Shown here in pieces: positions 1 to 64,000 of a stretch of 64,000 bases of DNA. The notes under the pieces were generated by a model, which searched no databases, was not told where the DNA came from, and worked only from the letters and a program-made list of their open reading frames with translations. The stretch is from Herbiconiux sp. (lineage in GTDB: Bacteria; Actinomycetota; Actinomycetes; Actinomycetales; Microbacteriaceae). The position numbers and the translations under genes are program-made. Where the stretch lies: contig NZ_JAHFUW010000001.1 of the NCBI RefSeq assembly GCF_023264855.1, positions 1 through 64,000 on the forward strand, given 5' to 3'. Positions within the stretch are counted from its first letter, which is position 1; each line of letters opens with the position of its first letter.

Positions 1-1465
1 GCAGTTCGGCCAGCGCGCACACCACCAGGAACGCCGCCCACACCGCGAGCACCCCCGTCCGGATCGCGCGCCCCACGCGGACGCGGCTCACCCGCGCACC
101 GGTCTCCCGCACGCGGGCGTCCCGCACGCCGGTCTCCTGCACGCAGCTCGCGGTCACGCGGCCGGCGGATGCGGCGGACTCCCCCGGTACCGCCGCTGCC
201 GTCGCCGGCCGCGCCACGAGCACCCCGACCAGGAGGCAGCACAGCAGGGCCGTCGCCGGCACGGTGAACGAGGTCATCAGCGCCGCCGCCGTACCGAGCA
301 GCGCCGCGAGCGCGCCCGACAGCAGGAGCGCCCGCTCGGCGACCGACGTACGAATCGCCGCGGCCCAGCGGCGGCAGCCCACCATCACGATCGCGATGCT
401 CACCGCCGCCAGCAGCGCCGCCAGCGGCCAGCCGCCCGCCATCCCGGCCTGCATCAGCACGTTGTGCGGCGAGTCCAGCGTGGTCGAGGTGCCCACGCTC
501 GCGTACCACTCGGCGCTCTGGAAGGCGGGCGCCGCATCCACGAACCCACTCGGTCCCACCCCGGTGAACGGCCGGCCCGCCAGGATGGCGAGCGACTCCT
601 GCCAGATCAGCACCCGGTCCGACACCGTCGTCATCGACAGCGGACTCAGGCCGAGCAGCCGGCTTCGCGTCAGCGGCACCGCCAGGGCGACGCCGACCAG
701 CAGCACCAGGCTCCCGGCGGCGATCAGCACGCCGCGCACCAGCCGCCGGCGGTGCGCCACCGCATCCGCGCCCGCTCCACGCGGACGGCGCAGCCCCAGC
801 GAGGTCACCTGCAGGGCGGCCAGCACGAGCACCACCAGCACGGCGCCGAGGAACGCCCCGCGCGAGGCCGACACGGCCACCGTCACGAGCCCGAAGCCCG
901 CCCCGGCCACCAGCAGCAGCGCCCAGGCGATCTGCCGGCGCCTACGGCCGGCCCAGGCATCTCGCACCGCACTCGCCGCCGGCAGCACCAGCACGGCCAG
1001 GAAGATCAGGCCCAGGATGCCCTGGTCGGTCGCATTGCCGGCCAGCGAGCCGGGCCGCTCCCAGGGCGTCGGGATCGGATCGATGCCGAACGACTCGAGC
1101 ACCCCGATCACGCCGAGGGCCGCACTGGCCACGGCCGAAGCCGACCAGAACGTGCGGATGCCCCGGCCTGCGCCGGGCCCGAGCAGTCGCGCTCCCGCCC
1201 ACACCGCCACGAGGTACGCCGAGAGCCCGACGGCGCCCTCGTATCGCGGCCAGCGCCCCCAGAACGCCGCCCACGGGCTGACCGAGAACGCGACCCCCAC
1301 GAGCAGCAGCAGGATGCCGGCGGCCATCGCCACGAGCACCCAGCGTGGGAGCCGGCCTCGGGGCAGGGTCAGGCTCGCGGCCACCGCGGCGATCGCGAAC
1401 AGCGCGTCTTTCGGCAGCAGCCAGCGGGTGAAGGCCTCGGGCAGGAAGACGATGCTCGCGAGCAC
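1..1465 (-). CDS. O-antigen ligase/polymerase-like membrane protein (3' end cut by window edge)
   Basis: Reading leftward, the frame is open to base 1, so the C-terminus is missing. The product is very hydrophobic with many membrane helices. It has a long extracytoplasmic stretch containing RVLIWQESLAILAGRPFTGV, then GPSGF, then SPHNVLM, the pattern of the Wzy_C/O-antigen ligase family (Arg near the start, G-G-P middle, HN at the end). Family members polymerise or ligate lipid-linked glycans at the membrane. The gene follows rfbA directly, consistent with a surface-polysaccharide locus. The start is unclear: a stop lies at 1544-1546, and the first conventional in-frame start is GTG at 1465, inside the first hydrophobic segment. 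A CTG at 1522 would give a fuller N-terminus. Confidence 0.8.
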   Translation of the reverse strand, partial: MLASIVFLPEAFTRWLLPKDALFAIAAVAASLTLPRGRLPRWVLVAMAAGILLLLVGVAFSVSPWAAFWGRWPRYEGAVGLSAYLVAVWAGARLLGPGAGRGIRTFWSASAVASAALGVIGVLESFGIDPIPTPWERPGSLAGNATDQGILGLIFLAVLVLPAASAVRDAWAGRRRRQIAWALLLVAGAGFGLVTVAVSASRGAFLGAVLVVLVLAALQVTSLGLRRPRGAGADAVAHRRRLVRGVLIAAGSLVLLVGVALAVPLTRSRLLGLSPLSMTTVSDRVLIWQESLAILAGRPFTGVGPSGFVDAAPAFQSAEWYASVGTSTTLDSPHNVLMQAGMAGGWPLAALLAAVSIAIVMVGCRRWAAAIRTSVAERALLLSGALAALLGTAAALMTSFTVPATALLCCLLVGVLVARPATAAAVPGESAASAGRVTASCVQETGVRDARVRETGARVSRVRVGRAIRTGVLAVWAAFLVVCALAEL

Positions 1466-1529
1466 CGCCAGCCAGATCGCGGCCGTCGCCCCGGAGCGCA
1501 GGGCGCGGCCGTTCGCGCTCAGGGCGCGC

Positions 1530-2396
1530 CTACTCGGAGGCGATCAGCGTCTGCAGGTAGGCGCCGTACCCGCTCTTCACCAGCGGCGCCGCGAGCTTCG
1601 CGAGCTGAGCGGTGTCGATCCAGCCGGCACGCCAGGCGATCTCCTCGATGCAGCCGATCTTGAAGCCCTGACGGTCTTCGATCACGCGCACGTACTCGGA
1701 GGCCTGCATCATCGACTCGAAGGTTCCGGTGTCCAGCCAGGCCGTGCCGCGGTCGAGCACCTGCACGTGCAGGTCGCCGCGCTCGAGGTAGCGCTCGTTC
1801 ACGGTCGAGATCTCGAGCTCGCCGCGGGCCGAGGGCTCGATCGACTTGGCGATCTCCACCACCGAGTTGTCGTAGAAGTACAGGCCGGGAACGGCGTAGT
1901 TCGACTTGGGCTCGATCGGCTTCTCCTCGATCGACACGGCCACGTTGTTCTCGTCGAACTCGACCACGCCGTAGGCGCGGGGCTCGGCCACGTGGTACGC
2001 GAAGATGCGCGCGCCCTCGATCTCGCCGTTGGTGCGCAGCGACGAGCCGAGACCCACACCGTGGAAGATGTTGTCGCCGAGCACCAGCGCCACGCTCTCG
2101 TCTCCGATGAACTCCTCACCGATGATGAAGGCCTGCGCCAGCCCGTCGGGCGAGGGCTGCACGGCGTACTCCAGGCGGATGCCGAGGTCGCTGCCGTCGC
2201 CCAGCAGGGAGCGGAACTGCTCGTTGTACTCCGGCGTGGTGATGATCAGGATCTCGTTGATCCCCGCCATCATCAGCGTCGACAAGGGGTAGTACACCAT
2301 CGGCTTGTCGTAGATCGGCATCAGCTGCTTCGAGATGCCCTTGGTGATCGGCCAGAGCCGGGTGCCGGATCCGCCGGCCAGGATGATTCCGCGCAT
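1530..2396 (-). CDS. rfbA: Glucose-1-phosphate thymidylyltransferase
   Basis: 288 residues, the usual length for RmlA/RfbA. The N-terminus [18 protein letters not shown] is the nucleotide-binding signature of sugar-phosphate nucleotidyltransferases; later come [20 protein letters not shown] and [10 protein letters not shown]. It makes dTDP-glucose from dTTP and glucose-1-phosphate, the first step to dTDP-rhamnose. The start at 2396 lies two bases after the rfbC stop, so the two are translated from one message. A longer upstream reading of this frame only runs through rfbC out of frame and was discarded. Confidence 0.96.
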
Positions 2397-2398
2397 GC

Positions 2399-3010
2399 TC
2401 AGCGGCCTTTCTCGTTGAGGGACGCGTAGAACGCCTTCGCCTGCTCCCAGGTGGGCAGGAGCCCGGATGCGGCGGCCTCGGCCAGCGAGGGCGCCTCGGT
2501 GTCTTTCGGCGAGAGCAGCAGGTTGCCGGCCTCGTCGGGGAAGCGCAGCTCGATCTCGGGGTCGAGGGGGTTGATGCCGTGCTCGCGCTCGGCCGCGAAG
2601 GTGGAGGTCACCAGATACGACACGGTGGCGTCGTAGGTGAGGGCCACGAAGGCGTGCCCGAGGCCCTCGGCGAGGTAGATGCCGCGGCGGTCGACGTCGT
2701 CCAGCAACACCGAGTCCCACTGACCGTAGGTGGGCGAGCCCACCCGGATGTCGATCACGAAGTCGAGCACGGCGCCGTGCGTGGCGGTGACGTACTTGGC
2801 CTGCGACGGCGGGATGTCGGCGAAGTGGATGCCGCGCACGACACCCTTCTTCGACACCGAGGTGTTCGCCTGAGCGAGGTCGATGGAGTGGCCGATCTCC
2901 GCTTCGAGCTTGTCGAAGCGGTACCACTCGAGGAAGACTCCCCGGTCGTCGCCGAACTGCTTCGGCGTGATCTCGTAGGAGTCGGGGATGCTCAGTTCGC
3001 GGAATTGCAC
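2399..3010 (-). CDS. rfbC: dTDP-4-dehydrorhamnose 3,5-epimerase
   Basis: 203 residues. It shows the RmlC cupin features: [11 protein letters not shown] near the start, [17 protein letters not shown] (the catalytic His lies in RGIH), [16 protein letters not shown], and GLGHAFVAL. It epimerises C3 and C5 of dTDP-4-keto-6-deoxyglucose on the way to dTDP-L-rhamnose. The GTG start at 3010 has no Shine-Dalgarno but sits 6 nt after a TAGACT box, so the mRNA is probably leaderless and this gene opens the rfbC-rfbA-polymerase unit. Confidence 0.95.
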
Positions 3011-3016
3011 GCTGCG

Positions 3017-3022
3017 AGTCTA
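3017..3022 (-). promoter_or_regulatory. -10 box for leaderless rfbC transcript
   Basis: TAGACT on the minus strand, 6 nt before the GTG start of rfbC. The spacing would place transcription initiation at or next to the start codon. No recognisable -35. Confidence 0.55.
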
Positions 3023-3080
3023 ACCAAACCGCGGCCCGCCCGTCGGCGGCCGACGCGCCGCGGGCGCACCGCGCATCCCG

Positions 3081-4964
3081 TCAGCCCCGTCGTAGCACCT
3101 TCGTGATCCGCCAAGACCGCGACGATTCGATCGCAGCGATCACCTCACGCAACTGCTCGTCGGACATCCGCAGCACCTTGCTGGCCTTGATCGGCCGGCC
3201 CCGCCCGGTGAGCAGGCCTACCGCCCGGATGCCCGCACTGGCTCGCCAGGAACGGGACTCCAGCAGGCTGACCACCCGTAGATGCAGGTCGTCGCGCTCC
3301 CGCACGCGGGCGCGGGTGCGCTGCTCCACCTCGGCCTCGACGTCGTGCTCGGGCCGGGCGGGCGGCGGGGCGTCCGCGGCGGCCGAGGCCTGGCGCACGA
3401 GCTTGCGGATGGCCCGCGTCTCGCCGGCCGGCAGCAGCACCGGGCGGGCGTCGAGCTTGCGGTCGACGGCGTACTGGTTGAGGATCCACTCGTCGTGCAC
3501 GTGCTCGGTGATCGACGAGTCCTGCGAGACCCAGCCCCGGTACACGGCCGTCAGCGCTCCGGAGTCGGCCACGCCGACCACCGAGACCGCGCGCAGCAAG
3601 TAGTCCCAGTCCTCCGTGGTGGTGAGCGTGTCGTCGTAGCGCATGCCGAGGTCGCGGTGCAGCGCCCGAGGGATGGCCGCCGACATGAACGGCGTGCTGT
3701 TCAGCGAGAGGTGCTCCACGAACGAGAACTCCCGCGCGTAGGGCATCGTGATGCCGGAGTGCGCTCGCGTGGCGTCCGCCTCACGTACCCGAACCCGGTC
3801 GGCCTGCTGGCGCGCGCACACGCTCCGCAGCACGCGCCCACCGAACTTCAGCTCGAGGTCGGCGAAGGCCTGCACCCAGTGCGCGAACACCAGGTCGTCG
3901 TCGTCCAGCGCGGCCACGTAGCGGCCGCAGGCCTCCTCGAGGCCGGTGTTCAGCAGCGTCGCCCGGTTGCCGTGGTCGACGTGCACGATGCGGATCCGCT
4001 CGGCGAGCCAGCCGGGCACCCCCTCGACCGCGCCCTCGATGCCCAGCTGCTGCTCCACACTGGTGCGGTGCGCGATCACGATGACCTCGAAATCGGTGCT
4101 GCTCTGGCCGGCGAGGCACAGCAGCACCTCCTCGAGCTCGGCGATCCGACGGCCCTGGGTGCGGATGACGACCGTCAGGAACGGGCCGGGCGGCTCGGCT
4201 TCGTGCCGCACCGGATTCTGCGGCCCCGCCACACAGGCCCAGACGAACTGGTTCACCCGCCCGCTCGGCTCGGCGTCGTCGCGCATCTCGTTGAGGAACC
4301 GGTTGAGGTTCGTGCCGGGCTGGAGCGCGGGATGACCCGCCGGGTAGTGCTGATCGCTCTCGGCGAGCGAGTAGTCGTTGCGCCCGATGGGGTACAGCCC
4401 GGCGGCCGCGAAGGCCTCCCGCAGCGACTTCTCGCCGTAGAGCCTCAGGTGCGTGACATCCAGCAGCCCCGTGGGGGTGTACTCCCACGAACCGAGCGCG
4501 AGCTTGTAACCCACGTCGCGGTGGGTCACGTTGGGCAGGCTGAACACGCTCACGGCGCCGTGCTCGACGACGATCGCCCGGATGGCGGCGAGCAGCTCGC
4601 TCCCGTCGGCGATGTGCTCGAGACCGTCGAGCACGCTCACCGACGCCACCCGCCGGCCCGCGATCACCGCGGTGAGAGCCGCGAGGATGCCGCCCGGCTC
4701 GGCGAGGTCGGCCTGGTGCACCTCGAGTCCGCGCTCGTGCACGGCCTTCAGAGCCACGGGGTCGATGTCCACACCCACGTAGTGCAGCCCGAACTCGCCC
4801 TCCACCACCTCGCCGATCGCGGAGTACCCGCTGGCGATGTCGAGATGGACGGCACCGTCGCTGCCCTCGGGCAGATGCTGGCCGAGCAGGGAGATCACGT
4901 GCCCGTAGAGGTTCTCGATCGAGTAGGCGTTGTCGTACTTCCTCACCGGATCCGCCCTCACCAT
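3081..4964 (-). CDS. SAM methyltransferase / GT2 glycosyltransferase fusion
   Basis: 627 residues with two enzyme parts. Residues ~35-200 form a class I methyltransferase: LDIASGYSAIG (41-51) is the SAM-binding loop and HYVGVDIDP (61-69) the acidic strand end. Residues ~262-480 form a GT-A family 2 domain: FLTVVIRTQGRR, then AALDDDDLVFAHW (351-363) with the metal/nucleotide Asp cluster. The C-terminal ~130 residues carry two SRSWR motifs (ESRSWRAS and ESSRSWRITK), common at the tails of surface-glycan glycosyltransferases. It probably adds and/or methylates a sugar of the surface polymer; acceptor and order are unknown. The ATG overlaps the stop of the preceding frameshifted GT2, implying coupling. 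Confidence 0.85.
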   Translation of the reverse strand: MVRADPVRKYDNAYSIENLYGHVISLLGQHLPEGSDGAVHLDIASGYSAIGEVVEGEFGLHYVGVDIDPVALKAVHERGLEVHQADLAEPGGILAALTAVIAGRRVASVSVLDGLEHIADGSELLAAIRAIVVEHGAVSVFSLPNVTHRDVGYKLALGSWEYTPTGLLDVTHLRLYGEKSLREAFAAAGLYPIGRNDYSLAESDQHYPAGHPALQPGTNLNRFLNEMRDDAEPSGRVNQFVWACVAGPQNPVRHEAEPPGPFLTVVIRTQGRRIAELEEVLLCLAGQSSTDFEVIVIAHRTSVEQQLGIEGAVEGVPGWLAERIRIVHVDHGNRATLLNTGLEEACGRYVAALDDDDLVFAHWVQAFADLELKFGGRVLRSVCARQQADRVRVREADATRAHSGITMPYAREFSFVEHLSLNSTPFMSAAIPRALHRDLGMRYDDTLTTTEDWDYLLRAVSVVGVADSGALTAVYRGWVSQDSSITEHVHDEWILNQYAVDRKLDARPVLLPAGETRAIRKLVRQASAAADAPPPARPEHDVEAEVEQRTRARVRERDDLHLRVVSLLESRSWRASAGIRAVGLLTGRGRPIKASKVLRMSDEQLREVIAAIESSRSWRITKVLRRG

Positions 4965-5855
4965 CGGTGCACCGCGTAGTTCCCGGCGACGAACTCGCCC
5001 GTCGTGCCCTCGGGGTCCAGGCGTTCGGGGAGGGCACCCCGCTCCCGCCGGTCGAGATAGCCGGCCACCGCGCGCCGGATGATCTCGTCGGGGAAGCCGC
5101 TCATCGACTCCAGCAACCGCTCGAGCACGTCATCGCGCGACCACTTGTGCGCCAGCATCAGGGCACTCTCGGCCGAGAAGTACCGTTCGGTGTCTGAGGC
5201 CAGCCACTCGCCGTCGGGGCCGAGCCGCTTGTCGTGGAACACCGCCGCTGCGGGCTGGAAGATCACCTGGAACCCCCGCAGCCGGTACCGCCAGGAGAGA
5301 TCGACATCGTCTCCGTACATGAAGAACGAGTCGTGATCGAAGCCGCCCAGATCGCGGAACTCCGCGGTGCGGAACATCGAGAACGCGCCCGAGGCCCAGG
5401 AGGTGGCCCCCGAGACGCGGTCGTAGTCCTTCGGATGCTCCAGCGGCAGCTGCTTGGCCTCGGCGATCCCGATGGGGGTCTTCGAGCAACGCGGTGAGTG
5501 CACCGAGCGCCCGGCGTGAAGGGAGCACATCCGGATTCGCGATGATCAGCCGGTCGGTCACCGTGTCGACCGCGAGCCGGTTCTGCGCCCCGCCGTGGCC
5601 GAGGTTCTCGCCGAAGTTCCGATAGGTGATCTCGTTGATGCCGTCGAAGCGGGCGGTGAGCTCGGCCACCTGCGGTGGCGTCAACGAGGGTGAGGGCGAA
5701 CAGTCTCCGTAGGAGACGTTCACCAGGCCGTGCTCACCGGCACTCTGGCCGAGCTGGGACACGCGGTCCAGGCTCGCCAGCGTGCGTTCAAGCGCAGCGA
5801 CAGGGGTATGGAACAGCACCGATTGCACGGTGATGCTCGTGAACGTGGTGAACAT
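4958..5855 (-). pseudogene. Frameshifted GT2 (rhamnosyltransferase-like)
   Basis: The N-terminal half is read from ATG at 5855 (MFTTFTSITVQSVLFHTPVA, then FGENLGHGGAQNR and IIANPDVLPS). The C-terminal half is read in the next frame (SGATSWASGAFSMFR, GFDHDSFFMYGDDVDLSWR, FHDKRLG) to the stop at 4958. The halves match the start and end of a WbbL-like GT2 and join cleanly, as EDPIGIAEAK, if one base is removed from the five-G run at 5474-5478 (five C on the coding strand). The repaired protein would be 298 residues, the normal size. As given, translation leaves frame after about 125 residues. It is either a real mutation, a phase-variable tract or a homopolymer sequencing error. An AGGTAGG Shine-Dalgarno precedes the start. 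Confidence 0.85.
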
Positions 5856-6006
5856 TCCTACCTATTCCGTCCACCGCATACCCACCCCGACTCGATCCCT
5901 GTGATGAGCCCGGCGTTTCCCCACGCACAGTCTACGGGTTCTGAGGAAACTTCATAGACACGTGTGTCAGAGAAGCCTCATCCGGCCGCGATCCCGGGGC
6001 CGGCCG

Positions 6007-7140
6007 TCACGCGGAGTAGGAGCGCACGCCGTCCAGCACGCGCTCGACCTGCGCATCCGTGAGGCCCGCCCAGAGCGGCAGACGCACGAGGCGCCGCGAG
6101 AAGTTCTCACTCGCCGGCAGGGCGGCGCCCGGCCGCAGCGAACGCCCGAACCGCAGGCCCGCGGGCGAGGTGTCCAGTGGCACGTAGTGGAAGGCTGCGC
6201 GCACGCCGAGACCGCGCAGGTGCTCGAGCAGCCCTTGCTGCTGCTCGTGCGAGGGCATCACCAGATAGTAGAGGTGCGCCGCGTGCTGAAGGGAGGCATC
6301 CGCCGACATCAGCCGCACGCCGCGCGGCGCGGCCCACTCGGCGAGACCCGCGGCGTAGGCGTTCCACACCCGGTGCCGCTGCTGCTGGATGGTGTCGAAG
6401 GCGGCGAGCTGCGCATCCAGCACCGCCGCGTTCAGCTCCGACAGCAGGTAGCTCGAGCCGGCGTCCTGCCAGGTGTACTTGTCGACCTCCCCGCGCAGGA
6501 AGCGCGCCCGGTTGGTGCCCTTCTCGCGGATGATCTCGGCCCGCTCGAGCAGTGCGGCGTCGTTCACCACGAGCGCCCCGCCCTCGCCGCAGTGCACGTT
6601 CTTGGTGTCGTGGAAGCTCTGCGTGGCGAGCGCGCCCACCGTACCGAGCCCGGCCGTGCCGAGCCCGTGCGCGTTGTCCTCCACCAGCGCGAGCCCGCGC
6701 GGCTGCGTGATGCTCAGGATGGCGTCGAGATCGACGGGCACACCGCCGTAGTGCATGACGGTCACCGCCTTGGTGCGCGCGGTGACGGCATCCGCCACCT
6801 GCTGGGCGTCGATGTTGCCGGTGGCCGGGTCGATGTCGACGAACACCGGGGTCGCCCCGCGCAGCACGATCGCCGTGGCGGCCGAGGGGAAGGTGAAGGC
6901 GGGCACGATCACCTCGTCGCCCGGCCCGAGATCCAGCAGCAGGGCCGCCATGTCGAGCGCGTGCGTGCACGAGGTGGTGAGCAGGGCGTGCGGGGCGCCC
7001 AGGATGCCGGTCAGCCGAGCGGTGGCCGAGGCCGTGAACGGGCCGTCGCCGTGCGCGTGGTCGGAGCGCAGCACCGCATCGAGGTTCTCGAGCTCGCCGG
7101 GCGAGCGGTAGGGGCGGCTGAAGACGATCTCATCGGGCAC
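6007..7140 (-). CDS. wecE: dTDP-4-amino-4,6-dideoxygalactose transaminase-like (DegT/DnrJ/EryC1)
   Basis: 377 residues, the length of E. coli WecE/RffA. It shares long matching stretches typical of that enzyme: SCTHALDMAALLLDLGPGDE, EIIREKGTNRARF, VDKYTWQDAGSSYL. The PLP lysine is K180 in SFHDTKN and the ring-stacking/Asp pair lies in LVEDNAHG (152-159). WecE transfers an amino group from glutamate to dTDP-4-keto-6-deoxyglucose, the product of RfbB, giving dTDP-Fuc4N. That implies a second use of the dTDP-sugar pool in this strain. The start overlaps the end of the upstream GT2 by 11 bases. No N-acetyltransferase of the WecD type is visible nearby. Confidence 0.88.
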   Translation of the reverse strand: MPDEIVFSRPYRSPGELENLDAVLRSDHAHGDGPFTASATARLTGILGAPHALLTTSCTHALDMAALLLDLGPGDEVIVPAFTFPSAATAIVLRGATPVFVDIDPATGNIDAQQVADAVTARTKAVTVMHYGGVPVDLDAILSITQPRGLALVEDNAHGLGTAGLGTVGALATQSFHDTKNVHCGEGGALVVNDAALLERAEIIREKGTNRARFLRGEVDKYTWQDAGSSYLLSELNAAVLDAQLAAFDTIQQQRHRVWNAYAAGLAEWAAPRGVRLMSADASLQHAAHLYYLVMPSHEQQQGLLEHLRGLGVRAAFHYVPLDTSPAGLRFGRSLRPGAALPASENFSRRLVRLPLWAGLTDAQVERVLDGVRSYSA

Positions 7141-8305
7141 CGGGGGTGGGGTCCGTTCCGTGGGGTGCGACGGTCGGTTCGGGCCGGACTGCCGGGGTGG
7201 GTCGGTTGCGTGCCGCGAGCAGGCCCGTCGGCAGGTCGATCGTACCGGTGTCGGGCAGCGCCGTCGGGGTGGGCACGTCGAGGCGTGTCGGGCCGTCCTC
7301 CGGCATGATCGTCTCCGGATTGTCGACCACGAGGTACAGCGGCCGCCCCATCGAGACGTTCAGCGAGACGCCGATGTACTCGGCGATGACGCCGAGCGAC
7401 ACCAGGATGGCGCCCGAGCACAGCAACAGCGTGACGATCAGCGAGGCCCAGCCCGCGGCATCCGGATCGGCGCCCACCTGGGGAGTTACGACCACGTAGA
7501 CCACCACCGCGAGGCCGAGCAGAGCGATCACGCCGCCGAGCACGCTCACAGCCCGCAGGCCCGCCGTGCCGCTGGTGAGCACCATCCGCCAGAAGTAGGC
7601 GAACAGGGCGGGCAGCGAGTAGCCGGAGACGCGGCCGTCGGCGCTGCGCAGCACGGTCGGTGCGGTGGCGACCCGGTTGGTGACCCAGGAGAGCGCCACA
7701 TCGAGGTAGACACCGGCCTGCGCGAACTCGGCGAGCTTGCGGCCCACGTCGCCCCGCACCAGACGGTAGCTCTGGAACTGGCTGGCGTCGGGCAGGTGGA
7801 AGGCTGCGCCGAGCATCCGCTTCGACGATTTCGAGGCTGTCGCGCGGAAGAAGCCGTGCGGGCGTTCGTTGGTGAAGCGGGCGTAGACGACGCCGGCGCG
7901 TTCGCGGATGGCGGTGTCGAGGAAGGCGCCGATCGAGGCCGGGTCGTGCTGGCCGTCTTCGTCCATGGTGAGGATCCAGCGGCCGGTCGAGGCGGCCATC
8001 CCGGCGAGCGTGGCGGCGTGCTGGCCGAAGTTGCGGCTGAGCCACAGGATGCGCACGGCCGGATACTGCTGCTCGAGCGCGCGCATGACGGTGTCGGAGT
8101 GGTCGGGCCCGTTGTCGTGCACGAGGATGATCTCGCCGACGCGGAAGGCGACTCCGTCGGGCGTGCGGGCCCCGCGGGTGTAGGGATCGAGCTCGGCGAC
8201 GACGGCCGCGAGCGTGCGCTCCCCCTGGTAGACCGGCACCACGACCGAGATCGTGTAGATCGGCGCGTCGCGCCCTGCGTCCTCCACGGAACCAGAAGCT
8301 ATCAC
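7130..8305 (-). CDS. Polyprenyl-phosphate-sugar-type GT2 with two C-terminal membrane helices
   Basis: About 391 residues from a GTG that overlaps the upstream stop (GTGA). The GT-A domain has ISVVVPVYQGERTL (19-32), VHDNGPDHS (62-70) and ILTMDEDGQHDP (111-122). The pattern SRNFGQHAATLAGM is characteristic of dolichyl/polyprenyl-phosphate glycosyltransferases (DPM1/ArnC/GtrB-like). Two hydrophobic helices lie at about 253-274 and 286-308, followed by a Pro/Thr-rich tail. It likely charges undecaprenyl phosphate with a sugar for outward transfer, working with the GtrA flippase encoded upstream in the same operon. An alternative GTG start lies at 8287. Confidence 0.85.
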   Translation of the reverse strand: MIASGSVEDAGRDAPIYTISVVVPVYQGERTLAAVVAELDPYTRGARTPDGVAFRVGEIILVHDNGPDHSDTVMRALEQQYPAVRILWLSRNFGQHAATLAGMAASTGRWILTMDEDGQHDPASIGAFLDTAIRERAGVVYARFTNERPHGFFRATASKSSKRMLGAAFHLPDASQFQSYRLVRGDVGRKLAEFAQAGVYLDVALSWVTNRVATAPTVLRSADGRVSGYSLPALFAYFWRMVLTSGTAGLRAVSVLGGVIALLGLAVVVYVVVTPQVGADPDAAGWASLIVTLLLCSGAILVSLGVIAEYIGVSLNVSMGRPLYLVVDNPETIMPEDGPTRLDVPTPTALPDTGTIDLPTGLLAARNRPTPAVRPEPTVAPHGTDPTPGAR

Positions 8306-10167
8306 GAGCCGAGCCGGATGAACGTGAAGCGACCGTCGGTCGAGGTGAATGCGGAGGATCCGGTGCCGGTCACCGATTCGAGCTGGCCCACGAGAGCCTC
8401 GCCGCCGTCGGTGTAGGCGGCGCGGTCGACCACGAAGCCGCAGCCGTCGATGCCCTTCACGGCCATCACCATCGCCGGAACCGGCAGCGAGGCGTACGCG
8501 CCGACCTCGTCGACGGGCGCGCGGCCCTTGATGCCGCCGGCCGACCAGCGCAGATCGGTGGAGTGCAGGAACATCCGCATCTCCTCCGAGTCGGTGACCC
8601 CGTTCACCGGCGGCGACTCGGGGAAGGCGATGTAGGGCAGCTGGTAGATCAGGCAGCCCTGGTCGACCGTGCCCTCGATCTGCTTCACGAAGGCGTCGTC
8701 GGAGTCGTAGCTCGCCACGGTCGCCGCGCGGGCGGCGGGATCGACGGGCGGGATCTGGTCCCAGGCCGCGAGCAGCATCAGCAGCACGGCGAGCGGCACG
8801 GCCACCAAATAGCGGCGACCGGGGCGAGCGGATGCGGGCTGCGGCGAGCGCACCTTGGTGACGACCCACCGCACGAACCGGTCCAGGATCAGGCCGATGG
8901 CGGCGAGCGAGAGCATCGCGATCAGGATGGCGATGCGGTTCCACGAGCGGATCGGGAAGTCGACGAACGACAGCAGCGTCGAGAGCCCGCCGACGGTGCC
9001 GAACAGGAAGGCCACGAAGGTCAGCCCGGCCAGGATGGCGAGCGTGCGCACGTAGCTCTTCGGCGCCCGCCAGCGGGTCTTGCCGGCCACCAGCAGGAAA
9101 TACACGGCGACGACCATCAGCGACACGAACCCGGCGGCGGCGATCAGGCCGAGCGCGGGCGCCTCGGAGGGCAGCGGATAGTAGGTGTCGTAGAGCTGAC
9201 GCAGCGTGGCGAACGGCCCGAAGCGATGCCCGGGCACGGGCAGCAGCAGGCTCGAGAGCTTGAACGAGTACAGCTCCGCCTCAGGCGGGCTGCGCACCAG
9301 AACGGCCTCGTTCACGCCGTTCGCGAGCCGGTACAGGATGCTCGGGATGAGATTCACGAGCATGGTGCCGGCGATCAGCAGCCCGGCCGCGGCGGCGCCG
9401 AAGAAGCGGCGCCAGGCGCGGGTCTGCCAGAGCTTCGCCAGGCCCACGATGGCCAGCACCAGGGCCACGAACACCGAGTAGTAGCTCGAGGCGGTGCCGA
9501 GCAGCACGAGCGTGCCGACCGTCGCCGCGTTGCGCCCGCTGATCAGCTTGCGCGACCAGAGCGGCTTCGCGGTCGCCACCCGGAACAGGATGCCCAAGGC
9601 CAGCGGAACCACGAAGTAGGCGGCGAGGAAGAGGTGCCCCTGCCCCTTGATGAAGTGGTACGGCGCGATGGCGAAGGCCACGGCGAGCGCCACCGAGAGC
9701 ACGCGGCTGACGCCGACCTGGCGCAGGAACCACACGGCGGTGATCGCGGCCAGCGGGAAGCCGATCACGAAGTACACGTTCATGGCCACGCCGAAGTCGC
9801 TGGTGAACAGCCGCAGCACGTCGGCGGCGATGAAGTGCAGGTTGTCGGCCTGCGGGTAGTCGCTGTAGTACTGGCCGTACGGGGCGCCGAGGTTCGGCTG
9901 GTGGGTGAACCAGCCGGTCTCGATGATCGTCTTGAAGTGCGAGGCCACGGCGAGGGCGTCGCCGGAGTAGTACAGCGGCACCTTCCAGTCGAGCTGCCAG
10001 AGGTTCAGGCCCCACCAGACGGCGATCAGCGAGAACAGCGCCGCGAGGGCGTAGGGCAGCCAGCGCCAGGAGGCCAGGCGCGCGGCGACGCGGTCCAGCG
10101 GGGCATCCGGATGCCGCGGAGGCAGCGTGCCGGGGGCGTTCGACGGCGGGGTCGCGGTGGCGGTCAT
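8302..10167 (-). CDS. Multi-pass membrane glycan protein (GT-C/YfhO-like)
   Basis: 621 residues. A cytoplasmic tail is followed by about ten membrane segments and a ~150-residue C-terminal extracytoplasmic domain (from about VDPAARAATVASYDSDD to the end). A large loop after the first helix contains SGDALAVASHFKTIIETGW and PYGQYYSDYPQADNLHFI. Acidic residues there resemble the first-loop active sites of GT-C sugar transferases. The ATG overlaps the stop of the upstream GT2 (ATGA), so the genes are co-translated. With GtrB- and GtrA-like neighbours, it could be the outer-face transferase that uses the lipid-linked sugar. That role is an inference. Confidence 0.7.
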   Translation of the reverse strand: MTATATPPSNAPGTLPPRHPDAPLDRVAARLASWRWLPYALAALFSLIAVWWGLNLWQLDWKVPLYYSGDALAVASHFKTIIETGWFTHQPNLGAPYGQYYSDYPQADNLHFIAADVLRLFTSDFGVAMNVYFVIGFPLAAITAVWFLRQVGVSRVLSVALAVAFAIAPYHFIKGQGHLFLAAYFVVPLALGILFRVATAKPLWSRKLISGRNAATVGTLVLLGTASSYYSVFVALVLAIVGLAKLWQTRAWRRFFGAAAAGLLIAGTMLVNLIPSILYRLANGVNEAVLVRSPPEAELYSFKLSSLLLPVPGHRFGPFATLRQLYDTYYPLPSEAPALGLIAAAGFVSLMVVAVYFLLVAGKTRWRAPKSYVRTLAILAGLTFVAFLFGTVGGLSTLLSFVDFPIRSWNRIAILIAMLSLAAIGLILDRFVRWVVTKVRSPQPASARPGRRYLVAVPLAVLLMLLAAWDQIPPVDPAARAATVASYDSDDAFVKQIEGTVDQGCLIYQLPYIAFPESPPVNGVTDSEEMRMFLHSTDLRWSAGGIKGRAPVDEVGAYASLPVPAMVMAVKGIDGCGFVVDRAAYTDGGEALVGQLESVTGTGSSAFTSTDGRFTFIRLGS

Positions 10168-11006
10168 GCGGCCACCCGCATCCGCGGGGCCGTCACCGTG
10201 TAGTAGGCGCGGCGGGCGAGGGCCATCAGCTCGGCGCGACGGTCGCCGAGACGCACGTCGGCCGCGCTGATGGTCTCGGGAGCCTGGCTGCGGCACCAGG
10301 CGTGGTAGGCCTTGGCCTGCTCGGCCTGCTGGCCGACGAGGGCCACGCTCCACTGCCCGGAGTTCACCCGGAAGCCGGCCAGCGTGCGGTCGACGGGTAG
10401 GTAGTCCCCGCCGCCGAACAGCACCTTCGAGTAGCCGGTCTGGTCGATCAGGTAGGGGAAGCGGGCATCCCAGCCACCCGCCTCCTCGAGGTTCGCGCGG
10501 CGCATCGTGACGCATCCGGGTTCGCCGAACACGTTGGTGCCGCGGCGCACCGTCTGGCGCACCACCTCGGCGCCCGGCTGGCGGCGGCGGGCCACTCCCT
10601 GCAGGCCGCGATTACGGATGGTGACCTTGCCGCGGGCGTCCATGATGTCGCGGGGGCTCGAGACGAGCACGACGGACGGGTTCTCGTCGAGCGCCTCGGC
10701 GTGCGCCTGGAGCGCGCCGGGGTAGAGCACGTCGTCGCCGGGCAGCAGCTTGAGGTATTCGCCGGTCGCGGCCTCGGAGACGCGGCGCCAGTTGGCCTCG
10801 GCGCCGCCACCCGCGGGGGTGTGCAGGATGCGCATCCGCCTGTCTGCGGCGAAGGCTTCGAGAACGCCGAGGGTGTCGTCGGTGGAGGCGTGATCGGCCA
10901 CCACGAGCTCGAAGTCGCCGTGCGACTGGGTGAGCACCGAGCGCACGGTGGCGGCGATGAAGTCGGCGTTGTTGTAGGCCGGGATGACGACGGACAGCTG
11001 GGGCAT
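10164..11006 (-). CDS. Family 2 glycosyltransferase
   Basis: 280 residues, a complete GT-A domain: LSVVIPAYNNADFIAATVRS at residue 4, the VVADHASTDDT nucleotide-binding segment (35-45), and LLPGDDVLYPGAL (88-98) with the acidic pair at 91-92. There are no membrane helices, so it is cytoplasmic or peripheral. It probably adds one sugar to a lipid-linked glycan intermediate; donor and acceptor cannot be read from sequence. The start codon shares its A with the stop of gtrA (TGATG), and the stop overlaps the next ORF, placing it mid-operon. Confidence 0.87.
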   Translation of the reverse strand: MPQLSVVIPAYNNADFIAATVRSVLTQSHGDFELVVADHASTDDTLGVLEAFAADRRMRILHTPAGGGAEANWRRVSEAATGEYLKLLPGDDVLYPGALQAHAEALDENPSVVLVSSPRDIMDARGKVTIRNRGLQGVARRRQPGAEVVRQTVRRGTNVFGEPGCVTMRRANLEEAGGWDARFPYLIDQTGYSKVLFGGGDYLPVDRTLAGFRVNSGQWSVALVGQQAEQAKAYHAWCRSQAPETISAADVRLGDRRAELMALARRAYYTVTAPRMRVAA

Positions 11007-11551
11007 CAGCGTTCGCCCTTCTGTGGGTGGGTCGGGGTCTCAGGGGTCGCGGGGGCCTCGAGGTCGATCTCGGTCGCCGCTTCGGCCTGGCGCCGGAAGG
11101 AGAACCCCTTGTGACCGAAGTAGCTGATGAGGGTCGTGATGACGAGGATGGAGAGCTGGGCGAGGATGCGGTTCCAGCCCAGGTTCACCAGGATCGGCAG
11201 GATGACGGCGTTGATGCCGATCGACACCAGATACACGCTCTCGAACCGGGCGAGGTCGCGCCACAGGTGCCCCGTCACCTTGAACACGAACTTGCGGTAC
11301 AGCACGAACGCGAACAGCACGCCGAGCACGTGCGCACAGGCCAGCACGGCGAGCGATCCGACCGTCTCGTTGACGGCGGCATCCACCCACGCCCCGACGG
11401 TGAGGTCGAAGGCGATGAACAGCAGGAACCCGACGCCGGTGTTGGTCGCGCCCACGAGCAGGAACGCGACCCGCTGATCCTTGATCACCCGCAGAATGAG
11501 TCCCGGGCGTTCCGCAGGCTCGTCGCCGCGCACACCACCCGGCTCTGTCAC
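11006..11551 (-). CDS. gtrA: GtrA-family membrane protein
   Basis: 181 residues with four hydrophobic helices. The first segment, FLLVGATNTGVGFLLFIAF, is the GtrA family signature; later come LGVLFAFVLYRKFVFK and LISYFGHKGFSF. GtrA proteins are thought to flip polyprenyl-phosphate-linked sugars and usually pair with a GtrB transferase, which fits the DPM-like GT2 three genes downstream. The charged 25-residue tail is cytoplasmic. The GTG start lies 6 nt after a TAGAGT box with no Shine-Dalgarno, so the operon transcript is likely leaderless. Confidence 0.88.
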   Translation of the reverse strand: MTEPGGVRGDEPAERPGLILRVIKDQRVAFLLVGATNTGVGFLLFIAFDLTVGAWVDAAVNETVGSLAVLACAHVLGVLFAFVLYRKFVFKVTGHLWRDLARFESVYLVSIGINAVILPILVNLGWNRILAQLSILVITTLISYFGHKGFSFRRQAEAATEIDLEAPATPETPTHPQKGER

Positions 11552-11557
11552 GCTGCC

Positions 11558-11563
11558 ACTCTA
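11558..11563 (-). promoter_or_regulatory. -10 box for leaderless gtrA operon
   Basis: TAGAGT on the minus strand, 6 nt before the GTG start of gtrA. It lies in the 146-bp divergent region shared with rfbB, which also holds a TAGAAT box on the plus strand near 11655. Confidence 0.55.
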
Positions 11564-11697
11564 GGTGCTGCCCCCTGCGAGCCCGCCTCACGACACGTCC
11601 CCCCTTCGATCCGGCTTCCATGCGCGGCGCACAGGGGGTGGCGGAGGGCTGCGGCTAGAATCGGTGGCGACAACTTTGCGAGGAGACCTCCCCCACC

Positions 11698-12684
11698 ATG
11701 AAGATTCTTGTGACCGGCGGCGCCGGGTTCATCGGCTCCAACTTCGTCCGACGCACGCTCGAAGACGCGTACCCGGGTCTGGAGGGCGCCGAGGTCGTCG
11801 TGCTCGACGCGCTGACCTACTCGGGCAACCTCGACAACCTGCTCCCGGTGAAGGACTCACCGCGCCTCACCTTCGTGAACGGCGACATCCGCAACGGCCA
11901 GCTGCTCGACGACCTCTTCCCGGGTCTGGACGCCGTGGTGCACTTCGCCGCCGAGTCGCACGTCGACCGCTCCGTGCGCGACGCGTCGATCTTCGTCGAG
12001 ACCAACGTGCTCGGCACCCAGCAGCTGCTCGACGCAGCGCTCCGCAACAACCTCCCCCGCTTCGTGCACGTCTCCACCGACGAGGTCTACGGCTCGATCG
12101 CCGAGGGCTCTTGGGCCGAAGACCGCCCGCTCGAGCCGAACTCGCCCTACTCGGCCTCCAAGGCCGGCAGCGACCTGCTCGCCCGCAGCTACCACCGCAC
12201 GCACGGCATGAACATCTCGATCACGCGCTGCTCGAACAACTACGGCAACTACCACTTCCCCGAGAAGGTCATCCCGCTGTTCGTCACCAACCTGATCGAC
12301 GACAAGCACGTGCCGCTCTACGGCGAGGGCAACAACATCCGCGACTGGCTGCACGTCGACGACCACACGCGTGGCATCGCCCTGGTGCTCACCAAGGGCC
12401 GCGCGGGCGAGATCTACAACATCGGCGGCGGCACCGAGCTCACCAACAAAGAGCTCACCCAGCTTCTCCTCGAAGCGACCGGTAAGGACTGGTCGTACGT
12501 CGACCGCGTCGCCGACCGCCTGGGCCACGACCTGCGCTACTCGGTCGACATCTCCAAGATCCAGGCCGAGCTCGGCTACGAGCCCCAGGTGCCGTTCGAA
12601 CAGGGCCTGGCCGACGTGGTGCAGTGGTACCGCGACAACCGGCAGTGGTGGGAGCCCCTCAAGGCCCGCGCCGCGCTGGCCTGA
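11698..12684 (+). CDS. rfbB: dTDP-glucose 4,6-dehydratase
   Basis: 328 residues, standard for RmlB. The NAD-binding GGAGFIGSNF lies at 7-16. The catalytic triad region is STDEVYG (126-132) with the TDE motif at 127-129, plus Y151 and K155 in YSASK. SHVDRS and RCSNNYG are also typical. It converts dTDP-glucose to dTDP-4-keto-6-deoxyglucose, the branch point for both RfbC/RfbD (rhamnose) and the WecE-like enzyme in this cluster. It has an aGGAGa Shine-Dalgarno and a leadered transcript, and opens the plus-strand rfbB-rfbD-GT4 operon. Confidence 0.97.
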   Translation: MKILVTGGAGFIGSNFVRRTLEDAYPGLEGAEVVVLDALTYSGNLDNLLPVKDSPRLTFVNGDIRNGQLLDDLFPGLDAVVHFAAESHVDRSVRDASIFVETNVLGTQQLLDAALRNNLPRFVHVSTDEVYGSIAEGSWAEDRPLEPNSPYSASKAGSDLLARSYHRTHGMNISITRCSNNYGNYHFPEKVIPLFVTNLIDDKHVPLYGEGNNIRDWLHVDDHTRGIALVLTKGRAGEIYNIGGGTELTNKELTQLLLEATGKDWSYVDRVADRLGHDLRYSVDISKIQAELGYEPQVPFEQGLADVVQWYRDNRQWWEPLKARAALA

Positions 12685-12702
12685 TCGGCTGCGTGCTCTG
12701 AC

Positions 12703-13554
12703 GTGACCCGTTACCTCATCACCGGCGCCGCCGGCATGCTCGGCCGCGACCTCCAGGACGCCCTGGAGGGCCGCGACGTTGTCGCCCTCACCCGCGCTCA
12801 GCTCGACATCACCGACCCGGCGGCCGTGGCCGCTGCGGTCTCGGGCATCGACGTCGTGTTCAACTGCGCCGCCTACACCGCGGTGGATGCGGCGGAGACC
12901 GACGAAGACGCCGCCCGTGTGGTGAACGCGGTCGGCCCCGCCACCCTCGCGGAGGCGACGGCCGCATCCGGAGCGAAGCTGTTCCAGATCTCGACCGACT
13001 ACGTGTTCCAGGGCGACGCCACCTCGCCGTACCCCGAAGACGAGCCGCGCGATCCGCTGAACGCCTACGGCCGCACCAAGGCGGGCGGCGAGACCGCCGT
13101 TCTGGGCCTGAACCCGGCCGGCGGCTACGTCGTACGCACCGCCTGGTTGTACGGCCGGCACGGCGCGAACTTCCCCGCCACCATGCTGCGCCTCGGCCGC
13201 GAACGCGACAGCGTCGCGGTCGTCGCCGACCAGGTCGGGCAGCCCACCTGGACCGCCGATCTGGCCCGTCAGCTGGTGCTGCTGGCCGACTCGGATGCCC
13301 CGGCCGGCATCTATCACGGCACCAATTCCGGGCAGGCATCCTGGTTCGAGTTCGCCCAGGCAACCTTTCAGGAAGCCGGATTGGACCCTGCTAAAGTCGG
13401 TCCAACGGACAGTTCGCAGTTCGTCCGTCCTGCCCCGCGTCCCGCGTACTCCGTACTCGGGCACGACGCGTGGTCCCGAGCAGGATTACCGCCCATGCGC
13501 CCCTGGCGCACAGCCCTGCATGAGGCGACCACCTCGGGAGTTTTTGGAGAGTAA
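12703..13554 (+). CDS. rfbD: dTDP-4-dehydrorhamnose reductase
   Basis: 283 residues with GTG start, 18 bases after rfbB. RmlD features: ITGAAGMLGRDL (6-17) for NADPH, ISTDYVFQGD (96-105), the Y122-K126 pair in AYGRTKAGGE, and VVRTAWLYG. It performs the final reduction to dTDP-L-rhamnose. This is the monofunctional reductase; in some actinobacteria the epimerase is fused, but here RfbC is encoded separately about 9.7 kb away. The TAA stop overlaps the next ATG (TAATG), so translation of the glycosyltransferase is coupled. Confidence 0.96.
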   Translation: MTRYLITGAAGMLGRDLQDALEGRDVVALTRAQLDITDPAAVAAAVSGIDVVFNCAAYTAVDAAETDEDAARVVNAVGPATLAEATAASGAKLFQISTDYVFQGDATSPYPEDEPRDPLNAYGRTKAGGETAVLGLNPAGGYVVRTAWLYGRHGANFPATMLRLGRERDSVAVVADQVGQPTWTADLARQLVLLADSDAPAGIYHGTNSGQASWFEFAQATFQEAGLDPAKVGPTDSSQFVRPAPRPAYSVLGHDAWSRAGLPPMRPWRTALHEATTSGVFGE

Positions 13555-14693
13555 TGGCCACGCTACGGGTGATCATCGATCAGCTGGTGGCCCCCGTTCC
13601 CGGCGGTATCGGGCGCTACACGCTCGAGCTCACGAAGCAACTCGTCGCCACCGCGCCGCGCGGCTGCGACGTGGAGGGCATCCTCTCGGCCGTGCCGCAG
13701 GAGAAGGCCGACGAGGTGAGCGCCAAGCTGCCCGGGCTCGCCGGGCTGCACCGCGCCACGCTCCCGCGCCGTGAGCTCTCGGCCGCCTGGCAGCACGGGC
13801 TCATCGGCACCTCCGGCGAGGGCATGGTGCACGCCACCAGCCTGCTCGCCCCCGTGCGCAAGCACGACCGGCGATCGGATCTCGGCACGCAGACGGCCGT
13901 GACGATCCACGACGTCGTGCCGTGGACGCATCCGTCGACCCTCACGCCCCGCGGCGTCAGCTGGCACAAGGCGATGGCGAAGCGCGCCGCGAAGTACGCC
14001 GACGCGATCGTGGTGCCCACGCACGCCGTGGCCGAAGACCTCTCGCGCTACCTCAACTTCGGCGACCGCATCCGGGTCATCGGCGGTGCGGTGAGCGATG
14101 AGCTGCGGCTTCCCTCCGATCCCACCGCGCGCGCCCTCGAGCTCGACCTGCCCGAGCGGTACCTGCTGGCCGTGGGCACGCTCGAGCCGCGCAAGGGGCT
14201 CGCGGCGCTCATCCAGGCGCTCGCGCATCCGGCCACCGGCGACCTTCCGCTGCTGATCGCCGGCCCCGAAGGCTGGGGCGAGGTCGACGTGGCCTCGGTC
14301 GCCGGCGCGGCCGGTGTGGATGCGTCGCGCATCCGCGTGCTCGGCTTCGTGAGCGACTCCGACCTGGCGCTGCTGCTGGAACGCGCGACCGCGTTCGTCT
14401 ACCCGAGCCTCGCGGAGGGCTTCGGCCTGCCGATCGTCGAGGCCTTCAACTTCGGCACCCCGGTCATCCACGCGGATGTGCCGGCCCTGCTCGAGGTGGC
14501 CGCCGGATCCACCTTCGTGGTGGAGCGCACCACGGCCGACGCGTATGCGGGGCAGCTCGCCGAGGCGATCGGCGCGGTGGTGTCCGACGCGAAGTTGCGC
14601 CAGCGGCTGTCGATCTCCGGTCTCGACCGGGCGCGGGCGTTTTCGTGGCGCGATTCCGCCGACAAGGTGTGGCAGCTGCACGCTGATCTGTAG
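13554..14693 (+). CDS. GT4 family glycosyltransferase
   Basis: 379 residues, two Rossmann domains (GT-B fold). N-terminal PVPGGIGRYTLELT gives the acceptor-side glycine loop; TIHDVVPWTHP and VVPTHAVAEDL follow. The C-terminal donor site has LAVGTLEPRKGLAALIQAL, LLIAGPEGWG, and YPSLAEGFGLPIVEAFNFG with the E-x7-E motif of GT4 retaining enzymes. Coupling to rfbD suggests a rhamnosyl- or mannosyltransferase of the surface polymer; the donor cannot be fixed from sequence. It is convergent with the LCP gene, separated by the first copy of the interspersed hairpin element. Confidence 0.9.
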   Translation: MATLRVIIDQLVAPVPGGIGRYTLELTKQLVATAPRGCDVEGILSAVPQEKADEVSAKLPGLAGLHRATLPRRELSAAWQHGLIGTSGEGMVHATSLLAPVRKHDRRSDLGTQTAVTIHDVVPWTHPSTLTPRGVSWHKAMAKRAAKYADAIVVPTHAVAEDLSRYLNFGDRIRVIGGAVSDELRLPSDPTARALELDLPERYLLAVGTLEPRKGLAALIQALAHPATGDLPLLIAGPEGWGEVDVASVAGAAGVDASRIRVLGFVSDSDLALLLERATAFVYPSLAEGFGLPIVEAFNFGTPVIHADVPALLEVAAGSTFVVERTTADAYAGQLAEAIGAVVSDAKLRQRLSISGLDRARAFSWRDSADKVWQLHADL

Positions 14694-14735
14694 GCCGTGG
14701 GGTCGGGTTCGTTGGTGGTGTCTGGGTAGACCGCG

Positions 14736-14900
14736 GTCCTGCTGTGTTTGTTGCCGGTCGCGCCGGGCTTCGCTCGGCGTGACCGGGCTGCGCCGGTCCC
14801 TGCCCGGCGCAGCGCGACATGTGAGCGCGCGGTCGAGGGACGCGGCCTGCGGTCGCATCCCTCGGCCACACGCTCACCTTGGGTCGTCGAGTACGGCCTG
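14736..14900 (+). repeat. Interspersed three-hairpin element, copy 1
   Basis: 165 bp in the gap between convergent genes. Hairpin I is 14754-14786 (14-bp stem, CTTCG loop). Hairpin II is 14787-14813 (10-bp stem, TCCCTGC loop). Hairpin III is 14821-14877 (outer GTGAGCG/CGCTCAC clamp, inner 17-bp stem with loop TGC). A conserved unpaired tail CTTGGGTCGTCGAGTACGGC and CTG ends the element. It aligns without gaps to copy 3 and with one deletion to copy 2. Paired positions change together between copies, showing that the fold is maintained. No ORF of its own is convincing. Confidence 0.85.
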
Positions 14901-14930
14901 TTGCGTGCGTGCAGGTACCACCGTGTTTGG

Positions 14931-16301
14931 CTATTGAGGTGAGTTCGTAGCGTTGGAGAGTACTAGGGCGCTCGAGACCGTGCTTCGGACGAGGTCCCAG
15001 TCGGGGGCCTCGGGGTCGATCAGAGGGGGCGTGAGCTCGACGTTGTCGATCGGGAGGTCCTTGGTCTTGAGCGCCAGGTCGAGGAAGTAGGCGAGGGTCG
15101 ACTGCGGGATGTCGGTCTGCACGACCTGGGTGCCGGCCGAGACGATGTCCTGGAACTTCGAGAGCACGTTCACCGGCTGGAACTGCTTCAGGATGGCCGT
15201 CTGCAGTTCGCGCTGGCGCTCCATCCGGTCGTAGTCGCTCGTGGTGTGGCGGGAGCGGGCGTACCAGAGGGCCGTGTAGCCGTCCATGTGCTGCTCGCCG
15301 GGCCAGATGATGCCCTCGACCTCGTTGCCCTCTTCGTCACCGCCCATCGGCAGCTCCTCGGTGACGTTGATGTCGACGCCGCCGAGCGCGTCGATGAGGT
15401 CGGAGAAGCCCTGCATGTCGATCATCACGTAGTACTGGATGGTGATGCCGAGGGCGCCCTCGATGGCATCCTTCGTCGCCTCGACGCCGGGGTTCGAGCC
15501 CTCGGCGTCGGCGTTCGGATACAGGTCCTGGTCGAAGGCCATCACGCGCGGGTAGAGGAAGCTGATCTGGCAGTCGCTGCCGCAGTCGTAGCTGCCGTCG
15601 GGGGCGTAGTCGGTGCCGATCAGGGGCGAGTCCGCCGCCAGCGGCACGTCCTGCAGGTCGCGCGGGATGCCCACCATCGTCGCCCGCCCCGTGTCGGCCT
15701 CGATGGAGACCACGGTCATGCTGTCGGGCCGCATGCCGTCGCGGTCGGGCCCGGCGTCGCCGCCGAGCAGCAGGATGTTGTAGCGGCCGTCGACCGGGGG
15801 CTCGGCCGCGGCCTGCGCGTTGAACACCGAGCTCAGGCCCGACTGCGCCACATTCGCGTAGTACGCCGCTGCCGCCGCGCCTCCCGAGGTGAGCACCAGC
15901 AGCACCACCGAGAACGCCGCGAGCGCCGGGCGGGCGCGATCCCCCACGCGCACCAGCCGCACGAGACGCAGGGTGTCCAGCGTGAGCACCACCCAGAGCA
16001 CCGCGTAGGCGATCAGCACGCCCTGCGCGATGGTGAGCGGAATCGGGTTCGTGGCGATCGAGAAGATCACCTGCGGCCAAATCGTGTAGATGATGAGGCC
16101 GAGCACGGCCAGGATCCACAGCGCGAAGGTGAAGTAGAGGCCGAAGCGGCCGAGCTTGCGGTTGCCGGCGAGCACCTGGGCGGATCCCGGGATCAGCAGG
16201 TTGAGCACGACGAGCCACCACCCCCTGACCGTCATGGCCTTGGAGGAGGTGACATCCGGATACCGGATCGGGCTCGCTGTGGAGGAGGCGGTTGTCGTCA
16301 T
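14931..16301 (-). CDS. LytR-CpsA-Psr family glycan ligase
   Basis: 456 residues. The N-terminal third has several hydrophobic segments ([64 protein letters not shown]). The rest is the LCP domain outside the membrane: [20 protein letters not shown] with conserved Asp/Arg, [11 protein letters not shown], the disulfide-like CGSDC, and [20 protein letters not shown] holding the phosphate-binding arginines. LCP enzymes attach lipid-linked glycans (teichoic acid, arabinogalactan, capsule) to peptidoglycan, so this may attach the polymer encoded next door. The start overlaps the purE stop (ATGA). Confidence 0.92.
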
Positions 16302-16822
16302 AGGCGGGTTTGGAGGTCCGTGTTCTTCTGCTCGACGAGCTCGGCGAGCTCGGAACGATAGCGGTCGAGGGCGTCGGCGAGGGCGTCGCCTGCGGCGTCA
16401 CCCGAGGTGGAGAGGATGCTGACGGCGATCAGCGCGGCGTTCTTGGCGCCGCCGATGGAGACGGTGGCGACCGGGATGCCGGCCGGCATCTGCACGATCG
16501 ACAGCAGCGAGTCGAGGCCGTCGAGCTTGGCCAGCGGCACCGGCACGCCGACGACCGGGAGGGTGGTGACGGAGGAGAGCATGCCCGGCAGGTGCGCTGC
16601 GCCGCCGGCCCCGGCGATGATGACCTTGAGGCCGCGTTCCCGGGCCGACTTGCCGTAGGCGATCATCTTCTCGGGGGTGCGGTGCGCCGAGACGACCTGC
16701 ACCTCACTGGGAACACCGAAGTCGTTCAGCACCTGCACGGCGTCGCTCATGACCGTGAAGTCGGAGTCCGATCCCATGACGACGCCCACGAGGGGCCGGA
16801 TGTCGGGTGCATCTGAGGGCAT
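16298..16822 (-). CDS. purE: N5-carboxyaminoimidazole ribonucleotide mutase
   Basis: 174 residues, class I Pur[15 protein letters not shown] near the start, SAHRTPEKM with the catalytic His, [14 protein letters not shown], and the C-terminal [14 protein letters not shown]. It moves the carboxylate of N5-CAIR to make CAIR in purine synthesis, using the product of PurK encoded 17 bases upstream. It has an AAGAGG Shine-Dalgarno before ATG; a TACGCT box 7 nt before the start might allow additional initiation. Its coupling to the LCP gene downstream is a common actinobacterial arrangement. Confidence 0.97.
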
Positions 16823-16839
16823 GCCTCTTAGCGTAAGTG

Positions 16840-17976
16840 TCAGTTCTGGAAGAACGCCGCAGCGGCACGCGCGCGGAACACGACGTCGTCGAGCTCGTCG
16901 CCGGCCACGGTGAGGTGCCCGATCTTGCGGCCGGGCCGGGCGGTCTTGCCGTAGAGGTGCAGCTTCGCCGTCGGCTGGTCTTCCAGGGCGGCGCGCGCCG
17001 GCCCGTCGAGGTCACCGTCGGAGGGTCCGCCGAGGATGTTGATCATCACGGTCCACGGCTCGCGGAAGCCGGTGGCGCCCAGCGGCAGGTCGAGAACCGC
17101 CCGCAGGTGCTGCTCGAACTGGCTGGTGGTCGAGCCGTCGATGGTCCAGTGTCCGGTGTTGTGCGGGCGCATCGCCAGCTCGTTCACCAGGATGCGCTCA
17201 TCCGTCGTCTCGAACAGCTCGACGGCGAGCACGCCGGTGACACCCAGTTCTTCGGCGATCGTGTGCCCGATGCGGGCTGCCATCTCGGCCACGGCGCCGG
17301 CGGCACCGGGAGCCGGGGCGATCACCTCGGCACAGACGCCGTTTTTCTGGATCGACTCGACGACGGGCCACAGCGTGGTCTCGCCGCTAGGCCGCCGGGC
17401 GACCAGCTGCGCGAGCTCGCGGCGGAACTCGACCAGTTCTTCTGCCAGCAGGGCGCCTCCGCGGCCGTCTTCGTCGAGCGCCTGGAACCACTCCTCCACC
17501 TGAGCGGCGGATTCGACGACCCGCACGCCCTTGCCGTCGTAGCCGCCGCGCGCGGTCTTGACGACCGCCCGGCCGCCGTGGTCGGCGATGAACGCGTCGA
17601 GCTGCTCCGGCGTCTCGACCCGGGCCCAGTCGGGCATCGGGATGCCGAGCTCGCCGAGCCGTTCGCGCATCCGCAACTTGTCCTGGGCGAACTGCAGAGC
17701 ATCCGGGCCCGGATGCACGCGCACGCCCTCCTCGACGAGCGCCCGCAGCACGGCCTGAGGCACGTGCTCGTGGTCGAACGTCACGACGTCGACGTCGCGC
17801 GCGAACGCCCGCACGGTCTCGAGATCGGTGTAATCCCCCACCGCTGTCCCCGCGATCGCGGCCGACATCCCCTCGCCCTCAGCGAGCACCCGGATCTCGA
17901 TCCCCAGCTCGATCGCCGGAGGAACCATCATCCGGGCCAACTGCCCGCCACCCACAACGCCCACAACAAAAGTCAC
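16840..17976 (-). CDS. purK: 5-(carboxyamino)imidazole ribonucleotide synthase
   Basis: 378 residues with an ATP-grasp fold: [13 protein letters not shown] at the N-terminus, [23 protein letters not shown] for ATP binding, and [15 protein letters not shown] near the metal site. It carboxylates AIR with bicarbonate and ATP to N5-CAIR. The GTG start (17976) has no Shine-Dalgarno and lies 6 nt after TAAACT, so it begins a leaderless purK-purE-LCP operon. Confidence 0.97.
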
Positions 17977-17982
17977 ACGTGG

Positions 17983-17988
17983 AGTTTA
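17983..17988 (-). promoter_or_regulatory. -10 box for leaderless purK operon
   Basis: TAAACT on the minus strand with 6 nt to the GTG start of purK. Confidence 0.55.
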
Positions 17989-18017
17989 CCCGCGCTTCTG
18001 CCGAGCACTCGAAGTCT

Positions 18018-18181
18018 CAGGCCCTGCTCGATGACCCAAGGTGAGCGGGTGGCCGGAGGATGCGACCGCAGGCCGCGTTCTCCGACCGCGCGCTCACATG
18101 TCGCGCGGCGCCGGGCAGGGACCGGCGCCGCCCCGGGACGCCGAGCGAAGCCCGGCGCCCCGGCAGCTAACACAGCCGGAC
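18018..18181 (-). repeat. Interspersed three-hairpin element, copy 2 (inverted)
   Basis: 164 bp, in opposite orientation to copies 1 and 3 and lying between two minus-strand genes. It has the same three-hairpin order. Hairpin I is altered on both arms (CCGGG/CCCGG in place of CCGGTC/GACCGG, with one base lost on the left arm). Hairpin III carries coordinated changes. The 8-mer AGTCTCAG occurs at both edges (18013-18020 and 18182-18189). Confidence 0.82.
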
Positions 18182-18228
18182 AGTCTCAGCCGCGAAACCA
18201 CCGGCGCGCCATCGTCAGGAACAACCAC

Positions 18229-18963
18229 TCACGAGTACGGCAGCGGCGGCACCGGGTGCTCGGTGAGGTCGCCGAGCAGCTCGGCCACCAAGCGCGCCGA
18301 GGGCACGTCGTGCAGGACGACCGTGAGGTCGGGGCCGGCGACTACGCGCACGTTGCCGGTGGCGAACGCCGCCTGCAGCGGAGTGCGGCGCACACGGATG
18401 TCGGTGACGCGCGCCAGATAGAGGTCTTGGCGGTCGCCCACGAAGAGGCCCCGACGGGCGATGATGCGGCGCGAGGTGATGGTGTAGCGGTGACCCAGCC
18501 ACGCGATGAAGGGCAGCAGCGTACCGAAGAACACCAGAGCTCCCGCCCCGGCGAGCGCCGTGATGTTCTGCCACTCCTCCGGGAACCGCCCGCCGAACCA
18601 GCCGAGGGCCGTCACCGTGGCGAACAGGATGAGCACGGGGATGGTCAGCCGCCGCGCGTGCGGGCGGGTGCGCAGCAGGATGGTCTCGGGCACCGGCTCC
18701 ACCGCGGTGGTGTAGCCGCCGTAGCCGGGATGGGCGGGTGCGCCGGGCGACGCTGTCGCGCCGGGGCCGGGGCCGGACCCGGGCGCGGCCTGGGCAGCAG
18801 GGGCCGCCGCCGCACCCCATCCGAAGCGCTCGGTCGCCGCCTGATCACCCGGATCGGCCCGCGGAGACCGCCCTCGCGTCACGGGCTCGGCACCGTTCAG
18901 GAGCGCGGTGAACGAGTCCTCGTCCTCCGTGGGTACATTCCTGCGCCTGGCCATGCTGCCCAT
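18229..18963 (-). CDS. PH-domain membrane protein
   Basis: 244 residues. The N-terminal ~85 residues are low-complexity (Ala/Gly/Pro-rich, probably disordered). Two membrane helices follow (LTIPVLILFATVTALGWFGG and ALVFFGTLLPFIAWLG). Then comes a bacterial PH (bPH2) segment, YTITSRRIIARRGLFVGDRQ, continuing with LYLARVTDIRVRRTPLQ and VRVVAGPDLTVVLHDVP. Bacterial PH proteins of this type are of unknown precise role, often linked to envelope stress or membrane organisation. The downstream MARRRN start (18954) is an alternative. It is flanked by birA upstream and the hairpin element downstream. Confidence 0.8.
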   Translation of the reverse strand: MGSMARRRNVPTEDEDSFTALLNGAEPVTRGRSPRADPGDQAATERFGWGAAAAPAAQAAPGSGPGPGATASPGAPAHPGYGGYTTAVEPVPETILLRTRPHARRLTIPVLILFATVTALGWFGGRFPEEWQNITALAGAGALVFFGTLLPFIAWLGHRYTITSRRIIARRGLFVGDRQDLYLARVTDIRVRRTPLQAAFATGNVRVVAGPDLTVVLHDVPSARLVAELLGDLTEHPVPPLPYS

Positions 18964-19035
18964 TCTTCACTGCTAACCCCGGTATGGGCTGTCGCGCTCC
19001 CGGAGATGCGCCACATTCGAGGTCGAGGCCAGGGT

Positions 19036-19857
19036 TCAGCGGCTGTCGCGGTGCCGCAGGTGCGTCACGTCGCCAGCGGAGACGACCAGCGGATCGGGCG
19101 AGTCGTCGAGGTCGACGACAAGCCGCCCGGTCGCGTCCAGCGAGCGGGCGACCCCCGTGCGGAACACCTCCCCCGGCAGCTCGACGCGCACCGGCCGGCC
19201 GAGCGTCGCCGAGGCGGCCGTCGCCGCGGCGAGCAGCCCGCTCGCCTCCGGGTCGCCGTCGTGCGCGAGCCACTGCCGGTACACCTCGCCGAGCGAACGC
19301 AGGTACGCCGACAGCACCACGTCGGCCGTGACATCCGGAGCCCCCGCCAACGCCAGCGACGTGGCCAGGGGCGTCGGCAGCTCTTGCTCGGTCAGCGACA
19401 GGTTCAGCCCCGTGCCCACCACGACCCCGCCCCCGCCCGGGAGCAGCTCGGCCAGGATGCCGCACACCTTGCGGTCGTCGATCAGCACGTCGTTGGGCCA
19501 CTTGATGCCCACCGACGGCCCCACGGATGCCGGCACCAGCGACCGCACGGCCTGTGCCATCGCGACCCCGACGACCAGCGGGAGCATCCCGAACCGCTCG
19601 AGCGGAACCGGCGCACCCGAGGCGCCGACCGGCCGCAGCAGCACCGAGATCGCCAGACAACGACCCGCCGGTGCCTTCCACACCCGGCCGAGGCGGCCCT
19701 TGCCCGCGACCTGATCGTCGGTCACCACCACCGACAGATCGGGCCAGTCGGCCGCCGAGGGACCGGACGCCTCGCGCGCCAGCAGTTCGTTGGTCGAGCC
19801 CGCCTGATCGAGCCAGTGCAGCGCGGGCGTGAAGGCCGAAGACAGCGGAAGGTCCAT
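19036..19857 (-). CDS. birA: Biotin--[acetyl-CoA-carboxylase] ligase
   Basis: 273 residues; a ligase without the N-terminal DNA-binding domain, so not the repressor type. Motifs: LDQAGSTNELLAREA for ligand binding, VAGKGRLGRVWKAPAGR (the GRGRxGR-type biotinyl-AMP loop), SVGIKWPNDVLIDDRKVCGI and VVGTGLNLS. It attaches biotin to the carrier lysine of the acyl-CoA carboxylase alpha subunit encoded at 30175-31956. It diverges from the carboxylase beta gene. The ATG start lies 6 nt after a TAGCGT box, probably leaderless. Confidence 0.95.
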   Translation of the reverse strand: MDLPLSSAFTPALHWLDQAGSTNELLAREASGPSAADWPDLSVVVTDDQVAGKGRLGRVWKAPAGRCLAISVLLRPVGASGAPVPLERFGMLPLVVGVAMAQAVRSLVPASVGPSVGIKWPNDVLIDDRKVCGILAELLPGGGGVVVGTGLNLSLTEQELPTPLATSLALAGAPDVTADVVLSAYLRSLGEVYRQWLAHDGDPEASGLLAAATAASATLGRPVRVELPGEVFRTGVARSLDATGRLVVDLDDSPDPLVVSAGDVTHLRHRDSR

Positions 19858-19863
19858 GCCGAC

Positions 19864-19869
19864 ACGCTA
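19864..19869 (-). promoter_or_regulatory. -10 box for leaderless birA
   Basis: TAGCGT on the minus strand, 6 nt before the birA ATG. Together with the box at 19937-19942 it gives a compact divergent promoter region of under 100 bp. Confidence 0.55.
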
Positions 19870-19936
19870 CCCAGTCACAAGCTCGGCGTGCGCTTTTGTA
19901 GGGTTTCGGCAACCGGATGCCCCAACCCCTGGCCGG

Positions 19937-19942
19937 TAGAGT
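19937..19942 (+). promoter_or_regulatory. -10 box for leaderless carboxylase beta gene
   Basis: TAGAGT, 7 nt before the GTG at 19950. It favours 19950 over the in-frame ATG at 19917, which lies upstream of this box. Confidence 0.6.
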
Positions 19943-19949
19943 GAACGGC

Positions 19950-21551
19950 GTGAGTGAAGATCTGACGACCGAGCCCGACATGTACACCACGGCGGGCAAG
20001 CTGGCCGACCTGAAGAACCGCTATCACGAGGCCGTGACGGCGAGCGGCGAAGCCGCCATCGAGAAGCAGCACAAGCGCGGCAAGAAGACCGCGCGCGAGC
20101 GCATCGAGCAGCTGCTCGACCACGGCTCCTTCGTCGAGATCGACGAGTTCGTGCGCCACCGCACGCACGCCTTCGGCATGGACAAGTCGCGCCCCTACGG
20201 CGACGCGGTCGTCACGGGAACCGGCACCATCCACGGCCGCCAGGTCGCCGTCTACGCGCAGGACTTCACCATCTTCGGCGGGTCGCTCGGCGAGGTGGCC
20301 GGCGAGAAGATCATCAAGGTGATGGATCTGGCCCTGAAGACCGGCGTCCCCATCATCGGCATGCTCGACTCCGGCGGCGCCCGCATCCAGGAGGGTGTCG
20401 TGGCGCTCGGCAAGTACGGCGAGATCTTCCGCCGCAACACGGCCGCCTCGGGCGTCATCCCGCAGATCTCGATCATCATGGGCCCGGCGGCCGGCGGCGC
20501 GGTGTACTCCCCCGCCCTCACCGACTTCGTGATCATGGTCGACAAGACCTCGCAGATGTTCGTCACCGGCCCGGATGTCATCAAGACGGTCACCGGCGAA
20601 GACGTCGGCATGGAGGAGCTCGGTGGAGCACTCACCCACAACAGCGTCTCAGGCGTCTCGCACTACCTGGCCAGCGACGAGGACGACGCGCTCGACTACG
20701 CCCGCGCGCTGCTCAGCTTCCTGCCGCAGAACAACCTGGCCGAGCTGCCCGTGTACGACTCCGAGGTGGAGCTCGAGATCACGGATGCCGACCGCAAGCT
20801 CAACACGATCATCCCCGACTCGCCGAATCAGCCGTACGACGTGCACACCGTGATCGAGCACCTCGTCGACGGCGGCGAGTTCCTCGAGACGCAGCCGCTG
20901 TACGCCCCCAACATCGTGGTGGGCTTCGCGCGCGTCGAGGGGCGTTCGGTGGGCATCGTGGCGAACCAGCCCAGCCAGATGGCCGGCACGCTCAACATCG
21001 AGGCCGGCGAGAAGGCCTCCCGCTTCGTGCGGTTCTGCGACGCGTTCTCGATCCCGATCCTCACCCTCGTCGACGTGCCCGGCTACCTGCCCGGCACCGA
21101 CCAGGAGTGGACGGGCGTCATCCGCCGCGGCGCCAAGCTGCTCTACGCCTACGCCGAGGCGACCGTGCCGCTGGTCACTGTGATCCTCCGCAAGGCCTAC
21201 GGCGGCGCGTACATCGTGATGGGCTCCAAGCAGCTGGGTGCCGACATCAACCTCGCCTGGCCGACCGCCGAGATCGCGGTGATGGGCGGCCAGGGCGCCG
21301 TGAACATCCTCTACCGCGGCGAGATCAAGCGCGCGGAGGAGGCGGGCGAGGACGTCGCGGCCGTGCGCACCAAGCTCGCGAACGAGTACACCTACAACGT
21401 GGCGTCGCCGTTCCTGGCGGCGGAGCGCGGCGAGCTCGACGGCGTGATCGAGCCCGCGGCCACCCGCGTCGCGATCACGAAGGCCCTGCGCGCCCTCAAG
21501 ACCAAGCGCGCGAGCCTGCCCCCCAAGAAGCACGGCAACATCCCGCTGTAG
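19950..21551 (+). CDS. accD: Acyl-CoA carboxylase, carboxyltransferase (beta) subunit
   Basis: 533 residues from the chosen GTG. It has the AccD5/PccB layout: [36 protein letters not shown], a first crotonase-like half with [31 protein letters not shown] and ITGEDV-like segments, and a second half with [40 protein letters not shown] and [14 protein letters not shown]. It transfers CO2 from biotin to acetyl- or propionyl-CoA for fatty acid precursors. Partners in the window are the alpha chain (30175) and AccE (24246). It ends at a long inverted repeat. Confidence 0.95.
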
Positions 21552-21574
21552 CCTCCTGGCAGAAACCTGCTCGC

Positions 21575-21660
21575 ATCCAAAACGACGGAGTTTCTTCGGG
21601 ACACACCCAACCCAGCCGGGTTTGGCAGGCGCGTCGCGAAGAAACGCCGTCGTTTTGGAT
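21575..21660. terminator. Long AT-rich inverted repeat between convergent genes
   Basis: Arms at 21575-21596 and 21639-21660 are 22 bp each and differ at one position (ATCCAAAACGACGG then A or C, then GTTTCTT). A smaller hairpin lies inside the 42-bp loop. It sits exactly between the carboxylase beta gene and the DUF2156 gene, so it may act as a bidirectional terminator. The arms are far more AT-rich than surrounding sequence. Confidence 0.65.
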
Positions 21661-21670
21661 AGGGCGGGCG

Positions 21671-24199
21671 TCAGCGGGAGGCGAGGGTGCGCACGAGCGC
21701 CACCGTCTCCTTGGCCGACATCGAGGGGAGGTAGGCCTTGCCGATGGCGGTGCCGATCGCCGGGAGGCCGAGCGCGTCGGGGTAGACCATGTAGATGGTC
21801 GAGTAGGTGGGGTTGAACTTGGCCTTGAACTTGAACAGCGACGAGAAGCCGTAGGCGGGCTCCAGCGTCTTCGCCAGGAACTCCAGCAGGCCCGTCATCA
21901 CGGTCGGCTCGGGAGCAGGAGCGCCCGGCGCGGCGGGAGCCGTCGCGAGCGGAGCGCCCGACAGCGACAGCACCTCGACGCCCTCCTCCTTCATGTGCAG
22001 CGCCGATGAGGCGATCAGGTACTCCATGGTGCCGCCCATCGACTCGTCGGCCCGGCGCATGAAGTCCAGCGTGTAGCCCACGGCCACGCCGTCGCGGTAC
22101 ATCGGCAGCCAGCTGGTGACCGCCGCGATCCGGCCTTCCGAGTCGATCGCGAGCATCAGCTTCACGTCGGGATCCTTGATCTCCTCCAGCGCACCGAGCG
22201 TGAAGCCCATCTCGGGCAGTTCCTTCTCCGACACCCAGGCCTCGGAGATGGCGTTGATCTGCGCGATCATCGGGCGCGAGAGCTCGTCGTAGGTGGTCCA
22301 GAGCGTCGTCATGCCCTCACGCACCCCGCGGTTGAGCGAGGAGCGCACGTTCTGCCACGACTTGCCGGTCATCTCCAGCGACTGCGGGTGCATCAGCGTC
22401 TCCTCCCCCACGGGGATCGACTGCCAGCCGAGCTCGGCGAACACCGGCATCACGTTCTCGTGCACGCTGTAGAACACCGGCACCCAGCTGCGCGAGTCGC
22501 AGAACGCCGCGAACGCGCGGATCGTCGCATCCTCGTCGCCCGGCGCACACACCGGATCGGACATCGTGATGGCCACGTCGTTGATCACCCGGTAGGCCAC
22601 AGCGGCCTGGCCGTCGGCCGAGAACCAGTACACGTTGCCGGGCCAGGTGGTCATCCAGCCCAGCGTTCCGCCTCCGCCGCGGCGGAGCAGCGCTCGGATG
22701 CGCTGGTGGTCGCCCACCTGCACCGACTGCTCGGTCGAGGCGATCAACCGGAACGAGCCGAACGTGAACAGCGCCCAGAACACGGGACCGATCCACTGGA
22801 ACAGGAACAGCGCGACGGGCGCCGAGGGCACCAGCGCCTCACCGGTGACGCCCACCATCGTCACCGGAAGGAAACGCCGCGGAAGGTCGAACACGAGCTC
22901 CACCACGGTCGTGCCGGCCGGGCTGAACGAGCCGATCAGGATGCCGCAGGCCACCAGATACACCAGCGACAGCACGGCGTAGGAGGCCACCACGAACACC
23001 ACGAAGCGGATGAACGCCTCGCGGGGCGCCCGCAGCGCGAAGCGGCGCCGCGCGGCGAACAGCAGGATCGCGACCGCGAGCGGCACGGCGATGGTCGACC
23101 CACCCCAGACGATGTACTCGCCGATGTCGATCGGCTGCAGCGCGGCATCCGTCGCCGAGTCGATCTCACCGGCCCCGGCGGCGAACGAGAGCACGAGGCC
23201 GAGGAAGACGAAGGCCAGCACGATCATCGCGAGGTTCGTGACGATGCCGAGCCAGAGCGCGAAGCGCCTGCCCTTGCGAAGACCCCACGCCGACACCAGC
23301 AGCAGCGCGAGCGGCACGAAGGTGAGCACGATCGGGCCGAGCCCGCCGAGCTGGGAGAGCCGCTCGAAGTCGTCGCACACCGCGGAGGTGGCCGTGGAGC
23401 AGAAACTGTCGATGTCGGCGGCGGAGGGGAAGATGTCGCCGTAGAAGCTGCCCGCCAGGCCGAAGGCGCCACTGCCGTCGGGGTTCAGCAGCGACACCAG
23501 AGGCCCGACGGCCGTGATCAGCACGATGGCGGCGATGAGCACGCGCACCTCGCCGAACGAACTGCGCAGCAGCACGAGGCCGCGGCCGCGTCGATGGGAG
23601 AGGAAGTGGCCGATGACCAGACCGGCGACGCCGGCGATCAGCCGGTAGACCGTGGAGGTGTCACCGTCGTAGAGGGTGAACATGATGAGCAGACCGAACG
23701 TGACCAACCGCACCCGGCGCCGCCAGAGCGGCCCCATGAAGGCGCTCGCCACGAGCAGGCTGCCGACGATCGGGGTGAGCGGATCCATCGTGAGGTCGTA
23801 GCTCGTGCCGTCGGCCCACCACTCGCCGGCGAGCGAGCCGATCCACTGCACCAGCACGCCGAGCCCCACGCCCACCAGACCGGTGACGAAGAAGACGGGG
23901 ATCAACCGGCGGCGTCCGAGCAGGCGCTCCGAGACGCCCAGCAGCACGAGGGAGGCCAGGATGCCGGCCACCAGCTGGAACGGATCCCACGGAATGAACA
24001 GGGCGGTGACGATCGTCCACCAGTGGCCCATGTCGATCACCGTGGTGACACCCGCGGCCCAGGCGTACTGAGTGGTCTCCGAGGGGGCCCCGAAGAACGT
24101 TCCGGCGATCAGCGAGGTGACCAGCACGACCGCGGCGAACGCGATGCTGACCGGCACGGTGGCCAGGTATCTCCCAGCGAAGACGAGCGTGTTCCTCAT
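21671..24199 (-). CDS. Lysylphosphatidylglycerol synthetase-like (DUF2156) membrane protein
   Basis: 842 residues. The N-terminal ~190 residues are rhomboid-like membrane helices (WTIVTALFIPWDPFQLVAGI, GHFLSHRRGR). Further helices extend to about residue 500. The C-terminal ~320 residues form the GNAT-like DUF2156/LPG_synthase_C domain: STEQSVQVGDHQRIRALLRR, then WQNVRSSLNRGVREGMTT, GYTLDFMRRADESMGGTMEY, and FNPTYSTIYMVYPD. Relatives aminoacylate phosphatidylglycerol and raise resistance to cationic peptides. No lysyl-tRNA synthetase domain is fused, unlike LysX. It has an AGGGGGGAA Shine-Dalgarno and is divergent from accE. Confidence 0.85.
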   Translation of the reverse strand: MRNTLVFAGRYLATVPVSIAFAAVVLVTSLIAGTFFGAPSETTQYAWAAGVTTVIDMGHWWTIVTALFIPWDPFQLVAGILASLVLLGVSERLLGRRRLIPVFFVTGLVGVGLGVLVQWIGSLAGEWWADGTSYDLTMDPLTPIVGSLLVASAFMGPLWRRRVRLVTFGLLIMFTLYDGDTSTVYRLIAGVAGLVIGHFLSHRRGRGLVLLRSSFGEVRVLIAAIVLITAVGPLVSLLNPDGSGAFGLAGSFYGDIFPSAADIDSFCSTATSAVCDDFERLSQLGGLGPIVLTFVPLALLLVSAWGLRKGRRFALWLGIVTNLAMIVLAFVFLGLVLSFAAGAGEIDSATDAALQPIDIGEYIVWGGSTIAVPLAVAILLFAARRRFALRAPREAFIRFVVFVVASYAVLSLVYLVACGILIGSFSPAGTTVVELVFDLPRRFLPVTMVGVTGEALVPSAPVALFLFQWIGPVFWALFTFGSFRLIASTEQSVQVGDHQRIRALLRRGGGGTLGWMTTWPGNVYWFSADGQAAVAYRVINDVAITMSDPVCAPGDEDATIRAFAAFCDSRSWVPVFYSVHENVMPVFAELGWQSIPVGEETLMHPQSLEMTGKSWQNVRSSLNRGVREGMTTLWTTYDELSRPMIAQINAISEAWVSEKELPEMGFTLGALEEIKDPDVKLMLAIDSEGRIAAVTSWLPMYRDGVAVGYTLDFMRRADESMGGTMEYLIASSALHMKEEGVEVLSLSGAPLATAPAAPGAPAPEPTVMTGLLEFLAKTLEPAYGFSSLFKFKAKFNPTYSTIYMVYPDALGLPAIGTAIGKAYLPSMSAKETVALVRTLASR

Positions 24200-24232
24200 C
24201 CTGTTCCCCCCTGTAGTCGCAGAGTTCTAATG

Positions 24233-24238
24233 TAGCCT
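24233..24238 (+). promoter_or_regulatory. -10 box for leaderless accE
   Basis: TAGCCT, 7 nt before the GTG at 24246. Confidence 0.5.
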
Positions 24239-24245
24239 CGTCGAT

Positions 24246-24482
24246 GTGAACGAGACGACCGACCTAGGCCCTGTCGAGCCCTCGATCCGTGTGCTCAGCA
24301 CCGGTCTCTCGCCCGAGGAGGTGGCCGCCGTGACGGCGGTCATCGAAGCCGCGGTCGAGGAAGAGATCGACGCGCTGCACGACGAGGCGCCCGTCGCACC
24401 TTCGGCGTGGGAGCGGAGCCAGCGCGCGCTACGTGAGCCGCTGCATCCGGGGCCCGGTGTGTGGCGTTCGTTCTCGGCCTGA
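24246..24482 (+). CDS. accE: Acyl-CoA carboxylase epsilon subunit
   Basis: 78 residues, GTG start. The short acidic protein has PSIRVLSTGLSPEEVAAVTA and ends with AWERSQRALREPLHPGPGVW, RSF, the conserved tail of the actinobacterial ACC epsilon family. Epsilon subunits bind the AccD-type hexamer and stabilise or activate the holo-carboxylase. In many relatives accE sits next to accD; here a long DUF2156 gene on the other strand separates them. The gene is leaderless and followed by a small-RNA candidate. Confidence 0.9.
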   Translation: MNETTDLGPVEPSIRVLSTGLSPEEVAAVTAVIEAAVEEEIDALHDEAPVAPSAWERSQRALREPLHPGPGVWRSFSA

Positions 24483-24624
24483 CCCCGCGTGCGCCGCATC
24501 CGCCGGCTCCTGGGTGCGTGCTGAGCGAAATCTGAGAACGGCGACGAAATTGTCCACCGAAATGCCTACTGTGCTCTTGCGCCGGCGCCGCCAGGATAGT
24601 TATCGCTAGGTGTGTCTCTTTGAG

Positions 24625-24654
24625 TTACATCGCCGGACACGGGTCGACTAGGGT
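24625..24654 (+). promoter_or_regulatory. Putative promoter for small RNA
   Basis: TTACAT at 24625-24630 and TAGGGT at 24649-24654, spaced 18 bp. No coding sequence follows on this strand; the next element is the hairpin pair ending in a terminator. Confidence 0.45.
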
Positions 24655-24660
24655 AAGCGG

Positions 24661-24757
24661 GCTCGTGTTCCGGGGGCGAGTCAGGGCGGTATTCGGGTTA
24701 TCGTCCTGACTCGAAAGCCTTCCGGGGGTCGATGAGAATCGGCCCCCGGTCTTTTGC
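24661..24757 (+). ncRNA. Candidate ~97-nt small RNA
   Basis: In the 287-bp gap between accE and the next gene (minus strand). After the putative promoter come a hairpin with a 9-bp stem (CGAGTCAGG at 24677-24685 with CCTGACTCG at 24705-24713), an AAAGCCTT linker, and a strong intrinsic terminator. I do not recognise the family. It is not tRNA-like and lacks the C-rich loops expected of 6C RNA. It could instead be a long 3' UTR of accE. Confidence 0.5.
24722..24755 (+). terminator. Intrinsic terminator with GAGA tetraloop
   Basis: Stem of 12 bp: 24722-24733 pairs with 24738-24749 (one G-U), closed by a GAGA (GNRA) loop and followed by TCTTTT. It is one of the few textbook Rho-independent terminators in the window. 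Confidence 0.85.
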
Positions 24758-24769
24758 GCCCGAAAGCTC

Positions 24770-25798
24770 TCAGTCGTCGTCCGCCGAGCGCGGAACCTCG
24801 AGCCAGAGATCGAGTTCGGCCTCGCCCGCGTGGGAGTCGGCGGTGGCTCCGGATGCGCCCGGGTCGCGAAGGCCCACGATCGTGACGGCGACCTCCTGGT
24901 CGTCGTGCACCGTGCGCACCACCATCCGGTCGGCCTTCGTCTCGCCGATCTGCTGCGCGATGACGGCGGTCACCCGGGCGTGCGCGGCGCTGTCGAGGTC
25001 GTCGATGCCGCCGTCGTCGAGCAGGGTCACCTCCACCCCGCGGCGGCGCGCCGCCATCACCTCGTGCCGCACCCGGTCGTCCAGCAGGCGCCGGCCGCGG
25101 ATCTCGTCGCGCATGGCCGCCTCCAGGTGCAGGCACTCCCGGCGCGCGGCGTCGTCGAGTCGGCCGTCGCTCGTGACGATCCGGCGCAGCATCGGCGCCA
25201 CCCGCCGGTTCATCTGGCCGAGCCGCACCCGCCGCTCATAGAACTCGGCCTCCTCCTGAGCCTGCCATTCGGCCGCGCGGTGCTCGGCCTGCTCGAACAA
25301 TCGGGCATCGCGGGAGGAGTGCGCGATCGCCGTGGTGGTGGCCTGGGCGACGCCGGCCCAGATCGGGCCGCCGATCGCGCCGAGTGCCGGCAGGGCGAGC
25401 GGGTCGCCCGTCCACACCAGCAGGGCCAGCACCATCACGGCGAGCCCGCTCCAGCCGAACCACGGTCGCTGCCGCACCACCGTGATCGTCATCAGCGTGC
25501 CGATCGCTCCCACGATCCAGGTGGCGTAGCCGTTTTCGAGAGTCGGATCCAGCTGGGTCAGCACCAGGATCAGGCCCACGGATGCCACGGCGACGTTGAC
25601 CGCAGCCAGTGGTGCCGGCATCCGGATGCCCGGGTACGGCGCCAGGCTCAGCACGGTCGCAGCGCCGTAGAGCGTCATCGCGACGATCGACGGACCGGGC
25701 GAGTACGGCAGGTCCAGCGCCGAGATGCCGAGGACGATGTGCAGGGCCGAGAACAGGGCGGCGAGCCCGACGAGGAGGAACCGCGGGACACCGATCAT
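24770..25798 (-). CDS. Membrane protein, degenerate histidine-kinase-like partner
   Basis: 342 residues. The N-terminal ~165 residues have five or six membrane helices in the same style as the kinase upstream. A charged helical region follows (RLFEQAEHRAAEWQAQEEAE), then a C-terminal domain that ends with RRGVEVTLLDDGGIDDLDSA, VTAVIAQQIGETKADRMVVR and VHDDQEVAVTIVGLRDPG. This is arranged like a kinase ATPase domain, but the N, G1 and G2 boxes and a phospho-accepting His motif are not recognisable. It is likely a non-catalytic sensor or accessory unit. The start overlaps the kinase stop (25795). Confidence 0.65.
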   Translation of the reverse strand: MIGVPRFLLVGLAALFSALHIVLGISALDLPYSPGPSIVAMTLYGAATVLSLAPYPGIRMPAPLAAVNVAVASVGLILVLTQLDPTLENGYATWIVGAIGTLMTITVVRQRPWFGWSGLAVMVLALLVWTGDPLALPALGAIGGPIWAGVAQATTTAIAHSSRDARLFEQAEHRAAEWQAQEEAEFYERRVRLGQMNRRVAPMLRRIVTSDGRLDDAARRECLHLEAAMRDEIRGRRLLDDRVRHEVMAARRRGVEVTLLDDGGIDDLDSAAHARVTAVIAQQIGETKADRMVVRTVHDDQEVAVTIVGLRDPGASGATADSHAGEAELDLWLEVPRSADDD

Positions 25799-27072
25799 GC
25801 GAAGCGGCCGTCCTGGTCGCCGCCCGGCCACTCCAGCAGCACAGAGGTGCCCGATCCCGGCGCCGAACGGATCTCGGCGATGCCGCCGACCGAGCCGACC
25901 CGCTCGCGGATCGAGATCCGCAGCCCCAGCCGGTCGGCGGGCACGGCGTCCGGTTCGAAGCCTGCGCCGTCGTCGGTGACCACCACGCTGAAGCCGGCAT
26001 CGCCCCAGCCGTGCACCGTCAAGGTGCGGTGGACGGCAGGGCCGGCCTCCCCGTCGCTTTCGCTGTCCCCGTCCCCGTCGCCGTCGCCGTCGCCGGCGTG
26101 CCGGATGCTGTTGACCATCGCCTGCACTGTTGCCGAGTAGAAGCCCTCGGCCACGCGCTCCGGAACCAGCGCCCGCAGGTCGCCCTCGGCGGTGAATCGG
26201 ATGTCGGCCGCGAGCGTGTCGGCGAGCGCCCGGCAGCGCTCCGCCAGCGCGCCGAGAGGCTGCAGCCGGCCGCCGGCGGTCTCGGCGTCGGCACTCTGCA
26301 GCGCCACCAGGGCCTGCTCGGCCATCTGCACGGCGAGAGCGCGGTCGGCGTCCGACGCCGCCCGCGAGGCGGCGAGCAGCGTCGAGAGTACCCGGTCGTG
26401 GATGACGGTGTCGACCCGGGTGCGCTCCTGCTCGGCGGCGTGCTGCTTCGCCGCCTCGGCGTAGCGGCCGGTGGCGGTGGCCTGGGCGTCGTCGACCCGG
26501 CTGGCGGCCGCCCGCAGCGCGGTGACCACGATCACGATGAACGCGCCGAGCACGAGGGCGTAGAACGCGTCGAGCACCGCGATCTCCCACGGGGCCTGCC
26601 CGCCGGCCGGCAGGATGCGCAGCACTGCGTAGACCACCGGGACCGTGAGCGTGTAGACCCCGGCCCAGACGATCGGGAAGGAGATACCGGCGGCCGCGAT
26701 CGCCACGGTGACGATGTACCAGAGCCAGGGCTGGGTGCCGATGGCTGCATCCGTATCCCGCACCGCGAACGGCCAGAGCAGCAGGATGACCACGAACAGC
26801 ACCGCGAACACTCCCGTGCTCAGGCGGATACCGCGCCCCAGCAGCGAACAGACCGCGGCCACGGCCATCGACCCGAACACCCCGATCGCCACGCACCAGG
26901 CCCACTCGGGCTTGAGCGTGTGCACCGAGTCGTTCAGCACGGGGATCGAGAGCACGGCGAAGATCAGGCCGAACAGTCCCTCGAGCCGGGCGAGCGTGAG
27001 GTCGATGCGGGTGCGGCTGAGTCGCGGCCTCGCCGGCGGCGCCGGTGCCGTGGCCGGGTTGCTAGCGGACAT
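25795..27072 (-). CDS. Sensor histidine kinase
   Basis: 425 residues. Five to six membrane helices fill residues ~30-185. The dimerisation segment has RVDTVIHDRVLSTLL with H225 as the probable phospho-acceptor, as in NarL-partner kinases. The ATPase domain has the N-box MVNSIRHAG (319-327, N321), a G1-like DDGAGF (367-372) and a terminal GSGTSVLLEW. A run of Asp-Gly repeats (327-336) is inserted just after the N-box. It phosphorylates the response regulator encoded immediately upstream (11-bp overlap). The signal sensed is unknown. Confidence 0.9.
   Translation of the reverse strand: MSASNPATAPAPPARPRLSRTRIDLTLARLEGLFGLIFAVLSIPVLNDSVHTLKPEWAWCVAIGVFGSMAVAAVCSLLGRGIRLSTGVFAVLFVVILLLWPFAVRDTDAAIGTQPWLWYIVTVAIAAAGISFPIVWAGVYTLTVPVVYAVLRILPAGGQAPWEIAVLDAFYALVLGAFIVIVVTALRAAASRVDDAQATATGRYAEAAKQHAAEQERTRVDTVIHDRVLSTLLAASRAASDADRALAVQMAEQALVALQSADAETAGGRLQPLGALAERCRALADTLAADIRFTAEGDLRALVPERVAEGFYSATVQAMVNSIRHAGDGDGDGDGDSESDGEAGPAVHRTLTVHGWGDAGFSVVVTDDGAGFEPDAVPADRLGLRISIRERVGSVGGIAEIRSAPGSGTSVLLEWPGGDQDGRFA
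26052..26096 (-). repeat. GGNGAC microsatellite in kinase gene
   Basis: Short tandem repeat of a 6-bp unit (gtccccgtc/gccgtc variants on the plus strand) encoding an Asp-Gly run in the kinase ATPase domain. The repeat is in-frame, so length changes would add or remove DG pairs. Confidence 0.6.
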
Positions 27073-27823
27073 GCCCGCGGTCGTCGAGGGCGCCCCTGTC
27101 GTCGAGGGCGAGGATGCCGTCCTCCACCGCCCGGCGCAGCAGCTCGACCTTGGAGCGGGCGGGGCGGCCGACCTCGACGTACTTGGCGCGGATGCGGTCG
27201 AGGTACTCCTTGGCGGTGGAGGCCTTGATGCCGAGCTTCAGGGCCACCTGCGACAGCGGCAGTCCCGAGGCGTAGAGGTGCAGCACGTCGCGCTCGCGCT
27301 GGGCCAGCTGCGCCTTGCCGAACTCCCGGTCGGCGTCGATGGCGCTCGCCCACTCCAGATTGTTGAGCACGTCTCCCCGGGCCACCGCCACGATGGCCGC
27401 GACGACCGCGCTGGTGGCGGCGGACTTCGGGATGACGCCCGCGGCCCCCGCGGCGAGCGCCTCGCGCACGAGACCCACCCGGTCGGCGATGCTGTGCACG
27501 AGCACGGCCGCGCCGAGGCCGAGGGCGTGCTGCACGTTCTCGGTGACGGTGAACCCGTCGCCGAGGCTGAGGTCGAGCACCACCACGTCGCACTGCTGCC
27601 CGGCCAGGACGACCCAGAGATCGCTCACCGAGGCGCTGGCGGCCACCACCTCGAGTCCGGCGTCCTGGCAGGCGGCGCGCACGCCGAGCCGAACCGATTC
27701 GTGGTCGTCGACGATGGCCACGCGCACGGCGGGTGCCGCCTGTGCCGTCGTCTCGTCCGTGCCGCTCGCGGCGGCGTCATCGTCGTCGTGCACTGCCCAC
27801 CCCTCGAGAAAGCGTGATTCCAT
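27062..27823 (-). CDS. NarL/FixJ-family response regulator
   Basis: 253 residues. After a ~30-residue acidic leader the receiver domain has VRVAIVDDHESVRLG (33-47) with acidic pocket D39/D40, phospho-site D84 in VVVLDLSLGDG, and PKSAATS with the conserved Lys. The LuxR-type helix-turn-helix follows: QLAQRERDVLHLYASGLPLS, QVALKLGIKASTAKEYLDRI. It is transcribed first in the three-gene module, followed by kinase and degenerate partner. Targets are unknown. Confidence 0.93.
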   Translation of the reverse strand: MESRFLEGWAVHDDDDAAASGTDETTAQAAPAVRVAIVDDHESVRLGVRAACQDAGLEVVAASASVSDLWVVLAGQQCDVVVLDLSLGDGFTVTENVQHALGLGAAVLVHSIADRVGLVREALAAGAAGVIPKSAATSAVVAAIVAVARGDVLNNLEWASAIDADREFGKAQLAQRERDVLHLYASGLPLSQVALKLGIKASTAKEYLDRIRAKYVEVGRPARSKVELLRRAVEDGILALDDRGALDDRGHVR

Positions 27824-27886
27824 CCTACGACCGCCATCCGCGGAGCCCTCCGAGCCTCGGGGCCCTTCGGGCGGAAAGAGGAGGCG

Positions 27887-29332
27887 TCAGGCGCGCACGA
27901 GCACGCCGATCGTCTCCACGTGGTGGGTGTGCGGAAAGAGGTCGAAGGCGCGCAGCGAGGCCAGCTCGTAGCCCGCCTCGCGGAACAGGGCCACGTCGCG
28001 CGCGAACGCCACCGGGTCGCAGGCCACGTAGACGACCTGCGCCACCTTCAGGCGGGTCAGCGAGCCGACCACCTGCTTGCCGGCGCCGGATCGCGGCGGG
28101 TCGATCACCATCGTCGCCGCGGCGAGCCGCTGCAGCTCGTGCGCCGAGGACTGCTTCTCGAGGTCGGAGAGGTAGCGGTCGACCCGCGCGGTGACCGCGC
28201 GGGCGCCGATCCACTCGGCGAGGTTGGCAGAGGCGTAGTCGGTGGCGGTGGCGTCGCTCTCGACGGTGGTGATGCGGGTGGCGGGGCCGAAGCGGTCGCC
28301 GATCGTCGCGGCGAGCAGGCCGACACCGCCGTAGAGGTCGTGGTTGGCGGCCCGCGGATCGAACAGGGCGGAATCCGTCTGCGCCTGAACCGCCGCGCTC
28401 AGGGTGCGGGCCGCGTCGCGGTGCACCTGCCAGAAGCCGTTCTCGGCCAGCCGGAACTCGCGCTCGCCCACCCGCTCGGTGATGGTGGCGGGCTTGCGGG
28501 CGGCGGCCGCCCCCGAGGTCGGGGCCGAACCCGTGCGGGAGCCGGTTCCGGATGCAGCGCCCGCGCGAGCGCCTCGCCCTCCGGCACCGCGCGCCGATCC
28601 CCGCTGGGAGCCCCGCGGATGCCCGCGGCCACCGGTCTTCGACAGCTCCTCGGCCACGCGCGACACCCGCACCTGCCCGTCGGCGGTCTCGACGAACTCC
28701 ACGGCCACGGCGTCGTCCACGATCCGGGACAGCGCGGCGGACTCCTCGATCGCGGCGGTGGCGAGGGGTAGGTCGTCGACCGGGATGACGGTGTGCGAGC
28801 GGGCGGCGTACGGGCCGATCCGGCCGTCGGGGCCGACGTGCAGGCGCAGCCGCGTGCGCCAGCGGGTGCCGGGGGCCGCGGCATCCGGAGCCGTGCCGTC
28901 CGGGCCCGGCGCGCCCACCGCATCCGGAGCATCCGGGGCATCCGCCCCGATCGCCTCCACCTCGACCGTGCGCTCGAGGCCTCCACCCATCCGCTTCAGC
29001 GCGTCCTGCAGCACCACGGCCTTGAGTGCCCGCTGGCGCGGCAGGGCGATGTGCCCGAACTCGGCTCCGCCGGCGCGCTGCTCGGGAGAACGCTCCACCG
29101 AGGCGGCAGCCCAGACGTGCGGCACCCTGTCCTCGGACGCCGTCAGCACCTCGACCGTGTCGGCCCGCCAGAACGACGACTTGGCGTCGTCGACGATGCG
29201 CGCCAGCACCCGCTCGCCCGGGATGGCGTCGGCCACGAACACCACACGGCCGTCGAGCCGGCCCACCGTCACGCCGCCGTGGGCTACATTGTCGATGTCC
29301 AGCTCTACGAGCCCGTTCCGGTCTGTATTCAT
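27887..29332 (-). CDS. TrmA/RumA-family RNA (uracil-5-)-methyltransferase
   Basis: 481 residues from ATG at 29332, with a GGAGG Shine-Dalgarno directly before it. The N-terminal TRAM-like strand region (VELDIDNVAHGGVTVGRLDG, RVVFVADAIPGERV) precedes a SAM domain with FRLAENGFWQVHRDAA, DLYGGVGLLAA, TTVESDATATDYA, VIDPPRSGAGKQV, and the nucleophile region VYVACDPVAFARD. The C-terminal HHVETIGVLVR carries the base Glu. There are no N-terminal Fe-S cysteines, as usual in actinobacterial members. Two low-complexity Ala/Gly/Pro insertions are present. It probably makes m5U in rRNA. Confidence 0.9.
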   Translation of the reverse strand: MNTDRNGLVELDIDNVAHGGVTVGRLDGRVVFVADAIPGERVLARIVDDAKSSFWRADTVEVLTASEDRVPHVWAAASVERSPEQRAGGAEFGHIALPRQRALKAVVLQDALKRMGGGLERTVEVEAIGADAPDAPDAVGAPGPDGTAPDAAAPGTRWRTRLRLHVGPDGRIGPYAARSHTVIPVDDLPLATAAIEESAALSRIVDDAVAVEFVETADGQVRVSRVAEELSKTGGRGHPRGSQRGSARGAGGRGARAGAASGTGSRTGSAPTSGAAAARKPATITERVGEREFRLAENGFWQVHRDAARTLSAAVQAQTDSALFDPRAANHDLYGGVGLLAATIGDRFGPATRITTVESDATATDYASANLAEWIGARAVTARVDRYLSDLEKQSSAHELQRLAAATMVIDPPRSGAGKQVVGSLTRLKVAQVVYVACDPVAFARDVALFREAGYELASLRAFDLFPHTHHVETIGVLVRA

Positions 29333-29371
29333 CCTCCGAGCATCCCACAGCTCGCTCCTGGAAGGCCCTCC

Positions 29372-30034
29372 GTGCGCCTGTACCTCGCCTCCACCTCGCC
29401 CGCCCGCCTCGCACTGCTGCGGCAGATCGGCATCGAGCCCTTGCTCGTGCCCTCGCACGTCGACGAGGAGGCCGCGGTGGTCGCCGCCGAGCAGGCCCAC
29501 GGCCCGCTGACTCCGGATGCCATGGTGCAGCTTCTCGCCGAGGCCAAGGCCGAGGCCGTGGTGGGGTCGCTGGTGGACGGCGAGCCGATCGACGGCTTCA
29601 TCCTGGGCGGCGACTCGGCCTTCGAGCTCGACGGCGTCGCCTACGGCAAGCCGCACCGCCCCGAGGTGGCCCGCGAGCGCTGGCTCGCCCAGCGCGGCAA
29701 GAGCGGCATCCTGCACTCCGGCCACTGGCTGATCGACCACCGCGGCGGGCGGCGGCAGAGCGCCTCCGGCCGCACCGACCATGCCGAGCTCACCTTCGCC
29801 GACGACATCTCCGATGCCGAGATCGACGCCTACGTGGGCTCGGGCGAGCCGCTGCTGGTGGCGGGCGCCTTCACGATCGACGGTCTGGCCGCGCCTTTCG
29901 TCCGCACCATCACGGGCGCCCCCTCGGCGGTGATCGGCATGTCGTTGCCGGTGTTGCGCGATCTGCTGGCCGGGTACGGCGTCTCCTGGACCGACTTCTG
30001 GAATCCGGATGCCGTGGCCGGCCCCGGCCTGTGA
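29372..30034 (+). CDS. maf: Maf-family nucleotide pyrophosphatase
   Basis: 220 residues from GTG with a GGAAGG Shine-Dalgarno. Maf signature at the start: RLYLASTSPARLALLRQIGI (canonical SPRR is SPAR here), VPSHVDEEAA, LAEAKAEAVV, FILGGDSAFELDG with the catalytic Asp, GKSGILHSGHWLI and AGAFTIDGLAAPFV. Maf proteins hydrolyse non-canonical or methylated nucleoside triphosphates. It diverges from the RNA methyltransferase. Between it and the carboxylase alpha gene lie 134 bp with no obvious terminator. Confidence 0.92.
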   Translation: MRLYLASTSPARLALLRQIGIEPLLVPSHVDEEAAVVAAEQAHGPLTPDAMVQLLAEAKAEAVVGSLVDGEPIDGFILGGDSAFELDGVAYGKPHRPEVARERWLAQRGKSGILHSGHWLIDHRGGRRQSASGRTDHAELTFADDISDAEIDAYVGSGEPLLVAGAFTIDGLAAPFVRTITGAPSAVIGMSLPVLRDLLAGYGVSWTDFWNPDAVAGPGL

Positions 30035-30160
30035 CGCCCGCTTTCCGACACCCGGTTTCCGGGCGGCCGGGCCACCGCATCCGGCGTCGTTGTCTGATTC
30101 CGCCAGGGTCGCACGCCCATTTTTGTGAGCACATGCCAAAGGAGGGATGGGCGGCGGCAA

Positions 30161-30166
30161 TAAGCT
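30161..30166 (+). promoter_or_regulatory. -10 box for carboxylase alpha gene
   Basis: TAAGCT, 8 nt before the ATG at 30175; slightly wider spacing than the other leaderless candidates in the window. Confidence 0.4.
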
Positions 30167-30174
30167 AGGTGATT

Positions 30175-31956
30175 ATGCCTCGAATCACCAAGGTCCTCAT
30201 CGCCAACCGGGGCGAGATCGCCGTGCGCGTCATCCGCGCCGCACGGGACAGCGGAATCGCCTCCGTCGCCGTCTACGCCGACCAGGATCGCGACGCCCTG
30301 CACGCCCAGCTCGCCGACGAGGCGTACGCGCTGGAGGGCACCACGAGTGCCGAGACGTACCTGGTGATCGACAAGATCCTGTCGGTGGCGCGCCGCTCCG
30401 GTGCCGACGCCGTGCACCCGGGCTACGGCTTCCTGGCCGAGAACGCCGACTTCGCGCGTGCGGTGATCGGCGCGGGCCTCACCTGGATCGGCCCCTCCCC
30501 CGAGGCCATCGAGAAGCTCGGCGACAAGGTCTCGGCCCGGCACGTGGCCGAGAAGGTGGGCGCGCCTCTCGCCCCCGGCACGATCGACCCCGTCACGGGT
30601 GCCGACGAGGTGCTCGACTTCGTGGCGATCCACGGCCTGCCCGTGGCCATCAAGGCGGCCTTCGGCGGCGGCGGCCGCGGCCTCAAGGTCGCCCGCACGG
30701 TCGAAGAGGTTCCCGAGATGTTCGACTCGGCCACCCGCGAGGCGATCGCCGCCTTCGGCCGCGGCGAGTGCTTCGTCGAGAAGTACCTCGACCAGCCCCG
30801 CCACGTCGAGACCCAGTGCCTGGCGGATGCCTACGGCAACGTCGTGGTCGTCTCCACCCGCGACTGCTCGCTGCAGCGCCGGCACCAGAAGCTGGTCGAG
30901 GAGGCTCCGGCCCCTTACCTGTCGAAGGAGCAGAACGACCTGCTCTATTCGGCCTCGAAGGCCATCCTGAAAGAGGTCGGCTACCTCGGCGCCGGCACCT
31001 GCGAGTTCCTGATCGGCAAAGACGGCACCGTCTCGTTCCTCGAGGTGAACACGCGACTGCAGGTCGAGCATCCGGTCTCCGAAGAGGTCACCGGCATCGA
31101 CCTGGTGCGCGAGCAGTTCCGGCTCGCCGAGGGCGGCACGCTCGACTACGCCGACCCGGTGCCGCACGGCCACTCCTTCGAGTTCCGCATCAACGGCGAA
31201 GACCCGGGCCGCGGCTTCCTGCCCTCCCCCGGCCCCGTGCACGTGTTCAAGCCCGCCGGCGGTCCCGGTGTGCGCGTCGACTCCGGCGTGCAGGCGGGTG
31301 ACGTGATCTCCGGGTCGTTCGACTCGCTGCTCGCCAAGCTCATCGTCACCGGCGCCACCCGCGAAGACGCCCTGGAGCGCGCCCGTCGCGCCCTGGACGA
31401 GTTCGAGGTCGCCGGCCTCCCGACCGTGCTCCCCTTCCACCGCGACGTGGTGCGCAACGAGGCCTTCGCGCCCTCCGACGGCGAGCCCTTCTCCATCTAC
31501 ACCCGCTGGATCGAGACCGACTACGTCAACCCCGCCGAGCCCTGGAGCGGTTCGCTCGAAGACGCCGCGCCCGCTCCCGAGCGCCGCACGGTGATCGTCG
31601 AGGTGGCCGGCAAGCGCGTGGAGGTCGCCCTCCCCGCCCGCCTGGGTGCGGGTTCCGGATCGGGCGCCGCCTCCTCCTCCCGCACGGCCGGCGCCCCGCC
31701 GAAGCGCCGCGGTGCCGCAGCCTCCGGTGTCTCCAGTGCCACGGGCGACTCGGTCAAGGCCCCCATGCAGGCCACCGTCGTGAAGATCGCCGTCGCCGAC
31801 GGCGACCAGGTCGTCAAGGGCGACCTCGTCCTAGTCCTGGAAGCCATGAAGATGGAACAGCCCATCACCGCCCACAAAGACGGCACCATCAGCAACATCC
31901 AGGCCGCAGTAGGCAGCACAGTCTCCTCGGGCCACGTGCTCTTGTCTATCGCCTGA
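30175..31956 (+). CDS. accA: Acyl-CoA carboxylase alpha subunit (biotin carboxylase + BCCP)
   Basis: 593 residues. The biotin carboxylase part (1-~450) begins [20 protein letters not shown], with [14 protein letters not shown] for [20 protein letters not shown] and [18 protein letters not shown] at the active site. A linker of ~60 residues (Ala/Ser/Arg-rich) leads to the carrier domain with [10 protein letters not shown]; the biotinylated Lys is about residue 559. It carboxylates its own biotin for transfer by AccD. An alternative GTG at 30169 adds two residues. It ends before a long palindrome. Confidence 0.95.
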
Positions 31957-31961
31957 GCTCA

Positions 31962-32020
31962 CCGAGAAGTCGCAAATGGCCCCTAACCCGCGGGTTTAGG
32001 GGCCATTTGCGACTTCTCGG
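31962..32020. terminator. Bidirectional palindrome between convergent genes
   Basis: Left arm 31962-31990 and right arm 31991-32020 are reverse complements over ~29 bp with a single extra A on the right (CCGAGAAGTCGCAAATGGCC, then CCTAACCCG). The turn is only a few bases. It lies between the carboxylase alpha stop (31956) and the lpdA stop (32028) and can serve both strands. Confidence 0.75.
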
Positions 32021-32027
32021 CGGAGCC

Positions 32028-33467
32028 TTAGAGCACGATGTGCATGGCTCGGGCGGCATCGGAGATGCTGCCCGAGAGGCTCGGGTAGACCGTGAAGGCG
32101 CGGGAGACCTGGTCGACCGTGAGGCGGTGCTCCACCGCCAGGGCGATCGGGAAGATCAGCTCTGAGGCGTTGGGGGCCACCACCACACCGCCGATGACGG
32201 TGCCCGAGCCCGTGCGGGCGAACAGCTTCACGAAGCCGTCCTTGATACCCATCATCTTGGCGCGCGGGTTGGAGGAGAGCGGCAGCTTGTAGATGTCGCC
32301 CTGGGCGATGCCCTCTTCGATCTGGCGCTGGGTCCAGCCCACGGTCGCGATCTGCGGCTGGGTGAAGATGTTCGAGGCCACATTGCGCAGCTCCGTGGGG
32401 TTGACGGCGTCACCCATGGCGTGGAACATCGCCGTGCGCCCCTGCATCGAGGCCACGGAGGCCAGCGGCAGGAACGTGGTGCAGTCGCCGGCGGCGTAGA
32501 TGTTCGGTGCGCTCGTGCGCGCCACCCGGTTCACCCGAATGTGGCCCGAGTCCGAGAGCTGGATGCCGGCCTCCTCGAGGCCGATGCCCTTCGTGTTCGG
32601 AACGGAGCCGACCGCCATCAGGCAGTGCGAGCCCTCGACCCGGGTGCCGTCGGAGAGGATCGCGACCACGCCGTCGGCGGTGCGCTCCACCGAATCGGCC
32701 CGCGACTTCGAGAGCACGGTCATGCCGTTGCGCTTGAACACGTTCTCGATCACGGCCGCCGCATCCGCGTCTTCGCCGGGCAGCACCTGGTCGCGCGAGG
32801 AGATCAGCGTCACCTTCGAGCCGAGCGCCGTGTAGGCCGAGGCGAACTCGGCGCCGGTGACACCGGATCCCACCACGATCAGGTGCTCGGGCACGGCGGT
32901 GAGGCTGTAGAGCTGGGTCCAGGTGAAGATGCGCTCGCCATCGGGCACGGCCGAGGGCAGGATGCGCGGGCTGGCTCCCACGGAGATGACGATGGTGTCG
33001 GCGTCGATGTGCTCGAAGTCGGTGCCGCCGTCGCCCGCGCCGGTGGAGACGATCACGGTGTCGGGCCCGTCGAGCCGCCCGTGCCCGTTGAGCACCTTGA
33101 CGCCGGCGCGGATGAGGCTGGCCCGCATGTCTTCGGACTGCTGCCGGGCGAGACCGAGCAGGCGCTTGTTGACCTGCGCGAGGTTCACGGCAACCTCGGG
33201 CCGCACCGGGCGCCCGTTCTTCTCGCTGCGGGAGAAGAACTGCACACCGAGGTCGGCGGCCTCGCCGATGGCGTTGGTGGCCTCGGCCACCGCGATCAGC
33301 GTCTTGGAGGGCACCACGTCGGTGATGACGGCCGAGCCGCCCACCCCCACCTGTTCGATCAGGGTGACCTCGGCGCCGAGCTGCGCACCCGCGATCGCGG
33401 CTTCGTACCCGCCCGGGCCTCCCCCGACGACGGCGACACGTTGTTTGCGCTCGAACTCATAGGCCAT
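32028..33467 (-). CDS. lpdA: LpdA-type NAD(P)H-quinone dehydrogenase (flavoprotein disulfide reductase fold without redox cysteines)
   Basis: 479 residues. The FAD loop is VAVVGGGPGGYEAAIAGAQL (12-31). Where lipoamide dehydrogenases have GGTCLNVGCIPSK, this protein has VGGSAVITDVVPSKTLIA, so both redox-active cysteines are missing. The NAD loop VVGSGVTGAEFASAY, the FAD-binding IYAAGDCTT, and the dimerisation domain are intact. The C-terminal His-Glu pair of true LPD is not evident (AFTVYPSLSGSI). This matches Mycobacterium LpdA-like enzymes that reduce quinones. The ATG is 6 nt from a GACAAT box with a TTGCCA -35. Confidence 0.88.
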   Translation of the reverse strand: MAYEFERKQRVAVVGGGPGGYEAAIAGAQLGAEVTLIEQVGVGGSAVITDVVPSKTLIAVAEATNAIGEAADLGVQFFSRSEKNGRPVRPEVAVNLAQVNKRLLGLARQQSEDMRASLIRAGVKVLNGHGRLDGPDTVIVSTGAGDGGTDFEHIDADTIVISVGASPRILPSAVPDGERIFTWTQLYSLTAVPEHLIVVGSGVTGAEFASAYTALGSKVTLISSRDQVLPGEDADAAAVIENVFKRNGMTVLSKSRADSVERTADGVVAILSDGTRVEGSHCLMAVGSVPNTKGIGLEEAGIQLSDSGHIRVNRVARTSAPNIYAAGDCTTFLPLASVASMQGRTAMFHAMGDAVNPTELRNVASNIFTQPQIATVGWTQRQIEEGIAQGDIYKLPLSSNPRAKMMGIKDGFVKLFARTGSGTVIGGVVVAPNASELIFPIALAVEHRLTVDQVSRAFTVYPSLSGSISDAARAMHIVL

Positions 33468-33473
33468 GAGGCC

Positions 33474-33501
33474 ATTGTCCCGCCTGAGAGCGGGCTGGCA
33501 A
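33474..33501 (-). promoter_or_regulatory. lpdA promoter (leaderless)
   Basis: On the minus strand, TTGCCA (33501-33496) and GACAAT (33479-33474) spaced 16 bp; 6 nt separate the -10 from the ATG. Confidence 0.55.
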
Positions 33502-33602
33502 AACCAACGGCGGATGACTTCTGGGCGGGCCCGCCGGATCGGCTAGGGTTTCGGTGTGATCCAGGGGTGTGTGCCGGTGTCCGGTCGAGCGCGGAGGCGG
33601 CT

Positions 33603-33833
33603 GTGAGCGCCGCGGGAACGCCCGGGCGCAAGCGTCCGGTGGCCCGCGTCTTCGTCGCCGCGGTCGTGGCGCTCGTGATCGGGGTGATCGGGATCGCCCT
33701 GCTCTCGGTGCATTCCGGCGAGCCGATCTCGCGCTCCTGGCACTTGTGGGTGATGGCCGTGGTGGGCATCCTCGGCGGCCTCTACTTCCTGGTGGCCGCG
33801 ATCGCTCGAGCGGTGTCCCAGCGGGATCGCTGA
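33603..33833 (+). CDS. Small two-helix membrane protein
   Basis: 76 residues from GTG with a GGAGG Shine-Dalgarno five bases upstream. There is a basic N-terminus (PGRKRPVAR), a helix (VFVAAVVALVIGVIGIALLS), a short loop (VHSGEPISRSW), and a second helix (HLWVMAVVGILGGLYFLVAA), then a charged tail. No family recognised. A TAGGGT box at 33544-33549 could drive it. It lies just upstream of the purine nucleoside phosphorylase repeats. Confidence 0.65.
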   Translation: MSAAGTPGRKRPVARVFVAAVVALVIGVIGIALLSVHSGEPISRSWHLWVMAVVGILGGLYFLVAAIARAVSQRDR

Positions 33834-33834
33834 G

Positions 33835-33891
33835 TGACCGACGGTCCGCGTAGTGACCACCGGCCCGAGGAATGACCAACGGCCCGAGGAT
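33835..33891 (+). repeat. Three 19-bp tandem repeats upstream of punA
   Basis: Units start at 33835, 33854 and 33873, each of the form TGACC-N2-CGG-Y-CCG-N6. The second and third differ at two positions; the first is more diverged. The third unit supplies TGACCA, placed 17 bp before the TAGAGT box of punA, so the array overlaps the promoter. Confidence 0.7.
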
Positions 33892-33895
33892 TGAA

Positions 33896-33901
33896 TAGAG
33901 T
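33896..33901 (+). promoter_or_regulatory. -10 box for leaderless punA
   Basis: TAGAGT, 6 nt before the ATG at 33908; TGACCA at 33873-33878 is a plausible -35 (17-bp spacer). Confidence 0.6.
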
Positions 33902-33907
33902 GGATGG

Positions 33908-34741
33908 ATGTCGATCACCAGCACCAATCCCCTCGATGACCCCGCATCCGACCCCTTCGCGATCGCCCGTGAGGCCGCTGCGCAGATCGCCGAGCTGTCG
34001 GGCGTCGCGCATCACGACATCGCCCTGACACTCGGCAGCGGCTGGGGCAAGGCCGCCGATCTGCTCGGCGAGACCGTGGCGAACGTGCCCGCGAGCGACG
34101 TCGTCGGTTTCGGGATGCCGGCGGTGCCGGGCCACGTCGGCACGCTGCGCTCGATCCGCCTGGCCGACGGCCGGCACGCATTGGTGATCGGCGCCCGCAC
34201 GCACTACTACGAGGGCCACGGCGTGCGCCGGGTCGTGCACAGCGTGCGCACCGCCGCCGCGACCGGGGCGAAGACGATGGTGCTCACGAACGGCGCCGGC
34301 GGCATCAAGGAGACCTGGACGCCGGGTACCCCGGTGCTGATCAGCGACCACATCAACCTCACCGCCGACTCCCCCCTCGAGGGCGTCACCTTCATCGACC
34401 TCACCGACCTGTACTCGGCGCGGCTGCGCGAGGTCGCCCGCACGGTCGACTCCTCGCTCGACGACGGCGTGTACGTGCAGTTCCGCGGCCCACACTACGA
34501 GACCCCGGCCGAGGTGCAGATGGCGAAGGCCATCGGCGGCCACATCGTCGGCATGTCGACCGCCCTCGAGGCCATCGCCGCCCGCGAGGCCGGCATGGAG
34601 ATCATCGGCTTCTCGCTGATCACGAACCTCGCGGCGGGCATCCAGAAGACGCCGCTCAGCCACGCCGAGGTGATCGAGGCCGGCCGCAACGCCGAGGCGA
34701 GGATCGGGGCGCTGCTCGCCCGGGTCGTCGAGGCCCTCTAG
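33908..34741 (+). CDS. punA: Purine-nucleoside phosphorylase
   Basis: 277 residues, trimeric PNP type: LTLGSGWGKAADLLGE (phosphate loop), VPGHVGTL, IGARTHYYEGHGVRRVVHSV, LTNGAGGIKE, SDHINLT, YVQFRGPHYETPAE, and GMSTALEAIAAREAGME, with FSLITNLAAGIQ near the base site. It splits inosine/guanosine with phosphate to the base and ribose-1-phosphate. The next gene, a phosphomutase, begins 9 bases later and could convert the ribose-1-phosphate onward. Confidence 0.96.
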   Translation: MSITSTNPLDDPASDPFAIAREAAAQIAELSGVAHHDIALTLGSGWGKAADLLGETVANVPASDVVGFGMPAVPGHVGTLRSIRLADGRHALVIGARTHYYEGHGVRRVVHSVRTAAATGAKTMVLTNGAGGIKETWTPGTPVLISDHINLTADSPLEGVTFIDLTDLYSARLREVARTVDSSLDDGVYVQFRGPHYETPAEVQMAKAIGGHIVGMSTALEAIAAREAGMEIIGFSLITNLAAGIQKTPLSHAEVIEAGRNAEARIGALLARVVEAL

Positions 34742-34749
34742 GCCGCACC

Positions 34750-36600
34750 GTGACCACAGCGAACAGCGGATCGGGCGCCGCATCCGGCTCGGCGAACGGC
34801 TCGACCCCCTCGGCCGACGACGTCCCCAACGACCTCGAGGTGCTCGCCGAGGAGGCGCTCGCCTGGATGGCGCAGGATCCCGACGAGGAGACCCGCACCG
34901 AACTCGCGGATCTGCTCGAAGCGGTCGGGCGCAGTGCCGCGGATGCGGCCGACGAGCTGCGCTCCCGCTTCGGCACCCGGCTGGCGTTCGGCACGGCCGG
35001 CCTCCGCGGTGAGCTGGCGGCCGGCCCGAACCGGATGAACCGGGTGCTGGTCGGGCAGGCGGCGGCGGGCCTCGCCGCGTTCCTGCTCGAGCGGGCGTCC
35101 GGCGGCGCCGACGGCACCACGGGCACGCCCTCGATCGTCATCGGCTACGACGGCCGCAAGAACTCACGGGTCTTCGCCACCGACACGGCCGAGATCATGG
35201 CGGGTGCGGGCATCCGGGCCGTCCTGCTGCCGCGTCTGCTGCCCACGCCGCTGGTGGCCTTCGCGGTGCGCGAGCTCGGCGTCTCGGCGGGCGTCATGGT
35301 GACCGCCTCGCACAACCCGCCGCGCGACAACGGCTACAAGGTCTACCTCGGCGACGCCGATGAGGGATCGCAGATCGTGTCACCGGTCGACGCGCAGATC
35401 GCGGCGCAGATCGACCGCGTCGCCGCCACGGCGAACGTGCTCGAGCTGCCGCGGTCGGAGGCCTACGAGATCGCACCGGAGAGCCTCGTCGAGGCCTACG
35501 TCGCGGCGACCGCGGCCATCGCGCTCGAGGATCCGGCACTCACGAGAGCCCGCGCGGCAGCCGGCGCCGCCGCATCCGGAGCACCCTCGCTCACCGTCGT
35601 CTACACGGCGATGCACGGCGTGGGCTGGGAGACGGTGGCGCGCGTGCTCGAGGCGGCCGGCTTCCCGGCGCCCGTGCTGGTCGACGCGCAGATCGAGCCC
35701 GACCCCGACTTCCCGACCGTGGCCTTCCCCAATCCGGAGGAGCCCGGCGCACTCGACCTCAGCTATGCGAAGGCGCGCGAGGTGTCGGCCGACCTCATCA
35801 TCGCGAACGATCCGGATGCCGACCGCTTGGCGGTCGCGATCCCGGATGCGTCCTCCGCCGACGGCTACCGCCCACTGACCGGCAACGAAGTGGGGCAGCT
35901 GCTCGGCTGGCGCGCCGCCGAGCTGGCGAGCGCCGAGCCGCTGACCACGGAGTCCGGCACCGATTCCGGCGCCTCCCCCACGCTCGCCTGCTCGATCGTC
36001 TCCTCGCCCGCGCTCGGGATGGTCGCCGCGGAATACGGCCTCGGCTGGGCCGAGACGCTCACCGGGTTCAAGTGGGTCTCCCGCGCGCCCGGCCTGGTGT
36101 TCGGCTACGAGGAGGCGCTCGGCTACCTGGTGAACCCCGGCACCGTGCGCGACAAGGACGGCATCTCGGCCGCCGTCGCCTTCCTCAGCCTCGCCACGGC
36201 GCTGGCCGCCTCCGGGCAGAGCATCGCGGATCGCCTGACGGCGTTCGCCGAGCGCTTCGGCCACTACGCCTCGGCGCAGATCTCGCTGCGCGTCACCGAT
36301 CTCGCGCAGATCGACGTGGTGATGGCGAGGCTGCGCGCCGATCCGCCCACCGAGATCGGCGGCCTCCCGGTCGAACGGATCGACGACCTGGCCGAAGGCT
36401 CGGCCGCCCTGCCGGCCAGCGACGTGCTGCGGATCGTCCTGCCGGGTGCGCGCGTCATGGTGCGCCCGAGCGGCACCGAGCCCAAGCTCAAGATCTACCT
36501 CGACGCCTGGAGCACCGAGGGCTCGGCCGCCGACCGCCGCGAGGCCGCCGTCGACCTGCTGCAGCGCCTCGAGGGCGGCATGCGCGACCGCATCTCCTGA
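34750..36600 (+). CDS. Phosphohexomutase/phosphopentomutase (PGM/PMM family)
   Basis: 616 residues, GTG start. The alpha-D-phosphohexomutase domains are complete: FGTAGLRGELAAGPNRMN, the phosphoserine loop VTASHNPPRDNGYKVY (S187), the metal loop IIANDPDADRLAVAIPD, sugar-binding GYEEALGYLV, and the phosphate-binding RPSGTEPKLKIY near the end. This long, family-II type is annotated as phosphomannomutase in many actinobacteria. Its coupling to punA (9-bp gap) makes ribose-1-P to ribose-5-P conversion plausible, while manC at 62030 could use mannose-1-phosphate. Substrate cannot be decided. Confidence 0.88.
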   Translation: MTTANSGSGAASGSANGSTPSADDVPNDLEVLAEEALAWMAQDPDEETRTELADLLEAVGRSAADAADELRSRFGTRLAFGTAGLRGELAAGPNRMNRVLVGQAAAGLAAFLLERASGGADGTTGTPSIVIGYDGRKNSRVFATDTAEIMAGAGIRAVLLPRLLPTPLVAFAVRELGVSAGVMVTASHNPPRDNGYKVYLGDADEGSQIVSPVDAQIAAQIDRVAATANVLELPRSEAYEIAPESLVEAYVAATAAIALEDPALTRARAAAGAAASGAPSLTVVYTAMHGVGWETVARVLEAAGFPAPVLVDAQIEPDPDFPTVAFPNPEEPGALDLSYAKAREVSADLIIANDPDADRLAVAIPDASSADGYRPLTGNEVGQLLGWRAAELASAEPLTTESGTDSGASPTLACSIVSSPALGMVAAEYGLGWAETLTGFKWVSRAPGLVFGYEEALGYLVNPGTVRDKDGISAAVAFLSLATALAASGQSIADRLTAFAERFGHYASAQISLRVTDLAQIDVVMARLRADPPTEIGGLPVERIDDLAEGSAALPASDVLRIVLPGARVMVRPSGTEPKLKIYLDAWSTEGSAADRREAAVDLLQRLEGGMRDRIS

Positions 36601-36641
36601 GGCCCGGGCGATCGCAGGTGGTCGCCGCACCAGGAACGTCG

Positions 36642-36647
36642 TAGCGT
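36642..36647 (+). promoter_or_regulatory. -10 box for leaderless poxB
   Basis: TAGCGT, 6 nt before the ATG at 36654; no Shine-Dalgarno. Confidence 0.55.
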
Positions 36648-36653
36648 CGGAGT

Positions 36654-38387
36654 ATGACTACCGTCGCAGACACCCTGGTCGAGATCATCGCGGATGCGGG
36701 GGTGCCCCGGGTCTACGGCCTGCCGGGCGACTCGCTGAACGGGTTCACGGATGCGATCCGCCGGCATCCGGGGCTCGCCTGGGCGCACGTGCGGCACGAA
36801 GAGGCGGCGGCCTTCGCGGCGGCCGCCGACGCCGCCCTCACCGGTGAACTCGCGGTCTGCGCGGGCAGCTGCGGGCCCGGTAACCTGCACCTGATCAACG
36901 GCCTCTTCGACGCGAACCGCAGCCGGGTGCCGGTGCTCGCCATCGCGGCTCAGATCCCGGCGAGCGAGATCGGCAGCGGCTACTTCCAGGAGACGCACCC
37001 GCAGGAGCTCTTCCGCGAGTGCAGCGTCTACTGCGAGCTGGTGAGCACCCCCGAGCAGCTGCCCCGGGTGCTCGAGATCGCGATGCGCACGGCGATCGAG
37101 CGGCGCGGGGTGGCCGTCGTGGTCATCCCGGGCGAGATCTTCCTGGCGTCGTCGGCCGGACGGCCGAAATCCGCGCCGATCCGGGCGACGCATCCGGTGA
37201 TCCGCCCCGACGACGCCGAACTCGCGCGGGCCGCCGGCATCCTGAACGGCGCGAAGGCGGTCACGATCCTCGGCGGCGCCGGCACCGAGGGCGCGCACGC
37301 GCAGGTGCTCGCCCTGGCCGAGAAGCTCAAGGCCCCGCTGGTGCACGCTCTGCGCGGCAAGGAGTTCCTCGAGTACGACAACCCGTACGACGTGGGCATG
37401 ACGGGCCTGCTCGGCTTCGCCTCGGGCTATCGGGCGATGGAGAGCTGCGACGCCCTGCTGATGCTCGGTACCGACTTCCCGTATCCGCAGTTCTACCCCT
37501 CGAAGGCGCAGATCGTGCAGGTCGACATCCGCGGTGAGCAACTGGGCAAGCGCACCCCGATCGACCTGGGGCTGGTGGGCGACGTCGGCGACACGATCGA
37601 CGCCCTGCTGCCGCTGCTCGAGGAGAAGGCGAACCGCAAGCACCTCGACTCCTCGGTGGCGCACTACGGGAAGTCGAGGAAGGGCCTGGACGCGCTGGCC
37701 GACGACGACCGCGGTCGCGAGCCGATCCATCCGCAGTACGTCGCCCGGCTGGTGAGCGAGCTGGCGTCGGACGACGCGGTCTTCATCCCGGATGTCGGCT
37801 CCCCCGTGGTGTGGGCCGCTCGCTACCTGACGATGAACGGCCGGCGCCGGCTGATCGGCTCGTTCAGCCACGGCACGATGGCGAACGCGGTGCCGCACGC
37901 CATCGGAGCGCAGAGCGCGTTCCCGGATCGGCAGGTGATCGCCCTCTCCGGTGACGGCGGCCTGTCGATGCTGCTCGGTGAGCTGCTCACCCTGAGGCAG
38001 AGCAAACTGCCCGTGAAGATCGTGGTGTTCGACAACTCCTCGCTCAACTTCGTCGAGGTGGAGATGAAGGCCGCCGGGTTCGTGAACTTCGGCACCGACC
38101 TCGACAACCCCGACTTCGCGGCGGTGGCGAGCGCGATGGGCCTCCACGCGCAGCGGGTCGAGAAGCCGGGCGAGCTGGAGGGGGCCCTGCGCGCCGCGTT
38201 CGCGCATCCGGGGCCGGCGCTGGTGAACGTGGTGACCGCGCGGCAGGAGCTGTCGATCCCGCCCACCGTCACGGCCGAGCAGGCGAAGGGGTTCACCCTC
38301 TACGCCATCCGCACGATCCTGTCGGGGCGGGGCGACGAACTGGTCGACCTGGCCGACACGAACATCCTGCGGCGGCTGTTCCGCTAG
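36654..38387 (+). CDS. poxB: Pyruvate dehydrogenase (quinone)/pyruvate oxidase-like TPP enzyme
   Basis: 577 residues, ThDP enzyme in three domains. N-terminal RVYGLPGDSLNGFTDAIRRH and WAHVRHEEAAAFAAAADAAL (catalytic Glu in HEEAA), AVCAGSCGPGNLHLINGLFD. Middle FAD-type domain with VTILGGAGTEGAHAQV. C-terminal ThDP site IALSGDGGLSMLLGELLTLR with FDNSSLNFVEVEMKAAG. It decarboxylates pyruvate to acetate and passes electrons to the quinone pool at the membrane. It converges with the PTS gene, with a short GTCGGC/GCCGAC hairpin at 38389-38403 between the stops. Confidence 0.92.
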   Translation: MTTVADTLVEIIADAGVPRVYGLPGDSLNGFTDAIRRHPGLAWAHVRHEEAAAFAAAADAALTGELAVCAGSCGPGNLHLINGLFDANRSRVPVLAIAAQIPASEIGSGYFQETHPQELFRECSVYCELVSTPEQLPRVLEIAMRTAIERRGVAVVVIPGEIFLASSAGRPKSAPIRATHPVIRPDDAELARAAGILNGAKAVTILGGAGTEGAHAQVLALAEKLKAPLVHALRGKEFLEYDNPYDVGMTGLLGFASGYRAMESCDALLMLGTDFPYPQFYPSKAQIVQVDIRGEQLGKRTPIDLGLVGDVGDTIDALLPLLEEKANRKHLDSSVAHYGKSRKGLDALADDDRGREPIHPQYVARLVSELASDDAVFIPDVGSPVVWAARYLTMNGRRRLIGSFSHGTMANAVPHAIGAQSAFPDRQVIALSGDGGLSMLLGELLTLRQSKLPVKIVVFDNSSLNFVEVEMKAAGFVNFGTDLDNPDFAAVASAMGLHAQRVEKPGELEGALRAAFAHPGPALVNVVTARQELSIPPTVTAEQAKGFTLYAIRTILSGRGDELVDLADTNILRRLFR

Positions 38388-38394
38388 GGTCGGC

Positions 38395-38667
38395 TCAGCC
38401 GACGGCGATCTCGAGCTTCGCGGTGATCTCGTCGAGGTCGAAGTAGTTGGTGATCACGACGATGTCGGCGTTCGTGGCGCCGATCGAGGACACCAGCTCG
38501 GGTGAGGTGAGGATGACCTGGGCCCCCGCAGCGGCGACCGCGACACCTGCCACGTCGGAGGCCGCGACCTCGGCCTCGACGTCGAGCCGCTCGAGCGCGC
38601 GCAGGGCGTTCACCCGGAGGATCTCCGAGGTTCCGATTCCGGCACCGCACAACGCAACGATCTTCAC
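38395..38667 (-). CDS. PTS IIB component (lactose/ascorbate type)
   Basis: 90 residues. The N-terminal ALCGAGIGTSEILR has the phospho-accepting Cys at residue 7 in the P-loop typical of IIB proteins; the rest is a small alpha/beta domain. It transfers phosphate from IIA to an incoming sugar held by IIC. The IIA gene lies four bases upstream, but no IIC transporter is encoded in the window, so the substrate is unknown. It may serve a IIC elsewhere or have a regulatory role. Confidence 0.88.
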   Translation of the reverse strand: MKIVALCGAGIGTSEILRVNALRALERLDVEAEVAASDVAGVAVAAAGAQVILTSPELVSSIGATNADIVVITNYFDLDEITAKLEIAVG

Positions 38668-38671
38668 GGTC

Positions 38672-39148
38672 TCAGGATAAGCCCGGCTCCGCGGCGCGGC
38701 TGAGAAGTCGCCGGATCTCGTCGGCGGAGGCCGCTTCGGCGAGCGCCGGGATGACGCTCGGGTCGTTGAACACGTTGGCCAGTCCGGCGACGGATGCGAC
38801 GTGCTGGTCGGCCTCGGCGGCGGCGAGCCCGATCACCACCGACACGGGGTCGTTGTGGGCGTGCCCGAACGCGACCGGCTCGGCGAGGGTGACCAGCGCG
38901 AGGCCCGGCGCGAGCACGTCGGGGCCGGGCCGGGCGTGGGCGAGGGCGAGCCCGGGGGCGATCACGATGTAGGGACCGAACTGCTCGACCAGGGCGATCA
39001 TCCGCTCGCCGTAGGGATCCTCGGCCGCTCCGGAGGCGACCAGCGCGTCGGCGACGACCCGGATGGCGGCACGCCAGTCCTCGGCGTGCGCGCCGATCGT
39101 GATGGCCTCGTCGGGGAGGGCGCCCAGGGGCGGGAGTTCGTACGTCAT
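38672..39148 (-). CDS. PTS IIA component (mannitol/fructose/ascorbate type)
   Basis: 158 residues. PTS_EIIA_2 fold: DWRAAIRVVADALVASGAAE, YGERMIALVEQFGPYIVIAP, and ALAHARPG with phospho-accepting H71, then LVTLAEPVAFGHAHNDPVSV and VIGLAAAEADQHVASVAGLA. It takes phosphate from HPr. It starts 15 bases after the WYL regulator stop and ends four bases before the IIB gene, so the three form one unit. Confidence 0.9.
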   Translation of the reverse strand: MTYELPPLGALPDEAITIGAHAEDWRAAIRVVADALVASGAAEDPYGERMIALVEQFGPYIVIAPGLALAHARPGPDVLAPGLALVTLAEPVAFGHAHNDPVSVVIGLAAAEADQHVASVAGLANVFNDPSVIPALAEAASADEIRRLLSRAAEPGLS

Positions 39149-39163
39149 CGTGGGACCATCATC

Positions 39164-40201
39164 TCAGGCGCGGGCGCCCCCATCCGGTGAGCTCGCTGGA
39201 TGCGCGCTGATCGCCCGTCGCATCCGTTCGGCGATCTCGGCCGCGCGCTCGAGCAGGTCGGGCGGCCCGTGCAGCACGTAGTCGACCCCGGGCGGGATCC
39301 AGAGCAGGCGCGAGAGCGTCACCTCGAGGGTGTCGCCGTGGATCGGCCAGCGGGTGGTGTGCTCGTCGATCGCCTCGGCGCCCTCCGAGTACCCGCCGAA
39401 CGCCTCCTGGAACCGCTCGAGCGGCAGCGCCAGCCGCACCTCCAGCGAGACGGTGCGGCGCATCCCGGCGATCGAGTTCTCGAGGAAGCGGGCGGCGTCG
39501 GCCTCGGGCAGCTCGCGGGGCGCCACGTGCAGCCGGGTGCCGAAGAAGTCGCTCATCCGGTCGAGCCGGAAGCTGCGCCAATCCTCCCGCTGCACGTCCC
39601 AGCACACCAGGAACCAGCTGCGCAGCGAGGCCACCAGGGCGTGCGGATCGACCGTGCGGGCGCTCTCGGCCCCATCGGCGGCGGTGTACCGGAAGCGGAT
39701 GCGCTCGTGATCGCGGCAGGCCAGGGCCAGGCGGCCGAGGAGTTCATGCGGCACGGCCGGTGACGGCAGCGGATCCGCCGCCCGGCCGACGCCGTTCCAC
39801 GAGCGCGGCGCGGTCGGCTGCAGCACCCCGCCGAGCGCGTTCACCCGTTCGCGGAGCGCCGGCGGCAGAACCTGCTCGAACTTCGCCAGCGCGCTGAGGG
39901 TGGTCGACTCGCCGTCTACCAGGCCGCGGCCGGCCGTCATCCGCAGGCCGATGGCCGTGGCCACGGCTTCGTCGTCGGTGAGCAGCAGCGGGGGCATCCG
40001 GCTGCCCGCTTCGAGCCGGTACCCACCCGAGAGGCCGCGGGTGGCATCCACCTGGTAGCCCAGCTCGCGCAGCCGCTCGATGTCGCGCCGGAGGGTGCGC
40101 TCGGTGACGCCGAGTCGCTCGGCGAGTTCGGCCCCCGGCCACTGCCGGTGGGTCTGCAGCAGGCTGAGCAGCGACAGGATGCGCGAGGTCGTTTCGGCCA
40201 T
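39164..40201 (-). CDS. WYL-domain HTH transcriptional regulator
   Basis: 345 residues. An N-terminal HTH_11 winged helix (RILSLLSLLQTHRQWPGAEL, AERLGVTERTLRRDIERLRE) is followed by a long WYL domain: RIRFRYTAADGAESARTVDP, LVASLRSWFLVCWDVQREDW and RSFRLDRMSDF, then a C-terminal extension. WYL domains bind small ligands or nucleic acid. It is divergent from the VOC gene and heads the operon with the orphan PTS IIA/IIB genes, suggesting local control of that unit. Confidence 0.9.
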   Translation of the reverse strand: MAETTSRILSLLSLLQTHRQWPGAELAERLGVTERTLRRDIERLRELGYQVDATRGLSGGYRLEAGSRMPPLLLTDDEAVATAIGLRMTAGRGLVDGESTTLSALAKFEQVLPPALRERVNALGGVLQPTAPRSWNGVGRAADPLPSPAVPHELLGRLALACRDHERIRFRYTAADGAESARTVDPHALVASLRSWFLVCWDVQREDWRSFRLDRMSDFFGTRLHVAPRELPEADAARFLENSIAGMRRTVSLEVRLALPLERFQEAFGGYSEGAEAIDEHTTRWPIHGDTLEVTLSRLLWIPPGVDYVLHGPPDLLERAAEIAERMRRAISAHPASSPDGGARA

Positions 40202-40316
40202 GCCCTATTCTCGCTCGCCTTCAGGACAGGAAGTGACCTGAATGCTGCGTAGCGTGACTCGCATCGAGCGACAGGCCGCCGGCCGTCGCCGTCCCGAAAT
40301 TGCGAGAGGACCCATC

Positions 40317-40703
40317 ATGGACTGGAAGATCGAACTCGTCTTCATCCCCGTCACCGACGTCGACCGCGCCAAGTCGTTCTACGTCGATCAGCTCGGCTTC
40401 AACGCCGATCACGACTCCTCCCCCACCGACGAGATCCGGTTCGTGCAGTGCACGCCGCCCGGGTCGGCGTGCTCGATCGCCTTCGGCCGCGGCATCAGCG
40501 ACATGCCTCCGGGATCGCAGAAGGGCGTGCAGGTCGTGGTGCCGAGCGCCGAGGAGGCGCGGGCGCACCTGATCGCGAACGGGGTGGAGTGCTCAGAGAT
40601 CACCGACGAGGGCTGGGGGCTGTTCGTGTTCTTCGACGACCCCGACGGCAATCACTGGGCCCTGCAGGAGCTGCCCGACTACGCCGCCGCGAAGCAGGCG
40701 TAG
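40317..40703 (+). CDS. VOC (glyoxalase/bleomycin-resistance) family protein
   Basis: 128 residues from ATG with a GAGAGGA Shine-Dalgarno. Two beta-alpha-beta3 modules: IELVFIPVTDVDRAKSFYVD and QLGFNADHDSS, then GVQVVVPSAEEARAHLIANG, ending FFDDPDGNHWALQELP with the usual metal Glu. The first-half metal ligand His of glyoxalase is not evident at the start (LVFIP). Substrate unknown. It is divergent from the WYL regulator and may be its target. Confidence 0.87.
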   Translation: MDWKIELVFIPVTDVDRAKSFYVDQLGFNADHDSSPTDEIRFVQCTPPGSACSIAFGRGISDMPPGSQKGVQVVVPSAEEARAHLIANGVECSEITDEGWGLFVFFDDPDGNHWALQELPDYAAAKQA

Positions 40704-40724
40704 CCGGGTCGCGCGTCGAAAACA

Positions 40725-40753
40725 CCGGCGAGCGTGCGGCACGCTCACGCCGG
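40725..40753. terminator. Hairpin between convergent VOC and add genes
   Basis: CCGGCG (40725-40730) pairs with CGCCGG (40748-40753) and AGCGT (40731-40735) with ACGCT (40741-40745). GC-rich with no T-tract. Confidence 0.5.
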
Positions 40754-40761
40754 CGGGGGAC

Positions 40762-41883
40762 TCAGGCCTCTTCGAAGCCCTCGGAGATCGCGTCCGCCAG
40801 GTCTTCGCGGTCTTCGACCGGCAGGAAGGCCGCCGCGGCCGCGTTCAGCTGGAAGACCTCGATGTCGGCGAGGTCGTAGGCGAAGGCATCCGTCAGCAGG
40901 GCGAGCTCGCGGCTGAGCGAGGTGTTGCTCATCAGCCGGTTGTCGGTGTTGACGGTCACCTGGAAGCCGAGCTGGTAGAGCAGGTCGAAGGGGTGGTCGA
41001 CGAGCTCGTCGCCCCACGCCGCGATGGCGCCGGTCTGCAGGTTCGACGAGGGCGAGAGCTCGAGCGCGATCTCGCGGTCTTTGACCCACTGCGAGAGAAG
41101 ACCGAGCGACACGTAGGTGTTGTCGTCGTCCTGCCGCTCCACCTCGATGTCTTCGGCGATGCGCACGCCGTGGCCCAGCCGCAGTGCGCGCCCGTGGAAC
41201 AGGGCGCCGCGGATGCTGTCGAGACCGTCGGCCTCGCCGGCGTGCACGGTGACCGGGAAGTAGTTCTGGGCGAGGTAGTCGAACGCCGCGAGATGGTTCG
41301 AGGCCGGGAAGCCGAGCTCGGCGCCGGCGATGTCGAAGCCGACCACGCCGCGGTCGCGATGGCGCACGGCCAGCTCGGCGATCTCGAGACCCCGGTCGGC
41401 ATGCCGCATGGCCGTGACCAGCTGGCCCACCCGGATGCTGTGGCCGGCGCCCCGGGCGTCGTCGGTTCCGAGTTCGATGCCCTCCTGCACGGCCTCCACG
41501 ACCTCGTCGAGGCTGAGACCGCGCGTGAGGTGCTGCTCGGGCGCCCAGCGCACCTCGCCGTAGATCACGCCGTCGGCCGTGAGGTCGTTCACGAACTCGC
41601 GTGCCACCCGGGTGAGGCCCTCGCGGGTCTGCATCACGCCGATGGTGACGTCGAAGGTGGCGAGGTAGCTCGGCAGCGACCCGGAATCGGCGCTGTCCTC
41701 GAACCAGTCGGCCAGCTCCTCGTCATCGGTGGAGGGGATCGTGAGGTCGATGGCGTCGGCGAGCTCGATGATCGTCGAGGCGCGCAGCCCACCGTCGAGG
41801 TGGTCGTGCAGCGAGATCTTCGGCAGCGAGTTGAAGCTGATGGCGGTTCCGGGGACGAGGTATTCCTCTGGTGCAGCGGTCAT
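40762..41883 (-). CDS. add: Adenosine deaminase
   Basis: 373 residues. The metal motif is LHDHLDGGLR (H26, H28). Further metal and catalytic sites lie in TVHAGEADG, LGHGVRIAED and TVNTDNRLMSN, the last being the usual actinobacterial variant of the TDDP motif. It deaminates adenosine/deoxyadenosine to inosine, which feeds punA or the nucleoside hydrolase. It lies 56 bp downstream of the sugar transporter operon but has its own TAGGCT box 6 nt before ATG; GGAG in that spacer could also act as a Shine-Dalgarno. Confidence 0.95.
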   Translation of the reverse strand: MTAAPEEYLVPGTAISFNSLPKISLHDHLDGGLRASTIIELADAIDLTIPSTDDEELADWFEDSADSGSLPSYLATFDVTIGVMQTREGLTRVAREFVNDLTADGVIYGEVRWAPEQHLTRGLSLDEVVEAVQEGIELGTDDARGAGHSIRVGQLVTAMRHADRGLEIAELAVRHRDRGVVGFDIAGAELGFPASNHLAAFDYLAQNYFPVTVHAGEADGLDSIRGALFHGRALRLGHGVRIAEDIEVERQDDDNTYVSLGLLSQWVKDREIALELSPSSNLQTGAIAAWGDELVDHPFDLLYQLGFQVTVNTDNRLMSNTSLSRELALLTDAFAYDLADIEVFQLNAAAAAFLPVEDREDLADAISEGFEEA

Positions 41884-41889
41884 GGCTCC

Positions 41890-41895
41890 AGCCTA
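41890..41895 (-). promoter_or_regulatory. -10 box for add
   Basis: TAGGCT on the minus strand, 6 nt before the add ATG; gives add a transcript separate from the ABC operon upstream. Confidence 0.5.
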
Positions 41896-41939
41896 GGCTC
41901 TGGCGCCCCCGCGAGCGCTAGGGATCTCGCGGCCGGCGG

Positions 41940-43454
41940 TCATCCGGGAGCGATCAGCCGCATCACGTCCGCGGGATCGCCGTCGCGCACCTCACCGGTG
42001 ACCCGGCCGTCGACCATGGTCACGATGCGATCGCACACGTCGAGCAGTTCGCCGAGATCGGAGGAGGCGATCACCACCCCCTTGCCGGCGGCCGCGATCG
42101 CCCGTATCCCGGCGTGGATCTCCGCACGTCGGGCCGCGTCGAGCCCGCGTCCCGGGTCGCCGAGCAGCAGCACCTGACGCTCGGACTCGGTGAAGGCCGC
42201 GACGTAGCCGCGCATCTGCTCGTGGGCCGCCCCGCCCCGGCTGAGACCGCGGACGGCACCGAGCATCCGATCGGCGACGCCGTCGCCCGCCGCCGTGTCG
42301 CTGTCGCGATCGATCAGGCCGAGGGAGACCAGCGAGGGCAGGGTCGAGGCGGTCACCGGCACGGCGATTCCGCCGACGAAGCGCACGCGATAGCGGGACG
42401 ACCCGCTGGTGGCCAGGAAGAGACCCGCCGCGATGGCCTTCTCGACGGTGGAGGTGTCGACCTCCACCCCGCGCACGGCCACGCTGCCGGTGGCCGCCAC
42501 GCCTTCGGATCGCCCGTACACACTGAGCAGCAGGGCGTCGGCACCCGAGTCGTCCAGCCCGGCGAGACCGAGCACCTCGCCTTCGCGCAGCACGAATCCG
42601 GCATTCTCGACCAGATGGCGCTCGGGCTCCAGCGGATCGGCCGCACTCCAGTCCGAGACGCGCAGCAGCTCGGGCCGGCCGTCGTGCGGATCGGAGGAGA
42701 CCGCCGGATGCCCGGACACGGCGCCGTCGCCGGCACGCCCGATCCGCTCCCCCGGCCCGGCCATCTGCCGCAGAACCGTCTGCCGGAGCACCTCGGTGCC
42801 GTCGTCGCCGGCCGCCTCGGTGGCCACTGTGTACCGGCCGGCCAGGGCCCCGTCGCGCAGCACCGCGATCTCGTCGGCGCAGCCGATGGCCAGGGCGGGC
42901 TTCTGGGTGAAGATCACCACCGCGCATCCGCGCGATGCCAGGGCGCGCAGCTGCCGCAGGATCCCGCTCGCCTGCCCGGCGTCCAGCCGCGCCGTCGGCT
43001 CCTCGAACGCGATCAGCTCCGCACCCCGGGCGATCGCCCGGGCGATCTCCACGAGCAGGCGATCGTCCTCGTCGAGTGATCCGGCCGGCGCGTGAAGCGG
43101 AACGGCGCACCCCAGCGAGGTGAGCAGCGCCGCAGCCGACTCGCGCGTGCGCCGCCGGTCGATCCCGCCGCCGAAGAAGCCCTTGCGACGGGTGAGTTCG
43201 TGCCCGAGGAAGATGTTCTCGGCCACGTCCAGGCGTGCCGCGAGCGCGCGACGCCGGCCGATCAGGGCCAGCGGCGCCGCCCGGCGATCACCGCGCAGGA
43301 TGCGTTCCGCGATCTCCCGCCGCACGGTGTCCAGGCCGGAGCCGTTCTCTCCGCACACGGCGAGAACGGCCCCGGGCCGCGCGACCAGGTCGCCGCCGAC
43401 CGGAAGCGGAAGCCGGATGGCGGCCGGGGCGGCCGTGCCGGCCGTGACGCTCAT
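41940..43454 (-). CDS. Degenerate sugar-type ABC ATPase (pseudo-ATPase)
   Basis: 504 residues, arranged like the tandem NBD proteins MmsA/XylG, but nucleotide motifs are eroded in both halves. First Walker A is GENGSGLD (35-42), with Leu in place of the essential Lys; Walker B is LIAFEEPTARLD (147-158); the signature segment reads GSLDEDDRLL. In the second half LAGLDDSGADALL replaces the P-loop-like region and LLLGDPGRGLD (429-439) lacks the catalytic acid. The ATG overlaps the mmsB stop (ATGA). It likely does not hydrolyse ATP. It could be a regulatory or structural partner, or decaying. Confidence 0.8.
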   Translation of the reverse strand: MSVTAGTAAPAAIRLPLPVGGDLVARPGAVLAVCGENGSGLDTVRREIAERILRGDRRAAPLALIGRRRALAARLDVAENIFLGHELTRRKGFFGGGIDRRRTRESAAALLTSLGCAVPLHAPAGSLDEDDRLLVEIARAIARGAELIAFEEPTARLDAGQASGILRQLRALASRGCAVVIFTQKPALAIGCADEIAVLRDGALAGRYTVATEAAGDDGTEVLRQTVLRQMAGPGERIGRAGDGAVSGHPAVSSDPHDGRPELLRVSDWSAADPLEPERHLVENAGFVLREGEVLGLAGLDDSGADALLLSVYGRSEGVAATGSVAVRGVEVDTSTVEKAIAAGLFLATSGSSRYRVRFVGGIAVPVTASTLPSLVSLGLIDRDSDTAAGDGVADRMLGAVRGLSRGGAAHEQMRGYVAAFTESERQVLLLGDPGRGLDAARRAEIHAGIRAIAAAGKGVVIASSDLGELLDVCDRIVTMVDGRVTGEVRDGDPADVMRLIAPG

Positions 43455-44692
43455 CGCCCGCCGGAACGCCGCTTGTTGTACACGTCGAACGCCACGGCCA
43501 GCAGCAGCACGAGGCCCTTCACGGCCTGCTGCCACTCGATGCCGATGCCCATGATCGACATGCCGTTGTTGAGCACGCCGATGATCAGGCCACCGATGAT
43601 CGCACCGCCGATGGTGCCGACACCGCCCTGCACGGCGGCGCCGCCGATGAAGGCCGCCGAGATCGCCTCGAGTTCGAAGCCGTCTCCGGCCTTGGGGCCG
43701 GCCAGGTTGAGCCGGGCGGTGAAGATGAGGCCGGCGAGCGCCGCCAGCACCCCCATGTTCACGAACAGCCAGAACGTCACGTTCCGGGTCTTGATGCCGG
43801 AGAGCTCCGCCGCGTGCAGGTTGCCGCCGATGGCGTAGATGTGCCGGCCGAAGGTGGAGCGGTTCATCACCACGCCGTAGATGAGCACGAGCACGGCGAG
43901 CACGATCAGGGTGACCGGGATGCCCTTGTAGGTGGCCAGGGCGAGGGCGAACAGCGCGATGGCCACGACCACCAGAGCCAGCTTGATCAGGAACCAGACG
44001 AAGGGCTCCACCTCCTGGCCGTAGCTCTGCCGGGCACGGCGGGTGCGAAACTGCTGCACGATCAGCGCCACGGCGGCGATCGCCGCGATCCCGATGGTGA
44101 GCGGATCGATCGGGAACTCACCGAACACATTGGTGAGGAATCCGTTGCCGAGCGCGCGGTACTCCGCCGGGAACGATCCGATGTTCGCGTTGCCGAGAAC
44201 CACCAGCGCGAGGCCGCGGAAGATGAGCATGCCGGCCAGGGTCACGATGAAGGCCGGTATCCCCACGAAGGCGATCCAGAATCCCTGCCAGACGCCCACG
44301 AGCGCGCCCACCAGCAGGGACAGGATGATCGAGAGCCACCACGGCAGCCCCCACTGCACCGCGAACACGCCCGAGATCGCGCCGACGAAGGCGGCCACCG
44401 AGCCCACCGACAGGTCGATGTGCCCGGCGATGATCACCATCACCATGCCGATGGCCAGCACGAGGATGTAGCCGTTCTGCACGATCAGATTCGAGATGTT
44501 CTGCGGTCTCAGCAGGATTCCGTTGGTCAGGATGCTGAACAGCACCACCACCGCGATCAGCGCGATGAAGATGCCGTTCCGTCCCAGGTCGCTCAGGATG
44601 TGGCTGAGTCGTTCGGTGAACCTGTTCTCCACCGGATTGACCTGCGCACCCGCAGCGGTCGAATCGGAGGGCTTGGTCTCCAGGTCGGACAT
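43451..44692 (-). CDS. mmsB: Multiple-monosaccharide ABC transporter permease
   Basis: 413 residues with about ten to twelve membrane helices, BPD_transp_2 family: NGIFIALIAVVVLFSILTNG, VLAIGMVMVIIAGHIDLSVG, WQGFWIAFVGIPAFIVTLAG, IYAIGGNLHAAELSGIKTRN, and AISAAFIGGAAVQGGVGTIG near the end. It forms the membrane channel for sugars delivered by ChvE, powered by MmsA. It starts 30 bases after mmsA and ends overlapping the degenerate ATPase. Confidence 0.94.
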   Translation of the reverse strand: MSDLETKPSDSTAAGAQVNPVENRFTERLSHILSDLGRNGIFIALIAVVVLFSILTNGILLRPQNISNLIVQNGYILVLAIGMVMVIIAGHIDLSVGSVAAFVGAISGVFAVQWGLPWWLSIILSLLVGALVGVWQGFWIAFVGIPAFIVTLAGMLIFRGLALVVLGNANIGSFPAEYRALGNGFLTNVFGEFPIDPLTIGIAAIAAVALIVQQFRTRRARQSYGQEVEPFVWFLIKLALVVVAIALFALALATYKGIPVTLIVLAVLVLIYGVVMNRSTFGRHIYAIGGNLHAAELSGIKTRNVTFWLFVNMGVLAALAGLIFTARLNLAGPKAGDGFELEAISAAFIGGAAVQGGVGTIGGAIIGGLIIGVLNNGMSIMGIGIEWQQAVKGLVLLLAVAFDVYNKRRSGGR

Positions 44693-44722
44693 GTCGTTGT
44701 CTCCTCTCCGCCAGCGCTCGCG

Positions 44723-46270
44723 CTAGCGGGGCTTTTCCATGGTCATGAGTTTGAGCAGCGATTCGGGGCTCGCCTCGGCGATCGGCACCTCACCGGTGAT
44801 GCGGCCCTCGGACAGCGCGTAGATGCGGTCGCAGATGCCGAGGAGTTCGGGCAGCTCCGAGGAGATCACGATGATCCCCTTGCCGGCCGCGGCGAGTTTG
44901 TTGATGATGCTGTAGATCTCGTACTTGGCGCCGACGTCGATCCCGCGCGTCGGCTCGTCGAGGATCAGCACCTCCGGGTCGGCGTAGATCCACTTCGAGA
45001 GCACGACCTTCTGCTGGTTGCCGCCGGAGAGCTTCCCGGTCCTCGCCAGCACACTGGGCGCCTTGATGTTCATGCTCTTGCGGTATTCGTTGGCGACCGC
45101 GAATTCCCGGCCGTCGTCGACGAGCCCGAGCGAGGCCAGCTTGTCGAGGGCGGCCATCGAGATGTTGCGCTTGATGTCGTCGATGAGGTTGAGGCCATAG
45201 GTCTTGCGATCCTCGGTGGCGTACGCGAGCCCGGCATCGATCGCCTCGGAGACCGTGCGGGTCTTCACCTCCTTGCCGTCGATGTAGACGCGGCCGGAGA
45301 TCTTCGACCCGTAGCTGCGGCCGAACAGGCTCATGGCGAACTCGGTGCGACCGGCACCCATCAATCCCGCGATGCCCACGATCTCGCCGCGGCGCACGGT
45401 CAGATTGACCGCATCCACCATCACCCGGGACGGGTCCTGCGGATGATGTGCCGTCCAGTCCTCCACGCGCAGCACCTCCTCGCCGATGTGCGGGGTGTGG
45501 TCGGGATAGCGGTGCTCCAGGTCGCGGCCCACCATGTCCTTGATGATCCGCTCCTCGGTCACCTCGGTCTTGGCGATCGTCTCGATCGTCTTGCCGTCGC
45601 GGATGATCGTCACGGAGTCGGACACCTTCTTGATCTCGTTCAGCTTGTGGCTGATGATGATCGAGGTGATGCCCTGCTCCTTGAGGTGCTGGATGAGGTT
45701 CAGCAGGTGATCCGAGTCGTCGTCGTTCAGCGCGGCCGTCGGTTCGTCCAGGATGAGCAGCTTCACCCGCTTGGAGAGCGCCTTGGCGATCTCCACGAGT
45801 TGCTGCTTGCCCACGCCGAGCTCGGTGATCTTCGTCGTGGGGTTCTCCCGCAGGCCCACCCGCGCGAGCAGCTTCGCCGCCTCGTGGTTGGTCTTGTTCC
45901 AGTCGATCAGCCCGAACGGGCCCTTCAGCTCGTTGTTCAGGAAGATGTTCTCGGCGATCGAGAGATACGGGCTGAGCGCCAGCTCCTGGTGGATGATCAC
46001 GATCCCCTTCGCCTCCGAGTCGCGGATGTCGCGGAACTCCACGACCTCGTTCTCGAACACGATGTCGCCGTCGTAGGTGCCGAACGGGTACACGCCCGAC
46101 AGCACCTTCATCAGCGTCGACTTGCCGGCGCCGTTCTCGCCGCAGATGGCGTGCACCTCGCCACGGCGCACGTCGACGGTCACGTTCTGGAGGGCCTTGA
46201 CGCCGGGGAACGTCTTCGTGATCCCCCGCATCCGGAGGATGTCGGTTCTCGCCTCGGTCTCATCCGTCAT
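44723..46270 (-). CDS. mmsA: Multiple-monosaccharide ABC transporter ATP-binding protein
   Basis: 515 residues, two fused NBDs. First: [80 protein letters not shown]. Second: [17 protein letters not shown] (naturally lacking the P-loop Lys), [33 protein letters not shown]. It powers sugar import. The ATG at 46270 follows a 120-bp gap from chvE containing a strong stem-loop. It is intact, in contrast to its paralogue two genes downstream. Confidence 0.95.
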
Positions 46271-46337
46271 GGCGGATTCCTGCTTTCTCGCGGTCGCACG
46301 GTTCGGGTGGCCCCCGGGTCTCCCCCGGGAGCGAGGG

Positions 46338-46373
46338 GCCACCCCGGTCGCGCACGGGCACGACCGGGGTGGC
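46338..46373 (-). promoter_or_regulatory. Intercistronic stem-loop between chvE and mmsA
   Basis: Perfect 13-bp stem (46338-46350 with 46361-46373; GCCACCCCGGTCG/CGACCGGGGTGGC) with a 10-nt loop and no U-tract, 17 nt after the chvE stop. Such structures often protect the binding-protein mRNA or reduce read-through. A second GC-rich palindrome (CCCCCGGGTCTCCCCCGGG) lies just downstream in the message. Confidence 0.7.
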
Positions 46374-46389
46374 AGGGTGTTCGGGGTGG

Positions 46390-47523
46390 CTAGCCGTTGA
46401 TCTCGGCTTCGGTGTAGTAGCCCGAGGTGACCAGGACGTCGTTGATGTTGTCCTTCACCACGATCTGCGACTCGAGCAGGTAGGCCGGAACCACCTTCAC
46501 GCCGTTGTCGTAGTCGGTGGTGTTGTTGGTCTCCGGCTCGTTGCCCTCCAGCAGGGCCGATGCCATGTCGACGGCCACCTTCGCGAGGTTGCGGGTGTCC
46601 TTGAAGATGGTGGCGTACTGCTCGCCCGCCACGATGGCCTTCACCGAGTCGAGCTCGGCATCCTGACCGGAGATGACCGGCCATCCGGCGCCGACGGTGT
46701 AGCCGGCGTCGGTGAGTGCCGAGATGATGCCGCGGGAGATGCCGTCGTAGGGCGACAGGATGGCGTTCACCTTCGAGCCGTCCGAGTAGGTCGACGTGAG
46801 GATGTTCTCCATGCGCTTCTGTGCGGTCTCGCCGTCCCAGCGCAGCGTGGCCGCCTGCTCGAAAGCGGTCTGGTCGCTCTTGACCACCAGCACGCCCTTG
46901 TCGATGTAGGGCTGCAGGGTGTCCATCGCGCCGTTCCAGAAGAACGTGGCGTTGTTGTCGTCGGGCGAACCGGCGAACAGCTCGATGTTGAACGGGCCTG
47001 CCGGCGCGCCGGTGATGGCCTTTCCGTCGAGGTCGACGAGGCCGAGGCCGTTCAGAACCGAGTCGGCCTGCTGCACGCCCACCTTGTAGTTGTCGAACGA
47101 GGCGTAGTAGTCCACGTTCTCGGTGTCGCGGATCAGGCGGTCGTAGGCGATGACGGGGATGTCGTTGTCCGCTGCCTCCTGGAGCACGCTGGTGAGCGTG
47201 GTTCCGTCGATCGAGGCGATGATGAGGGCCTTCGCGCCCTTCGTGATCATGTTCTCGATCTGGGACACCTGGGTGGGGATGTCGTCCTCCGCGTACTGCA
47301 GATCGACCGTGTATCCGGCGTCTTCGAGCTGGGACTTGACGGCGTCGCCGTCCTGGATCCAGCGTTCGGACGACTTCGTGGGCATCGCGACGCCGATGAG
47401 GCCGCCGTCTCCGGATCCGGCGGCACCGTCGGTGCTGCCGGCGCTGCCTCCGCTCGAGCAGGCGGCGAGGCCGACCAGCAGGGTGCCGGCGGCGACTCCC
47501 GCGAGCAGTGTCTTGATCTTCAC
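46390..47523 (-). CDS. chvE: Multiple-monosaccharide-binding lipoprotein
   Basis: 377 residues. Signal peptide [20 protein letters not shown] ends in a lipobox LAAC (Cys 21), so it is a membrane-anchored receptor. The periplasmic-binding type 1 fold has [72 protein letters not shown] and [14 protein letters not shown]. It captures aldoses for MmsAB. The start overlaps the AraD-like stop by four bases (ATGA). Confidence 0.94.
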
Positions 47524-48215
47524 TGTGTTTCCTTTCCAATGGTGAGGGACTTCGTTGTCAGCTCTCCCAGCTGCCGGGCCAGGTGCGCGACCCGGGCGGC
47601 GTGTTCGAGCAGAACGGCGGACTTCACTGCCGCTCGTGCATCCGGACCCGTGGTGTACGGTCCGTGATTCTTCATCAGCACAGCCGTGCCGGCGTGCCGT
47701 CGGAGGGACTCGACGAGGACTCGCCCGATCGCGTCGCCGGCCTCGGCACCGCTTCGGCCGTCGACGCGGACGAGGGGGCCGAGGGGGATCTCGCCGCCGA
47801 ACTCGGCGGCCATGCTCGTCGTGACGCAGGGGATGGGCTCGCCCTGCACCGCCCAGGCGGTGGCGTAGGGGGAATGCGTGTGGGCGATGCCGCCCACCGC
47901 AGGAAACGCGCGGTACACGTGAGCGTGCGCCGCGGTGTCGGCGGCGGGCTCGCGGCCGGCTCCGGGGGTGCTGTCCACCACCTCGCCGTCGAGGGTGCAG
48001 AGGATCATGTTCTCGGGAGCGAGCTCCGCGAACGCGATGCCGGCGGGCTTGATCACGAACAGGTCGGCTCCGCTGACCCGGCCCGAGACGCTTCCCTCGG
48101 TCCAGACGGCCAGCTCATGCTGGGTGAGCTCGGTGTGCAGTCCGGCGACCTCGGCGCGCAGACGGGCGATGCCCACCTCGACCTCGGGGCCGAAACCGCC
48201 CTTGACCTCTACCAC
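47520..48215 (-). CDS. araD: L-ribulose-5-phosphate 4-epimerase-like class II aldolase
   Basis: 231 residues, identical in length to E. coli AraD. GTG start with AGGAG Shine-Dalgarno 6 bases upstream. Metal and active-site segments: [56 protein letters not shown], and the late His in [13 protein letters not shown]. It would convert ribulose-5-P to xylulose-5-P. No araA or araB lies in the window, so the pentose route is incomplete here. First gene of the LacI-controlled operon. Confidence 0.88.
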
Positions 48216-48233
48216 GCATGACTCCTTTGTCAG

Positions 48234-48247
48234 TGTGACCGTTCACA
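48234..48247. promoter_or_regulatory. LacI-type operator O2
   Basis: TGTGACCGTTCACA, a near-perfect palindrome; exact reverse complement of O1, centre-to-centre 24 bp. Confidence 0.8.
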
Positions 48248-48257
48248 ATCGCTCGAA

Positions 48258-48271
48258 TGTGAACGGTCACA
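48258..48271. promoter_or_regulatory. LacI-type operator O1
   Basis: TGTGAACGGTCACA, just downstream of the -10 of the araD operon promoter, where a bound repressor would block initiation. Confidence 0.8.
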
Positions 48272-48279
48272 TTGGGGTA

Positions 48280-48310
48280 ATGGTAGTCCCGGACCGGCCG
48301 ATCGTGTCAA
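48280..48310 (-). promoter_or_regulatory. araD-chvE-mmsAB operon promoter
   Basis: On the minus strand, TTGACA (48310-48305) and TACCAT (48285-48280), 19-bp spacer; the two operators lie between the -10 and the GTG start. Confidence 0.65.
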
Positions 48311-48352
48311 GCCGCAATTGTCTCGTTTCGGTAACCGAGGGGTCGGGCGCTG

Positions 48353-49408
48353 TCAGAGCGCCGGCCGGGCGGTCGAGCCGCGCACGATGAGCTCGGGGGT
48401 CACCGATCGCAATCCGGGGTGGGAACCCTCCCCCTCCGAGCCCGCAGCGGTCTCCGCGGCGGCGGTGCCCACTAACAGGGAGACGGCGCGGCGGCCGAGC
48501 TCGGCGAAATCCTGTCGCACCGTCGTGAGCGGCGGCCAGAAGTGCGCGGCCTCGGGGATGTCGTCGAACCCCACGACGCTGATGTCTCCCGGAACGTCGA
48601 GACCGGCATCGCGGATGGCGTGGATGAGGCCCAGCGCCATCTGATCGTTCGAGGAGAAGATGGCGGTGAAGTCGCGCACGCGCAATAGCTCCCGCCCGGC
48701 GTAGTAGCCGAACTCGGCCGTCCAGTCGCCGAGGATCGGAGCGGTGGTCGGAACGTCCCGGTCGCCCATCTCCAGCAGGAACCCCTCCATCCGCGCCTCG
48801 GCCTCGATCCAGTCCTGCGGCCCGGTGAGGTGGTAGATGCCCCGGTGGCCGAGATCGATGAGGTGCCGGGTGGCCAGTCGGGCACCCATCATCTGGTCGA
48901 CCGAGAGGGAGTGGTCGTTCAACCGCCCGGTCGATTGCAGGGTTACGAAGGGCAGGTCGAGGTCCATGGCCGCGAGCGCGTCGAAGACGCGCACCTGGGG
49001 CGCGATCACCACCATCCCCTCCACGGCCTGGTCGAGCAGGTGCGTGATCGCGCGAGCGATCGACTCCTCGTCGTCGCCCACCACGTTCGCCGTGATCACC
49101 AGGTAGTCCTCGAGCAGCGCCGCCTCCTCGATGGCCTTGATGCTCGAGGCCGGGCCGTACTCGCTGCGCGAGGAGGTGAGCACCCCGATGGTGCGCGACC
49201 GGCTGGTCACCAGCGCGCGCGCCGCCCGGTTCGGCCGGTAGTTCAGGCGCGTCATCACGCTGAGAACGCGCGACCGCGTCTCGTCGCGGATGCTCGGGTG
49301 GTCGTTCAGCACCCGGGAGACCGTCTGGTGCGACACCCCGGCCTCGCGCGCGACGTCACGGATGCTGGGCGCGCGTCCCCGCCTGCCCTCCGGTGCCGCT
49401 TCAGTCAT
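48353..49408 (-). CDS. LacI-family transcriptional repressor
   Basis: 351 residues. The N-terminal helix-turn-helix PSIRDVAREAGVSHQTVSRV with hinge LNDHPSIRDETRSRVL and YRPNRAARALVTSRS is followed by a sugar-binding type 1 domain (IGVLTSSRSEYGPASSIKAI, VEGMVVIAPQVRVFDALAAM, FTAIFSSNDQMALGLIHAIR, DISVVGFDDIPEAAHFWPPL). It probably represses the adjacent araD-chvE-mmsAB operon through the TGTGA/TCACA operators. A partial match (TGTGAACG, near 49440-49448) in its own upstream region suggests weak autoregulation. Confidence 0.93.
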   Translation of the reverse strand: MTEAAPEGRRGRAPSIRDVAREAGVSHQTVSRVLNDHPSIRDETRSRVLSVMTRLNYRPNRAARALVTSRSRTIGVLTSSRSEYGPASSIKAIEEAALLEDYLVITANVVGDDEESIARAITHLLDQAVEGMVVIAPQVRVFDALAAMDLDLPFVTLQSTGRLNDHSLSVDQMMGARLATRHLIDLGHRGIYHLTGPQDWIEAEARMEGFLLEMGDRDVPTTAPILGDWTAEFGYYAGRELLRVRDFTAIFSSNDQMALGLIHAIRDAGLDVPGDISVVGFDDIPEAAHFWPPLTTVRQDFAELGRRAVSLLVGTAAAETAAGSEGEGSHPGLRSVTPELIVRGSTARPAL

Positions 49409-49519
49409 GGCCTGCTACTCGCGCTCTCTGCCGTGCGCACGTTCACATCGGCGTCCGCGGTACCATTATGCCCGCTGACATGAGCAGTTCCCGGGAGCGG
49501 CGAACCGCCTCGAGCATCG

Positions 49520-50305
49520 CTAGGCGTCCGCGGCGAGCGCCAGCGAGCGGGCGATCTCTCCCGCTGCGGCACCCGCACGCTGCACGACCACCTCGGGCGT
49601 GGTGGCACTGAAGCTGGTCGCCACATAGGGCACCGTGAGAGCTGCGACCGCCGAGCCGTCGCCCCGGAGGATGGGGAAGACCACGTCGGTGATGCCCGGC
49701 TGGCGCGCATCCGATCGCTCGAGGTAGCCGTCGCGCAGGATCTGCTGCAGCATCTCCTCGATCGGCGAACGGTGAAGGTCGGGGGGTCGCCGCCGATACG
49801 AGTCGAGCACCATCCCGGTTGCCGTCTCCGCCACGGGGAACAGGGCCCCCACCCGCACCTGGAAACCGAAGTCACCCGGGCTCTCCACCTGGGCGATCAC
49901 GCGCACGCGCTCGGCATCGAGCACCGACACGTTGCACGACTGCCGGATGTCGTCGGCCAGGCGCCGCATCACAGGAAGGGCCGCCGCGGTGAGCGAACGC
50001 AGCGGCTCCTGCCGGTGCGCCAGGTCGAACAGCCGCAAGGAAAGCCGGTAAAGTCCCGACTGCTTCTCCCGGAACAGGTAACCGCGCCGCTCGAGCGTGG
50101 TCAGCACCCGGAAGATCTGGCTGGGCGAGCGGTCGATCGCCTGCGCGATCTCCAGCTGCGTCAGGCCACCGCTCTCATCGGCGAGCAGCTCGAGGATGTC
50201 GAGCGCCTTGTCCAAGGCGGGCACCGCGTAATCAGGGCCGGCCTTCTCGCTGGGGGCGGTCTTGTCGGTCGGGGTGCTCTTCTCGCTCGGGGTCGCGGAC
50301 GCCAT
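49520..50305 (-). CDS. IclR-family transcriptional regulator
   Basis: 261 residues. A ~25-residue Ser/Thr/Lys-rich leader precedes the winged HTH (ALDKALDILELLADESGGLT, QLEIAQAIDRSPSQIFRVLT, TLERRGYLFREKQSGLYRLS) and the effector domain (LRSLTAAALPVMRRLADDIR, VRVGALFPVAETATGMVLDS, GITDVVFPILRGDGSAVAAL). It is co-transcribed behind the adenosylhomocysteinase-like gene (22-bp gap), so it likely controls that gene and the divergent nucleoside hydrolase. Confidence 0.92.
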   Translation of the reverse strand: MASATPSEKSTPTDKTAPSEKAGPDYAVPALDKALDILELLADESGGLTQLEIAQAIDRSPSQIFRVLTTLERRGYLFREKQSGLYRLSLRLFDLAHRQEPLRSLTAAALPVMRRLADDIRQSCNVSVLDAERVRVIAQVESPGDFGFQVRVGALFPVAETATGMVLDSYRRRPPDLHRSPIEEMLQQILRDGYLERSDARQPGITDVVFPILRGDGSAVAALTVPYVATSFSATTPEVVVQRAGAAAGEIARSLALAADA

Positions 50306-50327
50306 CGCCTACTCCTGTCGTGCCGCG

Positions 50328-51527
50328 CTACTCGGCCGCGTTCAGCGCGGCGAGCATCCGGCGGGCGATCGTGCGGTCGATGTCGTCGGGCACGGGCTGC
50401 GCCCCCGCCACGAGACTCGCCGCAGCGGTGGCCACGCGCTCGAGGGAGAGCGTCTGCAACAGGAATCCGAGGTCCATCGACTCGAGGGAGTTGCCCTTGG
50501 GCTCGCGCCCGGCGAGGTTGAACATCCGGCCGCCGGCCAGCAGGATGACGTGCCTGCCGTTCGGCAGCTCGATCCGTTCGATCGCCTCGACGATCTCGCG
50601 CCGGGCGACCGACGCGGCCCGGAGACCGGCGACGTCGATCTCCCACGGGAAGTGTCCGCAGTTCGCGAGCACGGCGCCGTCACGCATCCGCTCGATCGCT
50701 TCGACCGGAAGCACACCCGGATGGCCCGTGGCGGTGATGAACACGTCGCCCCACTCGGCGAAGGCGAGCGCCCCTTCGGCCGAGACGCGGAACCCGTCGA
50801 GGGCGGCCTCGAAGGCCTTCAGCTCGTCGACCTCGACGACCGCGACCTTGCCGCCGAGCGCCCGCAGGTAGTGCGCCACCCCGCGGCCGCACCAGCCGTA
50901 GCCGAAGACGACGAACCGTCGGCCGGGCACCATCAGGTTGGTGATGCGCATGAAGCTCTCGACCACCGACTGGCCCACGGCGTGCTTGTTCTCGCCGATC
51001 GCCTTCAGCAGGCTGTCGTTGATCACGATCATCGGAAAGCCGACCGTGCCCGCCAGCTCGCCGCGCAACCGGTCTCCGCCCGAGGTGGTCTCCTCGGTGC
51101 CGCCGATCACCGACGCCGAGTCGCCCCGGGCGATCAGGCCGGCGGCGAGGTCTCCCCCGTTGTCGAGCAGCATGTCGGGCTTCGCGTCGAGTACACGCCC
51201 CACGTTCTCGTGGTGCTGCTCGAGGGTGTCGTCGCGCGTGCCGAACAGCGTCATGCCCAGCGTGCCCAGGTAGGCGACCACATCGTCTTGGGTGGAACCG
51301 TGGTTGCCCGTGCCCACCACCTCGGCGCCACCGGCGGCCAGCGTCTCCAGCAGCACCGCCGTCTTCGGCTCGAGGTGCAGCGACATGCCGATGCGGTGCC
51401 CGGCGAACGGGAGCGTGCGAGCGAATTCGGAGCGCGCAGCCGCCAGCAACGGCATCCGCGATCGGATCCATTCGACGCGGGCGGCGCCTCGAGCGGCGAG
51501 ATCGGTGCGATCGGTGAGCTGGTCCAT
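50328..51527 (-). CDS. Adenosylhomocysteinase-like enzyme, divergent
   Basis: 399 residues, near the length of short archaeal/Thermotoga-type SAH hydrolases. Conserved parts: IGMSLHLEPKTAVLLETLAA (H51 aligned to human H55), GSTQDD, GGTEETTSGGDRL (E145/146 for E156), INDSLLKAIGENK (K175 for K186), NAD loop VVFGYGWCGRGVAHYL and ILLAGGRMFNLAG. Catalytic Asp131 is Asn (LLDNGGD, N123) and Asp190 is Glu (E179), and the C-terminal Lys/Tyr tail is missing. It may hydrolyse a related thioether nucleoside. It sits in a nucleoside locus, upstream of iclR. Confidence 0.8.
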   Translation of the reverse strand: MDQLTDRTDLAARGAARVEWIRSRMPLLAAARSEFARTLPFAGHRIGMSLHLEPKTAVLLETLAAGGAEVVGTGNHGSTQDDVVAYLGTLGMTLFGTRDDTLEQHHENVGRVLDAKPDMLLDNGGDLAAGLIARGDSASVIGGTEETTSGGDRLRGELAGTVGFPMIVINDSLLKAIGENKHAVGQSVVESFMRITNLMVPGRRFVVFGYGWCGRGVAHYLRALGGKVAVVEVDELKAFEAALDGFRVSAEGALAFAEWGDVFITATGHPGVLPVEAIERMRDGAVLANCGHFPWEIDVAGLRAASVARREIVEAIERIELPNGRHVILLAGGRMFNLAGREPKGNSLESMDLGFLLQTLSLERVATAAASLVAGAQPVPDDIDRTIARRMLAALNAAE

Positions 51528-51533
51528 GCCGGA

Positions 51534-51539
51534 AGTATT
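51534..51539 (-). promoter_or_regulatory. -10-like box for adenosylhomocysteinase-like gene
   Basis: AATACT on the minus strand, preceded by TGC and 6 nt before ATG; weaker match than the TAnnnT boxes elsewhere. Confidence 0.4.
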
Positions 51540-51555
51540 GCACAGGTGAACGTCG

Positions 51556-51571
51556 TTTTCATATATGCTTT
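51556..51571. promoter_or_regulatory. AT-rich palindrome in divergent promoter (possible IclR site)
   Basis: CATATATG at 51560-51567 flanked by TTT and CTTT, the most AT-rich spot nearby, centred between the two divergent starts. IclR proteins bind AT-rich palindromes, but assignment is inferred. Confidence 0.4.
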
Positions 51572-51611
51572 CCGAACCGGGCAGAACCACCCGGAGAACG
51601 ACGGGAGCGGC

Positions 51612-52571
51612 GTGCCTCAGAAGATCATCCTCGACTGCGATCCCGGGCACGACGACGCGATCGCGATCCTGCTCGCGCACGGCAACCCCGAGATCGAGCT
51701 GCTGGCCGTCACCACGGTCGTCGGCAACCAGACGCTCGAGAAGGTCACCCGCAACGCCCTCGCGGTGGCCAGGGTCGCCGGCATCACCGGCATCCCGTTC
51801 GCTGCCGGCTGTGCCCGGCCGCTGGTGCGCACCGTCGAGGTGGCGCCCGACATCCACGGCGAGTCGGGGCTCGACGGGCCCGCGCTGCCGGAGCCCACGC
51901 TCGAACTCGACGGCCGGCACGCCGTCGACCTCATCATCGACACGATCATGGCCCACGAGCCGGGCACGGTCACCCTGGTTCCGACCGGTGGGCTCACCAA
52001 CATCGCCCTCGCCGCCCGCAAAGAGCCGCGGATCGTGCCGCGCGTCAAAGAGGTCGTGCTGATGGGTGGCGGCTACAACGTGGGCAACTGGAGCGCCACG
52101 AGCGAGTTCAACATCATCATCGACCCCGAGGCCGCTCACATCGTGTTCAACGAGTCCTGGCCGCTCACCATGGTGGGGCTCGACCTCACGCATCAGGCGC
52201 TCGCCACGCCCGAGGTCGTCGAGCGGATCCGCTCGATCGGCACCGGGCCTTCGCGGTTCGTGGTCGAGCTGCTCGACTTCTTCGCCTCCACCTACCTCGA
52301 GGCCCAGGGGTTCGAGCATCCTCCCGTTCACGACCCGTGCGCCGTGGCACTGGTCATCGACCCCGCCGTGATGACGGTGCGTTCCGTGCCGCTCGACGTC
52401 GAGCTCTCCGGCACGCTCACGCTCGGCATGACCGTGGCCGACTTCCGCTCCCCCGCCCCGGCCGACTGCACCACCAAGGTCGCCATGGAGCTCGACCACG
52501 AGCGTTTCTGGTCCCTGATCGTCGATGCCCTGGAGCGCATCGGCGACCCCGAAGACCCGCCGCTGCACTGA
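51612..52571 (+). CDS. Nucleoside hydrolase
   Basis: 319 residues from GTG (GGGAGCGG Shine-Dalgarno). IunH family: KIILDCDPGHDDAIAILLAH (the DxDxxxDD calcium site), VTTVVGNQTLEKVTRNALAV, LVPTGGLTNIALAARKEP, MGGGYNVGNWSATSEFNIII, DPEAAHIVFNESWPLTMVGL and HDPCAVALVID with the last calcium ligand. It hydrolyses ribonucleosides to base and ribose in the cytoplasm. It is divergent from the adenosylhomocysteinase-like gene, and could act on nucleosides released by that enzyme. Longer upstream starts would lack a Shine-Dalgarno. Confidence 0.93.
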   Translation: MPQKIILDCDPGHDDAIAILLAHGNPEIELLAVTTVVGNQTLEKVTRNALAVARVAGITGIPFAAGCARPLVRTVEVAPDIHGESGLDGPALPEPTLELDGRHAVDLIIDTIMAHEPGTVTLVPTGGLTNIALAARKEPRIVPRVKEVVLMGGGYNVGNWSATSEFNIIIDPEAAHIVFNESWPLTMVGLDLTHQALATPEVVERIRSIGTGPSRFVVELLDFFASTYLEAQGFEHPPVHDPCAVALVIDPAVMTVRSVPLDVELSGTLTLGMTVADFRSPAPADCTTKVAMELDHERFWSLIVDALERIGDPEDPPLH

Positions 52572-52588
52572 CCTGAACTCACCGCCCT

Positions 52589-52656
52589 GCGGCCGAGCCG
52601 CCCACGGCGGGCCGAATGACTGCACGCATTCGGACCGCGGTGCACGGCTCGGCCGC
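52589..52656. terminator. Nested inverted repeat between convergent genes
   Basis: Outer arms GCGGCCGAGCCG (52589-52600) and CGGCTCGGCCGC (52645-52656) are perfect 12-mers. Inner CCGAATG (52612-52618) pairs with CATTCGG (52627-52633). Lies between the nucleoside hydrolase and DinB stops. Confidence 0.65.
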
Positions 52657-52688
52657 ACGAACACGCGAGCGGGAGCGGGAGCGGCCGA

Positions 52689-53207
52689 TCAGCCCCGCAC
52701 GTCGTGCAGGTGATGCACCGGGTCGTGGATGAAGTACCGCGCGAGCGTGTCGACCGTGAAGGCCGAGCCGTCACCGCGGAACCCGCGTCGCTCCCAGGCG
52801 TCGGCCGGCACCTGCTCGAGGGCTCTGGCGAGCACCTCGGCCGCCTCGGTGAGCTCGGCGGAGACCGTCGCCGGATCCTGTTCGTTGTAGCGCTCGACGA
52901 GCGCGGTCTCGTCCTGGTCCCAGTTGGGGAAGGCCGGGTCGTCCTGCTCCAGCATCAGCCCGAAGCGCACCCGGAAGATCCGGAACACGTCTCGCACGTG
53001 CGCCCCGTACTCCAGGGCCGACCAGGTCGACGGATCGGGCCGCACGGCCACATCCGCTCGCCCGAGCACGGCCGGCCACGCGGCGGCGTTCTCCCGCAGC
53101 ATCCCGGGCACCGCGGAGGCCGGCGTGGTCGAGGAGTCGAAGCCGCACTCCGGGCACTCGCGCTCGAGCACCCACGTCCAGTTCTTGGTGTCGGGAACGA
53201 TGCTCAT
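52689..53207 (-). CDS. DinB-family protein
   Basis: 172 residues, four-helix DinB fold with probable metal His residues in YGAHVRDVF and FIHDPVHHLHDV. The N-terminus WTWVLERECPECGFDSST carries a CPECG pair of cysteines that could bind zinc. Relatives are thiol (mycothiol or bacillithiol) S-transferases or unknown. The ATG lies 6 nt after TAGGGT, likely leaderless. No functional link to the flanking nucleoside genes is apparent. Confidence 0.82.
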   Translation of the reverse strand: MSIVPDTKNWTWVLERECPECGFDSSTTPASAVPGMLRENAAAWPAVLGRADVAVRPDPSTWSALEYGAHVRDVFRIFRVRFGLMLEQDDPAFPNWDQDETALVERYNEQDPATVSAELTEAAEVLARALEQVPADAWERRGFRGDGSAFTVDTLARYFIHDPVHHLHDVRG

Positions 53208-53213
53208 GCCTCA

Positions 53214-53219
53214 ACCCTA
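53214..53219 (-). promoter_or_regulatory. -10 box for leaderless DinB gene
   Basis: TAGGGT on the minus strand, 6 nt before ATG. Confidence 0.5.
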
Positions 53220-53289
53220 GAGACGCGCTGCGCGACCCCTCCACCGCATTCCGGTCACGCTCCCCCCACTTCCTGCCACCCTTCGCGGG

Positions 53290-54582
53290 TCAGGAGATGC
53301 GTTCGGCCACCAGGGGGGCCTGGGCGACGTAGTCGGCGGCAACGCCGATGGCGTAGGCGCCCTCGAGCGACTCGAGCGCGCGCTCGAAGCGCGCGGGCTC
53401 GTCGCCCGACAGGGTGAACAGGGGCTGGCCTTCCACCACGGTGTCGCCGGGCTTCGCAAGCAGGTCGATGCCCGCCGCGTGCTGCACGGCGTCGGTCGCA
53501 CGGGCCCGGCCGGCGCCGAGGCGCCAGGCCGCGATGCCGAAGGCGAGTGCGTCCTGACGCAGCAGCACGCCCGACGAGGGGGCGAGCACCGTATGCGTCT
53601 CGCGCGCCACCGGCAGCGCAGCCTCCGGGTCGCCGCCCTGGGCCCGGATGACGCGGTTCCAGCTGTCCATCGCGCGTCCGTCTTTCAGCGCCTCCGCCAC
53701 ATCGGCGTCGGGTTGGCCGGCCAGCCGCAGCATCTCCTGGGCGAGCGCGATCGTCAGTTCGACGACATCCGCCGGCCCACCGCCGGCGAGCACCTCCACC
53801 GACTCCCGCACCTCGTTGGCGTTGCCGATCGCGAGTCCCAGAGGCACGTTCATGTTCGTCAGCAGCGCGGTCGTCTGCACGCCGGCGTCGTTGCCGAGGT
53901 CGACCATGGTCTGAGCGAGCTCGCGTGAGAGATCGATGTCCTGCATGAAGGCGCCCGAGCCGAATTTCACGTCGAGCACCAGCGAATCGGTGCCCTCGGC
54001 GATCTTCTTCGACATGATCGACGAGGCGATCAGCGGGATGGCCTCCACCGTGCCGGTGATGTCGCGCAGGGCGTAAAGCTTCTTGTCGGCCGGCGCGAGG
54101 CCCGATCCGGCCGCGCAGATCACCCCGCCCACGGTGCGCAGCTGCTCGAACATCTCCTCGTTCGACAGCGACGCGCGCCAGCCCGGGATCGACTCCAGCT
54201 TGTCGAGCGTGCCGCCCGTGTGCCCGAGTCCGCGACCCGAGAGCTGCGGCACGGCCACACCGAACGACGCCACCAGCGGCATCAACGGCAGGGTGATCTT
54301 GTCGCCCACCCCGCCGGTGGAGTGCTTGTCGACGGTCGGCTTGCCGAGCCCCGAGAAATCCATCCGTTCGCCCGAGGCGATCATCGCCAGCGTCAGATCG
54401 CGGATCTCCTGCCGCGCCATCCCGTTCAGCACGATCGCCATCGCCAGCGCCGACATCTGCTCGTCGGCCACGTACCCGCGCGTGTACGCGTCGATCAGCC
54501 AGTCGATCTGCGGAGTCGTCAGCGTGCCCTTGTCGCGCTTGGTGCGGATGAGGTCGATGACGTCGAAGTTCTCGGTGGCCAT
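53290..54582 (-). CDS. deoA: Thymidine phosphorylase
   Basis: 430 residues: FDVIDLIRTKRDKGTLTTPQ and IDWLIDAYTRGYVADEQMSA, then the family signature around SGRGLGHTGGTLDKLESIPG, KHSTGGVGDKITLPLMPLVA for phosphate, and KKIAEGTDSLVLDVKFGSGA. The C-terminal PYNP_C domain closes the protein (FGIAAWRLGAGRARATDAVQ). It phosphorolyses thymidine/uridine-type nucleosides. It is last in the operon with the nucleoside ABC transporter and cdd, 35 bases after cdd. Confidence 0.95.
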   Translation of the reverse strand: MATENFDVIDLIRTKRDKGTLTTPQIDWLIDAYTRGYVADEQMSALAMAIVLNGMARQEIRDLTLAMIASGERMDFSGLGKPTVDKHSTGGVGDKITLPLMPLVASFGVAVPQLSGRGLGHTGGTLDKLESIPGWRASLSNEEMFEQLRTVGGVICAAGSGLAPADKKLYALRDITGTVEAIPLIASSIMSKKIAEGTDSLVLDVKFGSGAFMQDIDLSRELAQTMVDLGNDAGVQTTALLTNMNVPLGLAIGNANEVRESVEVLAGGGPADVVELTIALAQEMLRLAGQPDADVAEALKDGRAMDSWNRVIRAQGGDPEAALPVARETHTVLAPSSGVLLRQDALAFGIAAWRLGAGRARATDAVQHAAGIDLLAKPGDTVVEGQPLFTLSGDEPARFERALESLEGAYAIGVAADYVAQAPLVAERIS

Positions 54583-54617
54583 GCGGGTGGTTCCTAACTG
54601 TGTATCCGGTGATCGGG

Positions 54618-55040
54618 CTATTCGGCGTTCGACGACGCCTTGTACTCCACGAGGGTGCGGGGGCCGAAGGCATCCGGGATCACCTCGTCGATCGTCTTGA
54701 TGCCCGACACCGTCTCCAGCAGCATCCCCTCGGCGGAGTGCTCGAAGAGCAGCTGCCGGCAGCGCCCGCACGGCATCAGCGCGTTGCCGTGACCGTCGAC
54801 GCAGGTGAAGGCCACGAGCTTGCCACCCCCGGTCATGTGCAGCGACGACACCAGCGCGCACTCGGCGCACAGCGTCAGCCCGTAGGAGGCGTTCTCGACG
54901 TTGCAGCCCGAGATCACCCGCCCGTCGTCGACGATCGCGGCCACGCCCACGGGGAACTTGGAGTACGGCACATAGGCCTTCTCCATCGCCTCGAGGGCGG
55001 TGGCGCGCAGGGCGTCCCAATCGATGTCAGAAGAACTCAT
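54618..55040 (-). CDS. cdd: Cytidine deaminase
   Basis: 140 residues from ATG (55040) with a GGAGG Shine-Dalgarno. Tetrameric CDA type: AYVPYSKFPVGVAAIVDDGR, GCNVENASYGLTLCAECALV (the C-A-E catalytic segment) and MPCGRCRQLLFEH with the two zinc cysteines. It turns cytidine into uridine, which DeoA or the hydrolase can then process. It begins nine bases after the permease stop. A TTG one codon earlier is less likely. Confidence 0.95.
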   Translation of the reverse strand: MSSSDIDWDALRATALEAMEKAYVPYSKFPVGVAAIVDDGRVISGCNVENASYGLTLCAECALVSSLHMTGGGKLVAFTCVDGHGNALMPCGRCRQLLFEHSAEGMLLETVSGIKTIDEVIPDAFGPRTLVEYKASSNAE

Positions 55041-55049
55041 CAAGACCTC

Positions 55050-56384
55050 CTAGGCACTGACATACGGTTTACCGGCGGCCGCGGGGCCCCTCACCCGCCC
55101 GACGAGTCCGGCGACGGCGAAGATGGTCACGACGTACGGCAGCATCAGCAGGAACTCCGACGGCACCGGCGACCCGATCACACCCAGCACGTACTGCATG
55201 TTCGTGGCGAACCCGAACAGCAGCGCGGCGAGCGTGGCCCGGATCGGGTCCCACCGCCCGAAGATCACCGCAGCCAGGGCGATATAACCCGCACCGGCCG
55301 TCATCTCCTTCTGGAACGATCCCACCGAGCCGAGCGTGAAGTACGCCCCACCGAGACCGGCGATCGCACCCGCGAGCGACACGTTCCAGAACCGGGTCAG
55401 GTTCACTTTGATGCCCACGGTGTCGGCGGCTTGCGGATGCTCGCCCACGGCCCGCACGCGCAGACCCCACTTGGTCTTGAACAGGGCGAAGAACACCACG
55501 GCCACCGCGATGTACATCAGGTACACGATCAGCGTCTGCCGGAACAGCGTGGGCCCGATGATCGGGATCTCCGAGAGCAGCGGGATCGGCACCGCCTGGA
55601 ACCGCGGCGGCGAGTTCAGCAGCGTGGGGTCGGCGGTCAGCACCTGCGAGTACAGGAACGAGGTCAGCCCGGTGACGAGCACGTTCAGCACCACACCGAC
55701 GATGACCTGGTCGACGAGGTACTTGATCGAGAACGCGGCGAGCACGAACGACACCAGGGTGCCGGCGATGACGGCGCCGACCAGTCCCACATAGGGATTG
55801 CCCGTGACGGAGGCGACGACCGCGGAGACGAAGGCGCCGGCGAGCAGCTGCCCCTCGATCGCGACGTTGACCACGCCGACCCGCTCCGAGATCACGCCTC
55901 CCAGAGCACCGAAGATCAGCGGCACCGACAGCGAGACCGTGCCGATCAGCAGGCCCGGGATCGGAATCGTCTGACCGGCCGAGGCCCAGGTCAGGAAGCC
56001 GATCAGGAAGATCACCGCGAACACGGCCATCACCCACAGCCGCACCTTGCGCGACGAGGCCACGAGCCAGGCCGAGTACACGGCCAGCAGCACGAGCAGG
56101 ACCGCCACGACGACGCCAGTGGGGCGCGTCGGCAGCACCACGGCGGGCAGCTGGATCAGGTCGACGTCGGTCGACAGCCGGAACGTCGAATCGCCGTCGC
56201 GGCCGAACACCACGAACAGGATGATCGACACCAGCGCGAAGATGCCGAACGCGATCGGCGCCTTCCAGCTCTTCACCAGCACCACGGCCGGAGCCGAGGG
56301 AGCGGAGTCGGGGTGGTTGTGCTCGGTGGGCGGCACACCGCCACCGGGGGCGAGGTTGCTTCGGGTGGGGACGGACTCGCTCAT
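55050..56384 (-). CDS. Nucleoside ABC transporter permease 2
   Basis: 444 residues, BPD_transp_2 family with about nine to ten helices. An N-terminal Pro/Ser-rich tail is followed by APIAFGIFALVSIILFVVFG, then SVPLIFGALGGVISERVGVV, NVAIEGQLLAGAFVSAVVAS, LGGAYFTLGSVGSFQKEMTA and AGAGYIALAAVIFGRWDPI. NVAIEGQ-type motifs are typical of BMP/nucleoside import permeases (YufQ/NupQ-like). The start overlaps the stop of permease 1 (ATGA). Confidence 0.92.
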   Translation of the reverse strand: MSESVPTRSNLAPGGGVPPTEHNHPDSAPSAPAVVLVKSWKAPIAFGIFALVSIILFVVFGRDGDSTFRLSTDVDLIQLPAVVLPTRPTGVVVAVLLVLLAVYSAWLVASSRKVRLWVMAVFAVIFLIGFLTWASAGQTIPIPGLLIGTVSLSVPLIFGALGGVISERVGVVNVAIEGQLLAGAFVSAVVASVTGNPYVGLVGAVIAGTLVSFVLAAFSIKYLVDQVIVGVVLNVLVTGLTSFLYSQVLTADPTLLNSPPRFQAVPIPLLSEIPIIGPTLFRQTLIVYLMYIAVAVVFFALFKTKWGLRVRAVGEHPQAADTVGIKVNLTRFWNVSLAGAIAGLGGAYFTLGSVGSFQKEMTAGAGYIALAAVIFGRWDPIRATLAALLFGFATNMQYVLGVIGSPVPSEFLLMLPYVVTIFAVAGLVGRVRGPAAAGKPYVSA

Positions 56385-57682
56385 TTCGCGATCACCGCTT
56401 CCTGCGTCGGCGCGATGGGCGTTTTGCGCGCCTTGGGCTTCTTGGGTTTCGACGGATCCGGCAGCCGGAACACGGTGCGGATCAGCGGCGGTGCCGCGAT
56501 GAACAGCACGATCAGCGACTGCACGACGAGCACGATGTCGATCGGGATGCCCTGCGAGGCCTGCATCGCGAATCCGCCGGCCTTGAACGCGCCGAACAGG
56601 ATGCCGGCGACGAAGATTCCCCACGGCTTGGACCGGCCGAGCAGCGCCACGGTGATCGCATCGAACCCGATTCCCGCATCCAGCCCCGAGCTGAAGCCCG
56701 ACGACAGCGGGCCGAGCACCTGCGAGACACCCGCGAGGCCCACCAGGGCGCCGGAGATGACCATGGCGTAGACGTACATGTTCTTCACGTTGATGCCGGC
56801 GACCCGGGCCGCGTTGGGGTTGATGCCCACCGCGCGGAACTTGAAGCCCAGGGCGGAGCGGTTCAGCAGCCACCACACGAAGAACGTCGCGGCGATCACC
56901 AGGATGAACCCGAAGTTCAGGTTGAACTGCGGCCCCAGGATCTGCGGGAACACGGCCGAGGCGTCCAGCGGCGGCGACTTCGGGTTGTTCGACCCCGGCG
57001 CCTGCAGGATGGGCGTGCGCAGCAGGTAGGAGATCAGGTAGAACGCCACGTAGTTGAGCATGATCGTGACGATCACCTCGTGCGCGCCGGTACGGGCCTT
57101 CAGCAGACCCGCCAGACCGCCCCAGATACCGCCGCCGATCAGGCCCGCGAGCACGGCGACGACCATGTGCAGACCGGGCGGGAGGTGGAAGGTGAACGCC
57201 ACCCAGCCGGCGCAGGCCGCGGCGATCAGCATCTGGCCGCGGCCACCGATGTTGAACATGCCCACCCGGAACGCCAGTCCCACACCCAGGCCCGCGGTGA
57301 TCAGCGGAGTAGCGAAGGTGAGCGTCTCGGTGATCGGCTTGATCTGCTGGATGAAGTCGTCGCGCTTGGGGTTGAAGATCGCCCCCTGGAACAGCGAGAC
57401 GTAGGCGCCGGAGACGGCCTTCCAGATCTCGGCGAAGGTGTCGCCGGGCCGGGCGAAGAAGTACACCGAGGCCTTCTGCACGTTCTCGTCGGTCACGGCG
57501 ATCAGGATGCCGCCGACGATCATCGCGAGCACCACGGCGAGGATCGAGATCATCACCGAGCCGCCGATGATCTCGTTGAACGTCTGCCGCCACCGCGACG
57601 GCGGCTCCACCGCCGGTGCGGCGGACGGCGCCGGTGATCCGGACGCCCCCGGGGCGGCCGGTGTGATCGTGGTGTCGCTCAC
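56381..57682 (-). CDS. Nucleoside ABC transporter permease 1
   Basis: 433 residues, paired with permease 2: GGSVMISILAVVLAMIVGGI, ATPLITAGLGVGLAFRVGMF, NIGGRGQMLIAAACAGWVAF, TGAHEVIVTIMLNYVAFYLI, INPNAARVAGINVKNMYVYA and GIGFDAITVALLGRSKPWGI. N-I-G-x-x-G-Q is the counterpart of the NVAIEGQ motif. It forms the heteromeric channel with permease 2 (YufP/NupP-like). Start overlaps the ATPase stop (ATGA). Confidence 0.92.
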   Translation of the reverse strand: MSDTTITPAAPGASGSPAPSAAPAVEPPSRWRQTFNEIIGGSVMISILAVVLAMIVGGILIAVTDENVQKASVYFFARPGDTFAEIWKAVSGAYVSLFQGAIFNPKRDDFIQQIKPITETLTFATPLITAGLGVGLAFRVGMFNIGGRGQMLIAAACAGWVAFTFHLPPGLHMVVAVLAGLIGGGIWGGLAGLLKARTGAHEVIVTIMLNYVAFYLISYLLRTPILQAPGSNNPKSPPLDASAVFPQILGPQFNLNFGFILVIAATFFVWWLLNRSALGFKFRAVGINPNAARVAGINVKNMYVYAMVISGALVGLAGVSQVLGPLSSGFSSGLDAGIGFDAITVALLGRSKPWGIFVAGILFGAFKAGGFAMQASQGIPIDIVLVVQSLIVLFIAAPPLIRTVFRLPDPSKPKKPKARKTPIAPTQEAVIAK

Positions 57683-59238
57683 GCGATGATTCCTTCCGTG
57701 TCGGCGGGGGCGGCCGGATCCGCAGGCAGCACGGCCGGCGGCGGCACCTCCCCGGCCATCATGAGTCCGAGCACGTCGCGGGGCGTGTTGCCCGGCACGA
57801 TGCCGACGATCGTTCCCCGATACATCACGGCGATCCGGTCGGCGAGCGCGACGACCTCGTCGAGCTCGGTCGACACCACGATCACCGGCACGCCCTCGTC
57901 GCGCGTGGCGACGATGCGCTTGTGCACGAACTCGATCGAGCCCACGTCGATACCGCGGGTCGGCTGCGCCGCCACGAACAACCGCAGCGTGCGGCTCAGC
58001 TCGCGCGCGAGCACAACTTTCTGCTGGTTACCGCCCGACAGGCGCCCGACCTGGGTCTGGATGCCCTGCGAGCGCACGTCGAACTCCTTCGACTTCTCCT
58101 CGGCGAAGGTGTTCAGGTGGGTGAGCTGCAGCGAACCGCGCTTGACGAACGGCTCGCCGTCGGAACGGTCGAGCATCAGGTTCTCGGCGATGGTGAACTC
58201 GCCCACCAGGCCGTCCTCCTTGCGGTCTTCGGGCACGAAGCCGACCCCGGCATCCAGCACCTTCCGCACCGACATCCCCCGTAACGAGTGGCCGTCGAGG
58301 GTCACCTCGCCGGTGACCCGCTCCTGCAGCCCGAGGAGCGCTTCGGTGAGCTCCGTCTGGCCGTTGCCCTGAACGCCCGCGATCGCGACGATCTCGCCCG
58401 CCTTCACGTCGAACGACACGTCGTCGACGACGACCTGGCCGCGCGGATCGATCACCGAGAGGTTCGACACCACCAGAGCGGCCGCCCCCGGGCGAGCCGG
58501 CTCCTTCTGCACGGTCAGCTCGACCGCGCGCCCCACCATCAGCGAGGCCAGCTCCGCGTTGGTCGCGGTGGGTGAAGCCTCGCCCACGACCTTACCGAGG
58601 CGGATGACGGTGATGCGGTCGGCGACCTCGCGCACCTCCCGCAGTTTGTGCGTGATGAACACGATCGACGTGCCGCTCGCTTTGAGCTGGCGCATGATGC
58701 CCATCAGCTCGTCGGTCTCCTGCGGCGTCAGCACCGCGGTCGGCTCGTCGAACACGAGCACCTTCGCATCGCGCGACAGGGCCTTGATGATCTCGACCCG
58801 CTGCTGAACACCCACGGGCAGATCTTCGACGAGCGCATCCGGATCGACGTCGAAGCCGAACTGCTCGCTGATCTCGCGCACCCGCTTGCGCGCGGCGCCC
58901 AGGTCGAGGCGGCCGGCGAACCCGGTCTGCTCGTGGCCCAGCATCACGTTCTCGGCGACGGTGAACACCGGGATCAGCATGAAGTGCTGGTGCACCATCC
59001 CGATTCCCGCGTTCATGGCGTCGCCTGGGCCGGCGAAGTGCTGGACAGCGTCGTCGAGCACGATCTCGCCCTCATCGGCCTGGTAGAGGCCGTACAGCAC
59101 GTTCATCAGGGTGGACTTGCCGGCGCCGTTCTCGCCCAGAAGGCAGTGGATCTCGCCCGGCTCGACCGTCAGGTCGATGTGGTCGTTCGCGGTGAGGGCA
59201 CCGAATCGTTTCGTGATGCCCCGGAGTTCGAGCTTCAT
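57679..59238 (-). CDS. Nucleoside ABC transporter ATP-binding protein
   Basis: 519 residues, two NBDs: [75 protein letters not shown] and, in the second half, [60 protein letters not shown]. The AAQPTRG variant is usual in YufO/NupO proteins. It energises import of nucleosides bound by the BMP lipoproteins. The ATG is 6 nt after TAGATT, giving it a promoter of its own behind the attenuator. Confidence 0.94.
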   Translation of the reverse strand: MKLELRGITKRFGALTANDHIDLTVEPGEIHCLLGENGAGKSTLMNVLYGLYQADEGEIVLDDAVQHFAGPGDAMNAGIGMVHQHFMLIPVFTVAENVMLGHEQTGFAGRLDLGAARKRVREISEQFGFDVDPDALVEDLPVGVQQRVEIIKALSRDAKVLVFDEPTAVLTPQETDELMGIMRQLKASGTSIVFITHKLREVREVADRITVIRLGKVVGEASPTATNAELASLMVGRAVELTVQKEPARPGAAALVVSNLSVIDPRGQVVVDDVSFDVKAGEIVAIAGVQGNGQTELTEALLGLQERVTGEVTLDGHSLRGMSVRKVLDAGVGFVPEDRKEDGLVGEFTIAENLMLDRSDGEPFVKRGSLQLTHLNTFAEEKSKEFDVRSQGIQTQVGRLSGGNQQKVVLARELSRTLRLFVAAQPTRGIDVGSIEFVHKRIVATRDEGVPVIVVSTELDEVVALADRIAVMYRGTIVGIVPGNTPRDVLGLMMAGEVPPPAVLPADPAAPADTEGIIA

Positions 59239-59244
59239 AGAGTC

Positions 59245-59250
59245 AATCTA
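59245..59250 (-). promoter_or_regulatory. -10 box for leaderless nucleoside transporter operon
   Basis: TAGATT on the minus strand, 6 nt before the ATPase ATG. Confidence 0.5.
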
Positions 59251-59312
59251 CCTACTCCCCGTCATGCTGCCGGTACGTCCGGCAGGGCTGGATACGTCCA
59301 TTAAGTGAAAGA

Positions 59313-59347
59313 GGTCGGGGGAACCAGCAGCGCTGGTCCCCCCGACC
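59313..59347 (-). terminator. Stem-loop after BMP lipoprotein 1
   Basis: 15-bp stem with one mismatch (59313-59327 with 59333-59347), loop cagcg, followed on the minus strand by TCTTTC. Placed between the lipoprotein gene and the ATPase gene, it should cut most read-through and raise lipoprotein over transporter expression. Confidence 0.75.
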
Positions 59348-59374
59348 GATCCGCGTTCCGTGGAACGCGAGGTG

Positions 59375-60457
59375 TTACGGGGTGCTGGGCGACTCGACCT
59401 CGATCGAGCCGTCGATGATGCCGGCCTGGATCTTGTCCAGCTCACCCTGCAGGTCGGGCGAGACCTTCGACTCGAAGTCGTGGAACGGGGCGATGCCCAC
59501 GCCCTCGTTCTCGAGCGTTCCGACGAACGGGGTCGCGTCGAAGTTGCCCGCGGCGGCGGTGTCGACCACGTCGACCACACCGGCCTTGACGCCCTTCATG
59601 ACCGAGGTCAGGAAGAGGCTGGACAGGTCGGGAGCGGTCTCGTAGTTGTCCGAGTCGACGCCGATCAGGGCGATCTCCTTGCCGGAGTCCTTGATGGCCT
59701 CACCGGCGGAGAGGAAGATCGGTCCACCGACGGGGAGGATGACGTCGGCGCCCTGGTCGATCAGACCCTGGGCCGCGGTCTTGGCCTCGACACCGGCGGC
59801 GAAGCCTCCGGTGAACGAACCGGTCTGGCCCGCGACGTCCCAGCCGATGGCCTTGACGTTGGTGCCCTTCTGGGTGTTGTAGTAGTTCACACCGTCGACG
59901 TAGCCGTCCATGAAGATGGTGACCGAGGGGATCTGCATGCCGCCGAAGGTGCCGACGGTGCCGGTCTTGGAGTAGCTGGCAGCGGCGTAGCCGGCCAGGA
60001 ACGCGGCCTGGGCGGTGTCGAAGACGATCGGCTTGACGTTGTCGGCCTCGATCGAGGAGTCGTCGATGATCGAGAACTCGACGTCGGGGTTCGCCTCGGC
60101 GGCGGCCTTGGTGGCGTCGGCCAGCAGGAAGCCGACCGAGACGATCAGGTTGCAGTCCTGCGAGATCAGGTTGTCGATGTTCGGGCCGAAGTCGGTGTCG
60201 GCCGCCGACTCGACGGTGATGGGCTCGACGCCGAGCTTGTCCGCCGCCTCGGTGAGGCCCTCGAAGCCGGCCTCGTTGAACGACTTGTCATCGAATCCAC
60301 CGGAGTCCGAGACCATGCAGGGGATGAAGTCGCTCGCGGTGTCGCCGCCGCTGGTGGATGCGGTGTCCGACGGCGCGGATGCGCATCCGGCCAGAAGAGC
60401 TGCCACACCCAGGGTGGCGAAGCCGGCCACGCTGGCCCGGCGAAGGTTGATGCTCAA
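59375..60457 (-). CDS. BMP-family nucleoside-binding lipoprotein 1
   Basis: 360 residues from TTG at 60457, chosen for the TTGGAGG Shine-Dalgarno 5 bases upstream and the resulting clean signal peptide (SINLRRASVAGFATLGVAAL, lipobox LAGC). Bmp/PnrA domain: CMVSDSGGFDDKSFNEAGFE, NLISQDCNLIVSVGFLLADA, IVFDTAQAAFLAGYAAASYS, GTFGGMQIPSVTIFMDGYVD, VILPVGGPIFLSAGEAIKDS and DSDNYETAPDLSSLFLTSVM. It delivers nucleosides to the adjacent ABC transporter. Confidence 0.93.
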   Translation of the reverse strand: MSINLRRASVAGFATLGVAALLAGCASAPSDTASTSGGDTASDFIPCMVSDSGGFDDKSFNEAGFEGLTEAADKLGVEPITVESAADTDFGPNIDNLISQDCNLIVSVGFLLADATKAAAEANPDVEFSIIDDSSIEADNVKPIVFDTAQAAFLAGYAAASYSKTGTVGTFGGMQIPSVTIFMDGYVDGVNYYNTQKGTNVKAIGWDVAGQTGSFTGGFAAGVEAKTAAQGLIDQGADVILPVGGPIFLSAGEAIKDSGKEIALIGVDSDNYETAPDLSSLFLTSVMKGVKAGVVDVVDTAAAGNFDATPFVGTLENEGVGIAPFHDFESKVSPDLQGELDKIQAGIIDGSIEVESPSTP

Positions 60458-60685
60458 GATGTCCTCCAAGATGCTGCCCTGCAAGGTGCGCAGGGGCTGT
60501 GTGGGAGTCCACGTTACCGAATGTGACGCCCCGCGAAAGAGGGGAGGGGGCATAGCGGCGCAAGCGTTACAAAGACGCGATCACGTCGTAATGTGCGCGA
60601 AATGTCCACGCCACCCCGGTGAAACGCGCGGGAATCCGCCGCACCCCTTCGCCACGGGCGCCCGGTTGCGGCGCCACCGCACGGA

Positions 60686-61756
60686 TCAGGGTGCGCTCGG
60701 CGACTCCACGACGACGGCGCCGGAGACGATCTGCTCCTTCAGCGCATCGATCTCGGCCGACAGCTCGGCCGGAACCGAGGAGGCGAGATCGTGGAAGGGC
60801 GCGAGCTCCACGCCGCCGTTCTCGAGGGTGCCGACGAACGGATCGGGCGAGAACGATCCCCCGATGTCGTCGCCGACGATCTGCACCACCGCGTCTCCGG
60901 TGTTCTTCATCACGCTCGTCAGCACGATCGGCTGGTACTCGGCCGGCAGCGTCTCGTAGCCGTCGTTGTCGACCCAGATGATCGACACCCCGCCCTTCTC
61001 CGCCGCCGCGGAGGCCGCACCCTGGCCCACCTGGCCGGCCACGGGCATGATGATGTCCGCGCCCTGGTCGATGAAGCCCTGGGTCACGGTCTTGCCCTTG
61101 TTGATGTCTTCGAAGTCGCCGGTGAACACGCCGTCCTGCGAGGCCTTGTCCCAGCCGAGCACCTGCACGGCGGCGCCGTGAGCCTCGTTGTACTTCGCGA
61201 CGCCGTCGACGAAGCCGTCCATGAACAGCGTGACGGGCGGCTGGTTGCCGCCGCCGAAGGTGGCCACCTTGCCGGTCTTGGAGACGCCCGCGGCGAGGTA
61301 CCCCGCGAGGTAGGAGGCCTGGGCGGTGTCGAACAGGATCGGCTTCACGTTCGCAGCGTCGACCGTCTCGTCCACGATCGCGAAGTGCGTGTCGGGATTC
61401 TTGCCCGCCTCGTCGAGGGTGGCGTCGGCCAGCTCGTAGCCCACCGTCAGCACGAAACCGCATCCGCTCTGCACGGCCTGCGCCACGTTCGGAGCCAGGT
61501 CGGTCTCCCCCGTCGACACGAGCACCTGCGCGTCGATGCCGAACTCCTTCTCGGCCGCCTGCAGCCCCTCCCAGCTGCTTTGGTTGAACGACCGGTCGTC
61601 GAGCCCACCCGAGTTCGTCACCATCCGAGCGCAGTAGTCGCTGGCGGAGTCGCTGGCAGCCCCGGTAGACCGCGGCGGCGCGTCAGCGCACCCGCTCAGC
61701 GCCACCACCAGTGCAGCAACGACGACCCCGGATGCGACAGCGACACGACTTCTCAT
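60686..61756 (-). CDS. BMP-family nucleoside-binding lipoprotein 2
   Basis: 356 residues, paralogue of the downstream lipoprotein with the same domain order: signal MRSRVAVASGVVVAALVVAL, lipobox LSGC, then MVTNSGGLDDRSFNQSSWEG, LFDTAQASYLAGYLAAGVSK, VATFGGGNQPPVTLFMDGFV, IIMPVAGQVGQGAASAAAEK, VDNDGYETLPAEYQPIVLTS. The ligand-facing residues differ (QVGQGAA versus GPIFLSA), so specificities may differ. The ATG is 6 nt after TAGACT, likely leaderless. 228 bp separate it from lipoprotein 1. Confidence 0.92.
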   Translation of the reverse strand: MRSRVAVASGVVVAALVVALSGCADAPPRSTGAASDSASDYCARMVTNSGGLDDRSFNQSSWEGLQAAEKEFGIDAQVLVSTGETDLAPNVAQAVQSGCGFVLTVGYELADATLDEAGKNPDTHFAIVDETVDAANVKPILFDTAQASYLAGYLAAGVSKTGKVATFGGGNQPPVTLFMDGFVDGVAKYNEAHGAAVQVLGWDKASQDGVFTGDFEDINKGKTVTQGFIDQGADIIMPVAGQVGQGAASAAAEKGGVSIIWVDNDGYETLPAEYQPIVLTSVMKNTGDAVVQIVGDDIGGSFSPDPFVGTLENGGVELAPFHDLASSVPAELSAEIDALKEQIVSGAVVVESPSAP

Positions 61757-61762
61757 AGGAGA

Positions 61763-61768
61763 AGTCTA
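61763..61768 (-). promoter_or_regulatory. -10 box for leaderless BMP lipoprotein 2
   Basis: TAGACT on the minus strand, 6 nt before ATG. Confidence 0.55.
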
Positions 61769-61810
61769 GGGACAGGGGTAGTCACGGTGGCGGTTGTTCG
61801 TGGGTGACCT

Positions 61811-61975
61811 GTCCTGCTGTGCTAGCTGCCGGTCGCGCCGGGCTTCGCTCGGCGTGACCGGGCGGCGCCGGTCCCTGCCCGGCGCCGCGCGACATGTGAG
61901 CGCGCGGTCGACGGGCGCGGGCTTCGCTCGCACCCGTCGGCCACACGCTCACCTTGGGGCGTCGAGTACGGCCTG
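61811..61975 (+). repeat. Interspersed three-hairpin element, copy 3
   Basis: 165 bp, gap-free alignment to copy 1. Hairpins at 61829-61861, 61862-61888 and 61896-61952. Hairpin III differs from copy 1 at four stem positions, of which the changes G-C to C-G, A-T to G-C and C-G to G-C are two-sided. It lies between manC and the lipoprotein 2 gene, both on the minus strand. Confidence 0.85.
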
Positions 61976-62029
61976 AGACTTCGGGGCCTCGACCTCTGTT
62001 GCTGCCTGAAGCTGCTGGTGCCTTCGGGT

Positions 62030-63151
62030 TTAGAGGACGTCGCCGCTACCACCGGCCCGCAGGGCGTCGACGACCGACTTGACGCGCTGGGCGTGCTCGC
62101 TGGTGGTCACCAGGAGCGCGTCGGGGGTGTCGACCACGACGATGTCGCGGACGCCGATCAGGCTGATCACGCGCTTGGACTGCGAGACCACGATGCCGCT
62201 GGAGGAGTCCGAGAGCACGCGGGCGTTCTGGCCCAGGATGGCGAGCTCGCTGCCCCGTCCCGAGCTGTGCAGCTTGGCGATGGAGGCGAAGTCGCCCACG
62301 TCGTCCCAGTCGAAGTCGCCCGGGATGACGGCGAGGATGCCGGCGGCCGCGGCCGGCTCGGCGACCGAGTAGTCGATCGCGATCTTCTTCAGCGTCGGCC
62401 AGACGCGGTCGACGACCTCGCCGCGCTTGGGGGTGTCCCAGGCTTCCGCCAGTTCGAGCAGGCCGGCCAGCAGTTCGGGCTCGGTCTTGCCGAGCTGCTC
62501 GAGCAGCTTGTCGGCGCGGGTGATGAACATGCCCGCGTTCCAGAGGTACTTGCCCGACTTGAGGTAGCGGCGGGCGGTGGCCAGGTCGGGCTTCTCGACG
62601 AAGTTGTCGACCTTCAGGGCGCTGGCGGCATCCTCGATGCCGAGCGGCTTGCTGGTGTGGATGTAGCCGAAGCCCACCGCGGCATCCGTCGGGGTGATTC
62701 CGATCGTGGCGATGTAGCCGGCGTCGGCCACCACGACCGCCTGCTTCACGGCGGCGCGGAAGCGGTCGGGGTTGGTGATGACGTGGTCGGCGGCGAACGA
62801 GCCGATGATCGCGCCGGGCTCGCGGCGCTCCAGGATGGCGGCGGCCAGCCCGATGGCGGCGGTCGAGTCGCGCGGCTCGCTCTCCAGAACCACGTTGTGA
62901 TCCTGCAGATCGGGCAGCTGCTCCTCGACGGCGGCGCGGTGAGCACGGCCGGTCACGACCATGATCCGCTGCTCGCCCGCGAGCGGGGCGAGGCGGTCCC
63001 AGGTGTCGCGCAGCAGACTCTGGCCCGATCCGCTCAGATCGTGCAGGAACTTCGGCGCATCCGCACGCGACAGCGGCCACAGCCGCGAACCGATCCCCCC
63101 GGCGGGGATCACGTTGTAGAGCCGCTCGAGCGGCGAAGAAGTCGAAGTCAT
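62030..63151 (-). CDS. manC: Mannose-1-phosphate guanylyltransferase
   Basis: 373 residues from ATG. NTP-transferase signature NVIPAGGIGSRLWPLSRADA with K-containing PKFLHDLSG, then GSFAADHVITNP, GYIHTSKP, VDNFVEKPDLATARRYLKSG, YLWNAGMFI and IPGDFDWDDVGDFASI. The C-terminal isomerase cupin of long ManC forms is absent, as in other actinobacteria. It makes GDP-mannose for glycolipids and surface glycans, fitting the mannosyltransferase across the divergent promoter. The start is 7 nt after TAGGCT. Confidence 0.93.
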   Translation of the reverse strand: MTSTSSPLERLYNVIPAGGIGSRLWPLSRADAPKFLHDLSGSGQSLLRDTWDRLAPLAGEQRIMVVTGRAHRAAVEEQLPDLQDHNVVLESEPRDSTAAIGLAAAILERREPGAIIGSFAADHVITNPDRFRAAVKQAVVVADAGYIATIGITPTDAAVGFGYIHTSKPLGIEDAASALKVDNFVEKPDLATARRYLKSGKYLWNAGMFITRADKLLEQLGKTEPELLAGLLELAEAWDTPKRGEVVDRVWPTLKKIAIDYSVAEPAAAAGILAVIPGDFDWDDVGDFASIAKLHSSGRGSELAILGQNARVLSDSSSGIVVSQSKRVISLIGVRDIVVVDTPDALLVTTSEHAQRVKSVVDALRAGGSGDVL

Positions 63152-63158
63152 GGGCGAC

Positions 63159-63164
63159 AGCCTA
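63159..63164 (-). promoter_or_regulatory. -10 box for leaderless manC
   Basis: TAGGCT on the minus strand, 7 nt before ATG. Confidence 0.5.
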
Positions 63165-63337
63165 ACGGGCGCGAAAACGAGACCCTGAGTCCCGAGACGC
63201 CGAGCCCGCGCGCGGGGCATCCGCTCGTCGGACGCCGCTCATCCGCCGGTCACCTGCGGGCCACCGTCAGGCCACCCCGCCTTCCTAGCCTGAGGGCGTG
63301 GCCGGATGCGGTCAGCCGACGAACACGGAGGCACCTC

Positions 63338-64000
63338 ATGCGAGTAGCCGTTGTCAGCGAGAGTTTTCTTCCCACCGTGAATGGCGTCACGGGCAGTGTC
63401 TGCAAGGTGCTCGACCACCTCGCCGACAACGGCCACGAGGCCATCGTGATCGCCCCCGCCGCCGGTTCACCGGCGAGTTACCGGGGGTTTCCCGTCTACC
63501 AGGTTCCGGCCGTCGCGTACCGCCAGTTCCCGGTGGGGATCCCGAACGCGCAGGTCGCGCGCCTGCTGGCCCGCTTCCAGCCCGACGTGCTGCACGCCGC
63601 CTCCCCCTTCCTGTTGGGAGCGCAGGCGATTGCGGCCGCCAACCGGCTCGGTGTGCCCTCGGTGGCCATCTTCCAGACGGATGTCGCGGGGTACGCCCGC
63701 CGCAACCGCCTCGGTTCGGCGTCGAAGTTCGCCTGGCGCTTCGTGCGCTGGATCCACGACGGCGCCGACCTCACGCTCGTGCCCTCCAGCGCCTCGCAGC
63801 ACGACCTCGAGACCGCCGGCGTGCAGCGGATCGCCCGCTGGGGCCGCGGCGTCGACCTCGAGCGCTACCACCCGAACCACCGCGCCCGGCCCACGGCGCA
63901 GGCGCTGCACGCGCTGCTGTCGCAGAACGGCCGCGACGCGGTCGTGGGCTACGTCGGCCGCGTCGCGCCGGAGAAAGGGCTGGAACGCCTGGCCGCACTG
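63338..64000 (+). CDS. GT-B glycosyltransferase, mannosyltransferase-like (3' end cut by window edge)
   Basis: The first 221 residues are present. MRVAVVSESFLPTVNGVTGS with the glycine loop after VNGVT, VLDHLADNGHEAIVIAPA, FQPDVLHAASPFLLGAQAIA, and WGRGVDLERYHPNHR followed by VVGYVGRVAPEKGLERLAAL match the MgtA/PimB-type GDP-mannose-dependent alpha-mannosyltransferases of actinobacteria. ATG with a GGAGG Shine-Dalgarno. The position opposite manC fits use of GDP-mannose. The donor-binding C-terminal half lies outside the window. Confidence 0.88.
   Translation, partial: MRVAVVSESFLPTVNGVTGSVCKVLDHLADNGHEAIVIAPAAGSPASYRGFPVYQVPAVAYRQFPVGIPNAQVARLLARFQPDVLHAASPFLLGAQAIAAANRLGVPSVAIFQTDVAGYARRNRLGSASKFAWRFVRWIHDGADLTLVPSSASQHDLETAGVQRIARWGRGVDLERYHPNHRARPTAQALHALLSQNGRDAVVGYVGRVAPEKGLERLAAL

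What the first reader, a model, noticed from the sequence alone, without database searches (positions are those of the whole stretch)
14736..14900. 165-bp interspersed element with three covarying hairpins in three copies
Copies at 14736-14900 (+), 18018-18181 (-) and 61811-61975 (+) lie only in intergenic gaps. Each forms the same three hairpins. Hairpin I outer pairs are CCGGTC/GACCGG in copies 1 and 3 but CCGGG/CCCGG in copy 2. Hairpin II pair 3 is T-A in copy 1 and G-C in the others. In the 17-bp stem of hairpin III, pair 6 is A-T, G-C, A-T; pair 7 is G-C, A-T, C-G; pair 10 is A-T or G-C; pair 16 is C-G or G-C (copies 1, 2, 3 as listed above where three are given). Multiple two-sided changes mean selection on base pairing, so a structured RNA or a DNA hairpin substrate, not simple neutral repeats. 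The loops TCCCTGC and CTTCG and the tail CTTGGGTCGTCGAG are nearly invariant. I know of no named family that matches, though I cannot search.
Basis: seen in the sequence. Interest (0 to 1): 0.88.

Follow-up and report, generated by a model that had tools for sequence, protein, structure and literature searches.

The report
Three-hairpin repeat at gene ends
A roughly 165-base repeat that folds into three hairpins is scattered in dozens of copies through one genus of bacteria, often right at the stop codons of genes; it behaves like a larger, apparently undescribed cousin of the short 'REP' repeats known from other bacteria.

Summary
The three window copies belong to a family with 41 BLAST matches in the own genome and 86 copies in one relative; 15 of 16 genomes of the genus (Herbiconiux, inferred from record titles) have a match, two of them a single weak one. 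No Rfam family, plasmid, phage or IMG/VR record matched. The fold is supported by covariation in 38 copies and by paired changes between orthologous copies of two species, some of which are block swaps. The new fact is position: in two genomes the sites are mostly convergent or codirectional gaps, and among 99 copies whose 5'-side gene runs towards them, 60 overlap or follow its stop codon within 12 nt; TAG is over-represented there. (The window's own copies sit further off, about 50 nt or at a gene start.) Close neighbours are nearly always convergent. REP/BIME repeats behave this way, but this element is several times longer, lacks the GTAG tag, and no Y1_Tnp (RAYT-type) gene was found in the 15 genomes that carry it. 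A second genus (g45) has a cousin family sharing hairpin II. Best reading: a new REP/BOX-like repeat family, spread by an unidentified enzyme and kept as a transcribed 3'-UTR structure. Mobility and RNA function are inferred.

The parts
14736..14900 (+). Element copy 1 (model match 14741-14908)
   Evidence: lies between the stop TAG of the + gene 13554-14693 and the stop of the - gene 14931-16301; profile start 49 nt behind that TAG
14754..14786 (+). Hairpin I of copy 1
   Evidence: helix 2: 10 of 12 pairs with two-sided changes among 38 copies
14787..14813 (+). Hairpin II of copy 1, loop TCCCTGC
   Evidence: the stem top is shared with a second genus
14814..14820 (+). Conserved linker GCGACAT; GCGAC can pair with 14883-14888
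   Evidence: helix 5, 89.5% of cells paired, no two-sided changes
14821..14877 (+). Hairpin III of copy 1, with a nearly invariant U-G wobble in its lower stem
14878..14900 (+). 3' tail CTTGGGTCGTCGAGTACGGCCTG; 14890-14897 can pair with 14741-14748 (closing stem)
   Evidence: helix 1
18018..18181 (-). Element copy 2, between the stop of the - gene 18229-18963 and the start of the - gene 16840-17976 (PurK-like by recall)
   Evidence: 54 nt behind the upstream stop; the same gap in relatives holds other copies or, by eye, none
61811..61975 (+). Element copy 3, between the start of the - gene 60686-61756 and the stop of the - gene 62030-63220; its 5' side faces a gene start

Best explanation
The element is a lineage-specific, non-coding, REP/BIME/BOX-like interspersed repeat. 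Each unit is a composite of three hairpins on the strand given. Its 5' tip (YTAG-like, or GGTACCG in subtype B) often lies at or a few bases behind the stop codon of a gene, so that it would be transcribed as that gene's 3' UTR. Where two genes converge each can carry its own copy, which gives head-on pairs. SHOWN: family, fold, distribution, placement at gene ends, convergent pairing, conservation at orthologous sites. INFERRED: the family spread as a non-autonomous element recognised through single-strand hairpins and a TAG-containing target by an enzyme that is no longer present or was not recognised. INFERRED: settled copies are kept because a structured 3' UTR is useful or harmless, for example by shielding mRNA 3' ends or helping transcription end.
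For: 41 BLAST matches in the own genome, matches in 15 of 16 genomes of the genus, 86 copies in G001. Covariation and paired changes between orthologous copies. Wobble G-T cells outnumber A-C cells 434 to 72, so the fold belongs to this strand (model-fitted alignment, leans that way). Sites: G001 44 convergent, 21 codirectional, 2 divergent of 67; G000 18, 19, 0 of 38 rows, 1 at an edge, one codirectional site counted three times. 5' boundary overlaps or follows a stop codon within 12 nt in 60 of 99 copies, median 4 nt; in convergent solo copies the 5' end is the nearer one in 43 of 52 (P=2e-6); TAG 66 of 99 at the 5' side against 12 of 48 in the window background and 21 of 68 at the 3' side. 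Neighbours under 1 kb in three genomes of 2-5 contigs: 22 of 23 convergent. Orthologous sites of G012 and G015, pooled: element 91.6% identical with 41 gap columns, adjoining 60 nt 82.8% with 264, outer mostly coding 92.5%. Published REPs show the same 3'-end placement, dimers, and TAG stops supplied by the repeat (PMC3733652, section 15 read).
Against: No mobiliser was found: Y1_Tnp occurs only in G004, which has no element. No target duplication was seen by eye in the 7 units examined of 13 aligned, and the exact ends are uncertain, so insertion itself is not demonstrated. The three window copies do not show the tight stop-codon placement (about 50 nt off, or a gene start). In codirectional gaps solo copies point with the genes in 19 and against them in 14. 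23 of 122 copies have a gene start on the 5' side. At 2 of 9 orthologous sites the element is no better conserved than the adjoining 60 nt, and at 6 of 9 less than the outer sequence. Terminator-like sites just behind the element are few (7 of 122, against 0 of 120 and 1 of 122 in controls). No expression data.
Confidence: 0.6

Rival explanations
1. A cis-acting RNA module (3'-end or terminator element) maintained by selection, inherited vertically and copied only by rare recombination; mobility plays little part.
For: 10 of 38 own-genome loci share the same gap, by both flanks, with an element in G001, and 3 more by one flank (L003, L019, L306; L019 matched both flanks) (the 38 loci are not all distinct sites). 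9 of 12 G012 sites have an element-bearing ortholog among 12 of the 14 G015 sites; pooled conservation near that of mostly coding sequence. Orthologs look more alike than paralogs in the examples compared by eye.
Against: Very similar copies at unrelated sites in G000 (98.75% identical over 160 bases, no flank similarity); matches vary from 0 to 86 copies between species; the purK gap looks empty in most relatives (by eye); few terminator signatures.
Confidence: 0.2
2. A foldback/MITE-type transposon whose unit is the convergent pair (arm-spacer-arm) moved by a DDE transposase; single copies are units that lost an arm.
For: Gaps of 130-142 bp in 12 of 16 convergent pairs in G001, spacers related by eye; pair in one species and single copy in the other at two orthologous sites, L321/L326 and L322/L330.
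Against: The outer ends of many units are different subtypes (A and B), not inverted repeats of each other, and no target duplication was seen in the 7 units examined of 13. Ends follow their own gene's stop codon. Single copies predominate in G000.
Confidence: 0.1
3. Retron, bridge RNA (IS110) or omega RNA (TnpB/IscB) derivative.
For: Multi-hairpin fold with a closing stem resembles such RNAs in outline (recalled).
Against: RVT_1 only in G003, G004 and G009; IS110 over the cut-off only in G006 and below it in G007; TnpB in 0 of 16 genomes; no Rfam match in the window.
Confidence: 0.03
4. Pairing is kept by template-switch correction of quasi-palindromes and module exchange, with no selection on the fold.
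For: Block swap of hairpin II at one orthologous site; rapid change of hairpin I with nearly perfect stems.
Against: Loops, linker GCGACATGT and tail are conserved although unpaired or weakly paired; 14 one-sided changes that keep pairing also occur, though 23 break it; wobble asymmetry.
Confidence: 0.15

Closest known systems
REP / BIME / REPIN repeats (GTAG superfamily, RAYT-associated)
   Same: Intergenic, between convergent or codirectional genes, next to gene ends, TAG of the repeat tip used as stop, dimers, palindromic (PMC3733652: abstract, passages and section 15 seen).
   Different: Mostly 144-178 nt with three hairpins instead of 20-40 bp; tip mostly CTAG, TTAG, TTTG or CTTG, not GTAG; no Y1_Tnp match in any of the 15 element-bearing genomes.
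CGTC-tagged REPs
   Same: Repeats without an associated transposase; dimers (abstract and passages of PMC3733652).
   Different: Short single palindrome; the passages seen name Proteobacteria, Chlorobi, Bacteroidetes, Spirochaetes and Thermotogae, not Actinobacteria.
BOX elements of Streptococcus pneumoniae
   Same: Interspersed repeat with extensive secondary structure, seen as a slow parasitic element (abstract of PMC3049150); modular build is recalled.
   Different: Sequence and placement were not compared here.
Cousin family in genus g45 of the same family
   Same: 5' TTTACTGCC-like start, hairpin I, hairpin II with the same stem top and a TCCCYGC loop, then GCGC.
   Different: Different 3' half (GTCGGC...GCGTTCCGCAGAGCG...), sometimes tandem; genus name not established.

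Membership tests
GTAG REP / REPIN | 20-40 bp palindrome with unpaired GTAG at one end | tested here: not met
   Three hairpins, rows of 151-169 nt in A2; tip mostly CTAG, TTAG, TTTG or CTTG
GTAG REP / REPIN | RAYT (Y1_Tnp) in the genome | tested here: not met
   PF01797 without a match (E <= 0.001) in the 15 element-bearing genomes, one match in G004; control rang in 5 of 14
REP/BIME-like in behaviour | Placement at gene 3' ends and dimers | tested here: met
   with the exceptions told in the Against line
CGTC REP | Short palindrome with CGTC tag at one end | tested here: not met
   CGTC occurs in the tail, but the element is not a single short palindrome
MITE | Terminal inverted repeats and target duplication | tested here: inconclusive
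   none seen by eye in 7 of 13 aligned G001 units, exact ends uncertain
Retron | Reverse transcriptase linked to the RNA | tested here: not met
   RVT_1 in 3 of 16 genomes, not tracking copy number; control rang in 3 of 14
IS110 bridge RNA | IS110 transposase | tested here: not met
   over the cut-off in 1 of 16 genomes, below it in one more; control rang in 4 of 14
TnpB/IscB omega RNA | TnpB zinc-ribbon protein, or Rfam match | tested here: not met
   PF07282 0 of 16, control 6 of 14; Rfam 0 in the window; IscB itself not searched
IS91/ISCR | Y2_Tnp transposase | tested here: inconclusive
   0 of 16, but no control genome rang
Intrinsic terminator | GC hairpin followed directly by a T run | tested here: not met
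   terminator-like site just behind the element in 7 of 122
BOX element | Sequence homology to boxA/B/C | not tested
   placed here from the abstract of PMC3049150 and recall
Integron attC | R and L boxes and an integrase | not tested
   considered only from memory

The most novel reading that the evidence does not exclude
A transposase-less three-hairpin module that an unknown ssDNA- or RNA-dependent enzyme places at stop codons, and that the host then uses and preserves as a portable 3'-end signal for dozens of genes; the same hairpin II core founded separate families in at least two genera of Microbacteriaceae.
Probability: 0.15. Interest if true: 0.78.

Novelty: new variant of a known kind. 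Interest (0 to 1): 0.5.

Why it matters
REP-type repeats are best known as short hairpins thought to be moved by RAYT transposases. Here is a much larger composite repeat in a high-GC Gram-positive genus with similar placement at gene ends but no such enzyme found, conserved at orthologous sites, when pooled, about as well as the flanking mostly coding sequence. It gives a test case for two open questions: how transposase-less repeats spread to gene ends, and whether settled copies act as mRNA 3'-end structures.

Tried and rejected
Rfam at gathering score on the window and at E up to 5 on 351 bases: only microRNA-precursor hairpin look-alikes far below their thresholds; rejected as chance. Plasmids, phages and IMG/VR: no match (an exact pattern only). 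Own-genome flanks compared with each other for a hidden autonomous copy: none among 30 loci; every match was the same stretch of genome or an unmasked element copy. The 1.5-kb gap between head-on copies in L072 was first taken for a transposon; no recurring transposase was seen there and the ORFs look like ordinary genes (names by recall). Retron, IS110, TnpB, IS200/IS605 and IS91 routes: (the IS91 search had a silent control). Convergent pair as the mobile unit: weakened by stop-codon placement of the ends.

The best-explanation confidence was lowered from 0.62 to 0.60 on recheck. In one search two rows showed a neighbour's copy; corrected. A2 left out 3 truncated copies of 41 (L036, L040, L041). 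One search used 86 distinct rows of 114, dropping rows under 100 letters and duplicates. One search left out 3 antisense sub-matches of the 121 matches. One search ended with an error before the last loci and was repeated in full as (38 loci with a profile match; L309, L312, L313 had none, L026 and L030 were left out as the same site as L303; L074 repeats the site of L014, and L005 and L018 overlap). One search set aside 127 pair cells with gaps. One search found the hairpin II motif 10 times, in 7 of 12 g45 loci. Gene contexts rest on my own codon-usage ORF caller, trained on 13 window ORFs and not checked against an annotation; my caller puts some gene starts too far in. The chance level for shared sites was not computed. 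Literature: (Herbiconiux + repetitive) 0 papers; (Microbacteriaceae + intergenic + palindromic + repeat + hairpin) 0; one search listed 10 of 43 Herbiconiux genome papers, none opened; two searches listed nothing on this; led to the two papers cited.

Full report
OBSERVATION. The three stated copies exist, align end to end and are intergenic. The two-sided changes that I checked are in the alignment. Copy 1 as a BLAST query gives 41 matches in the 4.37-Mb own genome, itself included (40 of 156 candidates scored). Thirty-eight of these were aligned (A2; three truncated ones left out). With a structure of three hairpins, a closing stem and a short stem around hairpin III, 94.6% of cells are paired, 30 of 63 pairs show two-sided change, and none of 500 shuffles reaches any of the five measures. 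The structure came from RNAalifold on the same alignment, so the slid controls flatter it.

WHERE IT OCCURS. A covariance model of the 38 copies has matches in 15 of 16 genomes of the genus; G003 and G013 have one weak match each and G004 none. Raw match counts overstate copy number, because the long form of hairpin III also matches on the opposite strand: in the own genome 75 matches were counted, of which 39 full-length ones are listed; for G001 the complete list of 88 holds 86 copies. A core pattern matched 67 stretches in a collection with one genome for each of 84,980 species, all titled Herbiconiux, 'Corynebacterium-like bacterium B27' or 'Microbacteriaceae bacterium 3FA27C10' (exact pattern); that the window is Herbiconiux is inferred from this. 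In 249 genomes drawn from the family, strong matches are confined to this genus, with weak ones in three genomes of a second genus, g45 (stricter filters and 11 scored candidates per genome, so weak relatives may be missed). No plasmid or phage record matched by blastn and no IMG/VR contig held the exact core pattern.

RELATED FAMILY. The g45 matches share the TTTACTGCC-like start, a hairpin I and hairpin II with the same stem top and loop type, but a different 3' half. One such copy as a BLAST query matched in 15 of 15 g45 genomes, with 2 to 56 matches each, some in tandem. I read this as a cousin family; homology rests mainly on hairpin II.

STRUCTURE AND ITS CHANGE. Hairpin I varies most, in sequence and length, and is missing in some copies; hairpin II has two main tops; hairpin III has a short and a long form; the linker GCGACATGT and the tail are the most constant parts (part of the printout was cut). 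G-T wobbles outnumber A-C mismatches 434 to 72 in 86 distinct rows, so the fold belongs to the strand given; this alignment was fitted to the model and leans that way, but one wobble in the lower stem of hairpin III occurs in 85 of 86 rows. Between G012 and G015, eleven orthologous copy pairs show 19 pairs changed on both sides (16 kept) against 2.6 expected, 14 one-sided changes that keep pairing and 23 that break it in one of the two species. Five of the 16 come from one block swap of hairpin II, so events are fewer than cells.

POSITION. With a home-made ORF caller, G001's 67 sites are 44 convergent, 21 codirectional and 2 divergent; in G000, 38 rows gave 18, 19 and 0 with one at an edge (one codirectional site appears three times). 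Of 122 distinct copies of these two genomes, 99 have a gene running towards their 5' end. After setting subtype B to its GGTACCG start, the 5' boundary overlaps the stop codon or follows it within 12 nt in 60 of 99, within 25 nt in 70, median 4 nt. In 52 convergent solo copies the 5' end is nearer to a stop than the 3' end in 43 (P=2e-6). The stop on the 5' side is TAG in 66 of 99, against 12 of 48 other window ORFs and 21 of 68 stops on the 3' side. The tip often reads CTAG or TTAG and can itself be the stop. The window's own copies are not the best examples: copy 1 starts 49 nt and copy 2 54 nt behind the stop, and copy 3 faces a gene start; many own-genome copies have an extra stretch of about 45 bases before the folded part. 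In 23 of 122 copies the 5' side is a gene start, and in some of these the tip overlaps what looks like a -10 box (by eye). In codirectional gaps solo copies run with the genes in 19 and against them in 14. Neighbouring copies closer than 1 kb in G001, G012 and G015 are convergent in 22 of 23 cases.

HISTORY. Sites are partly shared between species: 10 of 38 own-genome loci have an element in the same gap of G001 by both flanks and 3 more by one flank, one of which (L019) matched both flanks (the loci are not all distinct sites, and no chance level was computed). Orientation often differs. At the purK gap, G000, G001, G002, G005 and, by eye, G014 hold different copies and in the others none was seen in about 420 bases; on a purK tree the genomes with none or one match (G003, G004, G013) form one clade. 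For G012 and G015, 9 of 12 G012 sites have an element-bearing ortholog among 12 of the 14 G015 sites. Pooled identity is 1370/1496 in elements (41 gap columns), 806/973 in the adjoining 60 nt (264), 305/476 in spacers (475) and 4332/4684 further out, mostly coding. Site by site the element beats the adjoining 60 nt at 7 of 9 and the outer sequence at 3 of 9. Two sites show a pair in one species and a single copy in the other. So copies persist and are conserved, pairs can decay (or grow), and G000 also has very similar copies at unrelated places, which points to copying.

HOW IT MAY WORK. Shown: a strand-specific fold, placement at gene ends, conservation. Inferred: it is transcribed as a 3' UTR. 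Inferred: it spread through hairpin recognition at a TAG-containing target. No enzyme could be tied to it: Y1_Tnp only in G004, RVT_1 in G003, G004 and G009, IS110 over the cut-off only in G006 and below it in G007, TnpB in none; the Y2_Tnp search is uninformative because no control rang. Other transposase and recombinase families were not searched. A terminator-like site lies just behind 7 of 122 copies against 0 of 120 and 1 of 122 in controls, so the element is not itself a classical terminator, though it may sit before one.

COMPARISON. Di Nocera and others (PMC3733652; outline and abstract, passages, section 15) describe REPs of 20-40 bp that lie mostly between convergent and codirectional genes, in two species shown mostly within 20 bp of gene ends when convergent, as dimers, with GTAG tips that often supply the TAG stop, and CGTC REPs that lack a dedicated transposase. 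The present element behaves like these but is not a member: it is far longer, composite, not GTAG-tagged and without RAYT. BOX elements (outline and abstract of PMC3049150) are a looser parallel. No description of this repeat was found in the two searches made for it; the Herbiconiux genome papers listed were not opened.

VERDICT. A real, apparently undescribed, genus-wide structured repeat family; new variant of a known kind. Interest 0.5: the stop-codon placement, the size and the missing enzyme are notable, but the general kind is familiar and function is untested.

Noticed in passing
L336-L347 and the places: A second genus (g45) of the family carries its own abundant hairpin repeats sharing hairpin II, in L341 as tandem units 125 bp apart.
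   Followed up: partly
L216-L228 (G001): Spacers between convergent copies are mostly related to each other and contain inverted-repeat stretches of the type CGAAACGACGGAG ... CTCCGTCGTTTCG.
   Followed up: no
L033, about 440-485 (same site as L306): A clear intrinsic terminator begins inside the element's tail (AAAAGGGCCCGCGG ... CGCGGGCCTTTTC).
   Followed up: partly
window 14694-14740, and L002, L007, L009, L016, L017, L019, L020: Many own-genome copies share up to about 45 bases upstream of the folded part (GTCGCG..GCGGTT..CGTGGGTGAC..GTC), a longer subtype whose limits were not worked out.
   Followed up: no
L256, L275, L285, L238 (copies with a gene start on the 5' side): The tip seems to provide a -10-like TANNNT box for the gene that starts there.
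   Followed up: no
L011, behind the element: Short direct repeat of about 28 bases ending in GCTCGACCTCGCGCC behind the copy.
   Followed up: no
G001:C3 (65,861-base contig): A possibly plasmid-sized contig carries four copies at three sites; not checked whether it is a plasmid.
   Followed up: no
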